Of a stretch of 64,000 nt of DNA, positions 1 through 64,000 are shown piece after piece; positions within the stretch are counted from its first letter, which is position 1; the number at the start of each line of letters is the position of its first letter. The notes below the pieces were generated by a model. It was not told the origin of the DNA, ran no database searches, and saw only the letters and a program-made list of their open reading frames with translations. Source of the DNA: Stenotrophomonas sp. 169 (GTDB taxonomy: Bacteria > Pseudomonadota > Gammaproteobacteria > Xanthomonadales > Xanthomonadaceae); contig NZ_CP061204.1 in assembly GCF_014621775.1 (NCBI RefSeq), forward strand, positions 3,120,501 through 3,184,500. Reading direction: 5' to 3'. A program made the position numbers and the translations under genes.

Positions 1-613
1 ACGGGGCCGGCGGCAGCGCCACAGGGCGGGTCAGGTCGAACACTACCCGGAAGCGCCGCCCGTCAGGGCGCGTGAGCTCGTAAACGAACTCCTCGTCCGG
101 CTTGATCTCCATTGCCCACGTGTTGTGCGTGGAGGCCAGCATGTCCGCCTTGCGGAACATCGCCACCGAATCGGTATCGGCCGGAAACTGCTGCCGCTCT
201 GCCGTACCCGGTGGCTTGCTGTCGCCCCCATACAGGGTGATCGCATCGGGACTGCCGTCTTCGTGCCGGTGGTCGTGCTTCAGCCGCAGCCCGTGCTCGG
301 TGCGGCTGAGCACCCACGTCCGCGAATGGTCGTCACCCACGTGAAACGGAATGCGCACTTCGCGGGAAGTGTCCTCGCAGCCGCGTACGTGCATCACCAA
401 GCGCTTGCCGGCGAACGGGGCGGGGCCGGTGGCGACCGGATTATCCTCGACGATCTCGCCGGCGTAGGCCTTGCCGCAGTGCGCGGCCACGCTGGCCAGG
501 AAAGCATCCGCGGGCGCCGTCGCCACCTCGTTGGACACCACGTGGCGGGATTTTCCATCGCAGCCCGCCAGGGCCAGCAGCCCCATCATGGGTATGAGTC
601 GAAGCATGTTCAT
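1..613 (-). CDS. Hypothetical lipoprotein, 3' end beyond window
   Basis: This reading frame stays open from an ATG at 611-613 to the left edge, giving 204 visible codons with the C-terminus missing. The N-terminus is a lipoprotein signal: a short Arg-containing n-region, a Met/Leu-rich core, and the lipobox LALAGC with the lipidated Cys at residue 18. The mature part is hydrophilic and carries a CGKAYAGEIVE stretch and a later RGCEDTSR stretch, so it has two further cysteines. I do not recognise the family and assign no function beyond envelope location. It follows fmdB by 46 bp on the same strand and may be co-transcribed with it. The frame shows a proper signal sequence and envelope-like composition, whereas the overlapping plus-strand frames do not. 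Confidence 0.75.
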   Translation of the reverse strand, partial: MNMLRLIPMMGLLALAGCDGKSRHVVSNEVATAPADAFLASVAAHCGKAYAGEIVEDNPVATGPAPFAGKRLVMHVRGCEDTSREVRIPFHVGDDHSRTWVLSRTEHGLRLKHDHRHEDGSPDAITLYGGDSKPPGTAERQQFPADTDSVAMFRKADMLASTHNTWAMEIKPDEEFVYELTRPDGRRFRVVFDLTRPVALPPAP

Positions 614-659
614 CGCTCCACCCTACCCAGCCACGCCACTCCGCGCAAACCTGCCGTGA

Positions 660-896
660 TCAGTCGCCGCTGCTCGTCGGCACCGCGGCAGGCTTCTCGA
701 CGAGGTTCTTTTTGTTCTTGCCGAAGTCGGTCTCATACCAGCCGCCACCGGCCAGGCGGAACGACGGCGCGGTGATCTGCCGCTTCACCGTGGACTTGCC
801 GCACTGGGGACAGTCGACGGGGTCGGCGTCGGCAATTTTCTGCAGACGGTCGAAGGCGTGGCCGCAGTCGGTGCAGGCGAAGGCGTAGATCGGCAT
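660..896 (-). CDS. FmdB-family zinc ribbon protein
   Basis: This 78-residue protein begins MPIYAFACTDCGHAF and has two CxxC pairs (C8/C11 and the CPQC pair near residue 30), the signature of the FmdB putative regulatory zinc ribbon. The N-terminal half is the zinc-binding fold. The C-terminal half (GGGWYETDF, then a Lys-rich tail) is typical of the longer FmdB proteins. The family's biochemical role is not established; a regulatory or metal-linked function is usually proposed. The gene is divergent from the MFS gene that starts at 1017 and lies just upstream of the lipoprotein gene on the same strand. Confidence 0.93.
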   Translation of the reverse strand: MPIYAFACTDCGHAFDRLQKIADADPVDCPQCGKSTVKRQITAPSFRLAGGGWYETDFGKNKKNLVEKPAAVPTSSGD

Positions 897-1016
897 GGCG
901 TGGGCATCGCAGGGGTATCGAGCCGCGCATGGTAAGCCATTGCAACAGGGAGGTCAGGTCCGCTGTGTTAAGGTCGTTGACGTGTTTGCCCAACCTTCCC
1001 CACGAAGGTCGCACCC

Positions 1017-2258
1017 ATGTTGCGGCTGACTTCCCTGCTGCTTGGCGTGGCTTTGCTGCTTACCGGCGGCGGCCTGCTCGGCACCCTGCTGGCCGTGCGC
1101 GGCGGGCAGGAAGGCTTCAGCGCCAACGCGCTGGGCTGGGTGATGTCCGGCTATTTCGCCGGCTTTTTCGTCGGCACGTTCACCGCCCCGCCGCTGATCC
1201 GCCGGATGGGCCACAGTCGCGCTTTCGCCTTCCATGCCGCGCTGGCGACGATGGCCGTCCTGCTGCATCCCTTGTGGCTCGACCCATGGGGCTGGGGGCT
1301 GCTCCGCGTGGTCACCGGCATCGCGCTGGTCGGCCTGTACACGGTGATCGAAAGCTGGCTCAACGCCGAGCCGGATCCGCAACGACGCAGCCGCGTCTTT
1401 TCGCTGTACATGATGATCAACCTGTCTGCGCTCGCCTTGGGCCAGGTTCTGCTGATGCTCGGCGATGCCGGTGCAGCGGCGATGTTCACGGTCACCGCCC
1501 TGCTCGTCTGCGCCGCGATGCTGCCGGTGACCGCTACCCGCCTGCAGCAGCCCGATGTGCCCAATGTGCCGCGCCTGAAGTTGGCCAACCTCTACACGCT
1601 GGCCCCCGTCGCCACCGTGGCTGCCGGCCTTTCCGGGCTTGCCATGGGGCCCTTCTGGGGCCTGCTGCCGGTGTACGCCGGCGAGATCGGCCTGAGCGGC
1701 GATGGCGTGCCGTTGTTCATGCTGACTGCCATCGCCGGCGGCGCCCTGCTGCAGTGGCCGCTCGGGCGCATCAGCGACGGGCATGACCGCCGCATCGGCC
1801 TGCTGGCTGTCAGCCTGGCAGCCGCTGGGTTGGGCGTGTTGGCGGCGATGCCACTGATCCAACAGCAGATCCACGTGATGTTCCTGCTGGTGTTCTGCTA
1901 CGGCGGCCTGGTGTTCGCGCTGTATCCGTTCGCTGTCGCCCACATGCTCGATTATCTGGCCAGCGAAGACCTGCTGTCCGGCTGCAGCAGCCTGTTGCTG
2001 GTCCATGGCGTGGGCGCGGCGATCGGGCCGGCCATCGCCGGCGCGCTGATGACCCGCTTCGGGGCACCGGCCCTGCCGCTGTATTTCGCCGTGGTGCTGG
2101 CCTGTCTGGCCGCCTTCACCGCCACCCGCCTGTTGCGCCACGCGCGCCTGCGCACCCATCCGGCTCCCTTCCGCGCGATGGTGCGGACCACCCCGTCCGC
2201 GCTGGAGCTGATGCCGGAAACCGAAACTCCCCTCCACCCTGAAAAGGAAACACATTGA
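1017..2258 (+). CDS. ycaD: MFS transporter, YcaD-like, upstream of ggpPS
   Basis: This 413-residue protein has about twelve hydrophobic segments with typical major facilitator features: a GYFAGFFVGTFTAPPLIRRMGH loop after TM2 and a longer central cytoplasmic loop near residue 185. It resembles the E. coli YcaD group. Its stop codon overlaps the TTG start of ggpPS (TTGA), so translation is very probably coupled. That makes a role in export, uptake or retention of glucosylglycerol, or another stress solute, a reasonable inference. A transporter of this type beside ggpPS has been described in Stenotrophomonas rhizophila, as far as I recall. The substrate cannot be read from the sequence. Confidence 0.85.
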   Translation: MLRLTSLLLGVALLLTGGGLLGTLLAVRGGQEGFSANALGWVMSGYFAGFFVGTFTAPPLIRRMGHSRAFAFHAALATMAVLLHPLWLDPWGWGLLRVVTGIALVGLYTVIESWLNAEPDPQRRSRVFSLYMMINLSALALGQVLLMLGDAGAAAMFTVTALLVCAAMLPVTATRLQQPDVPNVPRLKLANLYTLAPVATVAAGLSGLAMGPFWGLLPVYAGEIGLSGDGVPLFMLTAIAGGALLQWPLGRISDGHDRRIGLLAVSLAAAGLGVLAAMPLIQQQIHVMFLLVFCYGGLVFALYPFAVAHMLDYLASEDLLSGCSSLLLVHGVGAAIGPAIAGALMTRFGAPALPLYFAVVLACLAAFTATRLLRHARLRTHPAPFRAMVRTTPSALELMPETETPLHPEKETH

Positions 2259-4567
2259 CTGTCGAGTACCCTACCCTTGCAACCGAACCCGCTGTCCCCG
2301 CTACTGAAATCGCAGCACCGCCACAGCTGATCCTCGCCACCGACCTCGATGGCACCTTCCTTGCCGGCAGCGCCGCGCAACGGCACCGCCTCTACCGGTT
2401 GATCGACCAGCATCCCGGCATCTCCCTCATTTTCATCACCGGCCGCGGCCTGGAAGCGGTGATGCCGCTGTTGTCCGACCCCTCCATCCCGGTGCCCGAT
2501 TACATCGTCTGCGACGTCGGCGCCACGGTGGTCGACGGCCACACGCTGCAGCCCGTGCAGCCGCTGCAGTCCATGATCGATGCGCACTGGCCCGGTGAGC
2601 ACGTGGTCGCCGAGGCCATGCGGCCGTTCACCGCGCTGCAGCGCCAGGATGTGCCCCAGGAGCGCCGGTGTTCGTATTTCTGCGATCCGGAGACCCTGGC
2701 GCCACTGCGCGCGCAGATCGAACAGACCGCGCGCGGTCTCGGCTGCGACGTGCTGTACTCGGCTGACCGTTACCTGGATATCCTGCCGCCCGGCACCGAC
2801 AAGGGCCGCACGCTGGCCGCACTGGCACGTACGCTGGACCTGGAGGTCGATCGCATCCTCGTGGCCGGCGACACGCTCAACGACCTGTCGATGTATGTCG
2901 CCGGCTTCCGCGGCGTCTGCGTCGGCCAGTCAGAGGCCGCTCTGCTGGAGGCGACCGACGGGCAGGAGCGCACCCTGCATGCCGAAGCACCCGGCTGTGG
3001 CGGCATCCTCGAAGCCATTACACACTTCGGCTTGCTCGACGCCCGTGATCCGCACCTGGCCGCACCGGCGCCGGTGTCCCACGAAGGCGCCAAGCTGCTG
3101 ATGGTCTATCACCGCATGCCGTTCGATGAGAGCTTCGAAGACGGCAAGCTGGTGCAACGGCCGCCGCGCTCGCCGAATGGCATCATTCCGTCGCTGCTGA
3201 GTTTTTTCAAAGGCGGGCAACAGGGCAGCTGGATCGCTTGGGGCATCGACGATCCCAAGCATCGGCCGTTCCAGCGACATGTGACCGTAGACGAAGCGCA
3301 GTACCCCACCTTGCGCGCGACACGGGTGCCGCTCAGCCGCCAGGAAGTGGACATCTTCTACAAGCGCTTTTCCAAGGAAGCCTTCTGGCCGATGCTGCAC
3401 GTGTTCTGGGAACGCGCGCGCTTCCGCGAGGATGACTGGCAGGTCTTCCTGAAGGTCAACCGCAAGTTCGCCGAAGCCACCGCCGCCGAAGCCGCACACG
3501 GGGCGACGGTGTGGATCCACGACTACAACCTGTGGATGGTGCCGGCGTACCTGCGCGAGCTGCGCCCGGACGTCAAGATCGCCTTCTTCCATCACACCTA
3601 TTTCCCGTCCGCGGATGTGTTCAACGTGGTGCCGTGGCGTCGCGAGATCATCGGCAGCCTGCTGGCGTGTGACTACGTGGGCTTCCACATCCCGCGCCAG
3701 GTGGAGAATTTCGTCGACGTGGTGCGGGGGGCGGCTCCGGTGGAGCGGCTGGCGTGGGAGAACTGCGCACCCCGCTTCCTCACCTACGGCTGCGCGGTGG
3801 GCCTGGACACCATGACCACGCGCTTGCGCGTGGGCGACCGGGAGGTGGCACTGGGCGCACATCCGGTCGGCACCGATCTGGGTCGTATCCACGACACGCT
3901 GGCGCGTAGCGATGTGCGCAATGACATCTTCAAGCTGCGCCGCGAAATCGGGGCGCGCAAGCTGGTGCTGTCGGTGGAGCGGCTGGACTACACCAAGGGC
4001 ACGCTCGCCAAGCTGGAAGCCTTCGAACGTGTGCTGGAGCAGCATCCCGAACAGCAGGGCAAGGTCACGCTGCTGATGGTCTGTGTGCCCGCGGCACGCG
4101 AAATGACCATCTACCGCACCCTGCAGAACCAGATCGAGCAGGCCGTAGGTCGCATCAACGGACGCTTCGCGCGGCTGGACTGGACCCCGGTGCGCTTCTT
4201 CGCCCAGGCCCTGCCGTTCGAGGAGGTCGTTGCACATTACGCCGCCGCACAGGTGATGTGGATCACCCCGCTGCGTGATGGCTTGAACCTGGTGGCGAAA
4301 GAGTTCGTCGCCACGCAAGGCATCGAAGGCAGCAACGGCGTGCTGGTGCTGAGCGAGTTCGCGGGAGCAGCAGCCGAGCTGAAGGGCGCCGTGTTGACCA
4401 ACCCGCATGATCCGGCCGATCTTGCCGCCGGCTTGATGCAGGCCCTGTCCATGCCGGACGAAGAAGCCGGCGGTCGCCTGCGCCAGTTGTATGGCATCGT
4501 CGAACACTACGATGTGGACCGCTGGGGACGCGATTTCCTCGACGCGGTGGACAAAGCGAGCGCCTGA
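2255..4567 (+). CDS. ggpPS: Bifunctional glucosylglycerol-phosphate phosphatase/synthase
   Basis: This 770-residue fusion makes the compatible solute glucosylglycerol. Residues about 25-265 are a HAD phosphatase (DLDGTF nucleophile motif at D30/D32, later GDTLNDLSMY metal-binding motif). Residues about 275-765 are a GT20 glycosyltransferase like OtsA/GgpS (WIHDYNLWMVP, ERLDYTKG, TPLRDGLNLVAKEFVA). The GT20 half is expected to join ADP-glucose and glycerol-3-phosphate, and the HAD half to dephosphorylate the product. Fusion of phosphatase in front of synthase is the arrangement known from S. rhizophila, whereas cyanobacteria use separate enzymes. The TTG start at 2255 overlaps the upstream stop and is preceded by AAAAGGAAA, a good ribosome-binding site. 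A trehalose phosphatase/synthase fusion is the alternative, but a complete trehalose operon is present at 30-34 kb, which favours the glucosylglycerol call. Confidence 0.88.
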   Translation: MTVEYPTLATEPAVPATEIAAPPQLILATDLDGTFLAGSAAQRHRLYRLIDQHPGISLIFITGRGLEAVMPLLSDPSIPVPDYIVCDVGATVVDGHTLQPVQPLQSMIDAHWPGEHVVAEAMRPFTALQRQDVPQERRCSYFCDPETLAPLRAQIEQTARGLGCDVLYSADRYLDILPPGTDKGRTLAALARTLDLEVDRILVAGDTLNDLSMYVAGFRGVCVGQSEAALLEATDGQERTLHAEAPGCGGILEAITHFGLLDARDPHLAAPAPVSHEGAKLLMVYHRMPFDESFEDGKLVQRPPRSPNGIIPSLLSFFKGGQQGSWIAWGIDDPKHRPFQRHVTVDEAQYPTLRATRVPLSRQEVDIFYKRFSKEAFWPMLHVFWERARFREDDWQVFLKVNRKFAEATAAEAAHGATVWIHDYNLWMVPAYLRELRPDVKIAFFHHTYFPSADVFNVVPWRREIIGSLLACDYVGFHIPRQVENFVDVVRGAAPVERLAWENCAPRFLTYGCAVGLDTMTTRLRVGDREVALGAHPVGTDLGRIHDTLARSDVRNDIFKLRREIGARKLVLSVERLDYTKGTLAKLEAFERVLEQHPEQQGKVTLLMVCVPAAREMTIYRTLQNQIEQAVGRINGRFARLDWTPVRFFAQALPFEEVVAHYAAAQVMWITPLRDGLNLVAKEFVATQGIEGSNGVLVLSEFAGAAAELKGAVLTNPHDPADLAAGLMQALSMPDEEAGGRLRQLYGIVEHYDVDRWGRDFLDAVDKASA

Positions 4568-4590
4568 GCAGGCGCAATGCCGAATCGGCC

Positions 4591-4611
4591 GCACCGCGCA
4601 TTGCGCGGTGC
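4591..4611. terminator. Hairpin between convergent ggpPS and bla
   Basis: A perfect 9-bp stem GCACCGCGC / GCGCGGTGC with a 3-nt ATT loop lies 24 bp after the ggpPS stop, in the gap between convergent genes. There is no T-run, so intrinsic termination is only a possibility. Confidence 0.45.
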
Positions 4612-4617
4612 ACTGAC

Positions 4618-4640
4618 GTAGCGCCGAGCCATGCTCGGCG
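4618..4640 (+). repeat. SMAG (GTAG-type REP) element
   Basis: GTAGCGCCGAGC-AT-GCTCGGCG is a hairpin with the GTAG head typical of Stenotrophomonas palindromic repeats. It belongs to the GCCGAGC..GCTCGGC sequence subgroup also seen near 22.45, 34.4 and 43.3 kb. Confidence 0.85.
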
Positions 4641-4682
4641 CGCACACCGCGCGGCATGCATTAGCCCGGCGCTTACAGGGCG

Positions 4683-5597
4683 TCAGACGATCATTCGGTC
4701 CGCCAGCACGCCTACCTGCTTGAGCACCACGTCGCGCATCGTGCCGTCGACCGTCGCCCCCTGCAGGTAGCTGGTCAGGATCCACGGCGTGCCGCCGGCC
4801 AGCGGCCACAGCACAGCGATGTCGTTGCTTATGCTTTTGCCATCCCCGCCGGTACGGTCGCCGATACGCCAGCGTTGACCCAGGCCTGCGCGCAGGCGGG
4901 CATCGCCGGTCGCGTTATCGATCAACCAATCGGTCAACTGCAGCCGCGATGCGTCGTTCAGCACGTTGCCCAGCACGATGCGGCGCAGGCTGCCGGCCGT
5001 TGCCACTGGACTGGTCGTATCACGTGGGTCACCGGGCTCGAAGCGGTTCATTTCCGGCTCGTAGCGGTCATTGCGCGTCACGTCGTCGCCGTTGGCCCGC
5101 AGGAAAGCGGTGATGCCCGCCGGCCCGCCGAGCAGTCGCAACAGCAGATTGGCCGCCGGATTATCGCTGGTCATCATCGTTGCCCGGCACAGATCACGCA
5201 CGGTGAGATCCTTGCCCACATGGCGGGACGTGATGGGCGCATGCTCGATCAGGTCAACCGCCCGCATCGGGATGCGCCGGTCCAGCAGACCGGGACTGCG
5301 CTCGGACTGATGCAGCGCAGCGGCACCCAGCAGCCACTTGAAGGTGCTGCACATCGGGAACAGCTCCTTCTGTCGATGCCCGGCGATCACCTTGCCCTGG
5401 TCGTCCATCAGGGCCACACCGAGGCGCCCGCCACTGAGGCGCTCGAGCGCGTCGAAATCCTTCGCCTCTGCAATGGCGCCTGCGGCGGAAACGGCCGCGG
5501 GCGTCCCCGTCGCCGCGGTACGGGCCAACAGGGGAGCAGCAGCCAGCGAGGCGAGTGCAGCGCCCCCTGCCTTCAGGAAACGGCGTCGGTCGGTCAT
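4683..5597 (-). CDS. Class A beta-lactamase, L2-like, Tat-exported
   Basis: This 304-residue periplasmic serine beta-lactamase opens beta-lactam rings by an acyl-enzyme mechanism. The N-terminus MTDRRRFLKAGGAALAS is a twin-arginine signal, as in the Stenotrophomonas L2 enzymes. Active-site motifs are all visible: S84-T-F-K87 (Ambler S70xxK73), S144-D-N (SDN loop), E180 and N184 in EPEMN (E166/N170 of the omega loop), and R248-T-G in place of the usual KTG. The ATG at 5595-5597 is preceded by GGAGA, and the six upstream in-frame codons add nothing to the signal. The gene is divergent from ampR, the classic inducible arrangement. The Arg at Ambler 234 is unusual for the L2 group. Confidence 0.95.
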   Translation of the reverse strand: MTDRRRFLKAGGAALASLAAAPLLARTAATGTPAAVSAAGAIAEAKDFDALERLSGGRLGVALMDDQGKVIAGHRQKELFPMCSTFKWLLGAAALHQSERSPGLLDRRIPMRAVDLIEHAPITSRHVGKDLTVRDLCRATMMTSDNPAANLLLRLLGGPAGITAFLRANGDDVTRNDRYEPEMNRFEPGDPRDTTSPVATAGSLRRIVLGNVLNDASRLQLTDWLIDNATGDARLRAGLGQRWRIGDRTGGDGKSISNDIAVLWPLAGGTPWILTSYLQGATVDGTMRDVVLKQVGVLADRMIV

Positions 5598-5725
5598 GGG
5601 AAATCTCCAGTGCAATGAAACGTGAGTATCGAAGGGAACATGCAGCGCAACCAGCTGATAGTTTCAGCAGGAGCCATGAGCCAGATGAATGCCTTCTGCC
5701 ATAACCCACCCTGAAAATCGGTGCA

Positions 5726-5750
5726 TTGAATCTAGAATGAGTGGATTCCA
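5726..5750. promoter_or_regulatory. Candidate AmpR operator in bla-ampR intergenic region
   Basis: TTGAATC-N10-GGATTCCA is an interrupted inverted repeat 24 bp before the ampR ATG in the 176-bp divergent gap. Its arms and spacing fit a LysR-type T-N11-A site, as expected for AmpR controlling both genes. The position is direct observation; binding is inferred. Confidence 0.5.
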
Positions 5751-5773
5751 TAACCCTTGCTCACGGCTCTCCT

Positions 5774-6637
5774 ATGCTGCGTTCCCAGCTTCCGCTTGCC
5801 GCGCTGCGTGCGTTCGAAGCCGCCGCACGCCACCAGAATCTCACCCGTGCCGCCTTGGAGCTGTGTGTCAGTCAAGCCGCACTGAGCCACCAGATCCGGC
5901 AGCTCGAAGGCCGCTTGGGTACGCGACTTTTCCACCGCTTGCCACGCGGCGTTGCACTGACCGACGAAGGGGCCGCGTTGTATCCCGTGCTGAACGAGGC
6001 CTTCGACCGCATCGGGGCGGCCGTGGCGCGATTCGGTGGCGCCAGCGGCAGGCGGGATGTGCTCACCATCGGGGTAGTGGGCACATTCGCGTGCGGTTGG
6101 CTGTTGCCACGCCTGTCCTCGTTCGAGAGCGCTCATCCGCACATCGAGCTGCGCGTGCAGACCCATAACAACCGCATCGATCTGGCCGGGGAAGGTCTCG
6201 ATCTGGCCATCCGCTTCGGTGACGGAGACTGGCAGGGGCAAGAGTGCACACAGGTGCTCGACGCGCCATTCGCGCCACTCTGCGCACCCGCGGTGGCGCG
6301 TCGGCTGCACAGCCCGCGTGATCTCGCCCAACTCACCTTGCTGCGTTCGTACCGCAGCGATGAGTGGCCCTACTGGCTGCAGGCTGCCGGCGTGCAAGGT
6401 GTGGAAGCGCGCGGCCCGGTCTTTGATTCCTCGTTGACCTTGGCAGCGGCAGCGGCAGGAGGCACTGGCGTGGCCCTGCTGCCGCTATGCATGTTCGAGC
6501 AGGAACTGGCCGAGGGTCGGCTGGTGCAACCGTTCCCGCAGACCGTCGCGCTGGGCAGTTACTGGCTGGCGCGCCTGCGCTCGCGGCCAGAGCGCGAGCC
6601 CGCCGCGCGCTTCCGGGAATGGCTGCAGAGCGCGTGA
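5774..6637 (+). CDS. ampR: AmpR, LysR-family regulator of beta-lactamase
   Basis: This 287-residue LysR-type regulator starts MLRSQLPLAALRAFEAAARH, matching the canonical AmpR N-terminus. That is why the ATG at 5774 is preferred over one 33 bp upstream. Residues about 8-65 form the winged helix-turn-helix (LTRAALELCVSQAALSHQIRQ). Residues about 90-285 form the effector domain, which in AmpR proteins senses UDP-MurNAc-pentapeptide versus anhydro-muropeptides. It lies divergently beside its presumed target, the L2-like beta-lactamase, as in S. maltophilia ampR-L2, so inducible resistance is likely. No ampG or ampD gene is in the window. Confidence 0.93.
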   Translation: MLRSQLPLAALRAFEAAARHQNLTRAALELCVSQAALSHQIRQLEGRLGTRLFHRLPRGVALTDEGAALYPVLNEAFDRIGAAVARFGGASGRRDVLTIGVVGTFACGWLLPRLSSFESAHPHIELRVQTHNNRIDLAGEGLDLAIRFGDGDWQGQECTQVLDAPFAPLCAPAVARRLHSPRDLAQLTLLRSYRSDEWPYWLQAAGVQGVEARGPVFDSSLTLAAAAAGGTGVALLPLCMFEQELAEGRLVQPFPQTVALGSYWLARLRSRPEREPAARFREWLQSA

Positions 6638-6674
6638 TGCGGGGTGAGTTGAGGTGGGGGGACGTCGGGGTCCT

Positions 6675-6702
6675 GGTAGAGCCGACTTCAGTCGGCTCTA
6701 CC
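6675..6702 (+). repeat. Complete SMAG element (perfect palindrome)
   Basis: GGTAGAGCCGACT-TC-AGTCGGCTCTACC is a perfect palindrome and the most complete copy in the window. Its stem sequence recurs near 13.2, 53.8, 57.9 and 59.7 kb. It lies between ampR and the convergent ABC-F gene. Confidence 0.92.
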
Positions 6703-6767
6703 CTCGCCTCTACCGTCAGCGTCAGCGCCGACGTCAGCGTCAGCGCCACCATCGGCGCCGCCGCGGC

Positions 6768-8630
6768 TCAGCCGTCCAGTAGCGCCATCCAGGCCGCTTC
6801 GGCCTTTTCCAGTTGGGCGGCGGCGGTTTCGCGGTCGCGTCCCAGCACCGCCATCCGCGTCGGATCGGCGTAGCTGGCCGGGTCGGCCAACTGGCGGTCC
6901 AGCTCGGCCAAACTGGCTTCAAGCTCAGCCACCTTGGCCTCTGCAGCGGCCAGCTTGTGCGGGTTCGGTGCCTTCTTCTGCACGACCTGGGCGACCGGCT
7001 CGGTCTTGACCGCAGCGGCGGCCGGCTCGGGCAGCTTGCCCTTGGTGCCCTGCGCCTGCGGGCGCGTGCGCAGCCACGATGCATATTCATCCAGATCGCC
7101 ATCGAACGGCTCGACCACGCCGTCGGCCACGCGCCAGAACGTATCGCAGACCAGACCGATCAGATGGCGGTCATGCGACACCATCACGATCGCGCCTTCA
7201 AAGTCACTCAGCGCCTCGGCCAACGCTTCGCGCATTTCCAGGTCAAGGTGGTTGGTCGGCTCATCGAGCAGCAGCACGTTCGGCTGCTGGTAGGCGATCA
7301 GTGCCAGCGCCAGGCGCGCGCGCTCGCCACCGGAGAATCCATCCACCGGCTCGAAGGCACGGTCGCCGGCGAAATTCCACTTGCCGAGGAAATCCCGGAA
7401 CGACTGGTTCGGCGCATCCGGCGCGATGTCGCGGAAGTGCTCCATCGGCGATTGCCCTTCGTGCAGCGATTCCACCGTGTGCTGGGCGAAGTAGCCGATG
7501 CGCAGGTCCGGATGGGCCGCGCGGTCGCCCGCGATGGGGTTCAGTTCGCCCACCAGGGTTTTCACCAGGGTGGTCTTGCCGGCGCCGTTCGGGCCCAGCA
7601 GGCCGATGCGCTGGCCCGCCTCCAGGCCGAAGCCCACATCGTGCAGGATCACCGAATCGGCGCCGTAGCCGGCCTCGACATGGTTCAGCCGGATCAGCGA
7701 GAACGGCAGCTTCGCGGGCGGGGCGAACTCGATGCGGAACTCCCGCTCGGCGCGCACGGCTTCGGTGCCGGCCATCTTCGCCAGTCGCTTCATGCGGCTC
7801 TGTGCCTGCGCGGCCTTCGACGCGGTCGCCTTGAAGCGGTCGATGAAGCTCTGCAGGTGGGCGCGCTCGTTCTGTTCTTTCTCGTGCGCGATCTGCTGCT
7901 GGCGCAGCTGCTCGGAACGCTGCCGCTCGAAATCGGTGTAGCCGCCCGGGTACAGCTTGGCGCCCCCGTTATGCAGGTGCAGGGTGTGGGTGGCGACGTT
8001 GTCGAGGAACTCGCGGTCATGCGAGATCAGCAGCAGCGTGCCCGGATACTTCAACAACCACTGCTCCAGCCAGTACACCGCGTCCAGATCCAGATGGTTG
8101 GTCGGCTCATCGAGCAGCAGCAGGTCACTGGGCATCATCAGCGCGCGCGCAAGGTTCAGGCGCACGCGCCAGCCACCGGAGAACGAGGACACCGCACGGT
8201 GATGCGTTTCAGCGGGGAAGCCCAGGCCGTGCAGCAGCTTGCCAGCGCGCGCTTCGGCGTCGTAAGCGCTGACTTCAGCCATCTTCGTGTGCGCCTCGGC
8301 CACCGCTTCCCAGTCTTCACGCGCGGTGGCGGCGGCTTCTTCGGCAAGTACCGCAGCAACCGCCACGTCGCCGCCCAGCACGAAGCTCAGCGCGGGGTCG
8401 GGCAACGACGGGGTTTCCTGCGCCACGCTGGCGATGCGCACCCGGCCAGGCAGCTCGACATCGCCTTTGTCAGCTTCCAGTTCGCCCTGCACGGCCGCGA
8501 ACAGACTGGACTTGCCAGCGCCGTTGCGGCCCACCACGCCCACCCGGTAACCGGCATGCAGGGTCAGGTCGACGTTGGACAACAGCAGCCGCTCGCCGCG
8601 GCGCAAGGCGAAATTACGGAGGGAGATCAT
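6768..8630 (-). CDS. ABC-F ATPase (YheS-like)
   Basis: This 620-residue soluble protein has two fused ABC domains and no membrane segments. The first Walker A is GRNGAGKSS (residues 34-42), the second GPNGAGKTT. Each domain has an SGGWRVR/SGGERAR signature and an LLLDEPTNHLD Walker B. The interdomain linker is charged and helical, and a coiled coil (AAAEAKVAELEASLAELDRQ) ends the protein. This is the YheS/EttA group of ribosome-associated ABC-F proteins, thought to relieve stalled translation by E-site binding. The start at 8628-8630 (MISLRNFALRRGERLLL) begins exactly at the domain. A frame extending 54 codons further upstream lacks family similarity. Specific antibiotic-resistance activity cannot be claimed from sequence. 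Confidence 0.93.
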   Translation of the reverse strand: MISLRNFALRRGERLLLSNVDLTLHAGYRVGVVGRNGAGKSSLFAAVQGELEADKGDVELPGRVRIASVAQETPSLPDPALSFVLGGDVAVAAVLAEEAAATAREDWEAVAEAHTKMAEVSAYDAEARAGKLLHGLGFPAETHHRAVSSFSGGWRVRLNLARALMMPSDLLLLDEPTNHLDLDAVYWLEQWLLKYPGTLLLISHDREFLDNVATHTLHLHNGGAKLYPGGYTDFERQRSEQLRQQQIAHEKEQNERAHLQSFIDRFKATASKAAQAQSRMKRLAKMAGTEAVRAEREFRIEFAPPAKLPFSLIRLNHVEAGYGADSVILHDVGFGLEAGQRIGLLGPNGAGKTTLVKTLVGELNPIAGDRAAHPDLRIGYFAQHTVESLHEGQSPMEHFRDIAPDAPNQSFRDFLGKWNFAGDRAFEPVDGFSGGERARLALALIAYQQPNVLLLDEPTNHLDLEMREALAEALSDFEGAIVMVSHDRHLIGLVCDTFWRVADGVVEPFDGDLDEYASWLRTRPQAQGTKGKLPEPAAAAVKTEPVAQVVQKKAPNPHKLAAAEAKVAELEASLAELDRQLADPASYADPTRMAVLGRDRETAAAQLEKAEAAWMALLDG

Positions 8631-8814
8631 TGGGGGAGGTCCATATAACGGAATGGAATGTGCTGGTGAGCACCTTTCCTGCGACGCAATTCTAACGTTA
8701 ACGAATACTTGACGTATCCCGGGGGCACGCCAAGGGCGCCTCTCTCTCTCCCACGGAGGGTGCCCCACGGCTCCCGGGCCTCTCACCCCCACTCCTGCCA
8801 GAACCGCTAAACCG

Positions 8815-8876
8815 TTGCATTTGCAATAGTTTTTGACGTTACCGTCATTTGACAGGGGATTAAATTGTCGTTAATT
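8815..8876 (+). promoter_or_regulatory. Promoter region with two palindromes upstream of TonB-dependent receptor
   Basis: The AT-richer part of the 328-bp gap between the ABC-F and receptor genes holds TTGCA-TT-TGCAA (8815-8826) and TGACG-TTAC-CGTCA (8834-8847). A possible -35 TTGACA (8849-8854) is followed after 16 bp by TTAATT (8871-8876). The palindromes could be operators. The rest of the gap (8631-8814) shows only a CT-rich stretch and nothing I can assign. Confidence 0.4.
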
Positions 8877-8958
8877 GCTTGATTGCGCGCCGCAACACGC
8901 CGTCCCGCTCCCCGAGATGTCGCCCGGTGCCGCCGCCCCCAACCGGAGCCACGTCCAG

Positions 8959-11340
8959 ATGACCCGCAAGACCCGCCCGCTCGCCGCCGCCATCGCCGTG
9001 GTGCTCGCCGCCTCCAGCTTCGCCGCCGCCGCACAGACCGCCAACACCCTCGACACGGTGATCGTCACCGGCACCCGCGTGGCCGACCGTACCGTCGCCG
9101 AATCGCAGTCGCCGATCGACATCATCACCCCCGAGGCCCTGCAGTCCACCGGCACCTCCGAGCTGGCCACCGCGCTGTCGCGCGCCCTGCCCTCGCTGAA
9201 CTTCCCCCGCCCGGCGCTCACCGACGGCACCAGCGGCATCCGTCCCGCCCAGCTGCGCGGCCTCTCGCCGGATCAGGTGCTGGTGCTGGTGGACGGCAAG
9301 CGCCGGCACACCTCGGCAATGATCAACGTCAACGGCAGCATCGGCCGCGGCTCGTCGGCGGTGGACATCAATGCCATCCCGATCGGTGCCATCGAGCGGG
9401 TGGAAGTGCTGCGTGACGGTGCGTCGGCCCAGTACGGGTCGGATGCCATCGCCGGTGTGATCAACATCGTGCTCAAGGGCAGTGGCACGGGCGGCAGCCT
9501 GGCCATCGACCACGGCCAGTACGCGGCGGGCGATGGCAACAAGGACCAGCTGTCCGGCGATGCCGGCTTCACCTTCGGCGACGGTCGCGGTCAGGTGCAC
9601 GTGGCCGGCCAGTACAGCCAGCAGGACGAAAGCAACCGCGCCGGGCCATACCAGGGCACCACCCCGAACACCGGCAACTTCCCCGACATCGGTGAGAAGA
9701 CCTTCGTGGTCGGCGATCCGCAGGTCGATGCCTCGGCGGTGTCGGCCAACGCCAGCTTCGCGTTCAGTGACAACGTCACCGGCTACGCCAACGCGATGCT
9801 CAGCAACCGCGACATCACCTCGTTCGCGTTCTACCGCTCGCCCAACCACCTGGCACAGACCGCCCTGCTGGCCCAGGTCTACCCGGACGGCTATGTGCCG
9901 CAGATCAACCAGTACTCCAAGGACCGTTCGGTCGTTGCCGGCGTGAAGGGAAGCACGGAAAGTGGCTGGACCTGGGACCTGAGCGCCAACCATGGCGAGA
10001 ACACGCTCGATTTCCACACCCGCAACAGCATCAACTACAGCCTGGGTGCGACCAGCCCGAGTTCCTTCTACGACGGCACGCTGAAGTACACGCAGGACAT
10101 CTTCAACGCGGACTTCACCAAGTCGCTGGACTGGGGCCTGGCGTATCCGGTCACCCTGTCGTTCGGTGGTGAGTACCGTCGCGAAACCTGGGAACAGCGC
10201 CAGGGCGAGCTGAACTCGTACACCGGCAGCGGTGCGCAGGGCTTCGGCGGCTTCACGCCGATCAACGCCGTGGACGAAGACCGCCACAACTACGCGGTCT
10301 ATGCGGGGCTGGAAGCGGACCTGACCGACAAGTTCTCCGCCGGCGTCACCGGCCGCTACGAGGACTACTCGGACTTCGGCGACAAGTTCTCCGGCAAGCT
10401 GTCGGCGCGCTACGCGTTCACCGACAAGGTGGCCCTGCGTGCTACCGCGTCCAGTGGCTTCCGCGCCCCGTCGCTGGCCCAGCAGAGCTATCAGGCCGTG
10501 ACCAGCACCATCGTCAACGGCAACTTCGTCGAGCGTGGCACCTTCCCCGCGGGCAGCGCCGCCGCGCAGGCACTGGGTTCGGCACCGCTGAAGGCCGAGA
10601 CCTCCACCTCCTACAGCGTCGGCCTGGTGCTGCAGCCGGTGGATCGCCTGTACCTGACCGTGGATGCGTACCAGATCGAGATCGATGACCGTATCGCGTT
10701 GTCGTCCAACATCACCACCACCGGCAACACGGCTGTCGCCGACCTGCTGACCGGCCTTGGCCTGCCGCAGGTGACGGCGTTCTCGTACTTCACCAATGGC
10801 CTGGATACCCGCACGCGCGGTGTCGATGCGGTGGCCAGTTACACCGTGCCGTTCACCGCCAGCAGCCTGGAACTGACCGCGGCCTACAGCTACAACGACA
10901 CGGAAGTGCAGAAGTTCGATGCCTCACCGGCCACCTTCCAGGCGCTGGGCATCACCCAGGCGCTGATCGGCCGCGATGAAATCGGCCGTATCGAAGACAG
11001 CTTCCCGCGTGACAAATCGATCGTCAGCGGCACGTGGCGTTCGGATCACTGGGAGCTGGGCCTGGCCGCCACGCGCTACGGCAGCTTCACCGTGCGCAAC
11101 TCCGCCACCGCCACCCGCGACCAGACCTACGACGCGAAATGGGTGCTGGATGCATCGGCCAGCTACAAGCCCAGCGACAACTGGACCCTGACCCTGGGTG
11201 CCGACAACCTGCTGGACGAATACCCCGACCGCACCGTCGACCTGCAGAACTCCACCTGGGGCATGCTGCCGTACAGCAACTATTCGCCGTTCGGCTTCAA
11301 TGGCGCGTACGTGTACGGGCGCATCCGTTACACCTGGTAA
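8959..11340 (+). CDS. TonB-dependent outer-membrane receptor
   Basis: This 793-residue receptor has an N-terminal signal peptide (MTRKTRPLAAAIAVVLAASSFAA-type), a TonB box-like segment LDTVIVTGTR just after cleavage, and a plug domain (about 45-170, including RGLSPDQVLVLVDGKRR and RVEVLRDGASAQYGSDAIAGVINI). A 22-strand barrel follows and ends in Trp (YGRIRYTW). It would import an iron chelate or another large ligand powered by TonB-ExbBD; the ligand is unknown. The ATG at 8959 follows GGAG and begins the signal peptide, while the in-frame Met at 8875 would add 28 non-signal residues. It is clearly paralogous to the receptor at 27731, sharing the TonB-box region and plug sequence. A strong terminator follows. 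Confidence 0.94.
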   Translation: MTRKTRPLAAAIAVVLAASSFAAAAQTANTLDTVIVTGTRVADRTVAESQSPIDIITPEALQSTGTSELATALSRALPSLNFPRPALTDGTSGIRPAQLRGLSPDQVLVLVDGKRRHTSAMINVNGSIGRGSSAVDINAIPIGAIERVEVLRDGASAQYGSDAIAGVINIVLKGSGTGGSLAIDHGQYAAGDGNKDQLSGDAGFTFGDGRGQVHVAGQYSQQDESNRAGPYQGTTPNTGNFPDIGEKTFVVGDPQVDASAVSANASFAFSDNVTGYANAMLSNRDITSFAFYRSPNHLAQTALLAQVYPDGYVPQINQYSKDRSVVAGVKGSTESGWTWDLSANHGENTLDFHTRNSINYSLGATSPSSFYDGTLKYTQDIFNADFTKSLDWGLAYPVTLSFGGEYRRETWEQRQGELNSYTGSGAQGFGGFTPINAVDEDRHNYAVYAGLEADLTDKFSAGVTGRYEDYSDFGDKFSGKLSARYAFTDKVALRATASSGFRAPSLAQQSYQAVTSTIVNGNFVERGTFPAGSAAAQALGSAPLKAETSTSYSVGLVLQPVDRLYLTVDAYQIEIDDRIALSSNITTTGNTAVADLLTGLGLPQVTAFSYFTNGLDTRTRGVDAVASYTVPFTASSLELTAAYSYNDTEVQKFDASPATFQALGITQALIGRDEIGRIEDSFPRDKSIVSGTWRSDHWELGLAATRYGSFTVRNSATATRDQTYDAKWVLDASASYKPSDNWTLTLGADNLLDEYPDRTVDLQNSTWGMLPYSNYSPFGFNGAYVYGRIRYTW

Positions 11341-11380
11341 CAGGCAGCATGCCGTCGCTCGGCATCACCAGCGTCAACTT

Positions 11381-11413
11381 CAGCAAACGCCGGGCACTGC
11401 CCGGCGTTTGCTG
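11381..11413 (+). terminator. Terminator hairpin after TonB-dependent receptor
   Basis: CAGCAAACGCCGGGCA and TGCCCGGCGTTTGCTG pair perfectly over about 15 bp, centred on 11397, 40 bp after the receptor stop. The T-run is short (TTTGCTG lies within the stem), so efficiency is uncertain. Confidence 0.7.
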
Positions 11414-11468
11414 TATCGGCCCCCATCGGTGAAAATCGGGACATCCCCCGATTTGCCTGCGAGACCTG

Positions 11469-13172
11469 ATGCACCATGACACCGACCTGATCAACATCGT
11501 CGCCGTTGGCCTCGGGCTCGCCTTCATCTTCGGCGCGCTGGCCAACAAGCTGCGTTTGTCTCCACTGGTCGGGTATCTGGTTGCTGGCATCTGCGTTGGG
11601 CCCTTCACTCCCGGCTTTGTCGCCGACCAGGCACTGGCCAACCAGTTGGCCGAACTGGGCGTGATGCTGCTGATGTTCGGCGTCGGCCTGCACTTCTCGC
11701 TGAAGGACCTGATGGCCGTCAAAGCCATCGCCATTCCCGGTGCGATCGGCCAGATCCTGGTGGCCACCCTGCTCGGCTGGGGTGTGGCCAGCTTGATGGG
11801 GTGGCCCGCCATCCATGGCATCGTGTTCGGCTTCTCGCTGGCCACCGCCAGTACCGTGGTGCTGCTGCGGGCGATGGAAGAGCGCCGTCTGCTGGAAAGC
11901 CTGCGCGGCAAGATCGCAGTGGGTTGGTTGATCGTCGAGGATCTGGCCTGCGTGCTGGCCTTGGTGATGATGCCGGTGCTGGCCGGCGTGTTCGGTCCGG
12001 ATGCGGCGAAGGAAAACCACAGCATCGGCAGCGTGCTGGCCGACATCGGCTGGACCTTCGTGCAGCTGGGGCTGTTCGTAGCGGTGATGCTGGTGGTCGG
12101 TCGGCGGGTCATTCCGTGGATCCTTGAGCGTACCGCCGGCACCGGCTCGCGCGAGCTGTTCACCTTGGCCGTGCTGGCCATCGCGCTCGGTGTGGCATTT
12201 GGTTCGGCCATGCTGTTCGGCGTGTCCTTCGCGCTCGGCGCGTTCTTCGCCGGCATGCTGTTGAACGAGTCCGAGCTCAGCCACAAGGCCGCTACCGATT
12301 CACTGCCATTACGCGATGCATTCGCCGTGCTGTTCTTCGTCTCGGTGGGCATGCTGTTCAACCCGATGATCATCGTCGAGCACCCGTGGCAGGTGCTGGC
12401 GACGGTGCTGATCATCATGTTCGGCAAGTCAGCCGCCGCATTCTTCATCGTGCGTGCGTTCGGCCATCCGACCAGTACCGCACTGACCATCTCGGCCAGT
12501 CTGGCGCAGATCGGCGAGTTCGCCTTCATCATCGCCGGCCTGGGCGTTGCACTGCAGATCCTGCCGGAGACCGGGCAATCACTGGTGCTGGCCGGTGCGT
12601 TGGTGTCGATCATGCTGAACCCGCTGGTATTCGGTCTGCTGGACCGCTGGCAGGCCCGCCAGCTGGCCCTGCAACCGGCCATCGCCGAGGCAGAAGAGGC
12701 CGCCGGCCCCTCACGCGACCTGCATGACCACGCCATCGTGATCGGTTACGGCCGGGTGGGCAGCGAGCTGGCCGCAGTACTGCGCGACAAGGGCGTGCCG
12801 GTGTTGGTGATCGATGACAACAAGGAGCACGTGGAAAGCGCACATGCCGCCGGCATCGCCGCAATCCGGGGCAGCGCTGCAGCCGACAAGGTGCTGGCCG
12901 AAGCCCATCCGGACCGCGCCAAGATCGCGGTGCTGGCCATTCCGCAGCCCTTGGAAGCCGGCGAGGCATTGGCCAAGCTGCGCGCGATCAACCCCGGCCT
13001 GACCCTGCTGGCCCGCGCCCACAGCGATGCGGAAGTACGCCACCTGCTGGAACACGGTGCCGACGGCACGGTCATGGCCGAGCGCGAACTGGCGTACTCG
13101 CTGGCCGAGATGATCATGTCCACGCCGCCCTATCGCACCATGGGCCAGCCACACCCCATCCCGGTGGTGTGA
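11469..13172 (+). CDS. ybaL: YbaL-type CPA2 cation:proton antiporter with RCK domain
   Basis: This 567-residue inner-membrane protein has about twelve transmembrane helices over residues 1-400. They carry the CPA2 signatures LSPLVGYLVAGICVGPFTPG and GVMLLMFGVGLHFSLKDLM. A cytosolic TrkA-N/RCK nucleotide-binding domain follows from about 415 (HAIVIGYGRVGSELAAVLRDKG, a GxGxxG Rossmann motif). Length and order match E. coli YbaL/KefB-like proteins, which exchange K+ or Na+ for H+ under control of a bound nucleotide. Whether it is glutathione-gated like KefB cannot be told. It stands alone, between a terminator and a SMAG cluster. Confidence 0.9.
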   Translation: MHHDTDLINIVAVGLGLAFIFGALANKLRLSPLVGYLVAGICVGPFTPGFVADQALANQLAELGVMLLMFGVGLHFSLKDLMAVKAIAIPGAIGQILVATLLGWGVASLMGWPAIHGIVFGFSLATASTVVLLRAMEERRLLESLRGKIAVGWLIVEDLACVLALVMMPVLAGVFGPDAAKENHSIGSVLADIGWTFVQLGLFVAVMLVVGRRVIPWILERTAGTGSRELFTLAVLAIALGVAFGSAMLFGVSFALGAFFAGMLLNESELSHKAATDSLPLRDAFAVLFFVSVGMLFNPMIIVEHPWQVLATVLIIMFGKSAAAFFIVRAFGHPTSTALTISASLAQIGEFAFIIAGLGVALQILPETGQSLVLAGALVSIMLNPLVFGLLDRWQARQLALQPAIAEAEEAAGPSRDLHDHAIVIGYGRVGSELAAVLRDKGVPVLVIDDNKEHVESAHAAGIAAIRGSAAADKVLAEAHPDRAKIAVLAIPQPLEAGEALAKLRAINPGLTLLARAHSDAEVRHLLEHGADGTVMAERELAYSLAEMIMSTPPYRTMGQPHPIPVV

Positions 13173-13197
13173 GCCACCGCGGCGGTTTGCCGTGGGG

Positions 13198-13284
13198 GTA
13201 GAGCCGACTTCAGTCGGCTGGCTTGGAGGTAGAGCCGACTTCAGTCGGCTGCGGGGATGCAAGCCGACTGAAGTCGGCGCTACC
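13198..13284. repeat. Cluster of three SMAG elements
   Basis: Two direct half copies (13198-13219, 13229-13250) of GTAGAGCCGACTTCAGTCGGCT and one inverted copy (13262-13284) lie between the convergent ybaL and AraC-type genes. The head-to-tail plus inverted arrangement could form an extended stem. Confidence 0.9.
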
Positions 13285-13287
13285 GCG

Positions 13288-14169
13288 TTACTGCAGCGGG
13301 ATGCAGATGTCCGCACGCAGGATCGCTTCGGGCACTTCTTCCGGGTCGTCCAGGTACTGGTAGTACAACGGCGCATCGCGCAGCGTACGTCCGCTGTCGG
13401 GCAGCCAGTGGCGCAGCAGCACGTCAGTGGCCGTTTCCAGTCCCGCGTAACTGCCCACGTGCCGCAGCACGGCGTGGTCGCCACCGCCGAGTGTCATCAC
13501 CCTCAACGGTGCAGGCACCTGCCCCTGCAGCGGACCGAAGCCCATCGCGCAGTCGAACAGGCACGCATCCGGCGGCACATCACGGTGGTCGTTCAGCGCG
13601 ATGCCCGCCAGCTGCTGCAACTGGTCGGCAAGCCCTTCCCCGGCAGCCCACGCATGGATCCGACCGAAGGCCTGGTCCAGATCGTCGAACGCACCGCGCG
13701 TGCGCAGCACCACGACATCGAACGGATCCAGCGCCGTCACCCGTACCTGCAACGGAACCTGGTCATCGACCGCGTCGCCGGCTGGCAGCGATAGCCGCTG
13801 CTGCCAATCGAAACGCAGCACCGCATCGTCGCGGAGTGCGCTGGGGGTCGCCTGCAGTGCCTGGCGGCAGGCACGTGCCAGGGCCTGCGGGCTTTCGTAG
13901 CCCACGCTCAGGGCGACATCCGTGATGCGGCTTTCCGCCAGCGCGAGCAACTGAAGTGCCTGCAGCAGCCGCAGGCGCGCCACGGTGCGCCCTGGCGTTT
14001 CCCCGGTCAACGCGCGGTACAGGCGGTGGAAGTGGAACGGCGATTGATGAGCGATCGACGCCAGCGTTTCCAGCTCCGGCAAGGGCGTGCCTGCGCGCAG
14101 GCAGGCTTGGAGATGTTCGATCACGCGGTCGATTCCGTGGCGCTGGCGCAGCTGGGCGAGGTGGCTCAT
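13288..14169 (-). CDS. AraC-family regulator with GyrI-like effector domain
   Basis: This 293-residue protein has an N-terminal AraC/XylS double helix-turn-helix (about 8-105; SIAHQSPFHFHRLYRALTGETPG and ITDVALSVGYESPQALARACRQ). A C-terminal GyrI-like ligand-binding domain follows (about 130-290; RTRGAFDDLDQAFGRIHAWA, APLYYQYLDDPEEVPEAILR-type ending). This Rob/SbmC-like layout is common among regulators that sense small molecules and control efflux or stress genes. The start at 14167-14169 (MSHLAQLRQRHG) is the first that fits the domain; upstream in-frame sequence is unlike any domain. It is divergent from the M28 peptidase gene 195 bp away, so regulation of the peptidase pair is possible but unproven. 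Confidence 0.9.
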   Translation of the reverse strand: MSHLAQLRQRHGIDRVIEHLQACLRAGTPLPELETLASIAHQSPFHFHRLYRALTGETPGRTVARLRLLQALQLLALAESRITDVALSVGYESPQALARACRQALQATPSALRDDAVLRFDWQQRLSLPAGDAVDDQVPLQVRVTALDPFDVVVLRTRGAFDDLDQAFGRIHAWAAGEGLADQLQQLAGIALNDHRDVPPDACLFDCAMGFGPLQGQVPAPLRVMTLGGGDHAVLRHVGSYAGLETATDVLLRHWLPDSGRTLRDAPLYYQYLDDPEEVPEAILRADICIPLQ

Positions 14170-14363
14170 GTCGGGTTCCCGTTGGAAGACTGCGTGCAGG
14201 ATGCAGGGGATACGGCCCAGGCGCGTGTCCGATCTTGCGCAATGGCAGCATGACCGAGCCTGACAAAAAATGCGCATCTGCATCATCGGGTCGCATTCGC
14301 CCCTATCTGCACCGGCGTGGCGCACGCCAACCTGCAGCCTTGTCCAGAAAAGGGTCAGACACG

Positions 14364-16316
14364 ATGCCTATCGACCAGGTCAGTGCGGCACGGCGCACAC
14401 AGGGCGCGTTCCAGAACCACCACCACGGCGGCGCGCCCGCCGCGCACGCATCCCGCAAGCACGCCGCATGGGGCCAGCATCGCCCTGCCCTGCGCGTGGG
14501 CAACCATCCGGCGCAGCTGCTCACCGCCGCCCTGCTGCTCGCCACCCTGGCGCCTGCGGCGCAGGCCACACCGACGTACACCACGGTACCGGGTACGGCC
14601 CCGTCGACAGGGTGCAGCGGCATCAGGTCCATCGGCAACGCCGCGCTGGGCGCGTGCACGTTGGCGCCGCGCACCTGCGCGACCGCCACGATGCTGGGCA
14701 CGCTGGGCGTGTTCGGTGGGCTGGTTTACCTCAATGCACAGGGCGGCTTCCAGCCTTCCCGCGAGACATGGGACTCCGGGCGGCCGCCGCGGCCCGTGCC
14801 TCCGCATTTGCCCTCGCCCAGCGTCCCGATCCGCGACCAAGTACAGCAGACGGTACAACAGGCCAGCGTGGTGTCGGCCGATGGCACCTCCTCGCCGATG
14901 GAAGCTGCCTTGCTGCAGGTGGCGCGCAACTGCGGGGGTGACCGTGGCTGCCGCGCCGAGGCCATCAACGCGCTGCTGCACTCTTTGCCACCGGCCACGC
15001 TGTCCCAGCTGCAGCAGATGGTGGCGCGCACGGTGGCACCGTCGACGCCGCCGGTGCAGGACGGCTGGCCCCTTGCAGGCGCGGAAGCGGCCGCCTGGCC
15101 GGCCGACGCCCTGCTGCTTGAGCTGGCCGACGTGCTTGCCGATCTGTACACGCCCAGCGTGGCCGCTTTCCAGGACGACATGGAAGCCATCGTGGCCAGC
15201 ACCACCAGCGTACCCAGTGGACGACAGGGCACCGGGGACGAAATCCAGCAGCGCTGGAAAAAAGCCAATGAGGGGCGGCTGGAGGCCATCGCCCGTCTGC
15301 TGGAGCGCGACGCCGGACCGGTGACGCGCGTGCCGTACGTTCTGCATGGACTGCAGCATCTGGGCATCGCCGATGGCAGCGAAGCCTTCAATCTGCAGGT
15401 GACGTTGCCGACAGCCGCTGCGGCCCCTCCTGCGAAGCGGCTGCTGCTGGTTGCCCATGGCGATATGATCGGACGCTCACGGGGCTCGGAAGGGGCCTAC
15501 GACAATGCGTCCGGCGTCGCGACGCTGCTGCACATCGCCCGCCAGGTGAAAGAGGACCCGTCCCTCGCCGGCACCCAGGTCGAATTGCTGGTCACCTCCA
15601 ACGAAGAACTCGGCTTCCTGGGTGCACGGGCGTACGTGGACGACTGCCTGCAGCGGGACGACTGCCCGACTTTCGTCATCAACGTGGACATGACCGGTCG
15701 CGGCGGACACGGCTATGCGCTGACCGGCACCGATGGGCTGGCTGACTCGCCGCATCTGGGCAAACCCACGATGTACCTGCGTGCGCCGGCGGTCAGTCCG
15801 GTGGAGCAGCAGGCGCGTGAGCAGCTCGAACAGCGCCTGGCCACGCAGGGCTTCGTACCTGCGTCCCCCGATCACAGCCCGTGGATCACCTCGGACAACA
15901 TCGCATTCCAGAACGCCTCCATCCCCTGCGTTGCCGTTACCCAGGTGAGCGCCGCAGATGCCGCGCTGTGGAGACAATTGGAGGACGCTCGCAAGACATG
16001 GCAGGCGCGTGATGCCGAAGTGGATTGGCGTGCCTGGCAGGCGCAGAACAGCGGCACGGCCCCGCTGCCCGCAGAGGAGGCGCGCATTCTGAAGACACGC
16101 TACCAGGCAGCGGCCAGCGCTTATCACCAGTACAAAGCGCTGCGCGATGCGCACCCCAATGCACCTCCCACGATGATCCACAGCGAACGCGATCGCCTGC
16201 ACCGCGTCAATCCTGCGATGTCGGTGGAATTCGCCAACGCGCTGCTGGATGGCGTGCGCCACCTTGAATGGAACGCCGATACCGCTGGCGTGATCCCCAC
16301 GACACTGGACAGCTGA
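14364..16316 (+). CDS. M28-family zinc aminopeptidase-like protein with unusual long leader
   Basis: This 650-residue protein has its catalytic M28 fold at about 345-540. Probable di-zinc ligands are H365 and D367 (VAHGD), D380 (YDNASG), the E414/E415 pair (SNEELGF; catalytic base and ligand), D442 (INVDMTG) and H504 (PDHSPW). M28 enzymes are usually secreted or periplasmic aminopeptidases. The N-terminus is odd: about 48 hydrophilic, His/Arg-rich residues (MPIDQVSAARRTQGAFQ) precede a hydrophobic stretch at 50-68 ending AAQA. A second Cys-containing hydrophobic segment lies at 94-123. The downstream M13 peptidase shares both elements. The chosen ATG has AAGGG 10 bp upstream and matches the start of its neighbour. 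The two genes are 7 bp apart. Substrate and export route are unknown. Confidence 0.87.
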   Translation: MPIDQVSAARRTQGAFQNHHHGGAPAAHASRKHAAWGQHRPALRVGNHPAQLLTAALLLATLAPAAQATPTYTTVPGTAPSTGCSGIRSIGNAALGACTLAPRTCATATMLGTLGVFGGLVYLNAQGGFQPSRETWDSGRPPRPVPPHLPSPSVPIRDQVQQTVQQASVVSADGTSSPMEAALLQVARNCGGDRGCRAEAINALLHSLPPATLSQLQQMVARTVAPSTPPVQDGWPLAGAEAAAWPADALLLELADVLADLYTPSVAAFQDDMEAIVASTTSVPSGRQGTGDEIQQRWKKANEGRLEAIARLLERDAGPVTRVPYVLHGLQHLGIADGSEAFNLQVTLPTAAAAPPAKRLLLVAHGDMIGRSRGSEGAYDNASGVATLLHIARQVKEDPSLAGTQVELLVTSNEELGFLGARAYVDDCLQRDDCPTFVINVDMTGRGGHGYALTGTDGLADSPHLGKPTMYLRAPAVSPVEQQAREQLEQRLATQGFVPASPDHSPWITSDNIAFQNASIPCVAVTQVSAADAALWRQLEDARKTWQARDAEVDWRAWQAQNSGTAPLPAEEARILKTRYQAAASAYHQYKALRDAHPNAPPTMIHSERDRLHRVNPAMSVEFANALLDGVRHLEWNADTAGVIPTTLDS

Positions 16317-16323
16317 GGCGCCC

Positions 16324-18864
16324 ATGCCCATCAACGCCACGCAGGCCCGCCAGCAGCAGGGCGCCTACCAGCGCAAACATCGCGGTTTGGCTGCGCCGTC
16401 CCACACTGCAACGTGCCAACAGCGCTATGGTCGACAACCGCCGGGATTCAATCTGCAGGGGGCGAGCAACCAGTTGGCGCTTGTGCTGCTGTTGAGCACC
16501 GCGCTTCCCGCAGTCGCCCACCGTCCTGCACCGGCCACGCCGGCGGCGCATCCGCCACCTCGCCCCGCGTCCGGGTGGCCACCCGCCGCGCAGGCGATGG
16601 ACACCGGCTTCGAGCTGCGTGACATGAGGGCGGCCGCGGCGCCGGCGGCCGCGCACGAACCGCTGCTGGGCAGTGCCCCGACGGCCGTCGTCAACCTCGC
16701 CACCGACGCGGCGCTGGCCACCTGCCTGCGCCATCCCCGGCAGTGCGCTCCGGCTGTAGTGACGGCTGCCGGCGTGACTGCCTTCTGGGCGGCAGCAGCC
16801 ACGGCCGGCTATCTGCTCCACCGCGACCCGGTCACCACCGACGATGTGGCCGAAGCGCCGGCCCCGGTCACGCATCCGCCCCTCCCGCGTTATAGGCTCG
16901 ATCCGCAGCGGCTGCTGCCGCCGATGCGCTTCAATGTCAGTGATCTGGAACCGGACATTTCCCCCTGCGTCTCGCTTGGTGCACACGTGAATCGACGGTG
17001 GGAAGAGACGACCACGCTGCAACCCAGTAGAACCCAGTTGGGCACGCTCGATCACCTGCGCACCAATGCACTGCTGGTCTGCCAGCAGTTGGCCGAACAG
17101 ATGGCCATCGAGCGGACGCCGGACAAGCCAGCCAAGGTGATCGGTGACCTGTGGGCAACAGGCATGGATGAGGTGGGTATCGAGGTGGCCGACCGCCGGC
17201 CTCTGCAACCTGCGCTGGAGGCCATCGAAGCGGTAAGGGACACAAACGCGCTCATCAAATATCTGTTCGATGCCTCCCGGCGTGACGCCAATCCATTGTT
17301 CACCTTTACCGTGCGTCCCGACTTCGAAGACCCGGCGACCAATATCGGGTATTTCGCGCAATCCGGTCTGGGCCTGCCCAGCAGCGAGTGGTACGACGAC
17401 CCGCAAAAAGGCCCCCTCATCGATGCATACCGCGCGCACGTGGTGGAAACGCTTGTGCTTTCCGGTATGCCCCGCAGTGACGCCGACAGGCTGGCGCCGG
17501 AGATCCTACTGATCGAACGTGAGCTGGCGGCGGCTTCGGTACCCTTCTCCAAACTGGCTACCGATATCTCCGTGTTCCACAACATCGTCACCCCCGAGCA
17601 GGCTCGACAGCAGACACCCAATCTTGATTGGCGGCGCTTCTTCCACGCCCAGGGTCTGCAGCCACCTGCCACGTTCTCACTGGGCATGCCGACCTTCTTC
17701 CAGAAGCTCGATACCCTGCTGAGGGACACTCCACTGGAGACTTGGAAGGCCTACCTGCGCTTCCATGCCACCGACGACGCAGCTCCGTGTCTGTCCGCCG
17801 CCTTCGTCGACACCCATGATGCGTTTCATGGCGGGGTGATCAAGGGCCGCAGATCCCGCGTGCCCCGCTTTGCGCGGATACTCGGCATGATCCAGCAAGC
17901 AGCAGGGGACGCGATGGGCCCGGCCTACGCGCAGGTTGCGTTTCCCGCTGATACTGCACGTTCATTGAAGACCATTACCCAGCAGCTGACCTCTGCGCTG
18001 AAAAACAGGATCGCCCAGTGTGACTGGATGGACGCCGAAACCCGCGAAAGGGCGATGCAGAAAGCGAACACGCAGCGCATCGAGGTCGGCTGTCCCAGCC
18101 AATGGCCGGTTTGGGGCGATGTCGGCACCGGGCGCACCTCGTTCCTGGAAAACATGCAGGCCGTGCGGGCACATGCCCAGCGTCGCAATGTGGCCCAGTT
18201 GGGCCAGCCCGCCGATCACCATCATTGGAAGCTGACGCCGCAGACAGTGAACGCCTATCAGGATGTCTCATTGAACCTGATCGCGATCCCGGCCGCACTG
18301 CTGCAGCCTCCGTTCCATGACGCCAACGCCGACGCCGCCCTCAACTACGGAGGCATCGGCGCGATCATCGGCCACGAAATCGCCCACGGATTCGACACGG
18401 TCGGCACCTCGTTCGACGAGCACGGCCACGGAGGCGATTGGCTTACGCCGTACAGCCGGCAGCAGTTCAAAGCACGCGCAGACCAGCTTGCCCAGCAGTT
18501 CAACCGTTACGAGGGTGACGGACTTGCGGTGGACGGTAAGCTGACCCTTGATGAGAACCTGGCCGACCTGGGCGGGCTGTCCATCGCGTTGCAGGCAATG
18601 CGGCAGGCGACGGCGGGGACCCCGGATCCGATGATCGATGGCCAGACCCGCGAGCAGCGATTCTTCATCGCCTACGCGGTGGCACATCGAGCCATTTCGA
18701 CTCCGCAGCGGGCTGAGCTGGATCGCGCCATCGTCGCTCACCCGCCTGAGCCTGTGCGCGCTGACGGTGCGCCGTCGAACTTTCCGGAGTTCACCGAAGC
18801 CTTCAACTGCACCGCCGGCATGGCCATGACACGGCCTGCCGACCAGCAGATTCGTTTCCTCTGA
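16324..18864 (+). CDS. M13-family (neprilysin-like) zinc metallopeptidase with long leader
   Basis: This 846-residue protein has an M13 core from about 185 to the end. The zinc site is H684-E-I-A-H688 within GGIGAIIGHEIAHGFDT, with the third ligand E744 in ENLADLGG. The substrate-side motif VNAY and the NFPEFTEAFNC ending are also family hallmarks. M13 enzymes cleave peptides outside the cytoplasm. The leader resembles that of the preceding M28 protein: MPINATQARQQQGAYQ, a hydrophobic stretch at 49-65, a Pro/Ala-rich linker, then a segment at about 127-165 with C134 and C141 before a second hydrophobic stretch. The ATG follows TGAGGCGCCC, 7 bp after the M28 stop, so the pair is almost certainly an operon. 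The normally conserved N-terminal DDFYxYVNG is degenerate here (SLGAHVNRRWEE). Confidence 0.9.
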   Translation: MPINATQARQQQGAYQRKHRGLAAPSHTATCQQRYGRQPPGFNLQGASNQLALVLLLSTALPAVAHRPAPATPAAHPPPRPASGWPPAAQAMDTGFELRDMRAAAAPAAAHEPLLGSAPTAVVNLATDAALATCLRHPRQCAPAVVTAAGVTAFWAAAATAGYLLHRDPVTTDDVAEAPAPVTHPPLPRYRLDPQRLLPPMRFNVSDLEPDISPCVSLGAHVNRRWEETTTLQPSRTQLGTLDHLRTNALLVCQQLAEQMAIERTPDKPAKVIGDLWATGMDEVGIEVADRRPLQPALEAIEAVRDTNALIKYLFDASRRDANPLFTFTVRPDFEDPATNIGYFAQSGLGLPSSEWYDDPQKGPLIDAYRAHVVETLVLSGMPRSDADRLAPEILLIERELAAASVPFSKLATDISVFHNIVTPEQARQQTPNLDWRRFFHAQGLQPPATFSLGMPTFFQKLDTLLRDTPLETWKAYLRFHATDDAAPCLSAAFVDTHDAFHGGVIKGRRSRVPRFARILGMIQQAAGDAMGPAYAQVAFPADTARSLKTITQQLTSALKNRIAQCDWMDAETRERAMQKANTQRIEVGCPSQWPVWGDVGTGRTSFLENMQAVRAHAQRRNVAQLGQPADHHHWKLTPQTVNAYQDVSLNLIAIPAALLQPPFHDANADAALNYGGIGAIIGHEIAHGFDTVGTSFDEHGHGGDWLTPYSRQQFKARADQLAQQFNRYEGDGLAVDGKLTLDENLADLGGLSIALQAMRQATAGTPDPMIDGQTREQRFFIAYAVAHRAISTPQRAELDRAIVAHPPEPVRADGAPSNFPEFTEAFNCTAGMAMTRPADQQIRFL

Positions 18865-18869
18865 CCGCA

Positions 18870-18903
18870 GCTGCAGCGGCCAGGCGAACCTGGCCGCTGC
18901 AGC
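18870..18903. terminator. Bidirectional terminator between M13 peptidase and clpB
   Basis: A perfect 15-bp stem GCTGCAGCGGCCAGG with a CGAA loop (TTCG on the minus strand) fills the 45-bp gap between convergent genes. The minus-strand UUCG tetraloop favours termination of clpB. No T-run is visible. Confidence 0.7.
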
Positions 18904-18909
18904 GCTTGT

Positions 18910-21495
18910 TCACCGCACGCTGAAATGCAACCTGCCGTTCTCGGCTTCCACGCCAATCGTGTCGCCACTACTGAACTCACCTGACAGGATTTTCTGCGCC
19001 AGGGGGTTCTCCAGCTGCGACTGGATCGCGCGCTTCAACGGCCGCGCCCCGTAGACGGGATCGAAGCCCGCCGTACCCAGCGATTCAAATGCCGCATCGC
19101 TGACCTGCAGCTTCAAGCCGCGCTCGGCCAGCCGCGATTCCAGGCCACGCATCTGGATCCGTGCGATCTGCTTGATCTGCTGCTTGTCCAACGGGTGGAA
19201 CACCACGATGTCGTCCAGCCGGTTGATGAACTCCGGGCGGAAATGCGCCTGCACCACGCCCATCACGGCGGCCTTCATCTGGGTGTAGGCCTCCGGCGAA
19301 TCATCGCCACTCATGTCCTGGATCTGATGCGAACCCAGGTTGGACGTCATCACGATGACTGTGTTGCGGAAGTCCACGGTGCGGCCCTGGCCATCGGTCA
19401 ACCGGCCATCGTCGAGTACCTGCAGCAGGATGTTGAATACATCCGGATGCGCTTTTTCCACTTCATCCAGCAGGATGATCGAATACGGACGACGACGCAC
19501 GGCTTCGGTCAGGTAGCCACCTTCTTCGTAACCGACGTAACCGGGAGGCGCACCGACCAGACGGGCGACGCTGTGTTTCTCCATGAACTCGCTCATGTCG
19601 ATGCGGATCATCGCATCGGTACTGTCGAACAGGAACTCGGCAAGGGCCTTGCACAGCTCGGTCTTGCCCACGCCGGTGGGGCCCAGGAACAGGAACGAGC
19701 CACTCGGTCGGTCAGGATCGGACAGACCCGCACGCGAGCGCCGCACCGCATCGGACACGACCTTGATGGCCTCTTCCTGCCCCACCACACGCCGGTGCAG
19801 TTCGTCTTCCATCCGCAGCAGTTTCTCGCGCTCGCCTTCCAGCATGCGGTTGACCGGGATACCGGTCCAGCGGGAAACCACCTCTGCGATTTCCTCGGCC
19901 GTAACGCGGTCCTGCACCAGCTTGAACTCGGTGTTCTCGGCCTCCTGCGCGGCAGCGAGCTGCTTCTCCAGCTGCGGCAACTGGCCGTACTGGATTTCGC
20001 TCATGCGACCAAAATCCTGCCGACGCTGCGCCGACTCCAGCTCCAGCCGTGCCTGCTCGATCTGCTCTTTGATCCGGGTTGCGCCCTGCAGCGCCGCCTT
20101 CTCCGACTTCCAGACTTCGTTGAGGTCCGAGAAATCACGCTCCAGCGCGTCGATGTCGCTCTCGAGGTCCGCCAAGCGCTGCCGGGACGCCTCGTCTTTT
20201 TCTTTCTTCAGCATCTCGCGCTGGATCTTCAGCTGGATCAACCGGCGCTCCAGTCGGTCCAGCTCTTCCGGCTTGGAATCGATCTCCATGCGGATGCGCG
20301 AGGCGGCCTCGTCCATCAGGTCGATGGCCTTGTCCGGCAGCTGCCGGTCACTGATGTAGCGGTGCGACAACGTGGCGGCCGCGACGATCGCCGGATCGGT
20401 TATCTCCACGCCATGGTGGACCGCGTACTTTTCCTTCAGACCGCGCAGGATGGCGATGGTGTCCTCCACCGACGGCTCACCCACCAGCACCTTCTGGAAA
20501 CGACGCTCCAGCGCGGCGTCTTTCTCGATGTACTTGCGGTACTCATCCAGCGTGGTGGCACCGACGCAGTGCAGTTCGCCGCGCGCAAGCGCCGGCTTGA
20601 GCATGTTGCCGGCGTCCATCGCACCATCGGCCTTGCCTGCGCCGACCATCGTGTGCAGCTCGTCGATGAACAGGATGACCTGCCCTTCGCTCTTGGCGAG
20701 ATCATTGAGCACGCCTTTCAGGCGTTCTTCGAATTCACCGCGGAACTTCGCACCGGCGATCAGCGCGCCCATGTCCAGCGACAGCACCCGCTTGCCACGC
20801 AGGCCTTCGGGCACCTCATCGTTGATGATGCGCTGGGCCAAGCCCTCTACGATGGCGGTCTTGCCCACGCCGGGCTCGCCAATGAGCACCGGATTGTTCT
20901 TGGTGCGTCGCTGCAGCACCTGGATGGTGCGTCGGATCTCCTCGTCACGGCCGATCACCGGATCGAGCTTTCCGCTCTCAGCGCGCGCGGTCAGGTCGAT
21001 GGTGTACTTCTCCAGCGCCTGGCGCTGTTCCTCTGCGCTTTCCGACTGCACCTTCTCGCCGCCGCGCAGCTTGTCGATGGCCGCCTGCAGGCGCGCCTTG
21101 TCGGCACCGGCAGCGCGCAGCGCCATGCCCAGGGTGCCGCCATCTTCCAGCGCCGCCAGCACGAACCATTCGCTCGCGATGAAGGCATCGCCCTGCTGCT
21201 GTGCCAGCTTGTCGGTGTGGTTGAGCAGCCGGTTGAGGTCGTTGCCGATGGACAGGTTACCGGCCTGCCCGGAAACCTTCGGCAATGCCGCCAGCGCCTC
21301 GTCCAGGCGCTCACGCAGCACGGTCACGTTGACACCCGCCTGGGACAGCAGGGGCCGGGTACTGCCACCGGCCTGGTCGAACAGGGCGCTGAACACGTGC
21401 ACCGGTTCAACGATGGAATTATCGCGGCCTACGGCCAGCGACTGCGCGTCCGCCAGCGCTTGCTGGAAACGCGAGGTGAGCTTGTCCATCCGCAT
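18910..21495 (-). CDS. clpB: ClpB disaggregase (Hsp100 chaperone)
   Basis: This 861-residue cytosolic hexameric AAA+ chaperone dissolves heat-induced aggregates with DnaK-DnaJ-GrpE. Domains in order: the Clp N-domain (1-150), AAA1 with Walker A GEPGVGKT, and the long coiled-coil middle domain (about 405-530). AAA2 follows with Walker [10 protein letters not shown] ([20 protein letters not shown]), then the C-terminal lid. The length matches E. coli ClpB (857). The start [21 protein letters not shown] at 21493-21495 aligns with the family N-terminus and follows GAGG; a longer upstream reading adds unrelated residues. A sigma-32-type promoter lies directly upstream (21543-21570). Confidence 0.97.
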
Positions 21496-21517
21496 GTCAG
21501 ATCCTCGATCATGAGAA

Positions 21518-21538
21518 GCCGGCCACGCCGGCACTACC
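21518..21538 (-). repeat. SMAG-like hairpin in the clpB leader
   Basis: On the minus strand GGTAGTGCCGGC-GT-GGCCGGC forms a GTAG-headed hairpin starting at the expected transcription start of clpB. It would sit at the very 5' end of the mRNA. Confidence 0.6.
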
Positions 21539-21542
21539 CACC

Positions 21543-21570
21543 AGATGCGGCTGCTGCCGCCGGTTTCAAG
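21543..21570 (-). promoter_or_regulatory. Sigma-32 (RpoH) heat-shock promoter of clpB
   Basis: The minus strand reads CTTGAAA (21570-21564), a 13-bp spacer, then CCGCATCT (21550-21543). The RpoH consensus is CTTGAAA-N11-16-CCCCATnT, so only one consensus base differs. The predicted start falls near 21537, giving a leader of about 40 nt to the ATG. A CAGATGC..GCATCTG inverted repeat (21542-21578) brackets the promoter. Confidence 0.85.
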
Positions 21571-21681
21571 GGCATCTGAGATCATCGGCCAGAGGGAGGA
21601 AACAGGGCGTGCAGGCCATGCTCACCGTTCCCTGCCCTTCCGCGTCACATACTGGCGTCGCCTTCATGACACGGGACCGAC

Positions 21682-22392
21682 ATGCATTACGAGCTTTATT
21701 ACTGGACCGGGATCCAGGGGCGTGGCGAGTTCGTCCGATTGGCGTTGGAGGATGCCGGCGCCGGTTACACCGACATGGCGCGCGAACACGGGGATGAGGT
21801 GATGGACGCATTCCTCGCCGGCAAGGCCGAGGGGGGCCGCCCGTTTGCCCCGCCGTTCCTCAAGGCCGGCCGGCAGGTGGTCGCACAGGTGGCCGCCATC
21901 CTGGATTTCCTCGGCCCCACGCTGGACCTGGTGCCGCATGCCGCATCGCGACGCACGCAGGCCGTGCAGCTTCAGCTGACCATTGCCGACCTGGTCGCCG
22001 AGGTGCATGACACCCACCACCCCATCGCGGCGTCGGCGTACTACGAAGACCAGAGAGCCGAAGCGAAGGCGCGGGCAGCTTCGATGCGCGGAGAACGGAT
22101 GCCCAAGTTCCTGGACTACTTCGAAAACGTGATCAAGGAGAACGGCGGACGGCACCCGCTGCGCGAGCACTCTTACGTCGACCTGTCGCTCTTCCAGCTG
22201 CTGAGCGGGCTGGACTACATGTTCCCGCAGCGGATGCGCACGCTGTGGCCTTCGTTGCCGCTGCTTGCAGCGCTGAAGGACCGCGTGGAAAAGCGGCCGG
22301 GCATTGCCGCGTACCTGAAATCCGAGCGGCGCGTGGCCTTCAACACCAATGGCATCTTCCGCCATTACCCGGAGCTGGACGCGCCGGAATGA
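21682..22392 (+). CDS. Glutathione S-transferase family protein
   Basis: This 236-residue protein has an N-terminal thioredoxin-like GST domain (1-80; YELYYWTGIQGRGEFVRLALEDAG) and a helical C-terminal domain (100-225; YVDLSLFQLLSGLDYMFPQ, ERPGIAAYLKSERRV-type ending). The Tyr/Trp-rich N-terminus and GRGEFVR motif resemble Pi/Sigma-like cytosolic GSTs, which conjugate glutathione to electrophiles; Y6 or Y7 is the candidate catalytic Tyr. The gene is divergent from clpB, 186 bp away. Its stop region (CCGGAATGA) is echoed by repeats just downstream. Confidence 0.88.
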   Translation: MHYELYYWTGIQGRGEFVRLALEDAGAGYTDMAREHGDEVMDAFLAGKAEGGRPFAPPFLKAGRQVVAQVAAILDFLGPTLDLVPHAASRRTQAVQLQLTIADLVAEVHDTHHPIAASAYYEDQRAEAKARAASMRGERMPKFLDYFENVIKENGGRHPLREHSYVDLSLFQLLSGLDYMFPQRMRTLWPSLPLLAALKDRVEKRPGIAAYLKSERRVAFNTNGIFRHYPELDAPE

Positions 22393-22560
22393 AACGGTAG
22401 AGATGGCCGCTGGCTGTCGGCGCCTGGCGTCGGCGCTTGCCGCTGCGCTCGCCGAGCATGGCTCGGCGCTACCGGTGGCGGAATGACACGGTTACCGGGG
22501 GGCGGAATGAGACGGTTACCGGTGCCGGAATGGCACGGTAGTGACGGCCGCTGGCCGTCA
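22380..22560. repeat. Mixed repeats: SMAG elements and 23-24 bp tandem units after GST
   Basis: Three tandem units of 23, 24 and 23 bp (22471-22493, 22494-22517, 22518-22540; core CCGGnGGCGGAATGA..ACGGTTA) lie between two SMAG elements (22451-22473 and 22538-22560). The same CCGGAATG..ACGGTAG core also forms the end of the GST gene (about 22383-22400), so the array seems to derive from, or carry, that gene's 3' end. Confidence 0.75.
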
Positions 22561-22574
22561 GCAACCGGCGGTCG

Positions 22575-24167
22575 TCATGGGCGGGGGACGGGCTGCTTCT
22601 GCAGCGACAGCAGGGCCAGCAGCACGGCCAGCGCAACGTAGGCCCCGGCGAACTGCCAGCTGATGATGCGCGCCAGGCCCTGCAGGTCCCACGGCAGGTA
22701 GATGCCACCGCGGGGATCCACCGAATGGATCAGCCCGAACAGGGTCAGCCCTGCAGCCACCAGCAGGAAGCCACAGGCCCGGCGCAGGTACCCGTCGACC
22801 ATCGCCGCCACCGTGGCGATCCACAGCATCGAGGTGATGATGAAGCCATTGCCCAGCGCGAAGATCACCGCCAGCTCGGGCAGCCCATGCCCATCCACCT
22901 TGGTCAGCATGGCCACCAACTGCTCCGGCGCGATCCAGCCCGGCGCCTTGATCGCCAACAGGTAGGCCGCCGATGGCAGGAAGCCCAGCACCATCGCACC
23001 GGCGTGCTGTTTCGGCGTGGCCTGGAAGGCCTGGGTGGTGATGTCGATGCCCACGTAGACGATGATCGGCGCCAGCACCGCCAGCGGCAGCCACTGCACC
23101 AGCCCCGATACGATGCCGAGCATGCCGCCGATTCCGATGAACAGCCCCGTCAGCAGGGTGTAACCGCTACGCGCGCCCATGTGCTTGTACGCCGGCTGGC
23201 CGATATACGGCGTGGTCTGTGCAACGCCGCCACAGACACCCGCGACCAGCGTCGCGACGGCTTCCACCAGCAGGATGTCACGCGTGCGGTAGTCATCACC
23301 GGCAGCGCGCGCGCTCTCGGACACGTTGATGCCACCGACCACCATCAACAACCCGAACGGCAACAGCAGCGGCAGATAGGTCATCGCCGTCGGCATGCCG
23401 TCGAGGAAGCCCAGCGTCGGCAGCGGCAGCACGATCTGCGGCGCTGCCCACACCGGTATCTGGAAGCCGGGCGCACCCAGCCCCGCCATGCCCAGTCCGT
23501 AATACAGCACGGTACCGAAGACGAAGGCCAGCAGTACGCCAGGCCCGCGCACCGGCAGCTTGCCCTTGGCGATCAGCACATACAGCAGCAGGCCCAGGGT
23601 GACGAAGCCGACCAAGGGCGAGCGCAGCGTTTCGAGCAGCGGCAACAGGCCCATCAGCACCAGCGCGATGCCCGCGATGGAGCCCAGCAACGCGGCCCGC
23701 GGCAATGCGCGGGTCACCGCTTCGCCGAAGAAAGAGAGCACCAGCTTGAGCAGGCCCATGATGACCAGCGAGGCCATGCCCAGTTGCCAGGTGGCAATCG
23801 CTGCAGCGTTCGGGTCCATGCCCTGCGCCTTGAAGGCCACGAAGGCCGGCCCCAGCACCAGCAGGGCCATGCCGATGCTGGTCGGCGCGTCGAGCCCGAG
23901 CGGCATCGCGGTGACATCGTCGCGCCCGGTGCGCGCTGCCAGCCGCCGCGCCATGACGGTGTACAGCACGTTGCCGACCAGCACACCAAAGGCGGTGCCC
24001 GGGAACATGCGGGTGAACACCACCTCGGCCGGGAACTGGAACATCCCCACCAACGCCATGGCGATGAAACCGAGGATGGACAGATTGTCGACCACCAGGC
24101 CGAAGAAACCATTGAGATCGCCGGCGACGAACCAGCGCCGCGGAGCGGCAGGAGCAGGAACGGACAT
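22575..24167 (-). CDS. NCS2-family permease
   Basis: This 530-residue inner-membrane protein has about 12-14 hydrophobic segments and belongs to the nucleobase-cation symporter-2/SulP-like fold. It has the FMDGMPTAMT-like loop (LGFLDGMPTAMTYLPLL), GGINVSESARAAGDDYRTR, and VCGGVAQTTPYIGQPAYKHMGAR, where AzgA-type purine permeases have a related segment. The likely substrate is a purine or related anion, but this subgroup is poorly characterised. The start at 24165-24167 (MSVPAPAAPRRWFVAGDLNGFFG) leaves a short cytoplasmic tail before TM1; an upstream start would add 39 atypical residues. It follows poxB on the same strand after a hairpin. Confidence 0.85.
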   Translation of the reverse strand: MSVPAPAAPRRWFVAGDLNGFFGLVVDNLSILGFIAMALVGMFQFPAEVVFTRMFPGTAFGVLVGNVLYTVMARRLAARTGRDDVTAMPLGLDAPTSIGMALLVLGPAFVAFKAQGMDPNAAAIATWQLGMASLVIMGLLKLVLSFFGEAVTRALPRAALLGSIAGIALVLMGLLPLLETLRSPLVGFVTLGLLLYVLIAKGKLPVRGPGVLLAFVFGTVLYYGLGMAGLGAPGFQIPVWAAPQIVLPLPTLGFLDGMPTAMTYLPLLLPFGLLMVVGGINVSESARAAGDDYRTRDILLVEAVATLVAGVCGGVAQTTPYIGQPAYKHMGARSGYTLLTGLFIGIGGMLGIVSGLVQWLPLAVLAPIIVYVGIDITTQAFQATPKQHAGAMVLGFLPSAAYLLAIKAPGWIAPEQLVAMLTKVDGHGLPELAVIFALGNGFIITSMLWIATVAAMVDGYLRRACGFLLVAAGLTLFGLIHSVDPRGGIYLPWDLQGLARIISWQFAGAYVALAVLLALLSLQKQPVPRP

Positions 24168-24304
24168 GTGGGGGCGGTGGGGGGTGTGGGGACCGCCGAT
24201 GGTAGGCCTCGCGAAGCCCGGATGCCAATGATGGTTCGTGCTGAAACATCCCGGCCCGGGCATCACCGCAGCCACGGGCCGCACCGTCCTGCACCCGGGC
24301 GCAG

Positions 24305-24327
24305 AGCCCTCCCCTCTCGGGAGGGCT
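24305..24327 (-). terminator. Terminator hairpin after poxB
   Basis: AGCCCTCCC and GGGAGGGCT pair perfectly around a 5-nt loop, 16 bp downstream of the poxB stop on the minus strand. There is no clear T-run. Confidence 0.6.
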
Positions 24328-24342
24328 GCGGCGCTGGCCGCT

Positions 24343-26061
24343 TCAGCGCTTCAGGAAGTTGTCCGCCAGCAGGTCCTTGACCTCGCCGATACGCCCGGCC
24401 AGCACCGCCTTGGCCATGTAGCGCGCGGTGCCCACCACCTGCCCGGCCTCGACCTGCGGCGGCATCACCAGCTCGGTGGGCGTGGTGTGTACATCGAGCA
24501 ATGCCGGGCCAGGGTGTGCCAGCAGGTCCTGCACGGCCAGCGCCAGCTCTTCGCTGCGGGTCACGGTGCGGCCATGGAAACCGATCACCTCGGCGAGCTT
24601 GCCGAAATCCGGATTCTTCAACTCGGTGTAGTAGTCCAACAGGCCCTCTACCTTCTGCTCCAGCTCTACGAAGTTGAGCGAGCCGTTGTTGAACACCACG
24701 ATCTTGATCGGCAGGTTTTCCTGCACCGCGGTCAACAGATCGCCCATCAGCATCGTCAGGCCGCCGTCGCCACACAGCGCGACCACCTGCCGGCCGGGGA
24801 AGGCCTTCTGCAGGCCCAGCGCCTGCGGCATGGCGTTGGCCATCGTGCCGTGCAGCAGGCTGGTCAGCGTACGCCGGCGGCCGTTGACGCGGATATGGCG
24901 CAGCAGCCACACCATCGGCGAGCCACAGTCGCCGGTGAACAGCGCATCGTCGGCCGCGTGCTGGTCCAGCAGCGCGGTCAGGTACTGCGGATGGATCAGT
25001 CCCCCTTCACCCGGCGCTTCTTCCGCGGCGCGCTTGGCCAGGGCCTTGTCGCGGTGGCTGATGCACTCATCCAGGAAGTCGCTGTCTTCGCGCGGCGGCA
25101 GCATCGGCAGCAACGCCTCCAGCGTAGGCCGGATGTCGCCGACCACACCGAGGTCCACCGGATGGCGCCGGCCCAGATGGCTGCCATCACGGTCGACCTG
25201 GATGATGGTGGCCTTGTCCGGGTAGTACTGGCCCCACGCGAAGTCCGCGCCGAGCAGCAGCAACGTGTCGCACTCCATCACCGTGTGGAACCCCGATTCG
25301 ATGCCGAAGATGCCGGTCATGCCCATGTTGAAGGGATTTTCAGGCTCGACGAAATCCTTGGCCCGCGATGTGTGGGCGATGGGCGCATTGAGCCGCCTCG
25401 CCAGCTCCAGCAGCGGCGCATGCGCGCCCTCGCAGCCGGCACCGGCATAGATGCCGATGCGCTTGCCGAGGCCGATCAGCTCGGCGATACGCAGCAGCTC
25501 CTCGTCCGACGGACGCAGCACCGGTTGCGCGCGATGCACCGCGAACGGCGGATCGTGCTTGACCGCCTGTTCGCTGATGTCGGACGGCAGGATCACCACC
25601 GCCACGCCTCGTCGGCTGATCGCCGCCTGGCATGCCAGGGTCACCACGCGGCGCGCCTGCTCGGCGCTGTACACCTGCTCGCAGAACACGCTGCAACTGG
25701 CATACACCGCCTTGAAATCGACCTCCTGCGGAAACTCCATGCCCAGTTCGCTGGTAACGATCTGGCTGGCGATCAGGACCATGGGCGCGCGATTGCGATT
25801 GTTCTCGAACACGCCGTTGATGAAGTGCAGGCTGCCGGGCCCGCACGACCCCGCGCACGCGGTCAACTCGCCACTGATCAGTGAGTCGGCACCGGCGGCA
25901 AACGCGGCCACCTCTTCGTGGCGCACGTGCACCCAGTCGATCTCGCTGCCATGGATTGCCGTGGTGACATGGTTCAAGGTGTCGCCGACAATGCCGTAGC
26001 AGCGTCGTACGCCCGCCTGCTGCAGGGTCTCAACAACGATATCGGCGACGCGCTTGCTCAT
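24343..26061 (-). CDS. poxB: Pyruvate dehydrogenase (quinone), PoxB
   Basis: This 572-residue ThDP- and FAD-dependent peripheral membrane enzyme decarboxylates pyruvate to acetate and CO2, passing electrons to ubiquinone. Three domains are visible: N-terminal PYR (GIVGDTLNHVTTAIHG, with the catalytic Glu in VHVRHEEVAAFAA), a central FAD-binding domain (about 190-330) and the C-terminal PP domain with the ThDP motif GDGGLTMLMGDLLTAVQ..NN. The C-terminal segment that mediates lipid activation in E. coli is present as VKDLLADNFLKR. Length equals E. coli PoxB (572). Expression in stationary phase is known in E. coli, but nothing here shows it. The gene appears monocistronic. Confidence 0.95.
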   Translation of the reverse strand: MSKRVADIVVETLQQAGVRRCYGIVGDTLNHVTTAIHGSEIDWVHVRHEEVAAFAAGADSLISGELTACAGSCGPGSLHFINGVFENNRNRAPMVLIASQIVTSELGMEFPQEVDFKAVYASCSVFCEQVYSAEQARRVVTLACQAAISRRGVAVVILPSDISEQAVKHDPPFAVHRAQPVLRPSDEELLRIAELIGLGKRIGIYAGAGCEGAHAPLLELARRLNAPIAHTSRAKDFVEPENPFNMGMTGIFGIESGFHTVMECDTLLLLGADFAWGQYYPDKATIIQVDRDGSHLGRRHPVDLGVVGDIRPTLEALLPMLPPREDSDFLDECISHRDKALAKRAAEEAPGEGGLIHPQYLTALLDQHAADDALFTGDCGSPMVWLLRHIRVNGRRRTLTSLLHGTMANAMPQALGLQKAFPGRQVVALCGDGGLTMLMGDLLTAVQENLPIKIVVFNNGSLNFVELEQKVEGLLDYYTELKNPDFGKLAEVIGFHGRTVTRSEELALAVQDLLAHPGPALLDVHTTPTELVMPPQVEAGQVVGTARYMAKAVLAGRIGEVKDLLADNFLKR

Positions 26062-26135
26062 GGCCTTGGCTTCCTGGAGAGGGAACGCCGGAGTCTAAGC
26101 CCCCTCCGGTGACACCGCCGTAGGCATGCCGCCGG

Positions 26136-27065
26136 TTACGGCAAAGCAACGGGCACCCAGCCCAGCACCGGTCCCTTGGATGGATTGCGGTAGCGCACCT
26201 GCAGCCAGCCATCGCGCTCGTCCAACAGCTCAACGCGGTCGCCGGCAACCAGATAGCGGCGCGTGCTCGTATCGCCCGGTGCGGCATACAGCGGTTGGCG
26301 TGATGCGACAACACGCGCCGTCACGCCCTTCAGGGGCACGCCATGCGCGGGCACTGCCAGGCCACCGGCAACGGCGTGCTCCAGCACCCGACCGTCGGCC
26401 GCCAAGGTGCTCCAGACCGCCAGCGGGCCAGCGTCTTCGGCGACGTCGACGTCCAACACCGCCTCAAGCGCTGGCGTCTCCAGCATCATCATCCGCTCGA
26501 CGCGATACAGGTACAGCGCGTCGCCCGCGTAGCGATAAAGGTCGGTGTACCACATGGGCCCGCCACGGCAGGTACTGACCAGCGTCCGGCTGGACACATC
26601 CACCGTGAGCGACCACAACCCATCGCAGTTGGCCTGCGTGCCGGACGGCACGCGCAGCGTCTGCAACCGCCCACTGGCCGCGTCATAGCGGTAGACCGCC
26701 ACCGCCTCGTTGACCTGCCCCACGCTCGCCCGCACCACGAGATCCAGGTGACCGTCGAAGTCGACGTCCTCATGGTCCAGCCGCGCCTTGCCATCCGCGT
26801 CGGCCACACCCGCCACCTGTTGGATGGCACCCGCGCTGCCGATGCGCACCTCGACACCGCCCTCGTCGCGCACCGTCGCCTCGACGGGCACACCCGGTGC
26901 GACGTCGAAGCGGATCGATTCGCGGTCCTGTGCACGGACCTCGTCCACCCCACCGGAGCCGCCCAGCACGGCGATCAGCAGCCCATAGCCCAGCGCGTTC
27001 AGAAGGACACTTCCACCGGTTGGCGCGACCACAGCACGGACTGGTGCTTGGTCGCGGTTTTCCAC
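26136..27065 (-). CDS. Exported protein with FG-GAP-like motif and C-terminal SH3-like domain
   Basis: This protein of about 309 residues is of unknown function. Residues about 20-45 (NALGYGLLIAVLGGSGG..AQD) look like a signal peptide with a cleavage site after RAQ. The mature part has a calcium-binding-type repeat (DVDFDGHLDLVV), as in XAC2610-like and FG-GAP proteins. It ends in an SH3-like domain (residues about 250-309; GDRVELLDERDGWLQVRYRNP), often a cell-wall or peptide-binding module. The start is uncertain: the ATG at 27065 overlaps the upstream gene by 67 bp, and no better start is seen near the signal peptide. It is probably co-transcribed with the lipoprotein gene ahead of it. Confidence 0.75.
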   Translation of the reverse strand: MENRDQAPVRAVVAPTGGSVLLNALGYGLLIAVLGGSGGVDEVRAQDRESIRFDVAPGVPVEATVRDEGGVEVRIGSAGAIQQVAGVADADGKARLDHEDVDFDGHLDLVVRASVGQVNEAVAVYRYDAASGRLQTLRVPSGTQANCDGLWSLTVDVSSRTLVSTCRGGPMWYTDLYRYAGDALYLYRVERMMMLETPALEAVLDVDVAEDAGPLAVWSTLAADGRVLEHAVAGGLAVPAHGVPLKGVTARVVASRQPLYAAPGDTSTRRYLVAGDRVELLDERDGWLQVRYRNPSKGPVLGWVPVALP

Positions 27066-27475
27066 GCCAGGCGGATCGCTTCAATGTCGGCACGGCGCTG
27101 CGGGCTGTCTTCGTGCAGCACCACCAACACCTTGGTACGCAGGCGATTGGGTTCCGGGTCACCGCGGAACAGCCACTGACCGTACGCATCGAACACGGTC
27201 AAGCCATCGGGGAAGCGCGGCGTCACCTCTTTGTCCAGGAACGCGCGCCACTGCGCGTCACTGATGGTGTTGGCCTGCTCGCGCTCACCGGCACCGCGTT
27301 CCTCACCTACGCCGAAGTACAGCTCGCTGCGGACCCACCCGTTGGCGTTGGCCGGACGTGCGGCATCGCCCTGCAGGGTCGCGGTGGCAGACGATGCCGC
27401 CGGCGTGCCCGCCGACAAGGTGGTGCACCCGGTGGTCGCCAACGCTAAGGCAATCAGTACGGCAAAACGCTTCAT
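26999..27475 (-). CDS. DUF3574-like lipoprotein
   Basis: This 158-residue lipoprotein has signal MKRFAVLIALALATTGC with the lipidated Cys at 17. The mature domain begins near residue 45 (WVRSELYFGVGEERGAG) and ends with LAWKTATKHQSVLWSRQPVEVSF in pieces. The GWVRSELYFG opening and F(D)AYGQW motif are those of the DUF3574 family, whose function is unknown. The ATG at 27473-27475 fits the signal exactly; a longer frame adds 22 residues with no signal character. Its 3' end overlaps the 5' end of the next gene, suggesting a two-gene operon. Confidence 0.85.
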   Translation of the reverse strand: MKRFAVLIALALATTGCTTLSAGTPAASSATATLQGDAARPANANGWVRSELYFGVGEERGAGEREQANTISDAQWRAFLDKEVTPRFPDGLTVFDAYGQWLFRGDPEPNRLRTKVLVVLHEDSPQRRADIEAIRLAWKTATKHQSVLWSRQPVEVSF

Positions 27476-27592
27476 CTTCAACACTCTCCAGAACCCCACG
27501 GTAACGCCGAAGTCTCCTCGGCGGACGACACGCAACGGCACAGCCTACACAGCGACACAGGTTGCAACTGCAACCACCCACATGCCAATGCG

Positions 27593-27666
27593 GCATCAGC
27601 TGATGCGATGAAAAAGAGGGACTTGCGTCGCATCTGCCATCACGCCAAGATAATATATCGCTATAT
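27593..27666. promoter_or_regulatory. Palindromes upstream of second TonB-dependent receptor
   Basis: GCATCAGCTGATGC (27593-27606) is a perfect 14-bp palindrome. GATGCGA..TCGCATC (27602-27634) is an overlapping inverted repeat. ATATA-TCGC-TATAT (27653-27666) lies in the AT-richest stretch of the gap. These are candidate operators or promoter elements for the receptor gene at 27731; no regulator is identifiable. Confidence 0.4.
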
Positions 27667-27730
27667 CCGGATGGATGTAACTGAAGCCATCCTGCCCCTT
27701 CCCCATGTCGTGCCCGCAACCGGAGTTTCC

Positions 27731-30160
27731 ATGTCCCACCGCCTGACCGCGTCGCCCTTGGGCTTCGCCATCGCGTTCGCACTGTTCCCCCTGCTGGCCA
27801 CCGCGCAGGACGCCACCAACCTGGACACGGTGATCGTGACCGGCACCCGCGCATCGGACCGCACCGTGCTGGAGTCCATTTCGCCGGTGGACGTGCTCAC
27901 GGCAGAAGACATCCGCAAGGCCGGCGTGATCAATGGCGAGCTCGGCAGCGCGCTGCAATCGTTGCTGCCCTCCTTCAACTTCCCGCGCCAGTCCAACTCG
28001 GGCGGTGCCGATCACGTGCGCGCTGCGCAGTTGCGTGGCCTGTCGCCGGACCAGGTACTGGTGCTGGTCAACGGCAAGCGCCGCCATCACAGCGCCCTGG
28101 TCAGCACCGGCAGCAAGATCGGCCGCGGCACCACACCGGTGGACTTCAACGCCATCCCGGTCAGCGCGATCAAGCGCATCGAAGTGCTGCGCGATGGTGC
28201 CGGCGCGCTGTACGGATCGGACGCGGTGGCGGGTGTCATCAACGTGATCCTGGACAATACCCCGGAAGGCGGCGCCATCGAGGCCAGCTTCGGCGCATAT
28301 CACACCGACCTCAAGCCGATCGGCCGCACCCTGACCGATGGCCAGACCGGCAATTTCAGCGCCAACGTCGGCACTGCACTCAGCGACGACGGCGGCTTCC
28401 TGCGCGTCGGCGTGGAGTACAAGAACCGCGAAGCCACCAATCGCGCAGGCTTCGACCAGATCCCGCCGTGGGACCAGACTGATGCCAACCTGGCGCTGCG
28501 GGGCCAGCGCAATTACGTCCTGGGCGACGGTGCCAGCAAGGACCTCAACGCCTGGTTGAACACGGAGATCCCGTTTGGCGAAACCAGTACGTTCTATGCC
28601 TTTGGCACCTACAACCAGCGCGACAGCGAAGGCGCCAACTACTTCCGCTACCCCGACGGCGAAGCGAACTGGAAGGAGCTCTATCCCAACGGCTACCGCC
28701 CGATCTCCGAAGGCGAAAACCGCGACGTGCAGGCGGTGGCCGGTGCCCGTGGGCAGTGGGGCGAATGGAACTATGACGCCAGCGTGGACTTCGGCCAGAA
28801 CGACTTCACCTATCGCATGCGCAACACGTTGAATGCGTCGCTGGGCCCCACCAGCCCGACCCGCTTCAAGACCGCCGATTACCAGTACGCGCAGACCGTG
28901 GCGAACCTGGACCTAGGCCGGGTCTTCCAGCAGGGCGAGGACATCACCCACAGCGTGGGCGTGGGCGCGGAGGCCCGCCATGAGCGCTACGAGACGCGCC
29001 CGGGCGATCCGGCCAGTTATGCAGCCGGCCCGTTCACCGACCGTCCCACCGGCTCGCAGGCCGGCGGCGGCTTGACCCCGCAGGACGCGGCCGACCTGGC
29101 CCGCGACGTGGCCAGCGTCTACGCCAGCGTCTCCAGCCAGTTCGGCGAGCATCTATCCAGTGATGTCGCCGCGCGTTACGAACACCACGATGATTTCGGC
29201 GGCGAACTGACCGGCAAACTCGGCCTGCGCTACGAGTTCACCCCCGCCTTCGCTGTGCGCGGTTCGGTATCGAACAATTACCGAGCACCGTCGCTGGCAC
29301 AGATCGGCTACGAGTCCACCTCTACCGGCTACAACGCCGCAGGCCAACTGGTGCAGGGGCGGCTGCTCTCGGTGAACAATCCGATCGCCCGCGGCCTCGG
29401 CGCCAGCGACCTGAAGCCGGAGAAGTCGCTCAACACCAGCCTGGGTTTCACCAGCCGCATCGGCGAGAACTTCGACGTGTCACTGGATCTGTTCCAGATC
29501 GACATCGATGACCGCATCGCACTCTCCGAGGCAATCACCGGCGATGCGCTGACGGCATTCGTGCAGCAGCAGTACGGCGTCGCCGGCCTTGAAAGCGCCA
29601 GCTTCTTCGTCAACGCCGCCGATACCCGCACCCGGGGTGCCGAACTGGTCGCCAACTGGCGCCATGCGCTCGGGAATGGTCAGCTGCAGCTGACCGGCAC
29701 CTGGGCATACGCCAAGACAGAACTCAAAAACGTGCTGCCGACCCCGTCGGCGCTGCAGGCGCTGGATCCGGCGTATGTGCTGTTCGGCGTGGAAGAAAGC
29801 AATACCCTCACCGATGCCACGCCACGTACACGTGCGCAGTTTTCTGCCTCGTGGAGCAACGATCGCTGGTCGCTGACCAGCCGTGTCAGCCGTCATGGCA
29901 GCGCCACGCGGGTGTTCAACTTCGGCGGCGGCTTCGAGCCCACCCAGACGTACCAGGCCGAGTGGCAGCTGGACGCGGAAGCGGAATACCGCATCACCCC
30001 GCAGTGGAGCGTGGCGATCGGTGGGCAGAACCTGACCGACAATTATCCCGACCTGTCCAACGAAGACATCTACTACTACGGCAACCTGCCCTACGACGTG
30101 TTGTCACCGATCGGCAGCAACGGCGCGTACTTCTACGGGCGGGTGCGCTACACCTTCTGA
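27731..30160 (+). CDS. TonB-dependent outer-membrane receptor (paralog of 8959 gene)
   Basis: This 809-residue receptor has signal peptide MSHRLTASPLGFAIAFALFP..ATAQD, a TonB-box-like LDTVIVTGTRASDRT, a plug domain (VDVLTAEDIRKAG, RGLSPDQVLVLVNGKRRH, RIEVLRDGAGALYGSDAVAGVINV), and a beta-barrel ending YGRVRYTF with the terminal Phe typical of BAM substrates. The ATG at 27731 follows CCGGAG; the in-frame Met at 27608 would put 41 hydrophilic residues before the signal. The plug and TonB-box sequences are very close to those of the receptor at 8959, so the two arose by duplication. The ligand is unknown. A hairpin terminator follows. Confidence 0.94.
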   Translation: MSHRLTASPLGFAIAFALFPLLATAQDATNLDTVIVTGTRASDRTVLESISPVDVLTAEDIRKAGVINGELGSALQSLLPSFNFPRQSNSGGADHVRAAQLRGLSPDQVLVLVNGKRRHHSALVSTGSKIGRGTTPVDFNAIPVSAIKRIEVLRDGAGALYGSDAVAGVINVILDNTPEGGAIEASFGAYHTDLKPIGRTLTDGQTGNFSANVGTALSDDGGFLRVGVEYKNREATNRAGFDQIPPWDQTDANLALRGQRNYVLGDGASKDLNAWLNTEIPFGETSTFYAFGTYNQRDSEGANYFRYPDGEANWKELYPNGYRPISEGENRDVQAVAGARGQWGEWNYDASVDFGQNDFTYRMRNTLNASLGPTSPTRFKTADYQYAQTVANLDLGRVFQQGEDITHSVGVGAEARHERYETRPGDPASYAAGPFTDRPTGSQAGGGLTPQDAADLARDVASVYASVSSQFGEHLSSDVAARYEHHDDFGGELTGKLGLRYEFTPAFAVRGSVSNNYRAPSLAQIGYESTSTGYNAAGQLVQGRLLSVNNPIARGLGASDLKPEKSLNTSLGFTSRIGENFDVSLDLFQIDIDDRIALSEAITGDALTAFVQQQYGVAGLESASFFVNAADTRTRGAELVANWRHALGNGQLQLTGTWAYAKTELKNVLPTPSALQALDPAYVLFGVEESNTLTDATPRTRAQFSASWSNDRWSLTSRVSRHGSATRVFNFGGGFEPTQTYQAEWQLDAEAEYRITPQWSVAIGGQNLTDNYPDLSNEDIYYYGNLPYDVLSPIGSNGAYFYGRVRYTF

Positions 30161-30171
30161 GGCAGCACGCC

Positions 30172-30212
30172 GGGGTCGGACCGCCTGCGCACGGCGAAGG
30201 CGATCCGACCCC
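30172..30212 (+). terminator. Terminator-like hairpin after TonB-dependent receptor
   Basis: GGGGTCGGA-C-CGCCT pairs with AGGCG-A-TCCGACCCC, two stem blocks with one mismatch and a 12-nt loop, 12 bp after the receptor stop. No T-run follows. Confidence 0.6.
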
Positions 30213-30268
30213 CACCCTCGACAACGCGATGACCTGGTGCTCACACCGGCGCTGGCATCGTGCCCGGC

Positions 30269-31027
30269 ATGGCAAACGACCTTCCCCTACGTCCGCCGCC
30301 ACCGTTGCTGGACGACGCCTGCGCGTTGTTCCTCGACGTCGATGGCACCTTGATCGAATTCGCAGACAGCCCCGACGCGGTAACGTTGTTGCCCGAAGTG
30401 CGAGAGGCCATCGGTCGCATCAGTGACCGACTCGAGGGCGCCGTCGCCCTGGTCAGCGGCCGTCCGCTGGCGCAGCTCGATGCGCTGTTCGCGCCGTTGC
30501 ACCTGCCGGCTGCGGGCCTGCATGGGCACCAACTGCGCGATGCTTCCGGCACGGTCCACGACACGACGGAAGACGAAAGCACGACCGAGTGGCTGCATGC
30601 ACTGCACGAGCAAGCCATGCGCTTTGCCCACGGCCACCCCGGTGTGCTGGTGGAAGACAAGGGCCCGAGCATGGCGCTGCACTGGCGTGCCGCACCTCAC
30701 GCGGCCGAGCAGGTCCGGGCGTTCGCCGACCGTCATATCCGCGGCAACGCGGGCTATCGGCTGCAACCCGGCGACCACGTCGTCGAGTTCGTCCCGGTCG
30801 GCAGCGACAAGGGCCGCGCTGTACGCCGGATGATGCAGTACCTGCCCTTCCGTGGGCGTCTGCCGGTGTTCCTGGGCGATGACCTGACCGACGAGCACGG
30901 CTTCGAAGCCGCCAACGGCCTGCATGGCTGGAGCGTGCTGGTAGGTGAACGCGACCCCAGCACGGCGGTGTTCCAGCTCAAGGACATACGCAGCGTGCAC
31001 GCATGGTTGCGTGAGAATGCCTGGTAG
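30269..31027 (+). CDS. otsB: Trehalose-6-phosphate phosphatase
   Basis: This HAD-superfamily enzyme of about 252 residues removes phosphate from trehalose-6-phosphate, the last step of OtsAB trehalose synthesis. Visible motifs are LDVDGTLIEF (nucleophile Asp and acid/base Asp), VSGRPL, the cap-domain region around KGPSMALHWR, and the metal-binding FLGDDLTDEHGFEA. The start may be this ATG or an in-frame GTG nine bases upstream (30260); neither has a strong ribosome-binding site. It is first in an otsB-GH15-otsA cluster, 36 bp ahead of the GH15 gene. Confidence 0.94.
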   Translation: MANDLPLRPPPPLLDDACALFLDVDGTLIEFADSPDAVTLLPEVREAIGRISDRLEGAVALVSGRPLAQLDALFAPLHLPAAGLHGHQLRDASGTVHDTTEDESTTEWLHALHEQAMRFAHGHPGVLVEDKGPSMALHWRAAPHAAEQVRAFADRHIRGNAGYRLQPGDHVVEFVPVGSDKGRAVRRMMQYLPFRGRLPVFLGDDLTDEHGFEAANGLHGWSVLVGERDPSTAVFQLKDIRSVHAWLRENAW

Positions 31028-31063
31028 GCCGGCCCCCACGGCTGCAGACGAGATGTTCCGCCC

Positions 31064-32845
31064 ATGACCCACCCTGATCTGAACCTCGGCGTTGTCGGCA
31101 ACGGCAGTTTTGGTGCGTTGATCGACCGCCAGGCCCGCGTTGTCTGGAGCTGCCTTCCCACGTTCGACGGCGACCCCACCTTCTGTGCCCTGCTCAGCCC
31201 CAACCAACAGGAAGGCGGTGACTTCACCGTTGAGCTGGAGGACCTGGACAGCACCGAGCAGGAGTACATCAGCAACACCGCGATCCTGCGGACGGTGTTG
31301 CGCGATACCCACGGCGGCGCGATCGAGATCATCGACTTCGCCCCGCGCTGGCGTCAGAACGACCGCTTCTACCGTCCCGTCAGCCTGATCCGCCAGGTAC
31401 GCCCGATCTCGGGCAGCCCGCGCATCCGCGTATTGGCGCGGCCCTTGGCAGACTGGGGCCAGCGCGTGCCGGACTCCACCTGGGGCAGCAACCATGTGCG
31501 CTGGGTCCTGCCCGACCACGTGCTGCGCCTGACCACCGATGTGCCCATCCGCTTCGTGCGTGAGGGCCTGCCCTTCGTGCTCAACCACCCCGTCCACCTG
31601 GTGCTGGGCGTGGACGAATCCCTCAACCGCTCACTGAGCGGCTATGTGCAGGAAGCGTTCCAGCGCACGCGGGATTATTGGCGCGAGTGGGTCCGCTATC
31701 TTTCCATTCCGCTGGAGTGGCAGGACGCGGTGATCCGCAGCGCGATCACGCTGAAGTTGTGCCAGTACGAGGACAGCGGCGCGATCATCGCCGCCATGAC
31801 AACCTCCATCCCGGAAGCACCGGGCAGCATCCGTAATTGGGATTACCGCTATTGCTGGCTGCGCGATGCGGCCTTCGTGGTGCGTTCGCTCAACCGCCTG
31901 GGCGCCACGCGCACCATGGAGCAGTTCCTCGGCTACATCTTCAACCTGGCCACGGCCGACGGCACGTTGCAGCCGCTGTACGGCATCGGTTTCGAAGCCA
32001 CGCTGGACGAGCACGAAGTGCCTTCGCTGTCCGGCTACCGTGGCATGGGCCCGGTGCGCCGCGGCAACCTGGCCTGGGTGCAGCGCCAGCATGATGTGTA
32101 CGGCAGCGTGGTGCTGGCATCGACCCAGCTGTTCTTCGACCGTCGCCTGCAGGACCCCGGCGATGAGCATGCGTTCGCGCGGCTGGAGCCGCTGGGCGAA
32201 CAGGCCTTCCTGCTGCATGACGTGCCCGATGCCGGCCTGTGGGAGTTCCGTGGTCGCACTGAAGTGCATACATACACCGCAGCAATGTGCTGGGCCGCCT
32301 GCGATCGCCTGTGCAAGATCGCCGTGCGCTTGAAGCTCGACGACCGCGCGGACTACTGGCGCGGTCGCGCCGATACCATCCACCAGCGCATCATGCGCGA
32401 CTCGTGGAGCGAAGAACTCGGCTACTTCACCGATGCCTTCGGTGGCCACCGCCTGGATGCCTCGTTGTTGCTACTCGCCGACATCGGTTTCATCGAAGCC
32501 AAAGATGCACGCTTCGTCGCCACCGTCGAAGCCATCGGCCGCGACCTGAAGCATGGCGATGCGCTGTACCGCTACGTCGCGCCGGACGATTTCGGCGAAC
32601 CGGAGACCAGTTTCACCATCTGCACGTTCTGGTACATCGACGCACTCGCCGCGATCGGTCGCATGGACGAAGCACGCGCGATGTTCGAGGTCCTGTTGTC
32701 GCGCCGCAACCATCTGGGCCTGCTGTCCGAGGATCTTTCCTTCGAGACCGGTGAGGCCTGGGGCAACTTCCCGCAGACGTATTCGCACGTGGGTCTGATC
32801 ACTGCGGCGATGCGCTTGTCGCGTTCCTGGCAGGAGGCCTCGTGA
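31064..32845 (+). CDS. Glycoside hydrolase family 15 protein
   Basis: This 593-residue (alpha/alpha)6-barrel enzyme has an N-terminal beta-domain (1-250; GVVGNGSFGALIDRQARVVWSCLP-type opening) and a catalytic barrel (250-590). The barrel carries NWDYRYCWLRDAAFV, ETSFTICTFWYIDALA and LSEDLSFETGEAWGNFPQTYSHVGL. The Glu residues in the last two blocks are candidate catalytic acid/base. GH15 includes glucoamylases and, in several bacteria, trehalases. Its place between otsB and otsA makes trehalose turnover or a related alpha-glucoside the likely role. The GTG start of otsA overlaps its stop (GTGA), indicating coupled translation. Confidence 0.93.
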   Translation: MTHPDLNLGVVGNGSFGALIDRQARVVWSCLPTFDGDPTFCALLSPNQQEGGDFTVELEDLDSTEQEYISNTAILRTVLRDTHGGAIEIIDFAPRWRQNDRFYRPVSLIRQVRPISGSPRIRVLARPLADWGQRVPDSTWGSNHVRWVLPDHVLRLTTDVPIRFVREGLPFVLNHPVHLVLGVDESLNRSLSGYVQEAFQRTRDYWREWVRYLSIPLEWQDAVIRSAITLKLCQYEDSGAIIAAMTTSIPEAPGSIRNWDYRYCWLRDAAFVVRSLNRLGATRTMEQFLGYIFNLATADGTLQPLYGIGFEATLDEHEVPSLSGYRGMGPVRRGNLAWVQRQHDVYGSVVLASTQLFFDRRLQDPGDEHAFARLEPLGEQAFLLHDVPDAGLWEFRGRTEVHTYTAAMCWAACDRLCKIAVRLKLDDRADYWRGRADTIHQRIMRDSWSEELGYFTDAFGGHRLDASLLLLADIGFIEAKDARFVATVEAIGRDLKHGDALYRYVAPDDFGEPETSFTICTFWYIDALAAIGRMDEARAMFEVLLSRRNHLGLLSEDLSFETGEAWGNFPQTYSHVGLITAAMRLSRSWQEAS

Positions 32846-34206
32846 GTCGGCTCGTCGTTGTTTCCAATCGGGTTGCGATCCCCGGCGATACACGGCCCGG
32901 CGGCCTGGCGGTCGGCCTGCTCGCCGCGCTGAAGGAGCGCGGCGGTGTGTGGTTCGGCTGGAGTGGCAAGTCGGTCAAGGAAAACAGCGGCGCGCTGCAC
33001 GAACAGGTGGAGGGTGACATCCGCTACGTCACCATGGACCTCAACAAGCGCGACGTGGATGGCTACTACAACGGCTTCGCGAACCGTACGTTGTGGCCGC
33101 TGCTGCACTTCCGCCTGGACCTGGTGGACTACGACCGGGGCACGCGCGAGACCTACCACCGTGTCAACGAGCTGTTCGCCAGCAAACTCGCGCCGCTGCT
33201 GCGCGAGGACGACATCGTCTGGATCCACGACTACCACCTGATCCCGCTCGCGGCCATGCTGCGCGAGCGCGGCATCGGCTGCCGGATCGGCTTCTTCCTG
33301 CACGTGCCGATGCCGTCGGCCGATCTGCTGCAGGCGATGCCGGACCATCTGCGCCTGTTTTCCTCGCTGTACGCCTGCGACCTGGTGGGCTTCCAGACCC
33401 AGCGCGATGCGGATCGGTTCCAGACCTATCTGCGATTGTTCGGCGGGGGGCGCGTGCTCGGCGATGGCCAACTGGAAGCCCCGGATGGTCGGCACTTCCG
33501 CGCGGCGGCCTTTCCCATCGGCATCGATACCGAACGTATCGCCCAGCAGGCCAAGGCGGCCGCCAACAAGACCGCGGTCAAGGACCTGCGCAACAGCCTG
33601 CGCAACCGTCAGCTGGCGATCGGCGTGGACCGGCTGGACTACTCCAAGGGCCTGCCGGAGCGCTTCCAGGGATTCGAGCGTTATCTGGAACGCCACGCTG
33701 ACCAGCATGGCAGCCTGACCTATCTGCAGATCGCGCCCGTCTCGCGCGGCGACGTCACCGAGTACCGCCACCTTCGCAGCCAGCTGGAGCAGATCGCCGG
33801 ACACATCAACGGGGGCCATGCCGCACCGGACTGGACGCCCCTGCGCTACGTCAACCAGAACTTCACCCATTCCACGCTGACCGGCTTCTACCGCGCGGCG
33901 GCCGTGGGACTGGTGACCCCGCTGCGCGATGGCATGAACCTGGTCGCCAAGGAATACGTGGCCTCGCAGGATCCGGAGAACCCGGGGGTGCTGGTGTTGT
34001 CCCTGCTGGCCGGTGCGGCTGATGAGATGAAGCAGGCGCTGCTGGTCAATCCGCATGATCTGGACGGCGTGGCCGATGCCATTGCCACCGCTGCCACGAT
34101 GCCGCTGAAACGCCGCCAGGAGCGCTGGCACGCGATGATGGAGCACCTGCGCACGTATGACATCAATCACTGGCGGCAGAGCTTCCTGCAGGCCCTGGAA
34201 GCCTGA
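32842..34206 (+). CDS. otsA: Trehalose-6-phosphate synthase
   Basis: This 454-residue GT20 enzyme joins UDP-glucose and glucose-6-phosphate. Motifs visible: SRLVVVSNRVAIP at the N-terminus, FVWSGW-like VWFGWSGK, the acceptor-site WIHDYHLIPLA, GFFLHVPMPS, VDRLDYSKGLPERF, and TPLRDGMNLVAKEYVASQ. The GTG start overlaps the GH15 stop codon. The GT20 half of ggpPS at 2.3-4.6 kb shows corresponding but distinct motifs, so the two enzymes are distant paralogs making different osmolytes. Together with otsB this completes trehalose synthesis. Several hairpins and a repeat array follow. Confidence 0.96.
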   Translation: MSRLVVVSNRVAIPGDTRPGGLAVGLLAALKERGGVWFGWSGKSVKENSGALHEQVEGDIRYVTMDLNKRDVDGYYNGFANRTLWPLLHFRLDLVDYDRGTRETYHRVNELFASKLAPLLREDDIVWIHDYHLIPLAAMLRERGIGCRIGFFLHVPMPSADLLQAMPDHLRLFSSLYACDLVGFQTQRDADRFQTYLRLFGGGRVLGDGQLEAPDGRHFRAAAFPIGIDTERIAQQAKAAANKTAVKDLRNSLRNRQLAIGVDRLDYSKGLPERFQGFERYLERHADQHGSLTYLQIAPVSRGDVTEYRHLRSQLEQIAGHINGGHAAPDWTPLRYVNQNFTHSTLTGFYRAAAVGLVTPLRDGMNLVAKEYVASQDPENPGVLVLSLLAGAADEMKQALLVNPHDLDGVADAIATAATMPLKRRQERWHAMMEHLRTYDINHWRQSFLQALEA

Positions 34207-34291
34207 CCCGGTAGCGCCGAAGGCAGCGGCAGGAGCCGCTGCCAACGTCGCTTGCGACGGCTCGTAGGGTGCCGGTCAGGACGACCGGCAT

Positions 34292-34633
34292 ACCCACGGT
34301 CGGCGAGCGCAGCGGGCTGTGGCCGGACACATTCCGCCGAGCACGGCTCGGCGCTACCAGAGCATCCAACATCCGTAGCGCCGACCCACGGTCGGCGAGC
34401 GCAGCGGGCCGTGGCCGGACACATTCCGCCGAGCACGGCTCGGCGCTACCAGAGCATCCGACATCGGTAGCGCCGACCCATGGTCGGCGAGCGCAGCGGG
34501 CCGTGGCCGGACACACCCCGCCGAGCACGGCTCGGCGCTACCAGAGCATCGGACATCAGTAGCGCCGACCCACGGTCGGCGAGCGCAGCGGGCCGTTGGC
34601 GGACACATTCCGCCGAGCACGGCTCCGCGCTAC
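34292..34633. repeat. 92-bp tandem repeat array built of SMAG hairpins
   Basis: Copies start at 34375, 34467 and 34559, each exactly 92 bp after the last, preceded by a partial copy from 34292; the last is truncated at 34633. Every unit holds two GTAG-type hairpins (GTAGCGCCGACC..GGTCGGCG and CCGCCGAGC..GCTCGGCGCTAC). Copies differ by only a few bases. The preceding 34211-34291 holds three more short hairpins (such as GGCAGCGGC-AGGA-GCCGCTGCC at 34222-34242). The array separates otsA from convergent pgeF, whose stop codon lies in the last element. Confidence 0.9.
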
Positions 34634-35400
34634 GCCATCCAGACCAGCGTGGCCATGCGCCCGGTACGGCGGTCTCGCCGGTGCGAGAAAAATCCAGGGT
34701 CTGCGATCGTTGACAGCGTGCCACCGTGGACATCGGCTGCGTTCATGCCAGCCGCCTGCAGCCGCTGCCGCGCAAGTGCGTACAGGTCGACCTTCCAATG
34801 CCCCGCCCGCGTCGCCGCGAAGGCAGCGCCCGCCGCGGCATCGTGCCCGACGAACGCACGGTAGACGTCCTCGCCGATTTCATACTCCGCCGGGCCCGCT
34901 GCCGGACCCAGCCATGCCACCAGATCGGCCGGTGCCGTCTCCATCGCCGCGACCGTCTGCTCCAACATCCCGTCAGCCAGCCCCCGCCACCCTGCGTGGG
35001 CAGCGCCCACCTCCCTGCCATCGCGCGCAGCCAGTACCAGCGGCAGGCAGTCGGCGGTCAGGATGGCCAGCACCACACCGGGGACCGATGTCACCGCAGC
35101 ATCGGCGACCGGTTCGCCGCCTCCGTCCGCAGGCGCTGCATCAAAGCGCAGCACCGTCGTGCCATGGACCTGCCGCAGCCAGTGCGGCGTGGAAGGCAGG
35201 CCAAGCCCCTCCTGCAACAGGCGACGATTGGACTCCACACTGGCGGGAATGTCGCCGTCAGCGGTGTGTCGATTGCCCAGATTGAATTGGTCGAACGGAG
35301 GCTGCGACACCCCCGCTCCGTACCGCCGCGTGGTCAACGCGTGCACGCCGGCCGGGGCTGGCCAATCCGGCGTCAGCAGCGGCAGCGCACCCCCACTCAC
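34630..35400 (-). CDS. pgeF: Peptidoglycan editing factor PgeF (YfiH family)
   Basis: This 256-residue laccase-domain protein of the YfiH family removes wrongly incorporated L-Ser from UDP-MurNAc peptides and so maintains peptidoglycan composition. The metal-site motifs are [17 protein letters not shown] and [11 protein letters not shown]. The start is a GTG at 35398-35400, overlapping the rluD stop codon (GTGA), so translation is coupled; rluD-yfiH is a widely conserved pair. The TAG stop is part of the GTAG head of the adjoining SMAG element, so the repeat defines the protein's C-terminus. Confidence 0.94.
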
Positions 35401-36386
35401 CAGCGGTTCCGCTCGCGTTCGGCGAAAGCCTTGCTGTCGTCATGCAGGGCTTTCATCAGCTGCAGCATGTCCGCCGGCGCGGGGGCAGTGTTACGCACCG
35501 GCTCCCCGGTGATCGGGTGGTTGAATTCCAGTGTCTCGGCATGCAGCGCCTGCCGCTTGAATCCGCGCAGCGCAGCGACGAGCTCGTCACTGGCGCCCTT
35601 CGGCAGCTTCAACGCACCGCCGTACAACTGGTCACCGACGATCGCGTGGCGCAGATGCGCCATATGCACACGGATCTGGTGGGTACGGCCCGTCTCCAGA
35701 CGGCATTCCAGCGCGGTGTGCGCGCGGAACCGCTCGCGCAGGCGGTAGTGGGTGATCGCTTCCTTGCCGTCTTCGCGCACGCCCATTTTCAGGCGATCAC
35801 GGGGATGGCGATCGATCGGCGCATCGGCCGTGCCACCGGCCACCAGCGCCCCCACCACGACGGCCAGGTACTGGCGGTGCACCTGGCGCTCGGACAACTG
35901 CTCCACGAGGGCGGTCTGCGCCTGGATGGTGCGGGCGATGACCATCACGCCACTGGTGTCTTTATCCAGGCGATGCACGATGCCAGCGCGCGGCAGTGCC
36001 GACACCGACGCATCGCGGTACAGCAGTGCGTTGACCAGCGTGCCGCTGGAATTGCCGGCACCCGGATGCACCACCAGGCCCACCGGCTTGTTGATCACCA
36101 GCAGGTGCTCATCCTCGAACAGCACATCCAGCGGGATGTCTTCCGGCTCGGCGTGGGTCTGGGTTTCCAGCACCGCATTCAGGGTGGCGACCTCACCGCC
36201 ACGGACCGGGTCGCGTCCGCGCACGGTGACCCCGTCCAGCAGCACATCGCCGGATTTGATCCATTCGGTCAGCTTCGAGCGGGAGTATTCCGGAAACAGC
36301 TCGGCCAGCACCGCATCGAAGCGGCGGCCTGCAGCGGTATCGGGGACGGTGGCCTGGCGGGCCTGTTCAGCAGAGGAATCGGACAT
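35397..36386 (-). CDS. rluD: 23S rRNA pseudouridine synthase RluD
   Basis: This 329-residue enzyme makes pseudouridines in helix 69 of 23S rRNA. It has an N-terminal S4 RNA-binding domain (about 15-75; [23 protein letters not shown]) and a catalytic domain with [14 protein letters not shown], which carries the catalytic Asp. Later motifs are [24 protein letters not shown] and the C-terminal HPITGEPV. The length fits RluD rather than RluA or RluC. The gene is divergent from bamD with 114 bp between, the conserved bamD/rluD/yfiH arrangement in gammaproteobacteria. Confidence 0.95.
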
Positions 36387-36500
36387 GGCGGCAACTTTTC
36401 AAGACGAAATCGGGGATCCCGGCGACCTGTTTCAGTCGCTGGACAGGACACTAGGCTATCATCGACCCTTCGTATTCCAGCCGCGTCCCGCCTTGACACC

Positions 36501-37385
36501 ATGATCCGACGCTCTTCCCCGTTCTTCGCGCCCGTCCGCCTGACCGCCCTGCTGCTGGTCCTGGTGATCGCCGCCACCGGCTGCAACCGCGGCACCAAGG
36601 GCGATAACCCTGATGATGGCCTGCCGGTCGAGACGTTGTACCAGAAGGGCCACGGCCTGATGGAAGGCGGCAACTGGAGCGGCGCCGAGGCCAGCTTCCG
36701 CCGCCTGGTGGCCCAGTATCCGTACGGCCCCTATACCGAGCAGGCGATGATCGAAACCGCCTACGCCCAGTACAAGGCCGGCAAGAACGATGACGCGGTT
36801 TCCAGCGTCGATCGCTTCATCCGGACCTACCCGACCCACCGCAACGTGTCGTATCTCTACTACCTGCGTGGCTTGGCCAACAGTAATCGCGATACGGTTT
36901 TCCTCCGCCGCGTATGGTCGCTCGACGCAAGTCGCCGCGATCTGTCCACGCCGCGTCAGGCTTTTGCGGACTTCAACATCGTCGTTGACCGCTATCCGAA
37001 CAGCCGCTACGCCGCAGATGCGCGCAAGCGCATGATCGACCTGCGCGACGTATTCGCCCAGCACGAGTTGGACAATGCGCTGTACTACCTGCGTCGCGAG
37101 GCGTGGCTGTCGGCCGCAGGCCGTGCCACCTATCTGCTGGAGACCTATCCGCAGAGTGCCTACCAGTACGACGCGGTGGCAGTGCTGGCAGATGCCTACA
37201 CCCACGCAGGCAACAAGGTCCTGGCCGACGACGCCCGTCGCGTGCTGGAGCTGAACGCTCCGGACCATCCGTGGCTGAAGAACGAGTGGCCGGACTACCC
37301 GTGGATGGTCCGCAAGCTCAACCCGTTCGCGGGTGAGAAGTCGGCCACCACCGGCCAGCGCAATGCGACGATGAACCGCAAGTAG
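36501..37385 (+). CDS. bamD: Outer-membrane assembly lipoprotein BamD
   Basis: This 294-residue lipoprotein is an essential part of the BAM complex, which folds barrel proteins into the outer membrane. It has a signal sequence with lipobox AATGC (C28), followed by about five TPR units: LYQKGHGLMEGGNWSGAEASF, then TEQAMIETAYAQYKAGKNDDA, and so on. FNIVVDRYPNSRYAADARKRM is a typical BamD segment. The ATG at 36501 gives the shortest good lipoprotein signal; the long upstream extension of the frame overlaps rluD antisense and is not coding. A strong intrinsic terminator follows. Confidence 0.96.
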   Translation: MIRRSSPFFAPVRLTALLLVLVIAATGCNRGTKGDNPDDGLPVETLYQKGHGLMEGGNWSGAEASFRRLVAQYPYGPYTEQAMIETAYAQYKAGKNDDAVSSVDRFIRTYPTHRNVSYLYYLRGLANSNRDTVFLRRVWSLDASRRDLSTPRQAFADFNIVVDRYPNSRYAADARKRMIDLRDVFAQHELDNALYYLRREAWLSAAGRATYLLETYPQSAYQYDAVAVLADAYTHAGNKVLADDARRVLELNAPDHPWLKNEWPDYPWMVRKLNPFAGEKSATTGQRNATMNRK

Positions 37386-37411
37386 GTCGCAACGGTATAC
37401 CGGTCAGACGA

Positions 37412-37441
37412 ACGCCCCGCTTTCGCGGGGCGTTTTTTTTT
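37412..37441 (+). terminator. Strong intrinsic terminator of bamD
   Basis: ACGCCCCGC-TTTC-GCGGGGCGT with an unbroken run of Ts (37434-37441) is the clearest Rho-independent terminator in the window. It also lies just beyond the end of the convergent four-gene paralog array. Confidence 0.95.
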
Positions 37442-37460
37442 GCGGGTCAGTGCGGAACTC

Positions 37461-38405
37461 TCAGCCCAGACCGTGCTTCCGATTCAGAAAGTGCGCCAGT
37501 TCCTGCAGCACGCGCGTGACCTGCTTGTCGGAAAGGTCCGCATTACGCTCCCCCTCTTGCGCTGGACGCGGCCATGCTTCGTCCAGCCACCGGCCGATCT
37601 GCACACGGCAGGTCGTATCCATGTGCCGAGGGTGCAACCGGTACAGGTGCTCACGCTGATCCAACAACGCGGCGTGGATCAACCTGCCCTGTACGCCCAC
37701 TGGCTCCAACGGATCTTCCACGCTCATGTCGCCTTCAAAAAGCGCACGCAGGTCATCAGCGGTATACGCCGCCGAAGGTGCCGGAGCATCGACACCTCGC
37801 AGTTGCACGATCACGCGTTCCAGCGCGCTCATCGCGTTCAGATAGGTGTCGGATTGCCGGGTATCCCGCAGCAGATGCCGACGCGCCGGCATACAGTCGA
37901 CCCGTATTTCCTCAGCCGCCACCGCGCACGCACCTGCAGAATCCCGCTGAACGCTTCGCTCGATCACACTGACGCAGCCGGGGATGCCGCCATCGGCGCA
38001 CGCCGCGGCGGCAGCAGCCGTCAGACAGTGTGCGACAACAAAAGAAGGCTCGTGCGAACCCGCACCGAGTTCGCTGATGCACGCTGCCAGTGCGGGCTGC
38101 AGTGACGTGTACAAGACGGCAGGATCGGAACCGACGGCGTCCAAGTGCAGGGGCTGTACGCCGCCCTCTGCCCTGCTCCCACGCGTCAGCGCTGCGACGA
38201 CGATGGGCCACCACGTCGCCGCATTGTGCAGCAGGCGACCCGGCGCCAGCACATCCAATGCGCCCATCACCGCCCTACCCAGCGGCGCTACCGTATTGCT
38301 TACCCCGCGCAGCGCCGCGCCGAACTGCAGTAACCCAGGTGATCGCGCATCCTCGGGCACCCGCCGTACGACGCAAGCGCCCGGACAGGTTGTCGAGAGG
38401 ATCAT
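37461..38405 (-). CDS. Paralog A of the four-gene Cys4 family, unknown function
   Basis: This protein of about 314 residues is last in the array. N-terminal block: AVMGALDVLAPGRLLHNA (47-64) then a hydrophobic stretch (65-73). Cys module: C109-x17-C127-x8-C136-x7-C144. C-terminal helix: LSDKQVTRVLQELAHFLNRK. The same landmarks occur in the next two genes upstream, B and D. The chosen ATG (38403-38405) lies 19 bp after the B stop with GGTG nearby; a further in-frame ATG at 38462 would overlap B. I cannot assign a family or function. The evenly spaced cysteines and hydrophobic N-terminal segment suggest a disulfide-bonded domain outside the cytoplasm, but no clean signal peptide is seen. Confidence 0.8.
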   Translation of the reverse strand: MILSTTCPGACVVRRVPEDARSPGLLQFGAALRGVSNTVAPLGRAVMGALDVLAPGRLLHNAATWWPIVVAALTRGSRAEGGVQPLHLDAVGSDPAVLYTSLQPALAACISELGAGSHEPSFVVAHCLTAAAAAACADGGIPGCVSVIERSVQRDSAGACAVAAEEIRVDCMPARRHLLRDTRQSDTYLNAMSALERVIVQLRGVDAPAPSAAYTADDLRALFEGDMSVEDPLEPVGVQGRLIHAALLDQREHLYRLHPRHMDTTCRVQIGRWLDEAWPRPAQEGERNADLSDKQVTRVLQELAHFLNRKHGLG

Positions 38406-38424
38406 TCCTGCACCTGGCGGCCGC

Positions 38425-39543
38425 TCACGACGCGGTCCCTGCTGCAGCGGCATGGCGCTCATTGAGCCGTTGTGCGAGCTCGGCCAGCACGAACCTCAGC
38501 TGGCCCTTCGTGATGGGCACCACACTATCCACCGGATACCGCCGATCCAACCCGTTTTCAATAACCCCGAGCGCGGAGTCATCCAAACGCTGCGGCTGCA
38601 GCTGATAGGCCTGCGCAGCCAGCCGATGAACCACTGAGCGCAGCTGCAGACCGGCTTGGCTGCAAGCACCACGCAACGCCTCTCGGTGGGCAGACTGCTC
38701 CACCAGCGCGTACAGGTCCTCGCCGGTGCAGGGCCGTCTCAGCTGCGTAAACGCCTCGCCCAGCGACTTCCTCAGCGCGTGGCGAAGCCCGTCCAGCGCC
38801 TTGTGGTAGACGGGATCTGCAGCAGCTTTTGGATACAGTTCGTCGAAGAGTGTCCGCGCATCTTCATCCTCCTGTCCCGCCTCTTCATCGCCTGCCACAG
38901 CCGGCTGCAGGGTCTGTACCGTGCGGTCGACTACGTCCAGACACGCGCCATCGCCTGATTCGCCGCACATCGCCATCGCCTCGGCAACAAGGCAGTGCGC
39001 CATGACATGGCTGTCGCGCTCGGCCTTGCCCGTTTCCACTGCATCGCCGAGCTTTTTCATGCACGCCTGCAGCGCGGGCAGCACGGTCTGTTCGAACATC
39101 GTCTCCAGCGCAGTTGGGCGCGAGCCGCTGTCACGCTCCTGGTCCACTGCAAAAGCGGGATCTTCGTCAAGGTGAAGAAACTCGGCACCTGCGCCCCGCC
39201 AGCCCGTGCTGCGCAGTGAATCAAGACGGTCCCAATGCGGATGTCCAGCGATATCCGGACTGAAGGGAGGTGGGATGTGTCTGGTCAAGCCGCGCCCCTG
39301 TGCGCTGCCTACAGCGGCCAGACCGACGCCAATCGTGAACCATCGCGCCGCGTTATCCAGCACGCGCCGGGGGGCCATCAGATCGAGCGCGCCCAGCGTC
39401 GCCCTTGCCACCCCGGCGGTGACGTTGCCGACCCAATCTGGCACGAATCGCTGTTGCCCACGTAACGGTGTTGATCCATGATCGCGCCCTCCCCGCGCCA
39501 TGGTGCAGGGGACGGCGAGCGCGGGAGCTGCTGGAATTTCCAT
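38425..39543 (-). CDS. Paralog B of the four-gene Cys4 family, unknown function
   Basis: At 372 residues this is the longest member. N-terminal block: ATLGALDLMAPRRVLDNAAR (48-67) followed by the hydrophobic WFTIGVGLAAVGSA (68-81). A specific insert (about 85-150) precedes the Cys module C161-x22-C184-x8-C193-x7-C201, where the first spacer is five residues longer than in its paralogs. An acidic linker follows (DEEAGQEDEDAR). It ends ITKGQLRFVLAELAQRLNER plus a short tail. The start ATG at 39541-39543 has AAGGA eight bases upstream. The function is unknown. It is 56 bp after C and 19 bp before A on the same strand. Confidence 0.82.
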   Translation of the reverse strand: MEIPAAPALAVPCTMARGGRDHGSTPLRGQQRFVPDWVGNVTAGVARATLGALDLMAPRRVLDNAARWFTIGVGLAAVGSAQGRGLTRHIPPPFSPDIAGHPHWDRLDSLRSTGWRGAGAEFLHLDEDPAFAVDQERDSGSRPTALETMFEQTVLPALQACMKKLGDAVETGKAERDSHVMAHCLVAEAMAMCGESGDGACLDVVDRTVQTLQPAVAGDEEAGQEDEDARTLFDELYPKAAADPVYHKALDGLRHALRKSLGEAFTQLRRPCTGEDLYALVEQSAHREALRGACSQAGLQLRSVVHRLAAQAYQLQPQRLDDSALGVIENGLDRRYPVDSVVPITKGQLRFVLAELAQRLNERHAAAAGTAS

Positions 39544-39599
39544 GTCGATGTCCTTCTTTCAAGTGATGATGAATCCGCCTCAGCGTCCTGCCGCTGTCG

Positions 39600-40454
39600 T
39601 CAGTGTCGGTTCAACCAAGCGGCCAACAAGCCGGTGACGTGATCGCGCTGAAGGTCACTGATCGCTCTTCCATCCGCCTGCGGCAGCGAAAGGTTGAGCC
39701 ACTCGTCCAGTTCCGGACCCAGCGCGGTGGCGTAATGTTCAGGGCGAGCGTCGATCAGGTGATGGCCGGTGCGCTGCAACAGGGGATACAGCGCTGCCCC
39801 TGCAGCACGCAGTGCCCAGTCAAACCGCTGCATGGCACGGCTGCCGATCGGCTCGACCCTGTCAAGCTCCCGCACCCGGCCCAGCAGATCACTGCCCGCC
39901 ACACCCAGCGGCAAGCGAGCTGGATCGGACTCGATCAGATCGAAATAGGCCGATTCCAGCCTCAGCAGAATCTGCTGATACTCGTAGGTGTTCCGCGCTT
40001 TGCGCTGGATCACGTCCTGCAGGTCGGGCAGCGTACGAGCCACCGCGATGTGGAGAGGCCCCGGCGCCTGGCGGTGTACACGCTGCTCCAGCGCACGCTT
40101 GGCGTGTCGGCCGAGAGCGCGCAGGCACCAGGGATCGTCCCCCGCTTCACAGGCCGCTACGGCCTGCTCCTGCAGACACAACGCCTCGGCACGGGCATCG
40201 GGTAGGCCGTGCGCCTGGCGCCGTTGCAGGCAGCCATGCAGCTGCCTGTCATCATCCCGCAACGGCAGGGCACTCCGGCCCGATCTGTCGCCGGCGTTGG
40301 CCGGCACCTGCCAGTGACGACCTTGGTTGCAGATGTCGGAAAGGGGGAGTTCCATCAGCGAGCGCGTGTGCTGGTCGCCCTGCACTGAAGGGCGGCCCTG
40401 CGCTGCAGCAGCCGCCCCTCCCAGCATCGTTAAAATACCCTCGTAAACCCTCAT
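39600..40454 (-). CDS. Paralog C of the four-gene Cys4 family, N-terminally shortened
   Basis: This 284-residue member lacks the GALDxxAPxRVL block of A, B and D. It starts directly at what looks like the hydrophobic end of that leader (GILTMLGGAAAAAQGRP, compare VGLAAVGSAQGRG in B). The Cys module is intact: C75-x17-C93-x8-C102-x7-C110. Later shared landmarks are EYQQILLRLESAY and the C-terminal DHVTGLLAAWLNRH. The ATG at 40452-40454 is preceded by AGGAGGTG, one of the best ribosome-binding sites in the window, so the short N-terminus is probably genuine. The first 20 residues could act as a signal peptide. The function is unknown. Confidence 0.8.
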   Translation of the reverse strand: MRVYEGILTMLGGAAAAAQGRPSVQGDQHTRSLMELPLSDICNQGRHWQVPANAGDRSGRSALPLRDDDRQLHGCLQRRQAHGLPDARAEALCLQEQAVAACEAGDDPWCLRALGRHAKRALEQRVHRQAPGPLHIAVARTLPDLQDVIQRKARNTYEYQQILLRLESAYFDLIESDPARLPLGVAGSDLLGRVRELDRVEPIGSRAMQRFDWALRAAGAALYPLLQRTGHHLIDARPEHYATALGPELDEWLNLSLPQADGRAISDLQRDHVTGLLAAWLNRH

Positions 40455-40528
40455 CTGCGGCACCTCCTATGTCGATTCCCCACCGGTAGTGCGGGAGCAG
40501 GCGTAACACCGAGCACCTTGCCTGGGCA

Positions 40529-41491
40529 TCAACTGACAGGACGCCTTGGGTCGCGGTGATTGAGCCAGAATGCAAGATCGCCCAACACCTGCTTCGCCTG
40601 CTCACGCGTCATTTTCGCCTGCCCCGCCTGCGGGTACCGGAGAGCGACGTCCTGCAGGAATTCCGCATGCCATTGTTCGTCCACCAGCTCGGGACGCTGG
40701 ATGTACACCTGCTCGCCTGCCTCAGCCCGAGCGCGCCCCAGCTGCACGGCCGGCGCCACGGCCTCGCTCCAGAAGGGCTCGCCTTGCAGCGGATTGCCGA
40801 TGAGTAGCTGCACCTCGTCGGCGGTATAGCGAACGGTGGTATCGGTCAGATCACGTCGGGTCTGCCTGCCCAGCGCCGTCTCCAGTACCAACATCGCGGT
40901 GCGATACTCGTCTGAATCCACAAAGTGCTTTCGCGTTTCCTGTTTTGCCTTCTGCGATGCTTGGCGCGCTGTGAGCTGCCCATCACGGAACAGCTCGTTG
41001 CTTCCCACCTCCAATTCAGCCCGACGGTTATCGGTTGCGCTGTTCACCGCCTGCTGCATTCCCCTGTTCAACGTCCTTGCCGCTGCGTCCACGCAGCCGG
41101 GATCCGTCCCCTGCGCGCAGATACGCAGCAGAGACTCCGTCAGGCATTGGGCTGCGTACCGCTCCGCGGGAAGCGGGCCAGCGCCGGTTCCCCCCAGGCA
41201 CGTGCGCAGTTCAGCAGCATCGAGATCAAAAAGATAATTGGCCTCGCTCTGATAACCGCCGCCATGGCGGAGCGGGCTGGCCGCTACATTGCTGATCGCC
41301 GACAACGCCAGTGCGCCAGGCAGCACGCGCCGAAGCCCACGCAGCACGCGGTTGGGCGCCAGTTCGTCCAGCACGGTCAGGGCCGCAACGCCGACGTGGC
41401 GTATCGCGTTGGCAACGCCGGAGACAGCACGCGCGCTGTGCCCGGCAAGGGAAAACGAGGGCGGCGGGGTGGAGCAGATGGAAAGGGGCAT
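40529..41491 (-). CDS. Paralog D of the four-gene Cys4 family, unknown function
   Basis: This 320-residue protein is first in transcription order. N-terminal block: VAALTVLDELAPNRVLRGLR (35-54) then a hydrophobic stretch (57-70). Cys module: C98-x17-C116-x8-C125-x7-C133. The middle is charged and helical (QASQKAKQETRKHF), followed by EYRTAMLVLETALG and the C-terminal helix MTREQAKQVLGDLAFWLNHR. The ATG at 41489-41491 has no clear ribosome-binding site, and no later Met suits the N-terminal block. It is 74 bp ahead of C and 107 bp after nadE on the same strand, so it may belong to the nadE transcript or have its own promoter. Confidence 0.8.
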   Translation of the reverse strand: MPLSICSTPPPSFSLAGHSARAVSGVANAIRHVGVAALTVLDELAPNRVLRGLRRVLPGALALSAISNVAASPLRHGGGYQSEANYLFDLDAAELRTCLGGTGAGPLPAERYAAQCLTESLLRICAQGTDPGCVDAAARTLNRGMQQAVNSATDNRRAELEVGSNELFRDGQLTARQASQKAKQETRKHFVDSDEYRTAMLVLETALGRQTRRDLTDTTVRYTADEVQLLIGNPLQGEPFWSEAVAPAVQLGRARAEAGEQVYIQRPELVDEQWHAEFLQDVALRYPQAGQAKMTREQAKQVLGDLAFWLNHRDPRRPVS

Positions 41492-41598
41492 GCGTTCGGC
41501 ACAGACAAGGGAAGGTCTGCTGAACGTTAATCAACGTCGCAGCCCGCCACTGCCATTTCCCGCGCACGCGCGCACCGATGCACGCTGGTTGACAGCCC

Positions 41599-43233
41599 TC
41601 AGCCGGTATAGCCGTTGGTGATCGGGTAGCGACGCTCGCGTCCGAACGCGCGTCGCGACACCTTCGGTCCCGGCGCGGCCTGATGGCGCTTCCACTCGCT
41701 GATGCGCACCAAGCGCAGCACCCGGTCCACGACCTCGGTGGCGTAGCCGGCCGCGATGATCTCTTCGCGTGACTGTTCCTGGTCCACGAACCGGTACAGG
41801 ATGCCATCGAGCACGTCGTACGCCGGCAACGAGTCCTGATCGGTCTGGTTGTCGCGCAGCTCAGCCGATGGCGGCCGGCTGATCACCGCAGGCGGAATGA
41901 CCGGCGCGCCCCCCACGGTGTTGCGCCACTTCGCCAAGCCGAACACTTCTGTCTTGTACAGGTCTTTCAACGGCGCGTAGCCACCGCACATGTCGCCGTA
42001 GATGGTCGCGTAGCCGACGGCATACTCGCTCTTGTTGCCCGTGGTGAGCAGCAGCCCGCCGAACTTGTTCGCCAGCGCCATCAGGATCACCCCGCGGCTG
42101 CGGCTCTGCAGGTTCTCTTCGGTGATGTCGGGCGTGGTGCCTTCGAACATCGGCGCCAACGCCTCCATCAGGCCCTTGAACGCCGGCTCGATCGACACCT
42201 GCTCCAGCTTCACGCCCAGCGCCTCGCATTGCTCGGCGGCCAGGTCATTGGACAGCCCTGCGGTGTAGCGCGATGGCAGCCGAACGGCCGTGACATTCTC
42301 TGCTCCCAGTGCATCCACGGCCATCGCCAGCACCAGCGCCGAATCAATGCCGCCGGACAGGCCCAGCCAGACTTTCTGGAAGCCGTTCTTGGCGCAGTAA
42401 TCCTGCAACCCACGGGTCACCGCGCGCCAAGCCAGCGCGTCCATGCTTTCATCGCCGTCGTCCATCCACAGCAGCGGCAGGAACCGGCGCTGCTCGCTCT
42501 CGTATTCCACGACCAGCCACTGCTCGGTGAACGCAGCGGCCGCCGGGTGGACCGTGCCATCGGCATCGGCCACCACCGAAGCGCCATCGAACACCAGCGC
42601 ATCCTGGCCGCCGACCACGTTGAGGTAGGCGATCGCCGCACCGCTTTCCCGCGTGCGCGCCGCCAGCACGGCATCGCGCTGCGCGTGCTTGCCGCGCTCG
42701 TAAGGTGAGGCATTGGGCACCACCACCAGCTGCGCCCCACTGCGCACGGTATCGGCCAGCGGTTCGGCGAACCACAGGTCTTCGCAGATCAGCACGCCCA
42801 CCGGCACGCCGTTGACCTCGAATACGCAGCTGGGGCCGTCCGGATCGATGTCGAAGTAGCGGCGCTCATCGAACACGGCGTAGTTGGGCAGCTCGCGCTT
42901 GCGGTACGTTTTTTCCACGATGCCATCGCGGAGCACGCTGGCGGCGTTGTACACCACCGGCCCGGCCGGCTGCGGCCAGCCCACCACCGCCGTGATGCCT
43001 TTGCACGATGCCGCGATGCGTTCCATCGCCTGCTCGCAGTGGCGCAGGAAGCCGGGGCGCAGCAACAGGTCTTCCGGTGGATAGCCACTGATGGCCAGTT
43101 CCGGGAACACCACCAGGTCGGCACCGTGGTCGTCGCGCGCCTGCTCGATCATTTCGATGATGCGATCGGTGTTGGCGGCGACCGCGCCGACCGGGAAATC
43201 AAACTGCGCCATCGCGATGCGGATCGAAGCCAT
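41599..43233 (-). CDS. nadE: Glutamine-dependent NAD+ synthase
   Basis: This 544-residue enzyme converts nicotinate adenine dinucleotide to NAD+ with glutamine as nitrogen donor. The N-terminal nitrilase-type glutaminase (1-255) has Glu in VFPELAISGYPPEDLL, Lys in KRELPNYAVFDERRYF, and Cys in GVLICEDLWF. The C-terminal synthetase (265-540) has the PP-loop LSGGIDSALVLAMAVDALG and the TTGNKSEYAVGYATIYGDM block. The length matches two-domain NadE. The protein is cytosolic. It is followed on the same strand by the four-gene paralog array. Confidence 0.96.
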   Translation of the reverse strand: MASIRIAMAQFDFPVGAVAANTDRIIEMIEQARDDHGADLVVFPELAISGYPPEDLLLRPGFLRHCEQAMERIAASCKGITAVVGWPQPAGPVVYNAASVLRDGIVEKTYRKRELPNYAVFDERRYFDIDPDGPSCVFEVNGVPVGVLICEDLWFAEPLADTVRSGAQLVVVPNASPYERGKHAQRDAVLAARTRESGAAIAYLNVVGGQDALVFDGASVVADADGTVHPAAAAFTEQWLVVEYESEQRRFLPLLWMDDGDESMDALAWRAVTRGLQDYCAKNGFQKVWLGLSGGIDSALVLAMAVDALGAENVTAVRLPSRYTAGLSNDLAAEQCEALGVKLEQVSIEPAFKGLMEALAPMFEGTTPDITEENLQSRSRGVILMALANKFGGLLLTTGNKSEYAVGYATIYGDMCGGYAPLKDLYKTEVFGLAKWRNTVGGAPVIPPAVISRPPSAELRDNQTDQDSLPAYDVLDGILYRFVDQEQSREEIIAAGYATEVVDRVLRLVRISEWKRHQAAPGPKVSRRAFGRERRYPITNGYTG

Positions 43234-43319
43234 GAAGATTCCAGCCTGTGGTTGCTATGCCGCCATTGTAGCGCCGGGCCATCGCGGGCGATCCTGCTGC
43301 AACCTTGCGGACGCCTTCC

Positions 43320-43447
43320 GCCGAGCATGGCTCGGCGCTACCTGGCGTGCTGCCGTCCTGCCGGACCGCTCCGCCCATACGCAGAAAGCCGCCCGAAGGC
43401 GGCTCTCTGTTTTCGCTGGCAGTCGCCGAGCGGGGCCCGGCGCTACC
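43320..43447. repeat. Two SMAG elements between sucD and nadE
   Basis: GCCGAGCATGGCTCGGCGCTACC (43320-43342) and a variant with GCCGAGC-GGG-GCCCGGCGCTACC-type arms (43425-43447) are GTAG elements in reverse orientation. They flank the sucD terminator in the 243-bp gap. Confidence 0.8.
43387..43404 (-). terminator. Terminator of sucCD
   Basis: On the minus strand AGCCGCC-TTCG-GGCGGCT followed by TTCT forms a 7-bp stem with the stable UUCG tetraloop, downstream of sucD. Confidence 0.75.
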
Positions 43448-43476
43448 GATCGTGCCGGCCGGGGCCGGCAGCGATC

Positions 43477-44352
43477 TTACTTGACCAGCTTGGCGATGGC
43501 CGCGCCCAGGTCGCCCGGCGAACGGACCGTGACCACGCCCGCAGCTTCCATCGCTGCGAACTTGCCTTCCGCCGTGCCCTTGCCGCCCGATGCGATCGCA
43601 CCGGCATGGCCCATGCGCTTGCCGGCCGGTGCCGACGCGCCGGCGATGAAGCCGACGACCGGCTTCTTCACGAACTGCTTGATGTATTCAGCGCCCGCTT
43701 CTTCGGCGTCGCCGCCGATTTCGCCGACCATGATGATGCCCAGGGTCTGCGGATCTTCGTTGAACAGCTTGAGGCAGTCGACGAAGTTCAGGCCGTTGAT
43801 CGGGTCACCGCCGATGCCGATGCAGGTGGACTGGCCCAGGCCGACTTCCGTGGTCTGCTTGACCGCTTCATAGGTCAGGGTGCCCGAACGGGACACGATG
43901 CCGATCTTGCCCGGCATGTGGATGTGGCCCGGCATGATGCCGATCTTGCACTCGCCGGGGGTGATGACACCCGGGCAGTTCGGACCGACCAGCACGGTGT
44001 CCGGATGGGCACGGGTCAGCACGTTCTTGACGCGCAGCATGTCCAGCACCGGAATGCCTTCGGTGATGCACACGATGACCTTGATGCCGGCCGCAGCCGC
44101 TTCCAGGATCGCGTCAGCCGCATACGGCGGCGGCACGTAGATCACCGACGCATCGGCGCCGGTGTTCTGCACGGCATCGGCCACGGTGTTGAACACCGGC
44201 AGGTCGATGTGGGTGGTGCCACCCTTGCCCGGGGTCACGCCGCCGACGACCTGGGTGCCGTACTCGATCATCTGGGTCGCGTGGAAGGTGCCCTGCTGGC
44301 CGGTAAAGCCCTGCACGATCACCTTGGTGTTCTTGTTGATCAAAACTGACAT
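43477..44352 (-). CDS. sucD: Succinyl-CoA synthetase alpha subunit
   Basis: This 291-residue subunit of the TCA-cycle enzyme interconverts succinyl-CoA and succinate with nucleotide phosphorylation. It has an N-terminal CoA-binding Rossmann domain ([22 protein letters not shown]) and a ligase domain with the phosphorylated His in [17 protein letters not shown] (His near residue 248). It lies 21 bp after sucC, in the standard sucCD operon, with a UUCG hairpin downstream. The length is that of typical proteobacterial SucD (about 290). Confidence 0.97.
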
Positions 44353-44373
44353 TGGATTTCCTTCGGTGTCGAA

Positions 44374-45543
44374 TCAGGCGGCGTTCTTGACAGCTTCAAC
44401 GACCTTCTTGGCGCCGTCGTTGATGTTGTCAGCCGGGATGATGGCCATGCCGCTGTCACGCAGCAGCTGCTTGCCTTCTTCCACGTTGGTGCCTTCCAGA
44501 CGCACCACGACCGGGACCTTGACGCCCACTTCCTTGACTGCCGCGATGATGCCCTCGGCGATCATGTCGCAGCGGACGATACCGCCGAAGATGTTGACGA
44601 AGATGCCTTCGACCTTATCCGAGGACAGGATCAGCTTGAACGCTTCGATGACGCGCTGCTTGTTCGCACCGCCGCCCACGTCCAGGAAGTTCGCCGGCTC
44701 GCCGCCGTTGAGCTTGATGACGTCCATGGTGGCCATGGCCAGGCCTGCGCCGTTGACCATGCAGCCGATGTTGCCGTCCATGGTGACGTAGTTGATGTCC
44801 AGCTCCGAAGCGGTCACTTCGGTTTCGTCTTCCTGCGTCTTGTCGCGCATGGCGACCAGAGCCTTCTGACGGAACGCGGCGTTGTCGTCGCTGTCGAACT
44901 TGCCGTCCAGCGCGTACAGGTTGCCGTCGTCCAGGATGGCCAGCGGGTTGATTTCAACCAGCGCCAGGTCCTTTTCGTTGAACAGCTTGTACAGATTCAC
45001 CATGATGCTGGCGAACTGGCCGGCCTGCTTGGCGGTGAGGCCGAGCTTGAAGCCGAAATCACGGCCGTGGTAACCCTGCACGCCCTCGACGAAGTCGACG
45101 TTGAGCGAATGGATCAGCTCCGGCGTTTCGGCAGCGACCTGCTCGATTTCCACGCCGCCTTCCGAAGAAGCGATGTAGGTGATGGTCTTGGTGCCACGGT
45201 CGACCAGCACCGAGAGGTACAGCTCCTTGACGATCTCACCGGCGGTGGTCACCAGCACCAGGTTGACCGGCAGCTCGACGCCTGCGGTCTGGTAGGTGGC
45301 CATCTTGGTGCCGAGCATCTTGGCCGCAGCGGCCTTCACGTCGTCGGTGGTCTTGCAGAACTTGACGCCGCCAGCCTTGCCTCGGCCGCCAGCGTGGATC
45401 TGCGCCTTGACCATCCAGGGGCCCTGGCCCAGCGAGGTCGCTGCTGCGACTGCTTCGTCCGGGGTAGCCGCGACCTTGCCGGCCGGGACGGGAATGCCGT
45501 ACTCGGCAAGCAGCTGTTTTGACTGGTATTCGTGGAAATTCAT
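44374..45543 (-). CDS. sucC: Succinyl-CoA synthetase beta subunit
   Basis: This 389-residue subunit carries the ATP-grasp nucleotide-binding domain. It begins [20 protein letters not shown], has [15 protein letters not shown] in the ATP-grasp fold, and ends with the CoA-ligase domain ([20 protein letters not shown]). It pairs with SucD. The gene is divergent from pilS across a 295-bp gap. The sucC-sucD/pilS-pilR neighbourhood is characteristic of Xanthomonadaceae. Confidence 0.97.
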
Positions 45544-45627
45544 GCGTCACCGTGGGAATAGGAACGACCGCGCGCATCTCCAAGGCTCCCTCGCAGGAGC
45601 ACCGGCACGAACAGCGGCGGGCCCGCT

Positions 45628-45656
45628 ATTGTGGCTGACCCCGGCGCGTGGCGCAA
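45628..45656 (-). promoter_or_regulatory. Possible sucC promoter
   Basis: The minus strand reads TTGCGC (45656-45651), a 17-bp spacer, then CACAAT (45633-45628), about 85 bp before the sucC start. The match to sigma-70 is modest (3/6 and 4/6) but the spacing is ideal. The rest of the sucC-pilS gap shows nothing else I can assign. Confidence 0.3.
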
Positions 45657-45838
45657 AGACGGCGACGCAAAATCCAGCATGCGGCCGTTTTCTGCTGGGA
45701 TTTCAGGCATTTGTGGTGCCCCTCCGCGGCGTGCCCGTGGACCCGTCCAGGGCCTGCGCGCACGCTGACCAGCCCGAACGGCGCGGAGGAACGACAACCG
45801 TGCCTATACTGCGCGGCAGCCAGAAGGGGAGTTTTGGC

Positions 45839-47449
45839 GTGGCACCCACCGCCTCATTGATCGACCGCATCGAGTCCATCCCTCGGCGCGAACTGTATTT
45901 CTTCGCCCTGTATCGCCTGCTGATCGCCACCGCGATCGCCGGCCTGATGTTCAGCCCGATGGCCGGGCTGCTGGGCGAGGCGCACCACCCGACGCTGGCC
46001 GCTTACGTGTCCGGCGGCTACTGGCTGCTGTCCGTGCTGATGCTGCTGCTCGGCCGCAGCGAGCGCTGGCTGCGGCCCATCGTGCTCGCCGGCGTGACCC
46101 TGGACATCCTCGCCGCCTCGTTGTTGGCCCATGCCTTGCCGGGTGCCAGCGCCGGCATATCGATGTCGCTGCTGTTCAATATCGCTGCCGCCGCCACCAT
46201 GCTGCCGTTGTCGCTCGGGCTTTCCCTGGCGTTGGGTGCGAGCGTGGCCACCGTGGCCGAATACCTGTGGAAGCTGCTGGAGGGCGGTGCCCCCACCCGC
46301 ACGCTGGCCGAGCTGGCCATGTTCACGACCAGCTACCTGGCGCTGGCCTTCATCAGCTCGGAGGTCGCCCACCGTGCACGGCGCAACCAACAGCTGGCCA
46401 ACCAGCGCGGTGACGAGGTCGCCGACCTGTTCCAGATCAACGAGCTGATCATCCGCCGCATGCGCACCGGCGTACTGGTGGTGGACGGGCAGAACCGCAT
46501 CACGCTGGCCAATGAGGCAGCGTCGACCCTGCTGGGCGACAGCGGGGGTGACGGTGGCCGAGCGGGCTTGGGCAGTGCGGCGCCGGAGCTGTCACGCCGC
46601 TTGCAGCGCTGGCGCAATGGCTGGAACCAGGAAGAGGCGCCGCTGCAGCTGTCACCGGACCAGCCGGAGGTACAGCCGCGCTTCGCCCGCCTGCGCAGCG
46701 GCAGCGACCTGACCCTGATCTTCCTGGACGACACCAGCGTGGTATCGCGGCGGGCCGAATCCCTCACGCTTTCTGCGATGGGGCGCTTCTCGGCCAGCCT
46801 TGCCCATGAAATCCGCAACCCACTGGCGGCCATCAACTACGCCGTGCAGCTGCTGGAAGAAGAAGACGGCAACTTCAGCGAAAGCGACCGCCGGCTGCTG
46901 CAGATCATCCACCAGCAGTGCCAGCGCACCAATGGCATCGTGGAGAGCGTGCTGGGACTGGCCCGCCGCGAACGCGCCAATCCGGAGAACGTGGACCTGG
47001 CTGCCTTCGTGCGCCGCTTCGTACTGGAGTACAAGCAGGGCCTGTCGCTGGAAACCGACAGCGTGGAATCGATCATTTCCGACACCTCCGTTGCGGCCCA
47101 GGTGGACCCGCGCCACCTGCACCAGATCCTGACCGCCCTGGTCCACAATGCGCTGAAGTACGGCCGGATCGGCGAGCAGCCCGCCCGTATCCGGCTACGC
47201 GTGGCGCGCCAGGAAAGCGGCCCGGTGGTGGATGTGATGGACCGCGGCCCCGGCATTCCCGATGCGGTGGCGGCGCAGCTGTTCAACCCGTTCTTCACCA
47301 CGTCCGAGCATGGCACCGGCCTAGGCCTGTACATCGCGCGCGAGCTCTGCCGCGCCAACCAGGCGCGCCTGGAGTACGTCCCGGTGCCTGCGGGCGGGGC
47401 CTGCTTCCGGGTGATCCTGCCCGCGCCGCACGCATTGGTCAGGCCATGA
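45839..47449 (+). CDS. pilS: PilS sensor histidine kinase
   Basis: This 536-residue inner-membrane kinase partners PilR to control pilin expression. About six transmembrane helices occupy residues 20-185, matching the six-helix PilS sensor module. A PAS-like linker follows (DGQNRITLANEAASTLLG). The HisKA box is RFSASLAHEIRNPLAAINYA with the phosphorylated His. The ATPase domain has HNALKYGR (N box), DRGPGIPDAVAAQLFNPFFTT and GTGLGLYIARELC. The GTG at 45839 follows AAGGGGAG and opens MAPTASLIDRIESIPRREL; longer in-frame readings run back through the divergent sucC gene. It is 60 bp ahead of pilR. Confidence 0.93.
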   Translation: MAPTASLIDRIESIPRRELYFFALYRLLIATAIAGLMFSPMAGLLGEAHHPTLAAYVSGGYWLLSVLMLLLGRSERWLRPIVLAGVTLDILAASLLAHALPGASAGISMSLLFNIAAAATMLPLSLGLSLALGASVATVAEYLWKLLEGGAPTRTLAELAMFTTSYLALAFISSEVAHRARRNQQLANQRGDEVADLFQINELIIRRMRTGVLVVDGQNRITLANEAASTLLGDSGGDGGRAGLGSAAPELSRRLQRWRNGWNQEEAPLQLSPDQPEVQPRFARLRSGSDLTLIFLDDTSVVSRRAESLTLSAMGRFSASLAHEIRNPLAAINYAVQLLEEEDGNFSESDRRLLQIIHQQCQRTNGIVESVLGLARRERANPENVDLAAFVRRFVLEYKQGLSLETDSVESIISDTSVAAQVDPRHLHQILTALVHNALKYGRIGEQPARIRLRVARQESGPVVDVMDRGPGIPDAVAAQLFNPFFTTSEHGTGLGLYIARELCRANQARLEYVPVPAGGACFRVILPAPHALVRP

Positions 47450-47509
47450 TCGCGCCGCACACGCGTCAATGATTTGTCGCTACCGTCCCCCTCGGCTATC
47501 TTTCTCCAC

Positions 47510-48889
47510 ATGAACGAAACCCGTAGCGCACTTGTCGTCGATGACGAACGCGACATCCGTGAACTGCTGGTGTTGACGCTGGGCCGCATGGGCCTGCGCA
47601 TCAACACCGCGGCCAACCTGGCAGAGGCCCGCGAGTTGCTGGCCAGCAATCCGTATGACCTGTGCATCACCGACATGCGCTTGCCCGACGGCAATGGGAT
47701 TGAGCTGGTGACCGAGATCGCACAGCATTACCCGCGCACGCCGGTGGCGATGATCACCGCGTTCGGCAGCATGGACCTGGCCGTGGAAGCGCTGAAGGCC
47801 GGTGCTTTCGATTTCGTCAGCAAACCCGTCGACATTTCCGTGCTGCGCGGGCTGGTCAAGCATGCGCTGGAACTCAACAACGCCGAACGCCCACGCGCGG
47901 TGACCCCGGGCGAGCAGAGCAGCCGCCTGCTCGGTCGTTCGCAGCCGATGGAGACCCTGCGCGCTACGCTGGGCAAAGTGGCCCGCAGCCAGGCACCGGT
48001 GTACATCCTCGGTGAATCCGGCGTCGGCAAAGAGCTCGTCGCGCGCACCATCCACGAACAAGGCGCGCGCGCCGCAGGACCGTTCATTCCGGTGAACTGC
48101 GGCGCCATTCCATCGGAGCTGATGGAAAGCGAGTTCTTCGGCCACAAGAAAGGCAGTTTCACCGGCGCGCATGCCGACAAGCCGGGGCTGTTCCAGGCTG
48201 CGCACGGCGGCACGCTGTTCCTCGACGAAGTGGCCGAGCTGCCGCTGCAGATGCAGGTCAAGCTGCTGCGCGCGATCCAGGAAAAGTCGGTGCGCCCTGT
48301 CGGCGCATCGGCGGAAATCCCGGTCGACGTGCGCATCCTGTCGGCCACCCATAAAGACCTGGCCCACCTGGTCGATGAAGGCCGCTTCCGCCACGATCTG
48401 TATTACCGCATCAACGTGATCGAGCTGCGCGTGCCGCCGCTGCGCGAGCGCCACGAAGACCTGACCGAGCTGGCTGCCTCGATCCTGGCTCGGCTGGCGC
48501 GTAATCACGGCTGCGCCATTCCCCTGCTTGCGCCATCCGCTCTGGATGCCTTGGCGCATTACAGCTTTCCCGGCAATGTGCGTGAGCTGGAAAACATCCT
48601 GGAACGTGCGCTGGCGCTCGCCGAGAGCGACAGCATCGGTGCCGCTGACCTGCGCCTGCCCCAGGCGGCCACGCGCGCGCCCGGTGCCGCTGCCGGGCCG
48701 GTGGTGGAGGCGGTGGTCGACCTGCCGGCCGGCAACGCGGCCCTGCCCTCCTACATCGAACAGATGGAACGCACCGCCATCCAGCGCGCACTGGAGGAGA
48801 ACCGCTGGAACAAGACGCGCACCGCCGCCCAGCTGGGCATCACCTTCCGTGCGCTGCGCTACAAGCTGAAAAAGCTCGGCATGGAATGA
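47510..48889 (+). CDS. pilR: PilR sigma-54-dependent response regulator
   Basis: This 459-residue NtrC-family activator, when phosphorylated by PilS, works with RpoN to drive pilA. The receiver domain (1-120) has the DDE acid pocket, the phosphoacceptor Asp in CITDMRLPDG, and the conserved Lys in FVSKPVD. The AAA+ domain (135-365) has Walker A GESGVGKE, the sigma-54-contact GAFTGA loop as GSFTGAHADKPG, and Walker B GGTLFLDEVAELP. The C-terminal Fis-type helix-turn-helix is NRWNKTRTAAQLGITFRALRYKLKKLG. The ATG at 47510 begins the receiver domain. No pilin or pilus assembly gene follows; the next gene is a convergent flavoprotein. Confidence 0.95.
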   Translation: MNETRSALVVDDERDIRELLVLTLGRMGLRINTAANLAEARELLASNPYDLCITDMRLPDGNGIELVTEIAQHYPRTPVAMITAFGSMDLAVEALKAGAFDFVSKPVDISVLRGLVKHALELNNAERPRAVTPGEQSSRLLGRSQPMETLRATLGKVARSQAPVYILGESGVGKELVARTIHEQGARAAGPFIPVNCGAIPSELMESEFFGHKKGSFTGAHADKPGLFQAAHGGTLFLDEVAELPLQMQVKLLRAIQEKSVRPVGASAEIPVDVRILSATHKDLAHLVDEGRFRHDLYYRINVIELRVPPLRERHEDLTELAASILARLARNHGCAIPLLAPSALDALAHYSFPGNVRELENILERALALAESDSIGAADLRLPQAATRAPGAAAGPVVEAVVDLPAGNAALPSYIEQMERTAIQRALEENRWNKTRTAAQLGITFRALRYKLKKLGME

Positions 48890-48941
48890 GGGCAGTGACG
48901 ACTGCGGGTCGTCCGTGTTCCGGGATGACGGCCAGCGTTCG

Positions 48942-50569
48942 TCACTGCCCGGGGTGTGTCAGAGGAATGGAAAGGGCGTGGCGGAAGATGTTGGTCGGGT
49001 CGACCTTCGCCTTGAGCGCGATAAGCTTCTCGATCAGTTCGGTATTCCACCCGTAATAGAGGTTCAGCCAGTCCTCGTCCTCCTGCCCAGCGTCGTCATA
49101 CCGCATGTCGATGTCGGGGTAGTTGATGTAACAGCCATCAAACGCGGGGCGGGATGGTTTTCCCTGATGGACCGCAGCGTAGATCGTCCGCATCCATCCA
49201 AGGTGCGCCGCATCATCAGCGCAGTCCGCCCAATAAGACTGGAACTGGGTTTTCAGCAGCGATGCGCGTTGCGCAACAGCCGTCGCGCCGATGCCGTTGC
49301 GGTTGATCGCTCCCCCGTAGGAATCGATCTGCACCAGCGTCTGCCGGAAGCGACGTTCGCTCGTCGCGGTCGTCAGATGCGTCCACAGCGCATCGCACAT
49401 CGCGGGCGAGAACTGCGCGTTCTGGTACACCGATTTGTACTTGCCACGGTGGTTGGCGCCCGAACCATTCACGGTCTGGGTCAGGTAGATCCAATCCATG
49501 GCATCGTCGGCCTCCAGTTGCATCACGTCGCGGTGATGCGGGCCGCTCCGCGCCAAAGGCGGGATGTTCGGCATGATGAATTCCGCGCACCGCGTTGCCG
49601 GGATGCCCGCTGCCGCGTTCATCGTGCTGATGAAGTCCAGCAGTGGGGCATCATTCTCCCCGCCCACGTCCCCCTGCGGGCCGGTGAACTGGATGCCCAG
49701 CACGACGTTGTCCGAGGCGTCGATGTGGTTGAGTTTCAGCACCGTGAACAACCCGCCGTTGCCACGCCCTCGGATGGGGTTCGTCGCATCCGCATCATGC
49801 GCTTCGAACCACGTCCAGTACGCCTGCAGGAAGCCAGTGAAGCGCCCCTTCAACGACGACCATGGATAGACCAAGGGCAACCAGTACGCCTTGCGGGGAG
49901 CCTTCGGCAGGTCGTCGAAGTAGTACGCGATGATGATGCCGAAGTTGCCGCCGCCGGCACCGCAGCAGGCAGTGAAAAGAGCGCGCTGAATGTCAGACCG
50001 ACTGTCTGCACGCACGTGCAAAGGCACCAGCGCTGTGCCCTGCGTGTTCGGCACGAGCACATCCACCCCTGTCACCCAATCCACGGTCAGCCCGTGCAGG
50101 CGTGACAACATGCCATAGCCACCGCCACTGATATGCCCCCCACGCCAACGGAATAACACGAGCCGCCCGGGAGGGTCCGCCCTGCCTGCTTGAACAGCGA
50201 AACGTAGCCGTCCCAGTTCTGGTTGCCGGTAAGGATCTTGAAGCGGTAACGGTCCGCACCCTCGTTCCAGGGGGAGGTGACCTGTTGCTCCTCGTCGTAC
50301 TGCATCCCCTTCATTTCACCCAGGTCGATGATGGACAGGGACTCGCCTGCCAGCTTGTTCGCCACCAGGCCTTCATAGCAATGCCCGCCGCTGCGCACGG
50401 TGATGCGATGCCCTGCCGCGAGCGCGGCGTTGGCTGCTGCGAGTACCTCCTCCGGCGTGGTGCATATGCGGATATCGTCTGCCCCCTCCGCCAGGCTTGG
50501 TGGCCATCGAAGATTGAACCCCTTCTGCAAGGCTTCGTGGCGGGCATCGAGGCGGGTGATGACGTTCAT
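48942..50569 (-). pseudogene. FAD-linked oxidase (berberine-bridge type) with frameshift at a C6 run
   Basis: Together the two frames encode one intact-looking flavoprotein of about 540 residues. The first frame (50569 to 50087) has the FAD-binding PCMH domain with RSGGHCYEG, whose His is the usual histidyl-FAD site, and LPGGSCYSVGVGG, whose Cys is the candidate second flavin link. The second frame (from about 50150 to 48942) resumes with HISGGGYGMLSRLHGLTVDW and runs through to the BBE domain (EDWLNLYYGWNTELIEKL, DPTNIFRHALSIPL). The join falls in a run of six C (50136-50141); one base is missing for continuity. The start at 50567-50569 follows AAGGAG. The cause may be a real mutation, phase variation or a sequencing error. 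Such enzymes oxidise alcohols, sugars or secondary metabolites; the substrate is unknown. Confidence 0.85.
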
Positions 50570-50593
50570 CTCTGCGACTCCTTCGTAACCGCC

Positions 50594-50806
50594 TCACCAA
50601 CGTGGCTCGGCTGGCTCGAAGATGATCCCCATGAACGTCCGCGTCGATGCGGTAGAGACACCCGCGTGCAGCGCACTGCAGACGCTTGACGGATTGTCTA
50701 GCGTGGTCGCCGACAGAGGCGTGCCCAAGAGGCGTTCCATCAGGCCCGACCAGCGCGCCGGAGGCGGGGATGCCCTCCTGTGTGCAAAGGCTACGCGTTG
50801 ATTCAT
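50594..50806 (-). CDS. Possible small hypothetical protein upstream of FAD oxidase
   Basis: A 70-codon frame ends 24 bp before the FAD oxidase gene. It has no recognisable domain or clear ribosome-binding site, and its composition (Arg/Pro/Ser rich) is not persuasive. It is listed because its position fits a leader or partner gene. The rest of the 391-bp gap (50570-50960) shows only a degenerate repeat tail near 50900 resembling the SMAG arrays. Confidence 0.2.
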   Translation of the reverse strand: MNQRVAFAHRRASPPPARWSGLMERLLGTPLSATTLDNPSSVCSALHAGVSTASTRTFMGIIFEPAEPRW

Positions 50807-50960
50807 CCGACAACGATCGCGCCATGACGCACCCTCTTCGACGGGCTTCCTCGCGCCCGCTGCGACACGCTGCGGTCACACCGCACCCGGCAACGCGCGC
50901 CACGCTCGGCGAGCGCAGCGGCCGTCGACGACAGTCCAGCGGCAAGCGGCCGTCGGTGCC

Positions 50961-51425
50961 TTACTCGTCGCGATACTGCCCGTCGGTCACCTGCTCGAGC
51001 CACGTTACAGGACTGCCATCGAGCGACTCTGCGATGGCGATGTGGCTCATCGCTGCATCAGCGCGAGCGCCATGCCAGTGCTTCACGCCCGGCGGGATCC
51101 ACACCGTGTCGCCCGGTCGCAGGGGTTGCCGGGGCTTGCCCCACTCCTGCACCCAACCCGTACCGGTGGTGACGATCAGCGTCTGCCCCAGCGGATGGGT
51201 ATGCCAGGCCGTACGCGCACCGGGCTCGAAGGTCACCGTCGCCCCGCCAACGCGCGCAGGCTCGGTGCCTTGGAACGGCGCATCGATCCGAACGGTGCCC
51301 GTGAAGTAGTCTGCGGGGCCGGCTGCAGATGCCTTGCTGCCGGCGGGGTTGACCGCGATGGAAGCGCCTTCCGGCGTGCCAGCGGTCGTGGCCATGGCCA
51401 TCGCAGCGGTCAGTAACAGGGACAT
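50961..51425 (-). CDS. Secreted cupin-domain protein
   Basis: This 154-residue protein has an apparent signal peptide ([17 protein letters not shown]) and a single conserved beta-barrel cupin domain (about 45-140). Cupin motif 1 is [20 protein letters not shown] with two His metal ligands. Motif 2 is [17 protein letters not shown] with a third. Such small cupins are often found with quinone- or carbonyl-stress genes, and their chemistry is mostly unknown. The ATG at 51423-51425 follows AAGGA; the 19-residue upstream extension has no ribosome-binding site. It is divergent from a LysR gene 138 bp away, its likely regulator. Confidence 0.87.
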
Positions 51426-51563
51426 CGTGTATTCCTTGGCAACGGTTGGAAACGCCAGCCTACGCCTCGCTGGGGCCGCCATTGCAGCAGCCTGAGCGGA
51501 TGCATCCAGAAACGCCGCTCATCAATCATTGCCCACCGTGACCCAGCGCGCGATGATGCGCGC

Positions 51564-52457
51564 ATGCCGCGCGAGAATCTCAACGATCTGCAAGCGTTCG
51601 TCCATGTTGCCCGGGAGGGCAGCTTCACCCGCGCCGCTGCCCAGCTGGGCGTATCGCAGTCCGCGCTCAGCCATACGCTGCGTGCGCTGGAACAGCGACT
51701 CGGCGTGCGCCTGCTGACCCGCACGACGCGCAGCGTGTCGACCACCGAAGCCGGGCAACGGCTGCTGGACACCCTGTCGCCGCGGCTGGCGGAAATCGAA
51801 GAAGAGCTGACCGCGCTGGCCGAATACCGCGACCGACCCGCGGGGACCATCCGCATCAGTGCCGCCGGCCATGCCGCCGAGCACGTGGTATGGCCGCGAC
51901 TGCAGCGCGTACTGCTCGACTATCCGGATCTGAAGGTGGAACTGACCGTGGATTACGGGCTGAGCGATATCGTCGCCCAGCGGCATGACATCGGCATCCG
52001 GCTGGGTGACCAGGTGGCCAAGGACATGATCGCCGTGCCGATCAGCCCACCGCTGCGCATGTGCGTGGTCGGCACGCCGGCGTACTTCCGTCACCATGTC
52101 ATCCCGATGCATCCGCAGGACCTCGCCGCGCACAGTTGCATCAACCTGCGCCTGCCCACGCATGGCGGCCTGATGCCATGGGAGTTCGAGCGCGATGGCG
52201 AAGAAATCAACGTCCGCGTAAGCGGCCAGTGGACGTTCAACAACAGCGCACTGATGTTGCGGGCCGCGCTGGCGGACGGGGGCCTGGCCTGGCTGCCCTG
52301 TGACCTCGCACGAGTCGCAGTCGACAGCGGCCAGCTGCTGTCGGTGCTGGAAGACTGGTGCCCGGATTTCGATGGGTACTACGCCTACTATCCCTCGCGT
52401 CGCCAGGCCTCGGTGGCCCTGCGCATCGTCCTCGATGCACTGCGCGAAGCCCGCTAG
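51564..52457 (+). CDS. LysR-family transcriptional regulator
   Basis: This 297-residue regulator has its helix-turn-helix at 5-65 (GSFTRAAAQLGVSQSALSHTLRALEQRLGVRLL) and an effector-binding domain at 90-295 of the CrgA/YafC-like type (GTIRISAAGHAAEHVVWPRL). Divergence from the cupin gene and the nearby aldo/keto reductase gene suggests control of one or both, as is common for this subgroup. Its inducer is unknown. Confidence 0.92.
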   Translation: MPRENLNDLQAFVHVAREGSFTRAAAQLGVSQSALSHTLRALEQRLGVRLLTRTTRSVSTTEAGQRLLDTLSPRLAEIEEELTALAEYRDRPAGTIRISAAGHAAEHVVWPRLQRVLLDYPDLKVELTVDYGLSDIVAQRHDIGIRLGDQVAKDMIAVPISPPLRMCVVGTPAYFRHHVIPMHPQDLAAHSCINLRLPTHGGLMPWEFERDGEEINVRVSGQWTFNNSALMLRAALADGGLAWLPCDLARVAVDSGQLLSVLEDWCPDFDGYYAYYPSRRQASVALRIVLDALREAR

Positions 52458-52523
52458 CGCCGCGCCCTGCGCTGCGAGCGCAAAGCGCGGCTTGTAGCAG
52501 ACATCACCCTGCCGGACCCGATG

Positions 52524-53683
<1,160 letters not shown>

Positions 53684-53690
53684 TTACCGC

Positions 53691-53794
53691 CTTGCTTCGC
53701 TGCCTTGCTTCGCTGCCTTGCTTCGCTGCCTTGCTTCGCTGCCTTGCTTCGCTGCCTTGCTTCGCTGCCTTGCTTCGCTGCTTTGCTTCGCTGC
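53691..53794. repeat. 13-bp minisatellite, eight tandem copies
   Basis: Seven perfect copies and one C-to-T variant of CTTGCTTCGCTGC run head to tail from 53691 to 53794, followed by a T6 run. The unit is not a multiple of three, and all six frames across it are low-complexity, so it is not convincingly coding. It lies in the 447-bp gap between the aldo/keto reductase gene and pilU. Confidence 0.95.
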
Positions 53795-53823
53795 TGTTTT
53801 TTACCGCTGTGTTGTATCGCTTG

Positions 53824-53953
53824 GTAGAGCCGACTTCAGTCGGCTGCTTCACCGACAGCCGACTGAAGTCGGCTCTACCAAGGCGGGCGGAACAGCCGAC
53901 TGAAGTCGGCTCTACCAGGGCAGGTGGAGCAGCCGACTGAAGTCGGCTCTACC
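53824..53953. repeat. Cluster of four SMAG elements
   Basis: One forward copy (53824-53845) and three reverse copies (53857-53879, 53894-53916, 53931-53953) of GTAGAGCCGACTTCAGTCGGCT. The forward/reverse pair can form a long cruciform. The last copy ends 22 bp before the pilU stop. Confidence 0.92.
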
Positions 53954-53974
53954 AGGACGGGCGTGCCGTCGTGG

Positions 53975-55120
53975 TCAGCGGACTTCGGAAATCTCCACAC
54001 CGTCCAGGCCCTGCGACAGTGTGCGGGCATCGCCGCCCTGGCTCAGCTTGATGCGCAGGCGCACTTCGTTCTGCGAATCGGCATACCGCAGCGCGTCCTC
54101 GTAGCTGATCTCGCCCGCCTGGTACAGCTCGAACAAGCTCTGGTCGAAGGTCTTCATGCCCAGCTGGGTGGACTCCTTCATGACTTCCTTGAGCTTGTGG
54201 ATCTCGCCTTCGCGGATGTAATCCTGCACCAGCGGCGTACCGAGCATGATCTCCATGGCGACCTTGCGCGAGCGTCCGTCCGGCGAGGGAATCAGCTGCT
54301 GCGCGACCACGCCCTTGATGTTCAGCGACAGATCCATCAGCAGCTGGTTGCGGCGATCTTCGGGGAAGAAGTTGATGATGCGGTCCATCGCCTGGTTGGC
54401 GTTGTTCGCATGCAGCGTGCACAGCACCAGATGACCGGTCTCAGCGAAGGCAATCGCATGGTCCATGCCTTCGCGGGTACGCACCTCGCCGATCATGATC
54501 ACGTCCGGTGCCTGGCGCAGGGTGTTCTTCAGCGCCGCTTCCCAGCTGTCCGTATCGATGCCGACCTCGCGCTGGGTGATGATGCAGCCTTCGTGGCGGT
54601 GCACGAACTCGATCGGATCCTCGATGGTGATGATATGGCCGGTCGAGTTGTGGTTGCGGTAGCCGATCATCGCCGCCAACGAGGTCGACTTGCCGGTACC
54701 GGTCGCACCGACGAACAGGATGATGCCGCGCTTGGTCATCGCCAGCGTCTTGATGATCGGCGGCAGCGCCAGCTCATCCACGGTGGGGATGCGCGTTTCA
54801 ATCCGGCGCAGCACCATGCCGACCTGGTTGCGCTGGTAGAAGCAACTGACACGGAAGCGGCCGACACCGGACAGGCCGATGGCGAAATTACATTCGTGCG
54901 TCTTCTCGAACTCTTCGCGCTGCGCCGGCGTCATCACGTTCAACACCAGATCGCGGCTCTGCTGCGGCGTCAGCGGGGTCTGGGTGATCGGCGAGATCTT
55001 GCCGTTGACCTTGATCGCCGGCGGCATGCCGGCCGTGATGAACAGGTCCGAGGCGCGCTGGTGCGCCATCAGCTTGAGGAAGGAAGTGAAATCGATGGTA
55101 TTGGTGGCGGCACTGTTCAC
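53975..55120 (-). CDS. pilU: PilU type IV pilus retraction ATPase
   Basis: This 381-residue hexameric secretion-type ATPase supports PilT in pilus retraction. It has the Walker A GATGTGKST, the Asp box/Walker B around APDVIMIGEVRTREGMDHA, and the His box TLHANNANQAMDRI. Ordered segments FLKLMAHQRASDLFITAGMP and a longer C-terminal tail than PilT identify it as PilU. It lies 90 bp downstream of pilT in the usual pilTU order. It acts at the cytoplasmic face of the pilus base. Confidence 0.95.
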   Translation of the reverse strand: MNSAATNTIDFTSFLKLMAHQRASDLFITAGMPPAIKVNGKISPITQTPLTPQQSRDLVLNVMTPAQREEFEKTHECNFAIGLSGVGRFRVSCFYQRNQVGMVLRRIETRIPTVDELALPPIIKTLAMTKRGIILFVGATGTGKSTSLAAMIGYRNHNSTGHIITIEDPIEFVHRHEGCIITQREVGIDTDSWEAALKNTLRQAPDVIMIGEVRTREGMDHAIAFAETGHLVLCTLHANNANQAMDRIINFFPEDRRNQLLMDLSLNIKGVVAQQLIPSPDGRSRKVAMEIMLGTPLVQDYIREGEIHKLKEVMKESTQLGMKTFDQSLFELYQAGEISYEDALRYADSQNEVRLRIKLSQGGDARTLSQGLDGVEISEVR

Positions 55121-55210
55121 GGCGGACTCCAGATGGCGGGGCGGTAGGCGCGATGCATCGGCGTGCGACGCGCGCCGGTTGGACGCGCCCCGCCCTGCCG
55201 TTGCCGCGCC

Positions 55211-56248
55211 TTACTCGAACAGGCGCTTGTCCTTGGCGTACTCTTTGGCTTGGTTGCGCGTGATCAGGCTGCGCTTGACCAGATCCTGCAGATGCTGGTC
55301 CAGGGTCATCATGCCGTACTGCTGACCGGTCTGGATGGCCGAGTACATCTGCGCCACCTTGTCCTCGCGGATCAGGTTGCGGATGGCGGGCGTGCCGACC
55401 ATGATTTCCCAGGCCGCCGTGCGTCCACCGCCGACCTTCTTCAGCAGCGCCTGCGAGATGACCGCACGCAGCGACTCCGACAGCATGGAGCGCACCATCG
55501 GCTTTTCGCCGGCGGGGAACACGTCGACGATACGGTCGATGGTCTTGGCGGCCGAACTGGTGTGCAGCGTACCGAACACCAGATGGCCGGTTTCCGCCGC
55601 GGTCAGCGCCAGGCGGATGGTTTCCAGATCGCGGAGCTCGCCGACCAGGATGATGTCCGGATCTTCGCGCAATGCCGAACGCAGCGCTTCGTTGAAGCCA
55701 TGCGTATCGCGGTGCACTTCGCGCTGGTTGATCAGGCACTTCTGCGAGGTGTGCACGAACTCGATCGGATCCTCGACGGTGAGGATGTGTCCGTACTCGT
55801 TCTTGTTGATGTAGTCGATCATCGCGGCAAGCGTCGTCGACTTGCCCGAGCCGGTCGGCCCGGTCACCAGGATCAGCCCCTGCGGCTGCTGGATGACCTC
55901 GCGGAACAGCGGCGGGCAGGCCAGGTCCTCCAGGGTCAGCACCTCGGACGGAATGGTACGGAACACCGCACCCGCGCCACGGTTCTGGTTGAAGGCATTG
56001 ACGCGGAAGCGCGCGAGCGACGGAATCTCGAACGAGAAATCGACCTCGAGGAACTCCTCGTAATCGCGCCGCTGCTTGTCCGACATGATGTCGTAGACAA
56101 GCGCATGCACCTGCTTGTGGTCCAGCGCAGGAATGTTGATGCGACGGACATCGCCGTCGACACGGATCATCGGCGGCAGGCCTGCGGACAGGTGCAGGTC
56201 GGATGCTTTGTTCTTTACGGAAAACGCCAACAGCTCGGCGATATCCAT
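55211..56248 (-). CDS. pilT: PilT type IV pilus retraction ATPase
   Basis: This 345-residue principal retraction motor drives twitching. It begins MDIAELLAFSVKNKASDLHLSAGLPP. It has Walker A GPTGSGKST, the AIRNLIREDK retraction motif near the C-terminus (AIRNLIREDKVAQMYS), and Walker B/His-box segments DPDIILVGELRDLETI and TLHTSSAAKTIDRI. Length and motif set match PilT of Pseudomonas and Xanthomonas. It is first gene of pilTU and divergent from yggS. Confidence 0.97.
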   Translation of the reverse strand: MDIAELLAFSVKNKASDLHLSAGLPPMIRVDGDVRRINIPALDHKQVHALVYDIMSDKQRRDYEEFLEVDFSFEIPSLARFRVNAFNQNRGAGAVFRTIPSEVLTLEDLACPPLFREVIQQPQGLILVTGPTGSGKSTTLAAMIDYINKNEYGHILTVEDPIEFVHTSQKCLINQREVHRDTHGFNEALRSALREDPDIILVGELRDLETIRLALTAAETGHLVFGTLHTSSAAKTIDRIVDVFPAGEKPMVRSMLSESLRAVISQALLKKVGGGRTAAWEIMVGTPAIRNLIREDKVAQMYSAIQTGQQYGMMTLDQHLQDLVKRSLITRNQAKEYAKDKRLFE

Positions 56249-56334
56249 GAGCGGCTACTCCCCAATAACGGCTTGGACTGGAAGGATCTTTCCCCGGGCG
56301 TCAGTATAGCGTTCTGTCAGACCGGAACGCGTAC

Positions 56335-57012
56335 GTGCAAAGTCCCCTGCCCGGAATACTGAGCAACCTGCAGAACGCGGCCCAGGCCGCCGGGCGGCCA
56401 ACCCCGTCCCTGCTGGCGGTGTCCAAGACCCACCCGGCCGACGCCATCGCCGCGTTGGCCGCCCAAGGCCAGCGCGCGTTCGGCGAAAACTACGTGCAGG
56501 AGGCCCTGGCAAAGATCGAGGCGCTGCAAGGCCTGGCACTGGAATGGCACCTGATCGGCCACCTGCAGTCGAACAAGGCCGACGCGGTTGCGCGCGCCTT
56601 CGACTGGGTGCAGAGCGTAGACCGGTTGAAGCTCGTGCAGGCGCTCGCCCGCCACCGTCCCGCCACCTTGCCGCCGTTGAATGTGCTGATCCAGGTGAAC
56701 GTGGATGACGAAGACAGCAAGCACGGATGCGCGCTGGAGGCAGTGGATGCGCTGGCCGCGGCGATTTCGACCGAACCGACCCTGCGCCTGCGCGGCCTGA
56801 TGGCCATCCCGGCGCCATGGCCCGATGCCGCGCGTCGGCAGCAGGCGTTCAGACGCATGTATCAGGCGCAGCAGGCGCTTGCCGACCTTCATCCCGGCGC
56901 AGACACCCTGTCCATGGGCATGAGCGGCGACTACGCCGAGGCCATCGCGGAAGGCTCGACCATGGTCCGCATCGGCACCGCACTCTTTGGCGCCCGCCCG
57001 CGCCCCGCATGA
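56335..57012 (+). CDS. yggS: PLP homeostasis protein YggS
   Basis: This 225-residue protein has a TIM-barrel fold like the alanine racemase N-domain and binds pyridoxal phosphate without known catalysis. It balances PLP and amino/keto-acid pools. The PLP Lys is in LLAVSKTHP. FGENYVQEALAKIE, WHLIGHLQSNKAD and SMGMSGDYAEAIAEGSTMVRIG are family signatures. The start is a GTG at 56335, since no ATG fits before the first conserved block. It is divergent from pilT by 86 bp, and proC follows 18 bp later; yggS-proC is a widely conserved pair. Confidence 0.94.
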   Translation: MQSPLPGILSNLQNAAQAAGRPTPSLLAVSKTHPADAIAALAAQGQRAFGENYVQEALAKIEALQGLALEWHLIGHLQSNKADAVARAFDWVQSVDRLKLVQALARHRPATLPPLNVLIQVNVDDEDSKHGCALEAVDALAAAISTEPTLRLRGLMAIPAPWPDAARRQQAFRRMYQAQQALADLHPGADTLSMGMSGDYAEAIAEGSTMVRIGTALFGARPRPA

Positions 57013-57030
57013 ATTGAAAGGAAGATCCAG

Positions 57031-57852
57031 ATGACCGATACCTCCATTGCCTTCATCGGCGGCGGCAACATGGCGCGCAGCCTGATTGCCGGGCTGGTGC
57101 GCCAAGGCACGGCACCGGCCCAGATCCACGTGGCCGAGCCGGTGACTGCGCTGCGCGAAGCGTTGACGGCCGAGTTCGGCGTCAAGACCTATGCAGGTGC
57201 CAGCGAAGCCGCGGCGCAGGCGGGCACGTGGCTGCTGGCGGTCAAGCCACAGGTGCTGCGCGATGTATGCGCGTCGCTGCAGCCGCTTGCCGCGGCAACG
57301 AAGCCGCTGCTGGTGTCCATCGCCGCCGGCATCACCAGCACCCAACTGGACCGCTGGCTGGGCGGAGACGTGGCCGTGGTGCGCGCCATGCCCAATACCC
57401 CGGCCCTGCTGGGGGCCGGTGTCACCGGACTGTTCGCCACGCCAGCGGTCACCGACGCGCAACGTACGCAGGCGGATCGCATCCTGGCCAGCGCAGGCGG
57501 CACGGTCTGGGTGGACGACGAGGCGCTGATGGATTCGGTGACTGCTGTATCCGGCAGCGGGCCGGCATACGTTTTCCTGTTGGCCGAGGCAATGGAAGCC
57601 GCCGGCATTGCACAGGGCCTGCCCGCGGAAGCGGCACGCACGCTGGTGCAGCAGACGCTGCTCGGTGCATCGCGCATGCTGAACGAAGCCGGCGAGGCAC
57701 CCGGTGAGCTGCGCCGTCGCGTCACCTCGCCGGGAGGCACCACCCAGGCGGCAATCGAAAGCTTCCAGGCAGGCGGCTTTGAAGCGCTGGTCGCAACGGC
57801 ACTGGCTGCCGCACAGACACGTGGCCGCGAACTGTCCGCCGCCAACGATTGA
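57031..57852 (+). CDS. proC: Pyrroline-5-carboxylate reductase
   Basis: This 273-residue enzyme reduces pyrroline-5-carboxylate to L-proline with NAD(P)H. It has an N-terminal Rossmann fold (IAFIGGGNMARSLIAGLV), the AVVRAMPNTPALLGAGVTGLF block, and the C-terminal dimer domain SGSGPAYVFLLAEAMEAAG with RRRVTSPGGTTQAAIESFQ, the ProC signature. The ribosome-binding site AAAGGAAG precedes the ATG. It forms an operon with yggS. Confidence 0.97.
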   Translation: MTDTSIAFIGGGNMARSLIAGLVRQGTAPAQIHVAEPVTALREALTAEFGVKTYAGASEAAAQAGTWLLAVKPQVLRDVCASLQPLAAATKPLLVSIAAGITSTQLDRWLGGDVAVVRAMPNTPALLGAGVTGLFATPAVTDAQRTQADRILASAGGTVWVDDEALMDSVTAVSGSGPAYVFLLAEAMEAAGIAQGLPAEAARTLVQQTLLGASRMLNEAGEAPGELRRRVTSPGGTTQAAIESFQAGGFEALVATALAAAQTRGRELSAAND

Positions 57853-57858
57853 ACCCCG

Positions 57859-57999
57859 GTAGTGACGGCCGCTGGCCGCGCTTCGGCTGGCACACCACAG
57901 GTAGAGCCGACTTCAGTCGGCTGGTGTTGGCGCAGCCGACTGAAGTCGGCTCTACCCAGCGGGCCGCCCCCAGCGTAGCCGACTGAAGTCGGCTCTACC
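57859..57999. repeat. Cluster of SMAG elements after proC
   Basis: A GTAGTGACGGCC..GGCC element (from 57859), one forward copy (57901-57922) and two reverse copies (57934-57956, 57977-57999) of the GAGCCGACT family fill the gap. The last provides the stop codon of the following minus-strand LysR gene. Confidence 0.9.
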
Positions 58000-58891
58000 G
58001 TACCTCGGGCGCCACCGGAAACCGCTCCATCAGGAACTCAACGAAACACTGCAGACGTGGCCGGGGGCGGCGGTCCGGCAGGTAGATCAGGTGCATCGGC
58101 CGTGCGGCCGGCACGTGATCGGCCAGCACGGTGACCAGCCTTCCCGCCGCGATGTCTTCGCCCAGCAACGCGGTCGGCTGCAATACCAACCCGGCACCGG
58201 CCAGCGCAGCCTGCCGCAGTGCCTGGCCGTCGTTGCTGCTCAGCCGTGCGCGCGGCTCCCAGTCCACCGCATCGCCGTTCGCCAGCCGCCATCCATGGCC
58301 CCCGCGCCAGGACAGATGGCTCAGGCACTCATGCTGGGCGAGGTCCACTGGATCACGCGGCGTCCCTTTCCGCCGCAGGTAGTCCGGCGACGCGCACAGG
58401 CTCATCGCGTAGGGCGGCAAGGGGCGCGCCACCACCTCGCGGGACGGCAGCGGGCCTACGCGGATCGCCGCGTCGAAACCGTCCTCGATCAAGTCGACAG
58501 TGCGATTGCTGAGGTCCAACTCGATGTTCACCAGCGGCTGCGCTTCCAGCAACGAAGCCAGCGCGGGCGCGAGCACGCAGCTGCCCCACGTGCTGGGCGC
58601 ACTGATCCGTAGCAGCCCACGTGGCTGCAACTGCAGGCCCGCGACACTCGCTTCGGCGTGCTGCACCTGCTCGAGCACCTGCCGGCATCCGGCAAGATAC
58701 GCGGTGCCGGCCTCCGTCAGACGCTGACGTCGGGTGTTCCGTTGCAGCAGCGCCGTACCCAGATGCGCCTCCAGCTGCTGGACGTACTTGCCGACCATCA
58801 CGGCCGACACGTCCAACTGTTCGGCCGCGCGCGTGAAGCTGCCGAGGTCGGCCACGGTGACAAAGGCCTGCATGCAGCGGAGCCTGTCCAT
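57995..58891 (-). CDS. LysR-family transcriptional regulator
   Basis: This 298-residue regulator has an N-terminal helix-turn-helix (GSFTRAAEQLDVSAVMVGKYVQQLEAHLGTALL) and a CrgA/AaeR-like effector domain (LRISAPSTWGSCVLAPALASLL). It is divergent from a short-chain dehydrogenase gene 95 bp away, which it probably controls; the pairing LysR/SDR is common. Its TAG stop is inside the SMAG element ending at 57999, so the C-terminus (APEVR) is set by the repeat. Confidence 0.93.
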   Translation of the reverse strand: MDRLRCMQAFVTVADLGSFTRAAEQLDVSAVMVGKYVQQLEAHLGTALLQRNTRRQRLTEAGTAYLAGCRQVLEQVQHAEASVAGLQLQPRGLLRISAPSTWGSCVLAPALASLLEAQPLVNIELDLSNRTVDLIEDGFDAAIRVGPLPSREVVARPLPPYAMSLCASPDYLRRKGTPRDPVDLAQHECLSHLSWRGGHGWRLANGDAVDWEPRARLSSNDGQALRQAALAGAGLVLQPTALLGEDIAAGRLVTVLADHVPAARPMHLIYLPDRRPRPRLQCFVEFLMERFPVAPEVR

Positions 58892-58986
58892 TACTAACTC
58901 CAGGTTAGGAATGAGCGAATCATACGCCCCTTATCCAAAGCCGATCGCCGCGCCAGACTGGCCTCACTTACTGAAGGAGTATCTGC

Positions 58987-59589
58987 ATGAAGATCCTGAT
59001 CGTTGGTGCCTCTGGGACGTTGGGGCAGGCGGTAGCCCAGCATCTGGGCCAGCACCATGACGTTGTCACCGCAGGGCGTCGCAGTGGCGATCACCGCGTG
59101 GATCTGACCGACGATGCCAGCGTGCACGCCCTCTTCCAGCAGACCGGCCTGCTCGACGCGGTGATCGCCACCACCGGCCAGTTGCACTTCGGCCCCCTGC
59201 AGGACATGACGGCTGCCCAGTTCAACAGCGGACTGCAGGACAAGCTGCTTGGCCAGGTGCGCTTGGCATTGGCCGCGCAGCATCACCTGCGCGCAGGGGG
59301 CTCGATCACCCTCACCAGCGGCATAGTGAGCGCCCAGCCGATCCGCGATGGCAGCAATGCGACGGCGGTCAATGCTGGCCTGGAAGGCTTCGTGCGTGCG
59401 GCAGCATGCGAACTGGTGGCACGCGGACTGCGCATCAATGTGGTGAGTCCTACGGTGCTGGAAGAATCCGCAGTTGCCTACGCGCCGTACTTCCCGGGCT
59501 TCGAACCGGCGGCTGCCAGCCGGGTCGCGCTGGCTTACCAACGGGCGGTGGAAGGCATCCAGAGCGGGCAGACGCTCACGGTCTGGTGA
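58987..59589 (+). CDS. Short-chain dehydrogenase-like protein, atypical active site
   Basis: This 200-residue single-domain Rossmann protein opens MKILIVGASGTLGQAV, a clear NAD(P)-binding TGxxGxG-like loop. The Ser of the catalytic set is visible (TLTSGIVS). The expected YxxxK is replaced: the aligned block is SNATAVNAGLEGFVRAAACEL, with Asn where Tyr and Lys normally sit. The length is short for classical SDRs (about 250). It may be a distinct subgroup with altered chemistry or a binding protein. The gene is divergent from the LysR gene. The ATG follows GAAGGAG. Confidence 0.87.
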   Translation: MKILIVGASGTLGQAVAQHLGQHHDVVTAGRRSGDHRVDLTDDASVHALFQQTGLLDAVIATTGQLHFGPLQDMTAAQFNSGLQDKLLGQVRLALAAQHHLRAGGSITLTSGIVSAQPIRDGSNATAVNAGLEGFVRAAACELVARGLRINVVSPTVLEESAVAYAPYFPGFEPAAASRVALAYQRAVEGIQSGQTLTVW

Positions 59590-59626
59590 GCTGCGGGCGA
59601 CTGACCGAGCAAGTCCGGGCAGCCAG

Positions 59627-59763
59627 GTAGAGTCGACTTCAGTCGACAAGCGCAGGCGGTGCCGACTGAAGTCGGCACTACCGAACCAACGGCGAGCAGC
59701 AGCCGACTGAAGTCGGCTCTACGAAACCAACTACGGACAGCAGCCGACTGAAGTCGGCTCTAC
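59627..59763. repeat. Cluster of four SMAG elements in a 41-bp tandem context
   Basis: A variant forward copy (59627-59647, GTAGAGTCGACTTCAGTCGAC) and reverse copies at 59659-59681, 59701-59722 and 59742-59763. The last two lie in a repeated context of about 41 bp (AACCAACnnCG.ACAGCAGCCGACTG). They separate the SDR from convergent soxR. Confidence 0.9.
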
Positions 59764-59798
59764 CGAGCCAGCGGCGAGCAGCAGCCCGAGGGCTGTCC

Positions 59799-60233
59799 TC
59801 ATTCCCAGCGCTGCGGCCCTTCGCCCTGTTCTGCCAGCACATCGCCGGGGTTGGCCAGCCAGCAGCGTTTCAGCGACAGGCAGCCGCAGCCGATGCAGCC
59901 GGTCAGCTGATCGCGAAGGAACTGCAGCAGGTGGATGCGCTCATCCAGTTCGCTGCGCCAGCGCGCGGACATGCGCGCCCACTCCGCCTTGGTCGGTGTG
60001 CGTCCTTCAGGCAGCTCTGCCAACGCCGCACCGATTGCTTCCAGTGGCATGCCTACCCGCTGTGCCACCCGGATCACTGCCAAGCGCCGCAGTACATCGC
60101 GCGGGTAACGCCGCTGGTTTCCTGCGTTGCGCAGGCTGCGGATCAGCCCCTTGCGCTCGTAGAAGTGCAGCGCCGACACCGCCACGCCGCTGCGCTTGGC
60201 GACCTCGCCTACACTAAGCTCCTGCATCGCCAT
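59799..60233 (-). CDS. soxR: SoxR redox-sensing transcriptional activator
   Basis: This 144-residue MerR-family dimer has a [2Fe-2S] cluster oxidised by redox-cycling compounds. Its helix-turn-helix is [25 protein letters not shown]. The cluster ligands are C113, C116, C118 and C124 in [12 protein letters not shown], the exact SoxR pattern. The start is taken as the outer of two close ATGs (MAMQEL). It is divergent from an MFS transporter gene, with a near-perfect SoxR operator between them. In non-enteric bacteria SoxR commonly controls efflux and redox genes directly, not soxS, and none is present here. Confidence 0.96.
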
Positions 60234-60236
60234 CTC

Positions 60237-60267
60237 TTGACCTCAACCATGGTTGAGGGCGGATGCT
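60237..60267 (+). promoter_or_regulatory. SoxR operator and 19-bp-spaced promoter of MFS gene
   Basis: CCTCAACCATGGTTGAGG (60241-60258) is a perfect 18-bp palindrome matching the SoxR site form CCTCAA-N6-TTGAGG. It lies between TTGACC (60237-60242, -35) and GATGCT (60262-60267, weak -10), a 19-bp spacer typical of promoters that MerR-family activators untwist. The MFS ATG is 33 bp downstream. Confidence 0.85.
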
Positions 60268-60299
60268 GCCGCCTCCGCATTCCCATTACAAGCCCTGAC

Positions 60300-61658
60300 A
60301 TGAACTCCGACGTCTCTTCTCTGGCCCTGGTGGATAAGGCATCCATCCTCTCGCCACGCTATCGCGCCACGACGGTCGGCATGGTCGCACTGGTGGCGCT
60401 GGTGGCGTTCGAAGCGCTGGCCGTTGCGGCGGCCATGCCTACCGTCGCGTTCGCACTGGATGGCCTGCGCCTGTACGCGTTGGCCTTTGGCGGCGCGTTG
60501 GCGACAAGCGTGATCGGGATGACCGTGGCGGGTCGCGTGTGCGACCAACGCGGTCCATCGCGGCCACTGTGGCTGGGTCTCGCGTTCTTCGTCATCGGTC
60601 TGATCGTCGCCGGCCTCGCCCCGCGCATGGGTGTCCTGGTGGCCGGACGCCTGCTGCAGGGCGTGGGCATCGGCGCGGTATCGGTGTCGCTGTACGTGCT
60701 GGTCGCGCGAACCTTCCCCGAGCCGCTGCGGCCGAAAGTCTTCGCCGCCTTCTCGGCGGGCTGGGTGGTCCCATCGCTGGTAGGCCCGGGGCTGAGCGGC
60801 CTCATCGTGCAGTACGCCGGGTGGCGCTGGGTATTCCTGGCGGTTCCGGTGCTCGCTCTGCCGGCTGCCTGGTTGCTGGTGCCCGCGCTGCGCGCCAGTG
60901 CACAGGACGTTCGCACCGAGGTCGTTGCGCGCCCGGTCGTGCGGTGGGCCGTGGGCGCGGCGCTGGCCGCCCTTCTGTTGTACCTGGGGGGACAGCAGCA
61001 GGGCATCATCGCGCTCGCGTTGATGAGCAGCGCGCTGGTCGCGCTGGTGGTGTGCAGCCGCCACCTGCTGCCTCCCGGCACCTTGGCGCTGCGGCGCGGC
61101 TTGCCCAGTGTGATCGCGCTACGCGGTATCGCCGCGTCTGCGTTCTTCGCCGCGGAAGCCTTCCTGCCGCTGTTGTTGCAACGCGAACGTGACCTTTCCC
61201 CCCTGTGGGCAGGCGCTGCACTCAGCATGGGGGCGTTGGGCTGGTTCTCCGGCTCATGGCTGCAGGGACATCAACGTTTTGGCTGGACCCGTGCGCATCT
61301 GGTGCAGGCCGGTTCGTGGATGATGGGCGGCGGCCTGCTGCTCACCTCGCTGACCCTGCAACAGGGCGTGCCCCTGCTGCTGGCCTTGGCAGGCTGGTCA
61401 CTGACCGGCCTCGGCATGGGCCTGATCTACCCCAGTCTGTCGGTGCTCACGCTGTCGATGTCACCGCGTCACGAACAGGGCGCGAACAGCTCGGCGCTGC
61501 AGCTCAGCGAAGGCATCGCAGTGGCGACCACGCTGGCGTTGTCCGGTGCACTGTTCGCCGCCTTCATCGATGGTCGCGAAACACTGGGCTACCTGCTGTG
61601 CTTCGCGGTGACCCTGCTGCTGGCGCTGCTGGCCACGGTGGTCGCGCGGCGCATCTGA
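60300..61658 (+). CDS. MFS efflux transporter, SoxR-controlled
   Basis: This 452-residue, 12-14-helix major facilitator resembles drug/proton antiporters (GRLLQGVGIGAVSVSLYVLVA, a motif-C-like GAGWVVPSLVGPGLSGLI as FSAGWVVPSLVGPGLSG). It starts MNSDVSSLALVDKASILSPRYR at 60300, the first good ATG after the SoxR-type promoter. Export of redox-active compounds, as for other SoxR targets, is a reasonable inference; the substrate is not evident. Upstream in-frame extension overlaps soxR antisense. Confidence 0.92.
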   Translation: MNSDVSSLALVDKASILSPRYRATTVGMVALVALVAFEALAVAAAMPTVAFALDGLRLYALAFGGALATSVIGMTVAGRVCDQRGPSRPLWLGLAFFVIGLIVAGLAPRMGVLVAGRLLQGVGIGAVSVSLYVLVARTFPEPLRPKVFAAFSAGWVVPSLVGPGLSGLIVQYAGWRWVFLAVPVLALPAAWLLVPALRASAQDVRTEVVARPVVRWAVGAALAALLLYLGGQQQGIIALALMSSALVALVVCSRHLLPPGTLALRRGLPSVIALRGIAASAFFAAEAFLPLLLQRERDLSPLWAGAALSMGALGWFSGSWLQGHQRFGWTRAHLVQAGSWMMGGGLLLTSLTLQQGVPLLLALAGWSLTGLGMGLIYPSLSVLTLSMSPRHEQGANSSALQLSEGIAVATTLALSGALFAAFIDGRETLGYLLCFAVTLLLALLATVVARRI

Positions 61659-61672
61659 TCGCATGCGACCAG

Positions 61673-61746
61673 GGTGGGTGACGACGGTGGGTTGTCACGT
61701 CATTGGCTGTTGGCGGCCTTGTGACAACCAACGGTCGTCACCCACC
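61673..61746. repeat. Long REP-like stem-loop after MFS gene
   Basis: GGTGGGTGACGAC (61673-61685) pairs with GTCGTCACCCACC (61734-61746), and an inner GTTGTCAC pairs with GTGACAAC. It is a GTGACGACC-class Stenotrophomonas repeat, 15 bp after the MFS stop, and may act as terminator. Confidence 0.75.
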
Positions 61747-61902
61747 AATAGCGGTCGTTTCCGACCGCGCGTTGCACCTCTGCGGATATAGCGGAACAAC
61801 ACCCGATTGATTCTCGATAGCTTCGCTGCATTCTGAGACGTCAGCCCCGCGCCACGCTTCAGTAAATCGTAAACATGCGAGTCCAGCACAGAGGACAACC
61901 CC

Positions 61903-62607
61903 ATGCTTGCCACCACGTTCCTTCTCTCAGCCGCCCTGACCGCGCCGCCAATGGCCGGTTACATCGACCGCATTGTGGAGCACCGTGCGGATGGCGACGT
62001 CATCCTCCGTACATCCGAGCACTCTGACTTCAACGGAGGGAAGATCCGTCTGGAACAAAAGCTGCGCCGTCTCTCTGGCAATAAGTTTTCCATAGACTTC
62101 AGCGATCAGCCTGCTGCCACAAAGACCTACCATGAAGCGCTGTGCCTTGAGAGCGGGATGCGACCCAGCACGGGGCGGGGAATACTGGGAGGTGAAAATG
62201 CCATAGCCGCTTGGTCGTGCGTATCTTCCGAAACGCGAGAGGGCACTCCGGCCACCATCGAAGAAATCGAGCGCGCGTTCGACGAGCCTGCATCAAGCCA
62301 GGACAACTGGACAGACTATGCACGTACCGCCGCTCCCTCTGGGAGTGCAGCACCGGGGCAGCCGTTCTTCGCCATCGGATCGATGAACGTGAAAAGCTCA
62401 GTAGCCGGCGCAGTGTCCTACAGCGTCAGCGTCGATGACAGACGGTGCTACGCTCAAAGTGCCGAGCGTCACGCGGGTGCCTTCGAGCTTTCAGCGCAGA
62501 CAGGTGTGAACTGCAGCGGCACCCGTCCCGGTTCTCTCAACACTGAACTGCGCGCCTGCGTCCCGCGCGCGTGTGGCCTGAGCCAAGGCAGCTACCGCAT
62601 ACGGTGA
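61903..62607 (+). CDS. Hypothetical secreted protein, six cysteines
   Basis: This 234-residue protein has a short signal peptide (MLATTFLLSAALTAPPMAG). The mature part has six cysteines: one in EALCLES, one in AWSCVSS, one in RRCYAQ, one in GVNCSG, and two in the ending ACVPRACGLS. Even number and export suggest disulfides. I do not recognise a family. The GC content looks lower than in its neighbours, and the gene stands alone between two REP-like hairpins, which may hint at acquisition. Of the 245-bp gap before it, only the hairpin can be assigned. Confidence 0.7.
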   Translation: MLATTFLLSAALTAPPMAGYIDRIVEHRADGDVILRTSEHSDFNGGKIRLEQKLRRLSGNKFSIDFSDQPAATKTYHEALCLESGMRPSTGRGILGGENAIAAWSCVSSETREGTPATIEEIERAFDEPASSQDNWTDYARTAAPSGSAAPGQPFFAIGSMNVKSSVAGAVSYSVSVDDRRCYAQSAERHAGAFELSAQTGVNCSGTRPGSLNTELRACVPRACGLSQGSYRIR

Positions 62608-62623
62608 AGCGCCCCCAGGGCCT

Positions 62624-62649
62624 GTGACGACCAGCGGACGTCATCCACC
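62624..62649. repeat. REP-like element (GTGACGACC class)
   Basis: GTGACGACCAGCGGACGTCATCCACC is a degenerate relative of the repeat at 61734-61746 and ends 11 bp before the hydrolase stop. Confidence 0.6.
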
Positions 62650-62659
62650 AGACTCCAGC

Positions 62660-64000
62660 TCACGGCCTTGCACCCACCTCGTCCACGTCCTCGCGCAGGA
62701 TGCGGCGGATTTCCAGCACGGCCTGCGGCGTCTCCTGCACGCTGTGGCCGGAGATGATCACCTTCTCCGACACGGCGCCCTCCAGGTGGGAACTCCAGTA
62801 CGGCACCAGTCCGTCATCGGATTGCAGCAGCGGCACTTCTGGCTTGCGCTGGGCAATGATCGAGTGATATTTCAGCCCGGGCTGGATCGGCAGCGAGCCG
62901 GCTGCCATGACGAAGGGATCGGTGGATTTCAGGTTGTCGATGCTGTTGGGCACGCGCAGCTTTTCACTCCCACTACGTTGCGCATCGGCCTGCTGCAGGG
63001 TGTTGAATGCATCCTCGAATGAACCCAGGATCGTCAACGGCAGACGCACCAGACGACCGATCAGGCGCCCCACCCGGTTGCCCGCGATGTCCGTTCCCTT
63101 GTGCGGGGCCGCGATGAAGATCGCCCGTTCCACGTTCGGCTGCGGCTGGAACTGCAGCAGCGGGCCCAGCTTGGTCTTCACCCGCTGCAGGCGCTCGCCT
63201 TTCAGGTCGTAGCGTGCCATCAGGTCGTTCCACAATGCATCGCCGGATGCGCTGACCATCAGCCGTCCCAGTACACCGCCCATGCTGTGGCCGATGAACA
63301 CCTGGTCCTTCGACGCACGCGTCTGCCCGCTGGGATCGAAGTGTTTCAGGGTGCTGTTGAACGCGCGCGAGATCTCGTACCGGTTCAGCGCAATCGGCGC
63401 ATTGGTCGGGTAATACACCTGCCACACCTGGAATTCGCGGCGCAGCTCCTCTTCGCCCATGATTTCGTTGGCCACGTTCACCCACGCTTCCGGACTGCTG
63501 CCCAATCCATGCAGCATGAAGATGATGCGGCGGTTCGGGTCCCAGGGTTGCATCAGGTAGATGTGCGGCTCCTTGATGCCTTCGGCCAAGCCGAACAAGG
63601 TGCGCAGCGCCTGCGTGGCGAACCCGCTCTGTGCAAGCCACAGCCCATACGCCGCAGTGAAGTTGCCGGCCAGCGGCACCTGCTGCCCGTGCAGGTCGAC
63701 CCGCTCGGTCGCTTCCGGTGAATACACATCAAGCAATACCTGGCTGGTCTTCAGCACGTCGTCCAGCGAGTCGCCCTTGAAGCGCAGCAGCGCGGTGGCG
63801 TTGATCGAGGACATCTCACTGTACTGCGGCACTTCGTGTTTCCTGGCGGGCGCGGCCGCATCCACCGGCGCGTCTGCCTCCGGCAAGGGGGTGCTCAACC
63901 GGGGTGGGTCCATCACCACCACCAGCTCGGCACCGAACCCATCACGGCGGTAGGTGCTGCGCAGGCCAACGAAGCTGATCGTTGCCGCCGACACCAGCCG
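62660..64000 (-). CDS. Alpha/beta hydrolase (lipase/esterase-like), 5' end beyond window
   Basis: The frame is open to the right edge, giving at least 446 codons; a GTG at 63994 is the first candidate start inside the window, but the protein probably begins further upstream because the visible beginning looks like the middle of a domain. The hydrolase core has the oxyanion turn FMLHGLGSSPEAW, the nucleophile elbow GHSMGG (catalytic Ser), an Asp region SDDGLVPYWSSHL, and a late His in IISGHSVQETP. It is a serine esterase/lipase-like enzyme of a larger Xanthomonadaceae-type protein. The substrate and location are unknown. Confidence 0.88.
   Translation of the reverse strand, partial: RLVSAATISFVGLRSTYRRDGFGAELVVVMDPPRLSTPLPEADAPVDAAAPARKHEVPQYSEMSSINATALLRFKGDSLDDVLKTSQVLLDVYSPEATERVDLHGQQVPLAGNFTAAYGLWLAQSGFATQALRTLFGLAEGIKEPHIYLMQPWDPNRRIIFMLHGLGSSPEAWVNVANEIMGEEELRREFQVWQVYYPTNAPIALNRYEISRAFNSTLKHFDPSGQTRASKDQVFIGHSMGGVLGRLMVSASGDALWNDLMARYDLKGERLQRVKTKLGPLLQFQPQPNVERAIFIAAPHKGTDIAGNRVGRLIGRLVRLPLTILGSFEDAFNTLQQADAQRSGSEKLRVPNSIDNLKSTDPFVMAAGSLPIQPGLKYHSIIAQRKPEVPLLQSDDGLVPYWSSHLEGAVSEKVIISGHSVQETPQAVLEIRRILREDVDEVGARP

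Follow-up and report, generated by a model that had tools for sequence, protein, structure and literature searches.

Tandem families of diverged paralogues are known in bacteria from at least two settings. Lineage-specific families of T3SS effectors combine tandem diverged copies, fast divergence and patchy presence in genomes that carry a T3SS, and tandem arrays of immunity proteins against interbacterial toxins combine diverged copies with conserved cysteines and a possible export signal. The four-gene array g1-g4 of Stenotrophomonas sp. 169 is like both of them; it differs from the former in the lack of a known effector domain, its members being candidates known from sequence alone, and from the latter in having neither a toxin gene nor an immunity-family match, and in the long polar stretch ahead of its hydrophobic block. 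T3SS effector kinases of the NleH/OspG type are connected with the array by position: a relative of these kinases occupies the same nadE-bamD interval in the T3SS-positive Stenotrophomonas genome G063, although g1-g4 themselves have no similarity to kinases or effectors in Pfam, NCBIfam or PDB.

A T3SS has been reported in Stenotrophomonas sp. 169, and reported absent from S. maltophilia RR-10 and K279a and from S. rhizophila DSM 14405, in the accessible sections of PMC8245107; within those sections, and in the accessible parts of other literature found, no substrates are named for the T3SS of environmental Stenotrophomonas. Neither the g1-g4 family, which has no name to search by, nor T3SS substrates in these species were found described in such parts of the literature as were available, including PMC11035887. 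We propose that g1-g4 may be a new lineage-restricted family of candidate T3SS substrates located at an effector site, and place the probability of this reading at about 0.42.

The array and its proteins

The array occupies positions 37461-41491 of the window, i.e. of the whole 64,000-nucleotide stretch of DNA that was analysed, and consists of four tandem minus-strand ORFs between nadE and bamD, numbered in transcription order. They correspond to genes D, C, B and A of an earlier note on this DNA, matched by gaps of 74, 56 and 19 bp, and its description of four consecutive minus-strand genes with these gaps, coding for 284-372 residues, agrees with the ORFs. The names nadE and bamD also come from that note and serve here as syntenic anchors.

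41599..43233, minus strand: nadE, upstream border of the variable site, on the same strand as g1-g4
40529..41491, minus strand: g1 (D in the earlier note), 320 aa; polar N-terminus, weak hydrophobic block at residues 56-74, four-Cys module, helical C-terminal domain
39600..40454, minus strand: g2 (C), 284 aa; four-Cys module, without the internal hydrophobic block
38425..39543, minus strand: g3 (B), 372 aa; layout as in the other members, with a longer linker
37461..38405, minus strand: g4 (A), 314 aa, counted from a start preceded by an RBS-like sequence
36501..37385, plus strand: bamD, downstream border of the variable site, on the strand opposite to g1-g4

The longest ORF of g4 starts at 38462 and would overlap g3 by 38 bp; by eye, RBS-like sequences precede the shorter starts of both g2 and g4. 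No shared promoter motif was found upstream of the genes, where the regions were likewise read by eye.

Judged by their alignments, g1-g4 are homologous beyond chance, because five of the six pairs yielded Smith-Waterman scores of 102-220 that were not reached by any of 300 shuffles (shuffle maxima 58-76), and because L008_2 from S. pennii matches all four of them in tblastn (E 9e-48, 1e-13, 1e-8 and 3e-5 for g2, g1, g3 and g4, respectively). The remaining pair, g2-g3, scored 53 and was matched or beaten by 8 of 300 shuffles. Searching the whole genome with g1 alone recovered the other three array genes (E 1e-9 and 1e-4, with g3 weak at 0.34) and no second locus. Four cysteines, at positions 98, 116, 125 and 133 of g1, are invariant in an alignment of 11 sequences, with the spacing C-x17-C-x8-C-x7-C, in which the first interval is longer in g3. 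The array proteins also have a Yxx(A/I)LxxL segment and a VLxxLAxxLNxR-like helix. Thus, the Cys module, the C-terminal helix and the common layout of diverged paralogs reported in the earlier note were all recovered, and its Yxx(A/I)LxxLE segment is there except for the final E, which is absent in g3. Two AlphaFold2 models (mean pLDDT 61 and 66) agree on an all-helical protein, in which the blocks of the C-terminal domain are mostly at pLDDT 80-97 and the N-terminal half is uncertain; with this uncertain half included, and with the C-terminal domain compared within whole models, there was no significant match to solved or viral structures.

None of the four proteins exceeded the curated cut-offs in Pfam or NCBIfam, the best sub-threshold Pfam row being DUF3151 for g3 (E=0.012 across 14 residues). 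PADLOC assigned no family to any of six proteins searched, and neither PHROGs nor PDB (the latter queried with g1 and the A6 profile) gave a convincing match. As regards kinases, there was no match to g1-g4 in Pfam at E<=1, or in PDB to g1 and the A6 profile. Membership in a known family was therefore rejected, in keeping with the earlier view that the array has no recognisable family and matches no described system, and, as far as sequence comparison can tell, g1-g4 is a lineage-specific family of no known kind in the libraries searched. A plasmid origin was also set aside, as tblastn with g1 in 72,556 plasmid records returned no match.

Distribution, divergence and a second family

The family of g1-g4, designated A2, was found in 4 of 91 Stenotrophomonas genomes (E below 1e-80), each time at nadE-bamD. 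There are four copies in the genome of the window, one clear member in each of S. pennii Sa5BUN4 (G070), S. chelatiphaga DSM 21508 (G029) and S. tumulicola JCM 30961 (G003), these single members being orthologues of g2, and none in the other 87, as would be expected from the lineage-specific family with variable copy number that the earlier note envisaged. In the bamD tree the four A2 genomes form one well-supported clade. Two weak rows within the genus (G103, E=0.014; G027, E=0.08) were set aside as chance, and in S. chelatiphaga one of 2081 segments, which scored no better than E=0.018, may be what is left of another A2 gene. The family-wide sample contained A2 in 2 of 395 genomes, both Stenotrophomonas, and in the class-wide sample of 369 genomes it was convincing in the window's genome only, a weak row in G619 (E=6.5e-4) falling in a 107-aa frame with an internal stop; since 5-6 candidates were scored per genome in these large surveys, diverged members may be missed. 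When A1, and afterwards A2, was used to query some 5.8 billion proteins, with scoring confined to the roughly 8000 candidates that had most words in common with the query, at least 7 and at least 5 matches, respectively, were returned, or at least 8 proteins in total. Three of eight database homologues, all annotated as "hypothetical protein", belong to Stenotrophomonas sp. WHRI 8082 and CFBP 13718, the strains in which g3 has its close homologues.

In other strains, g1 and g3 have homologues of mosaic appearance. Over residues 1-80, protein P0009 shares 97% identity with P0010, but over residues 81-200 it shares 95% with g1; P0006 shares 97-100% with P0008 over residues 1-80 and 100% with P0005 over residues 121-240. 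Chimeric assembly is possible for P0006, P0009 and P0010. Comparison with S. pennii places the divergence of g2, which is 36% identical to its orthologue, in a wider context. Identity reaches 96% for nadE, 98% for sucD, 96% for rluD and 90% for bamD; within the T3SS core it is 94% for SctR, 87% for SctV, 85% for SctJ, 78% for SctN and 77% for SctC; and it drops to 58% for the needle, 57% for translocator t20, 45% for t19, 42% for part of the tip and 33% for part of the T3SS-encoded t17. The divergence of g2 thus appears to resemble that of t17, the tip and the translocon proteins, unlike that of the T3SS core or of nadE, sucD, rluD and bamD. The genes g1, g3 and g4 are without an S. pennii orthologue, matching either a paralogue or nothing.

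A second family, A3, is represented by a gene beside A2 at nadE-bamD in S. pennii, S. chelatiphaga and S. tumulicola, on the opposite strand in the last of these. In the window's genome there is one solitary A3 gene, at 2.26 Mb, flanked by what look by eye like aat/infA- and clpA-like genes. Proteins of the A3 family have an N-terminus similar to that of A2 and a C-x17-C pair at a comparable position. Profile comparison (P=0.39 for the whole families, P=0.043 for the leaders) does not show common descent of A2 and A3, while a test anchored on the C-x17-C block gave p=0.0014, with an anchor picked post hoc and with g3, in which the spacing is longer, excluded; this block is suggestive of a relationship. 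Outside the genus, A3 had a match in G273 (E=8.6e-5), which was rejected because it is antisense to a 514-aa ORF that resembles a peptidase by eye, and three weak A3 rows within the genus (E 0.03-0.06) were taken as chance. A profile of the leader alone, run against 29 genomes, strongly matched only its seven source sequences, and its best other row (E=0.0017) contains an internal stop and comes from T3SS-negative G098.

The T3SS and the nadE-bamD site

The genome of the window does encode a T3SS, as do 13 of the other genomes surveyed in the genus (secretin over the family cut-off in 14 of 91). Its SctV match scores 787 bits, and the cluster, which we read as extending over about 4.058-4.082 Mb next to a glyS-like gene, has Pfam matches to SctJ, the needle, an IpaD-like tip, a SipB/SseC translocator, SctR, SctV and SctN. 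An IpaD-like tip and a SipB/SseC translocon resemble the systems used on animal cells, not the Hrp systems of plant pathogens. Secretin and SctV are intact in three of the four A2 genomes. The remaining one, that of S. chelatiphaga, keeps most of a truncated cluster, and its machine is probably dead, since SctV and secretin are largely deleted (what still matches is 59 of 694 residues in SctV and residues 1-121 of 679 in the secretin ORF) and SctN and SctR are partial. The A2 and A3 genes of this species are still open despite the damage.

Both borders of the site could be examined in 74 genomes (81 loci, i.e. 80 of the 88 other genomes with nadE plus the window, minus seven loci without bamD, four of which are short contig ends); the T3SS-positive G112 and G031 are for this reason outside the count. 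The distance from nadE to bamD varies from 56 to 4220 bp, and is longest in the window. In tblastn comparisons, the 62 T3SS-negative sites comprise 33 with a lipase-like gene and 20 under 350 bp with no match, in addition to three with a TonB receptor, one with IS3, one with an unrelated ORF (G008), one with A2/A3 (S. chelatiphaga) and three unassigned, the lipase and TonB receptor labels having been given from reading the sequences. The TonB receptor genes and insertion sequences at T3SS-negative sites show that the site also accepts unrelated genes. Among the 12 T3SS-positive sites, three contain A2/A3 and one, in G027, contains a lipase only; at the remaining eight there are small Pro-rich ORFs, another ORF or a match to a kinase, in one case together with a transposase. 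For the kinase of G063, the PDB match is NleH1 (E=1e-8) and the Pfam match is OspG_kinase, which stays below its cut-off (E=0.0022); partial kinase matches were found at the site in G002 and G073. Because T3SS-positive genomes had served to define the class of small Pro-rich ORFs, only sites that are neither empty nor lipase-only were counted: there are 11 of 12 such sites in T3SS-positive genomes vs 9 of 62 in T3SS-negative ones. On the tree, this association is reduced to 2-4 independent pairs (median p=1), none of them significant.

Candidate T3SS substrates and rival explanations

We favor the view that g1-g4 are T3SS substrates because of the T3SS itself, the effector-like kinase found at the same site elsewhere, the substrate-like divergence, the tandem copies and the restriction to a single clade; the solitary A3 gene with a similar leader elsewhere in the genome lends it further support. 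For g1-g4 we infer secretion, injection and a host target, as follows. The nadE-bamD interval would be an effector insertion site used by T3SS-bearing Stenotrophomonas; the polar, Pro/Ser/Thr-containing N-terminal stretch and the amphipathic leader would steer the unfolded protein through the chromosomal T3SS; a host target inside a eukaryotic cell, perhaps that of a protist, would be acted on by the helical C-terminal domain together with the four-Cys module; and divergence and allele mosaicism would be the outcome of an arms race. Counting against this proposal are the confinement of A2 to one clade, the loss of significance of the T3SS-site association on the tree, the unrelated genes that the site also takes, the lack of homology to described effectors and of a fold match, the missing leader in g2, the exception of G027, the A2 and A3 genes that stay open in S. 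chelatiphaga although its T3SS is damaged, the upstream regions in which no common motif was seen, and the leader profile that brought in no new candidates. Of the options raised in the earlier note, an effector role is the best supported, by the T3SS and the NleH/OspG-like kinase at the site; a defence role is without a PADLOC hit, and a toxin/immunity pair is without a toxin partner in the array. The broader version, in which A2 and A3 would make up an unnamed effector superfamily with a common C-x17-C module and leader and a C-terminal fold unmatched in PDB, injected into eukaryotic cells by the SipB/IpaD-like T3SS and gaining diversity through allele recombination and tandem duplication at a nadE-bamD site dedicated to effectors, we consider doubtful.

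The chief rival, and a serious one, is that g1-g4 are candidate Sec-exported periplasmic or envelope proteins with disulfides, for example an orphan immunity array against the toxins of rival bacteria, in which the hydrophobic block would serve as anchor or signal peptide and the copies would match different toxins. The four invariant cysteines fit disulfides in an oxidising compartment just as well, and tandem, diverged and rapidly diverging paralogues would fit immunity arrays too. The basic stretch, hydrophobic run and small residues of g1 and g3 look signal-peptide-like, and g2 and its orthologues start with a short hydrophobic N-terminus. However, about 50 mostly polar residues precede the block in g1, g3 and g4, unlike in an ordinary signal peptide, and in g2, as in two of its orthologues, the N-terminal hydrophobic run contains a charged E. 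The block, noted earlier as missing from gene C and indeed absent in g2, is present though weak, with a 19-residue Kyte-Doolittle maximum of 1.45 in g1 and 1.07 in g3, under the usual transmembrane threshold of 1.6, and in g4 the overall maximum falls in the Cys region. Moreover, the array contains no toxin gene, and no immunity family was matched in Pfam, NCBIfam or PHROGs. We regard Sec export as rather unlikely.

An origin of the T3SS link in an accident of shared ancestry, with g1-g4 being a lineage-specific family of some other function, be it in surface or adhesion variation, in phage defence or in metabolism, seems unlikely. It agrees with the presence of A2 in one clade only, with the dependence of the T3SS association on phylogeny and with the unrelated genes that the nadE-bamD site takes, but it gives no account of why an effector-like kinase occurs at this site or why g2 diverges as a substrate would, and PADLOC and PHROGs yielded no convincing match. 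It is highly improbable that g1-g4 are decaying or spurious ORFs and no functional family, as their third-position GC, below that of housekeeping genes (0.69-0.74 vs 0.82-0.86 in three neighbours of the T3SS), might hint, against long frames that can be aligned in frame, at 20-99% identity, across four genomes and with eight database proteins, and against invariant cysteines and RBS-like starts.

The genus Stenotrophomonas is usually viewed through its T3SS-free strains, and some environmental species carry a T3SS. If g1-g4 are indeed its substrates, they would provide a short list of testable effectors, and more could be found by inspecting the nadE-bamD position. S. chelatiphaga, with its damaged T3SS and retained candidates, would then represent a natural experiment in effector decay.

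Other occupants of the nadE-bamD site

The variable gap between nadE and bamD, which in the window is occupied by the paralogues g1-g4, contains a kinase-like ORF and small Pro-rich ORFs in other Stenotrophomonas genomes:

L069, 7880-9010, plus strand: kinase-like ORF of 376 aa (genome G063), with PDB matches
L066, L067, L069, L072 and L074: small Pro-rich ORFs of 80-129 aa, in T3SS-positive genomes

In the PDB search, the 376-aa ORF matched the effector kinases NleH1, NleH2 and OspG (E=1e-8), and partial kinase matches were likewise found at this site in G002 and G073. The small Pro-rich ORFs of L069 and L072 match each other at 39%, and carry RVxF-like motifs within or near them. In the T3SS-negative genome G008 (L030), the site is filled by an unrelated 402-aa ORF on the nadE strand.

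The T3SS cluster of S. chelatiphaga

The following cluster is damaged:

L130, 10606-19999, and L131: T3SS cluster of S. chelatiphaga (G029)

Here sctV and the secretin ORF are mostly lost, and sctN and sctR are partial, with the remainder of the cluster being kept.

Further candidate substrates in the window's genome

Two genes lie outside the array:

L092, 1154-2962, minus strand: protein of 602 aa, inside the T3SS cluster
L121, 8447-9355, plus strand: orphan member of the A3 family, at 2.26 Mb, with housekeeping genes on either side

The 602-aa protein, which yielded no match in the Pfam search, is 33-36% identical to its relatives and evolves as fast as the array gene g2; it is an additional candidate T3SS substrate. 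The orphan A3 gene is a candidate for the role proposed for g1-g4, that of a T3SS substrate.
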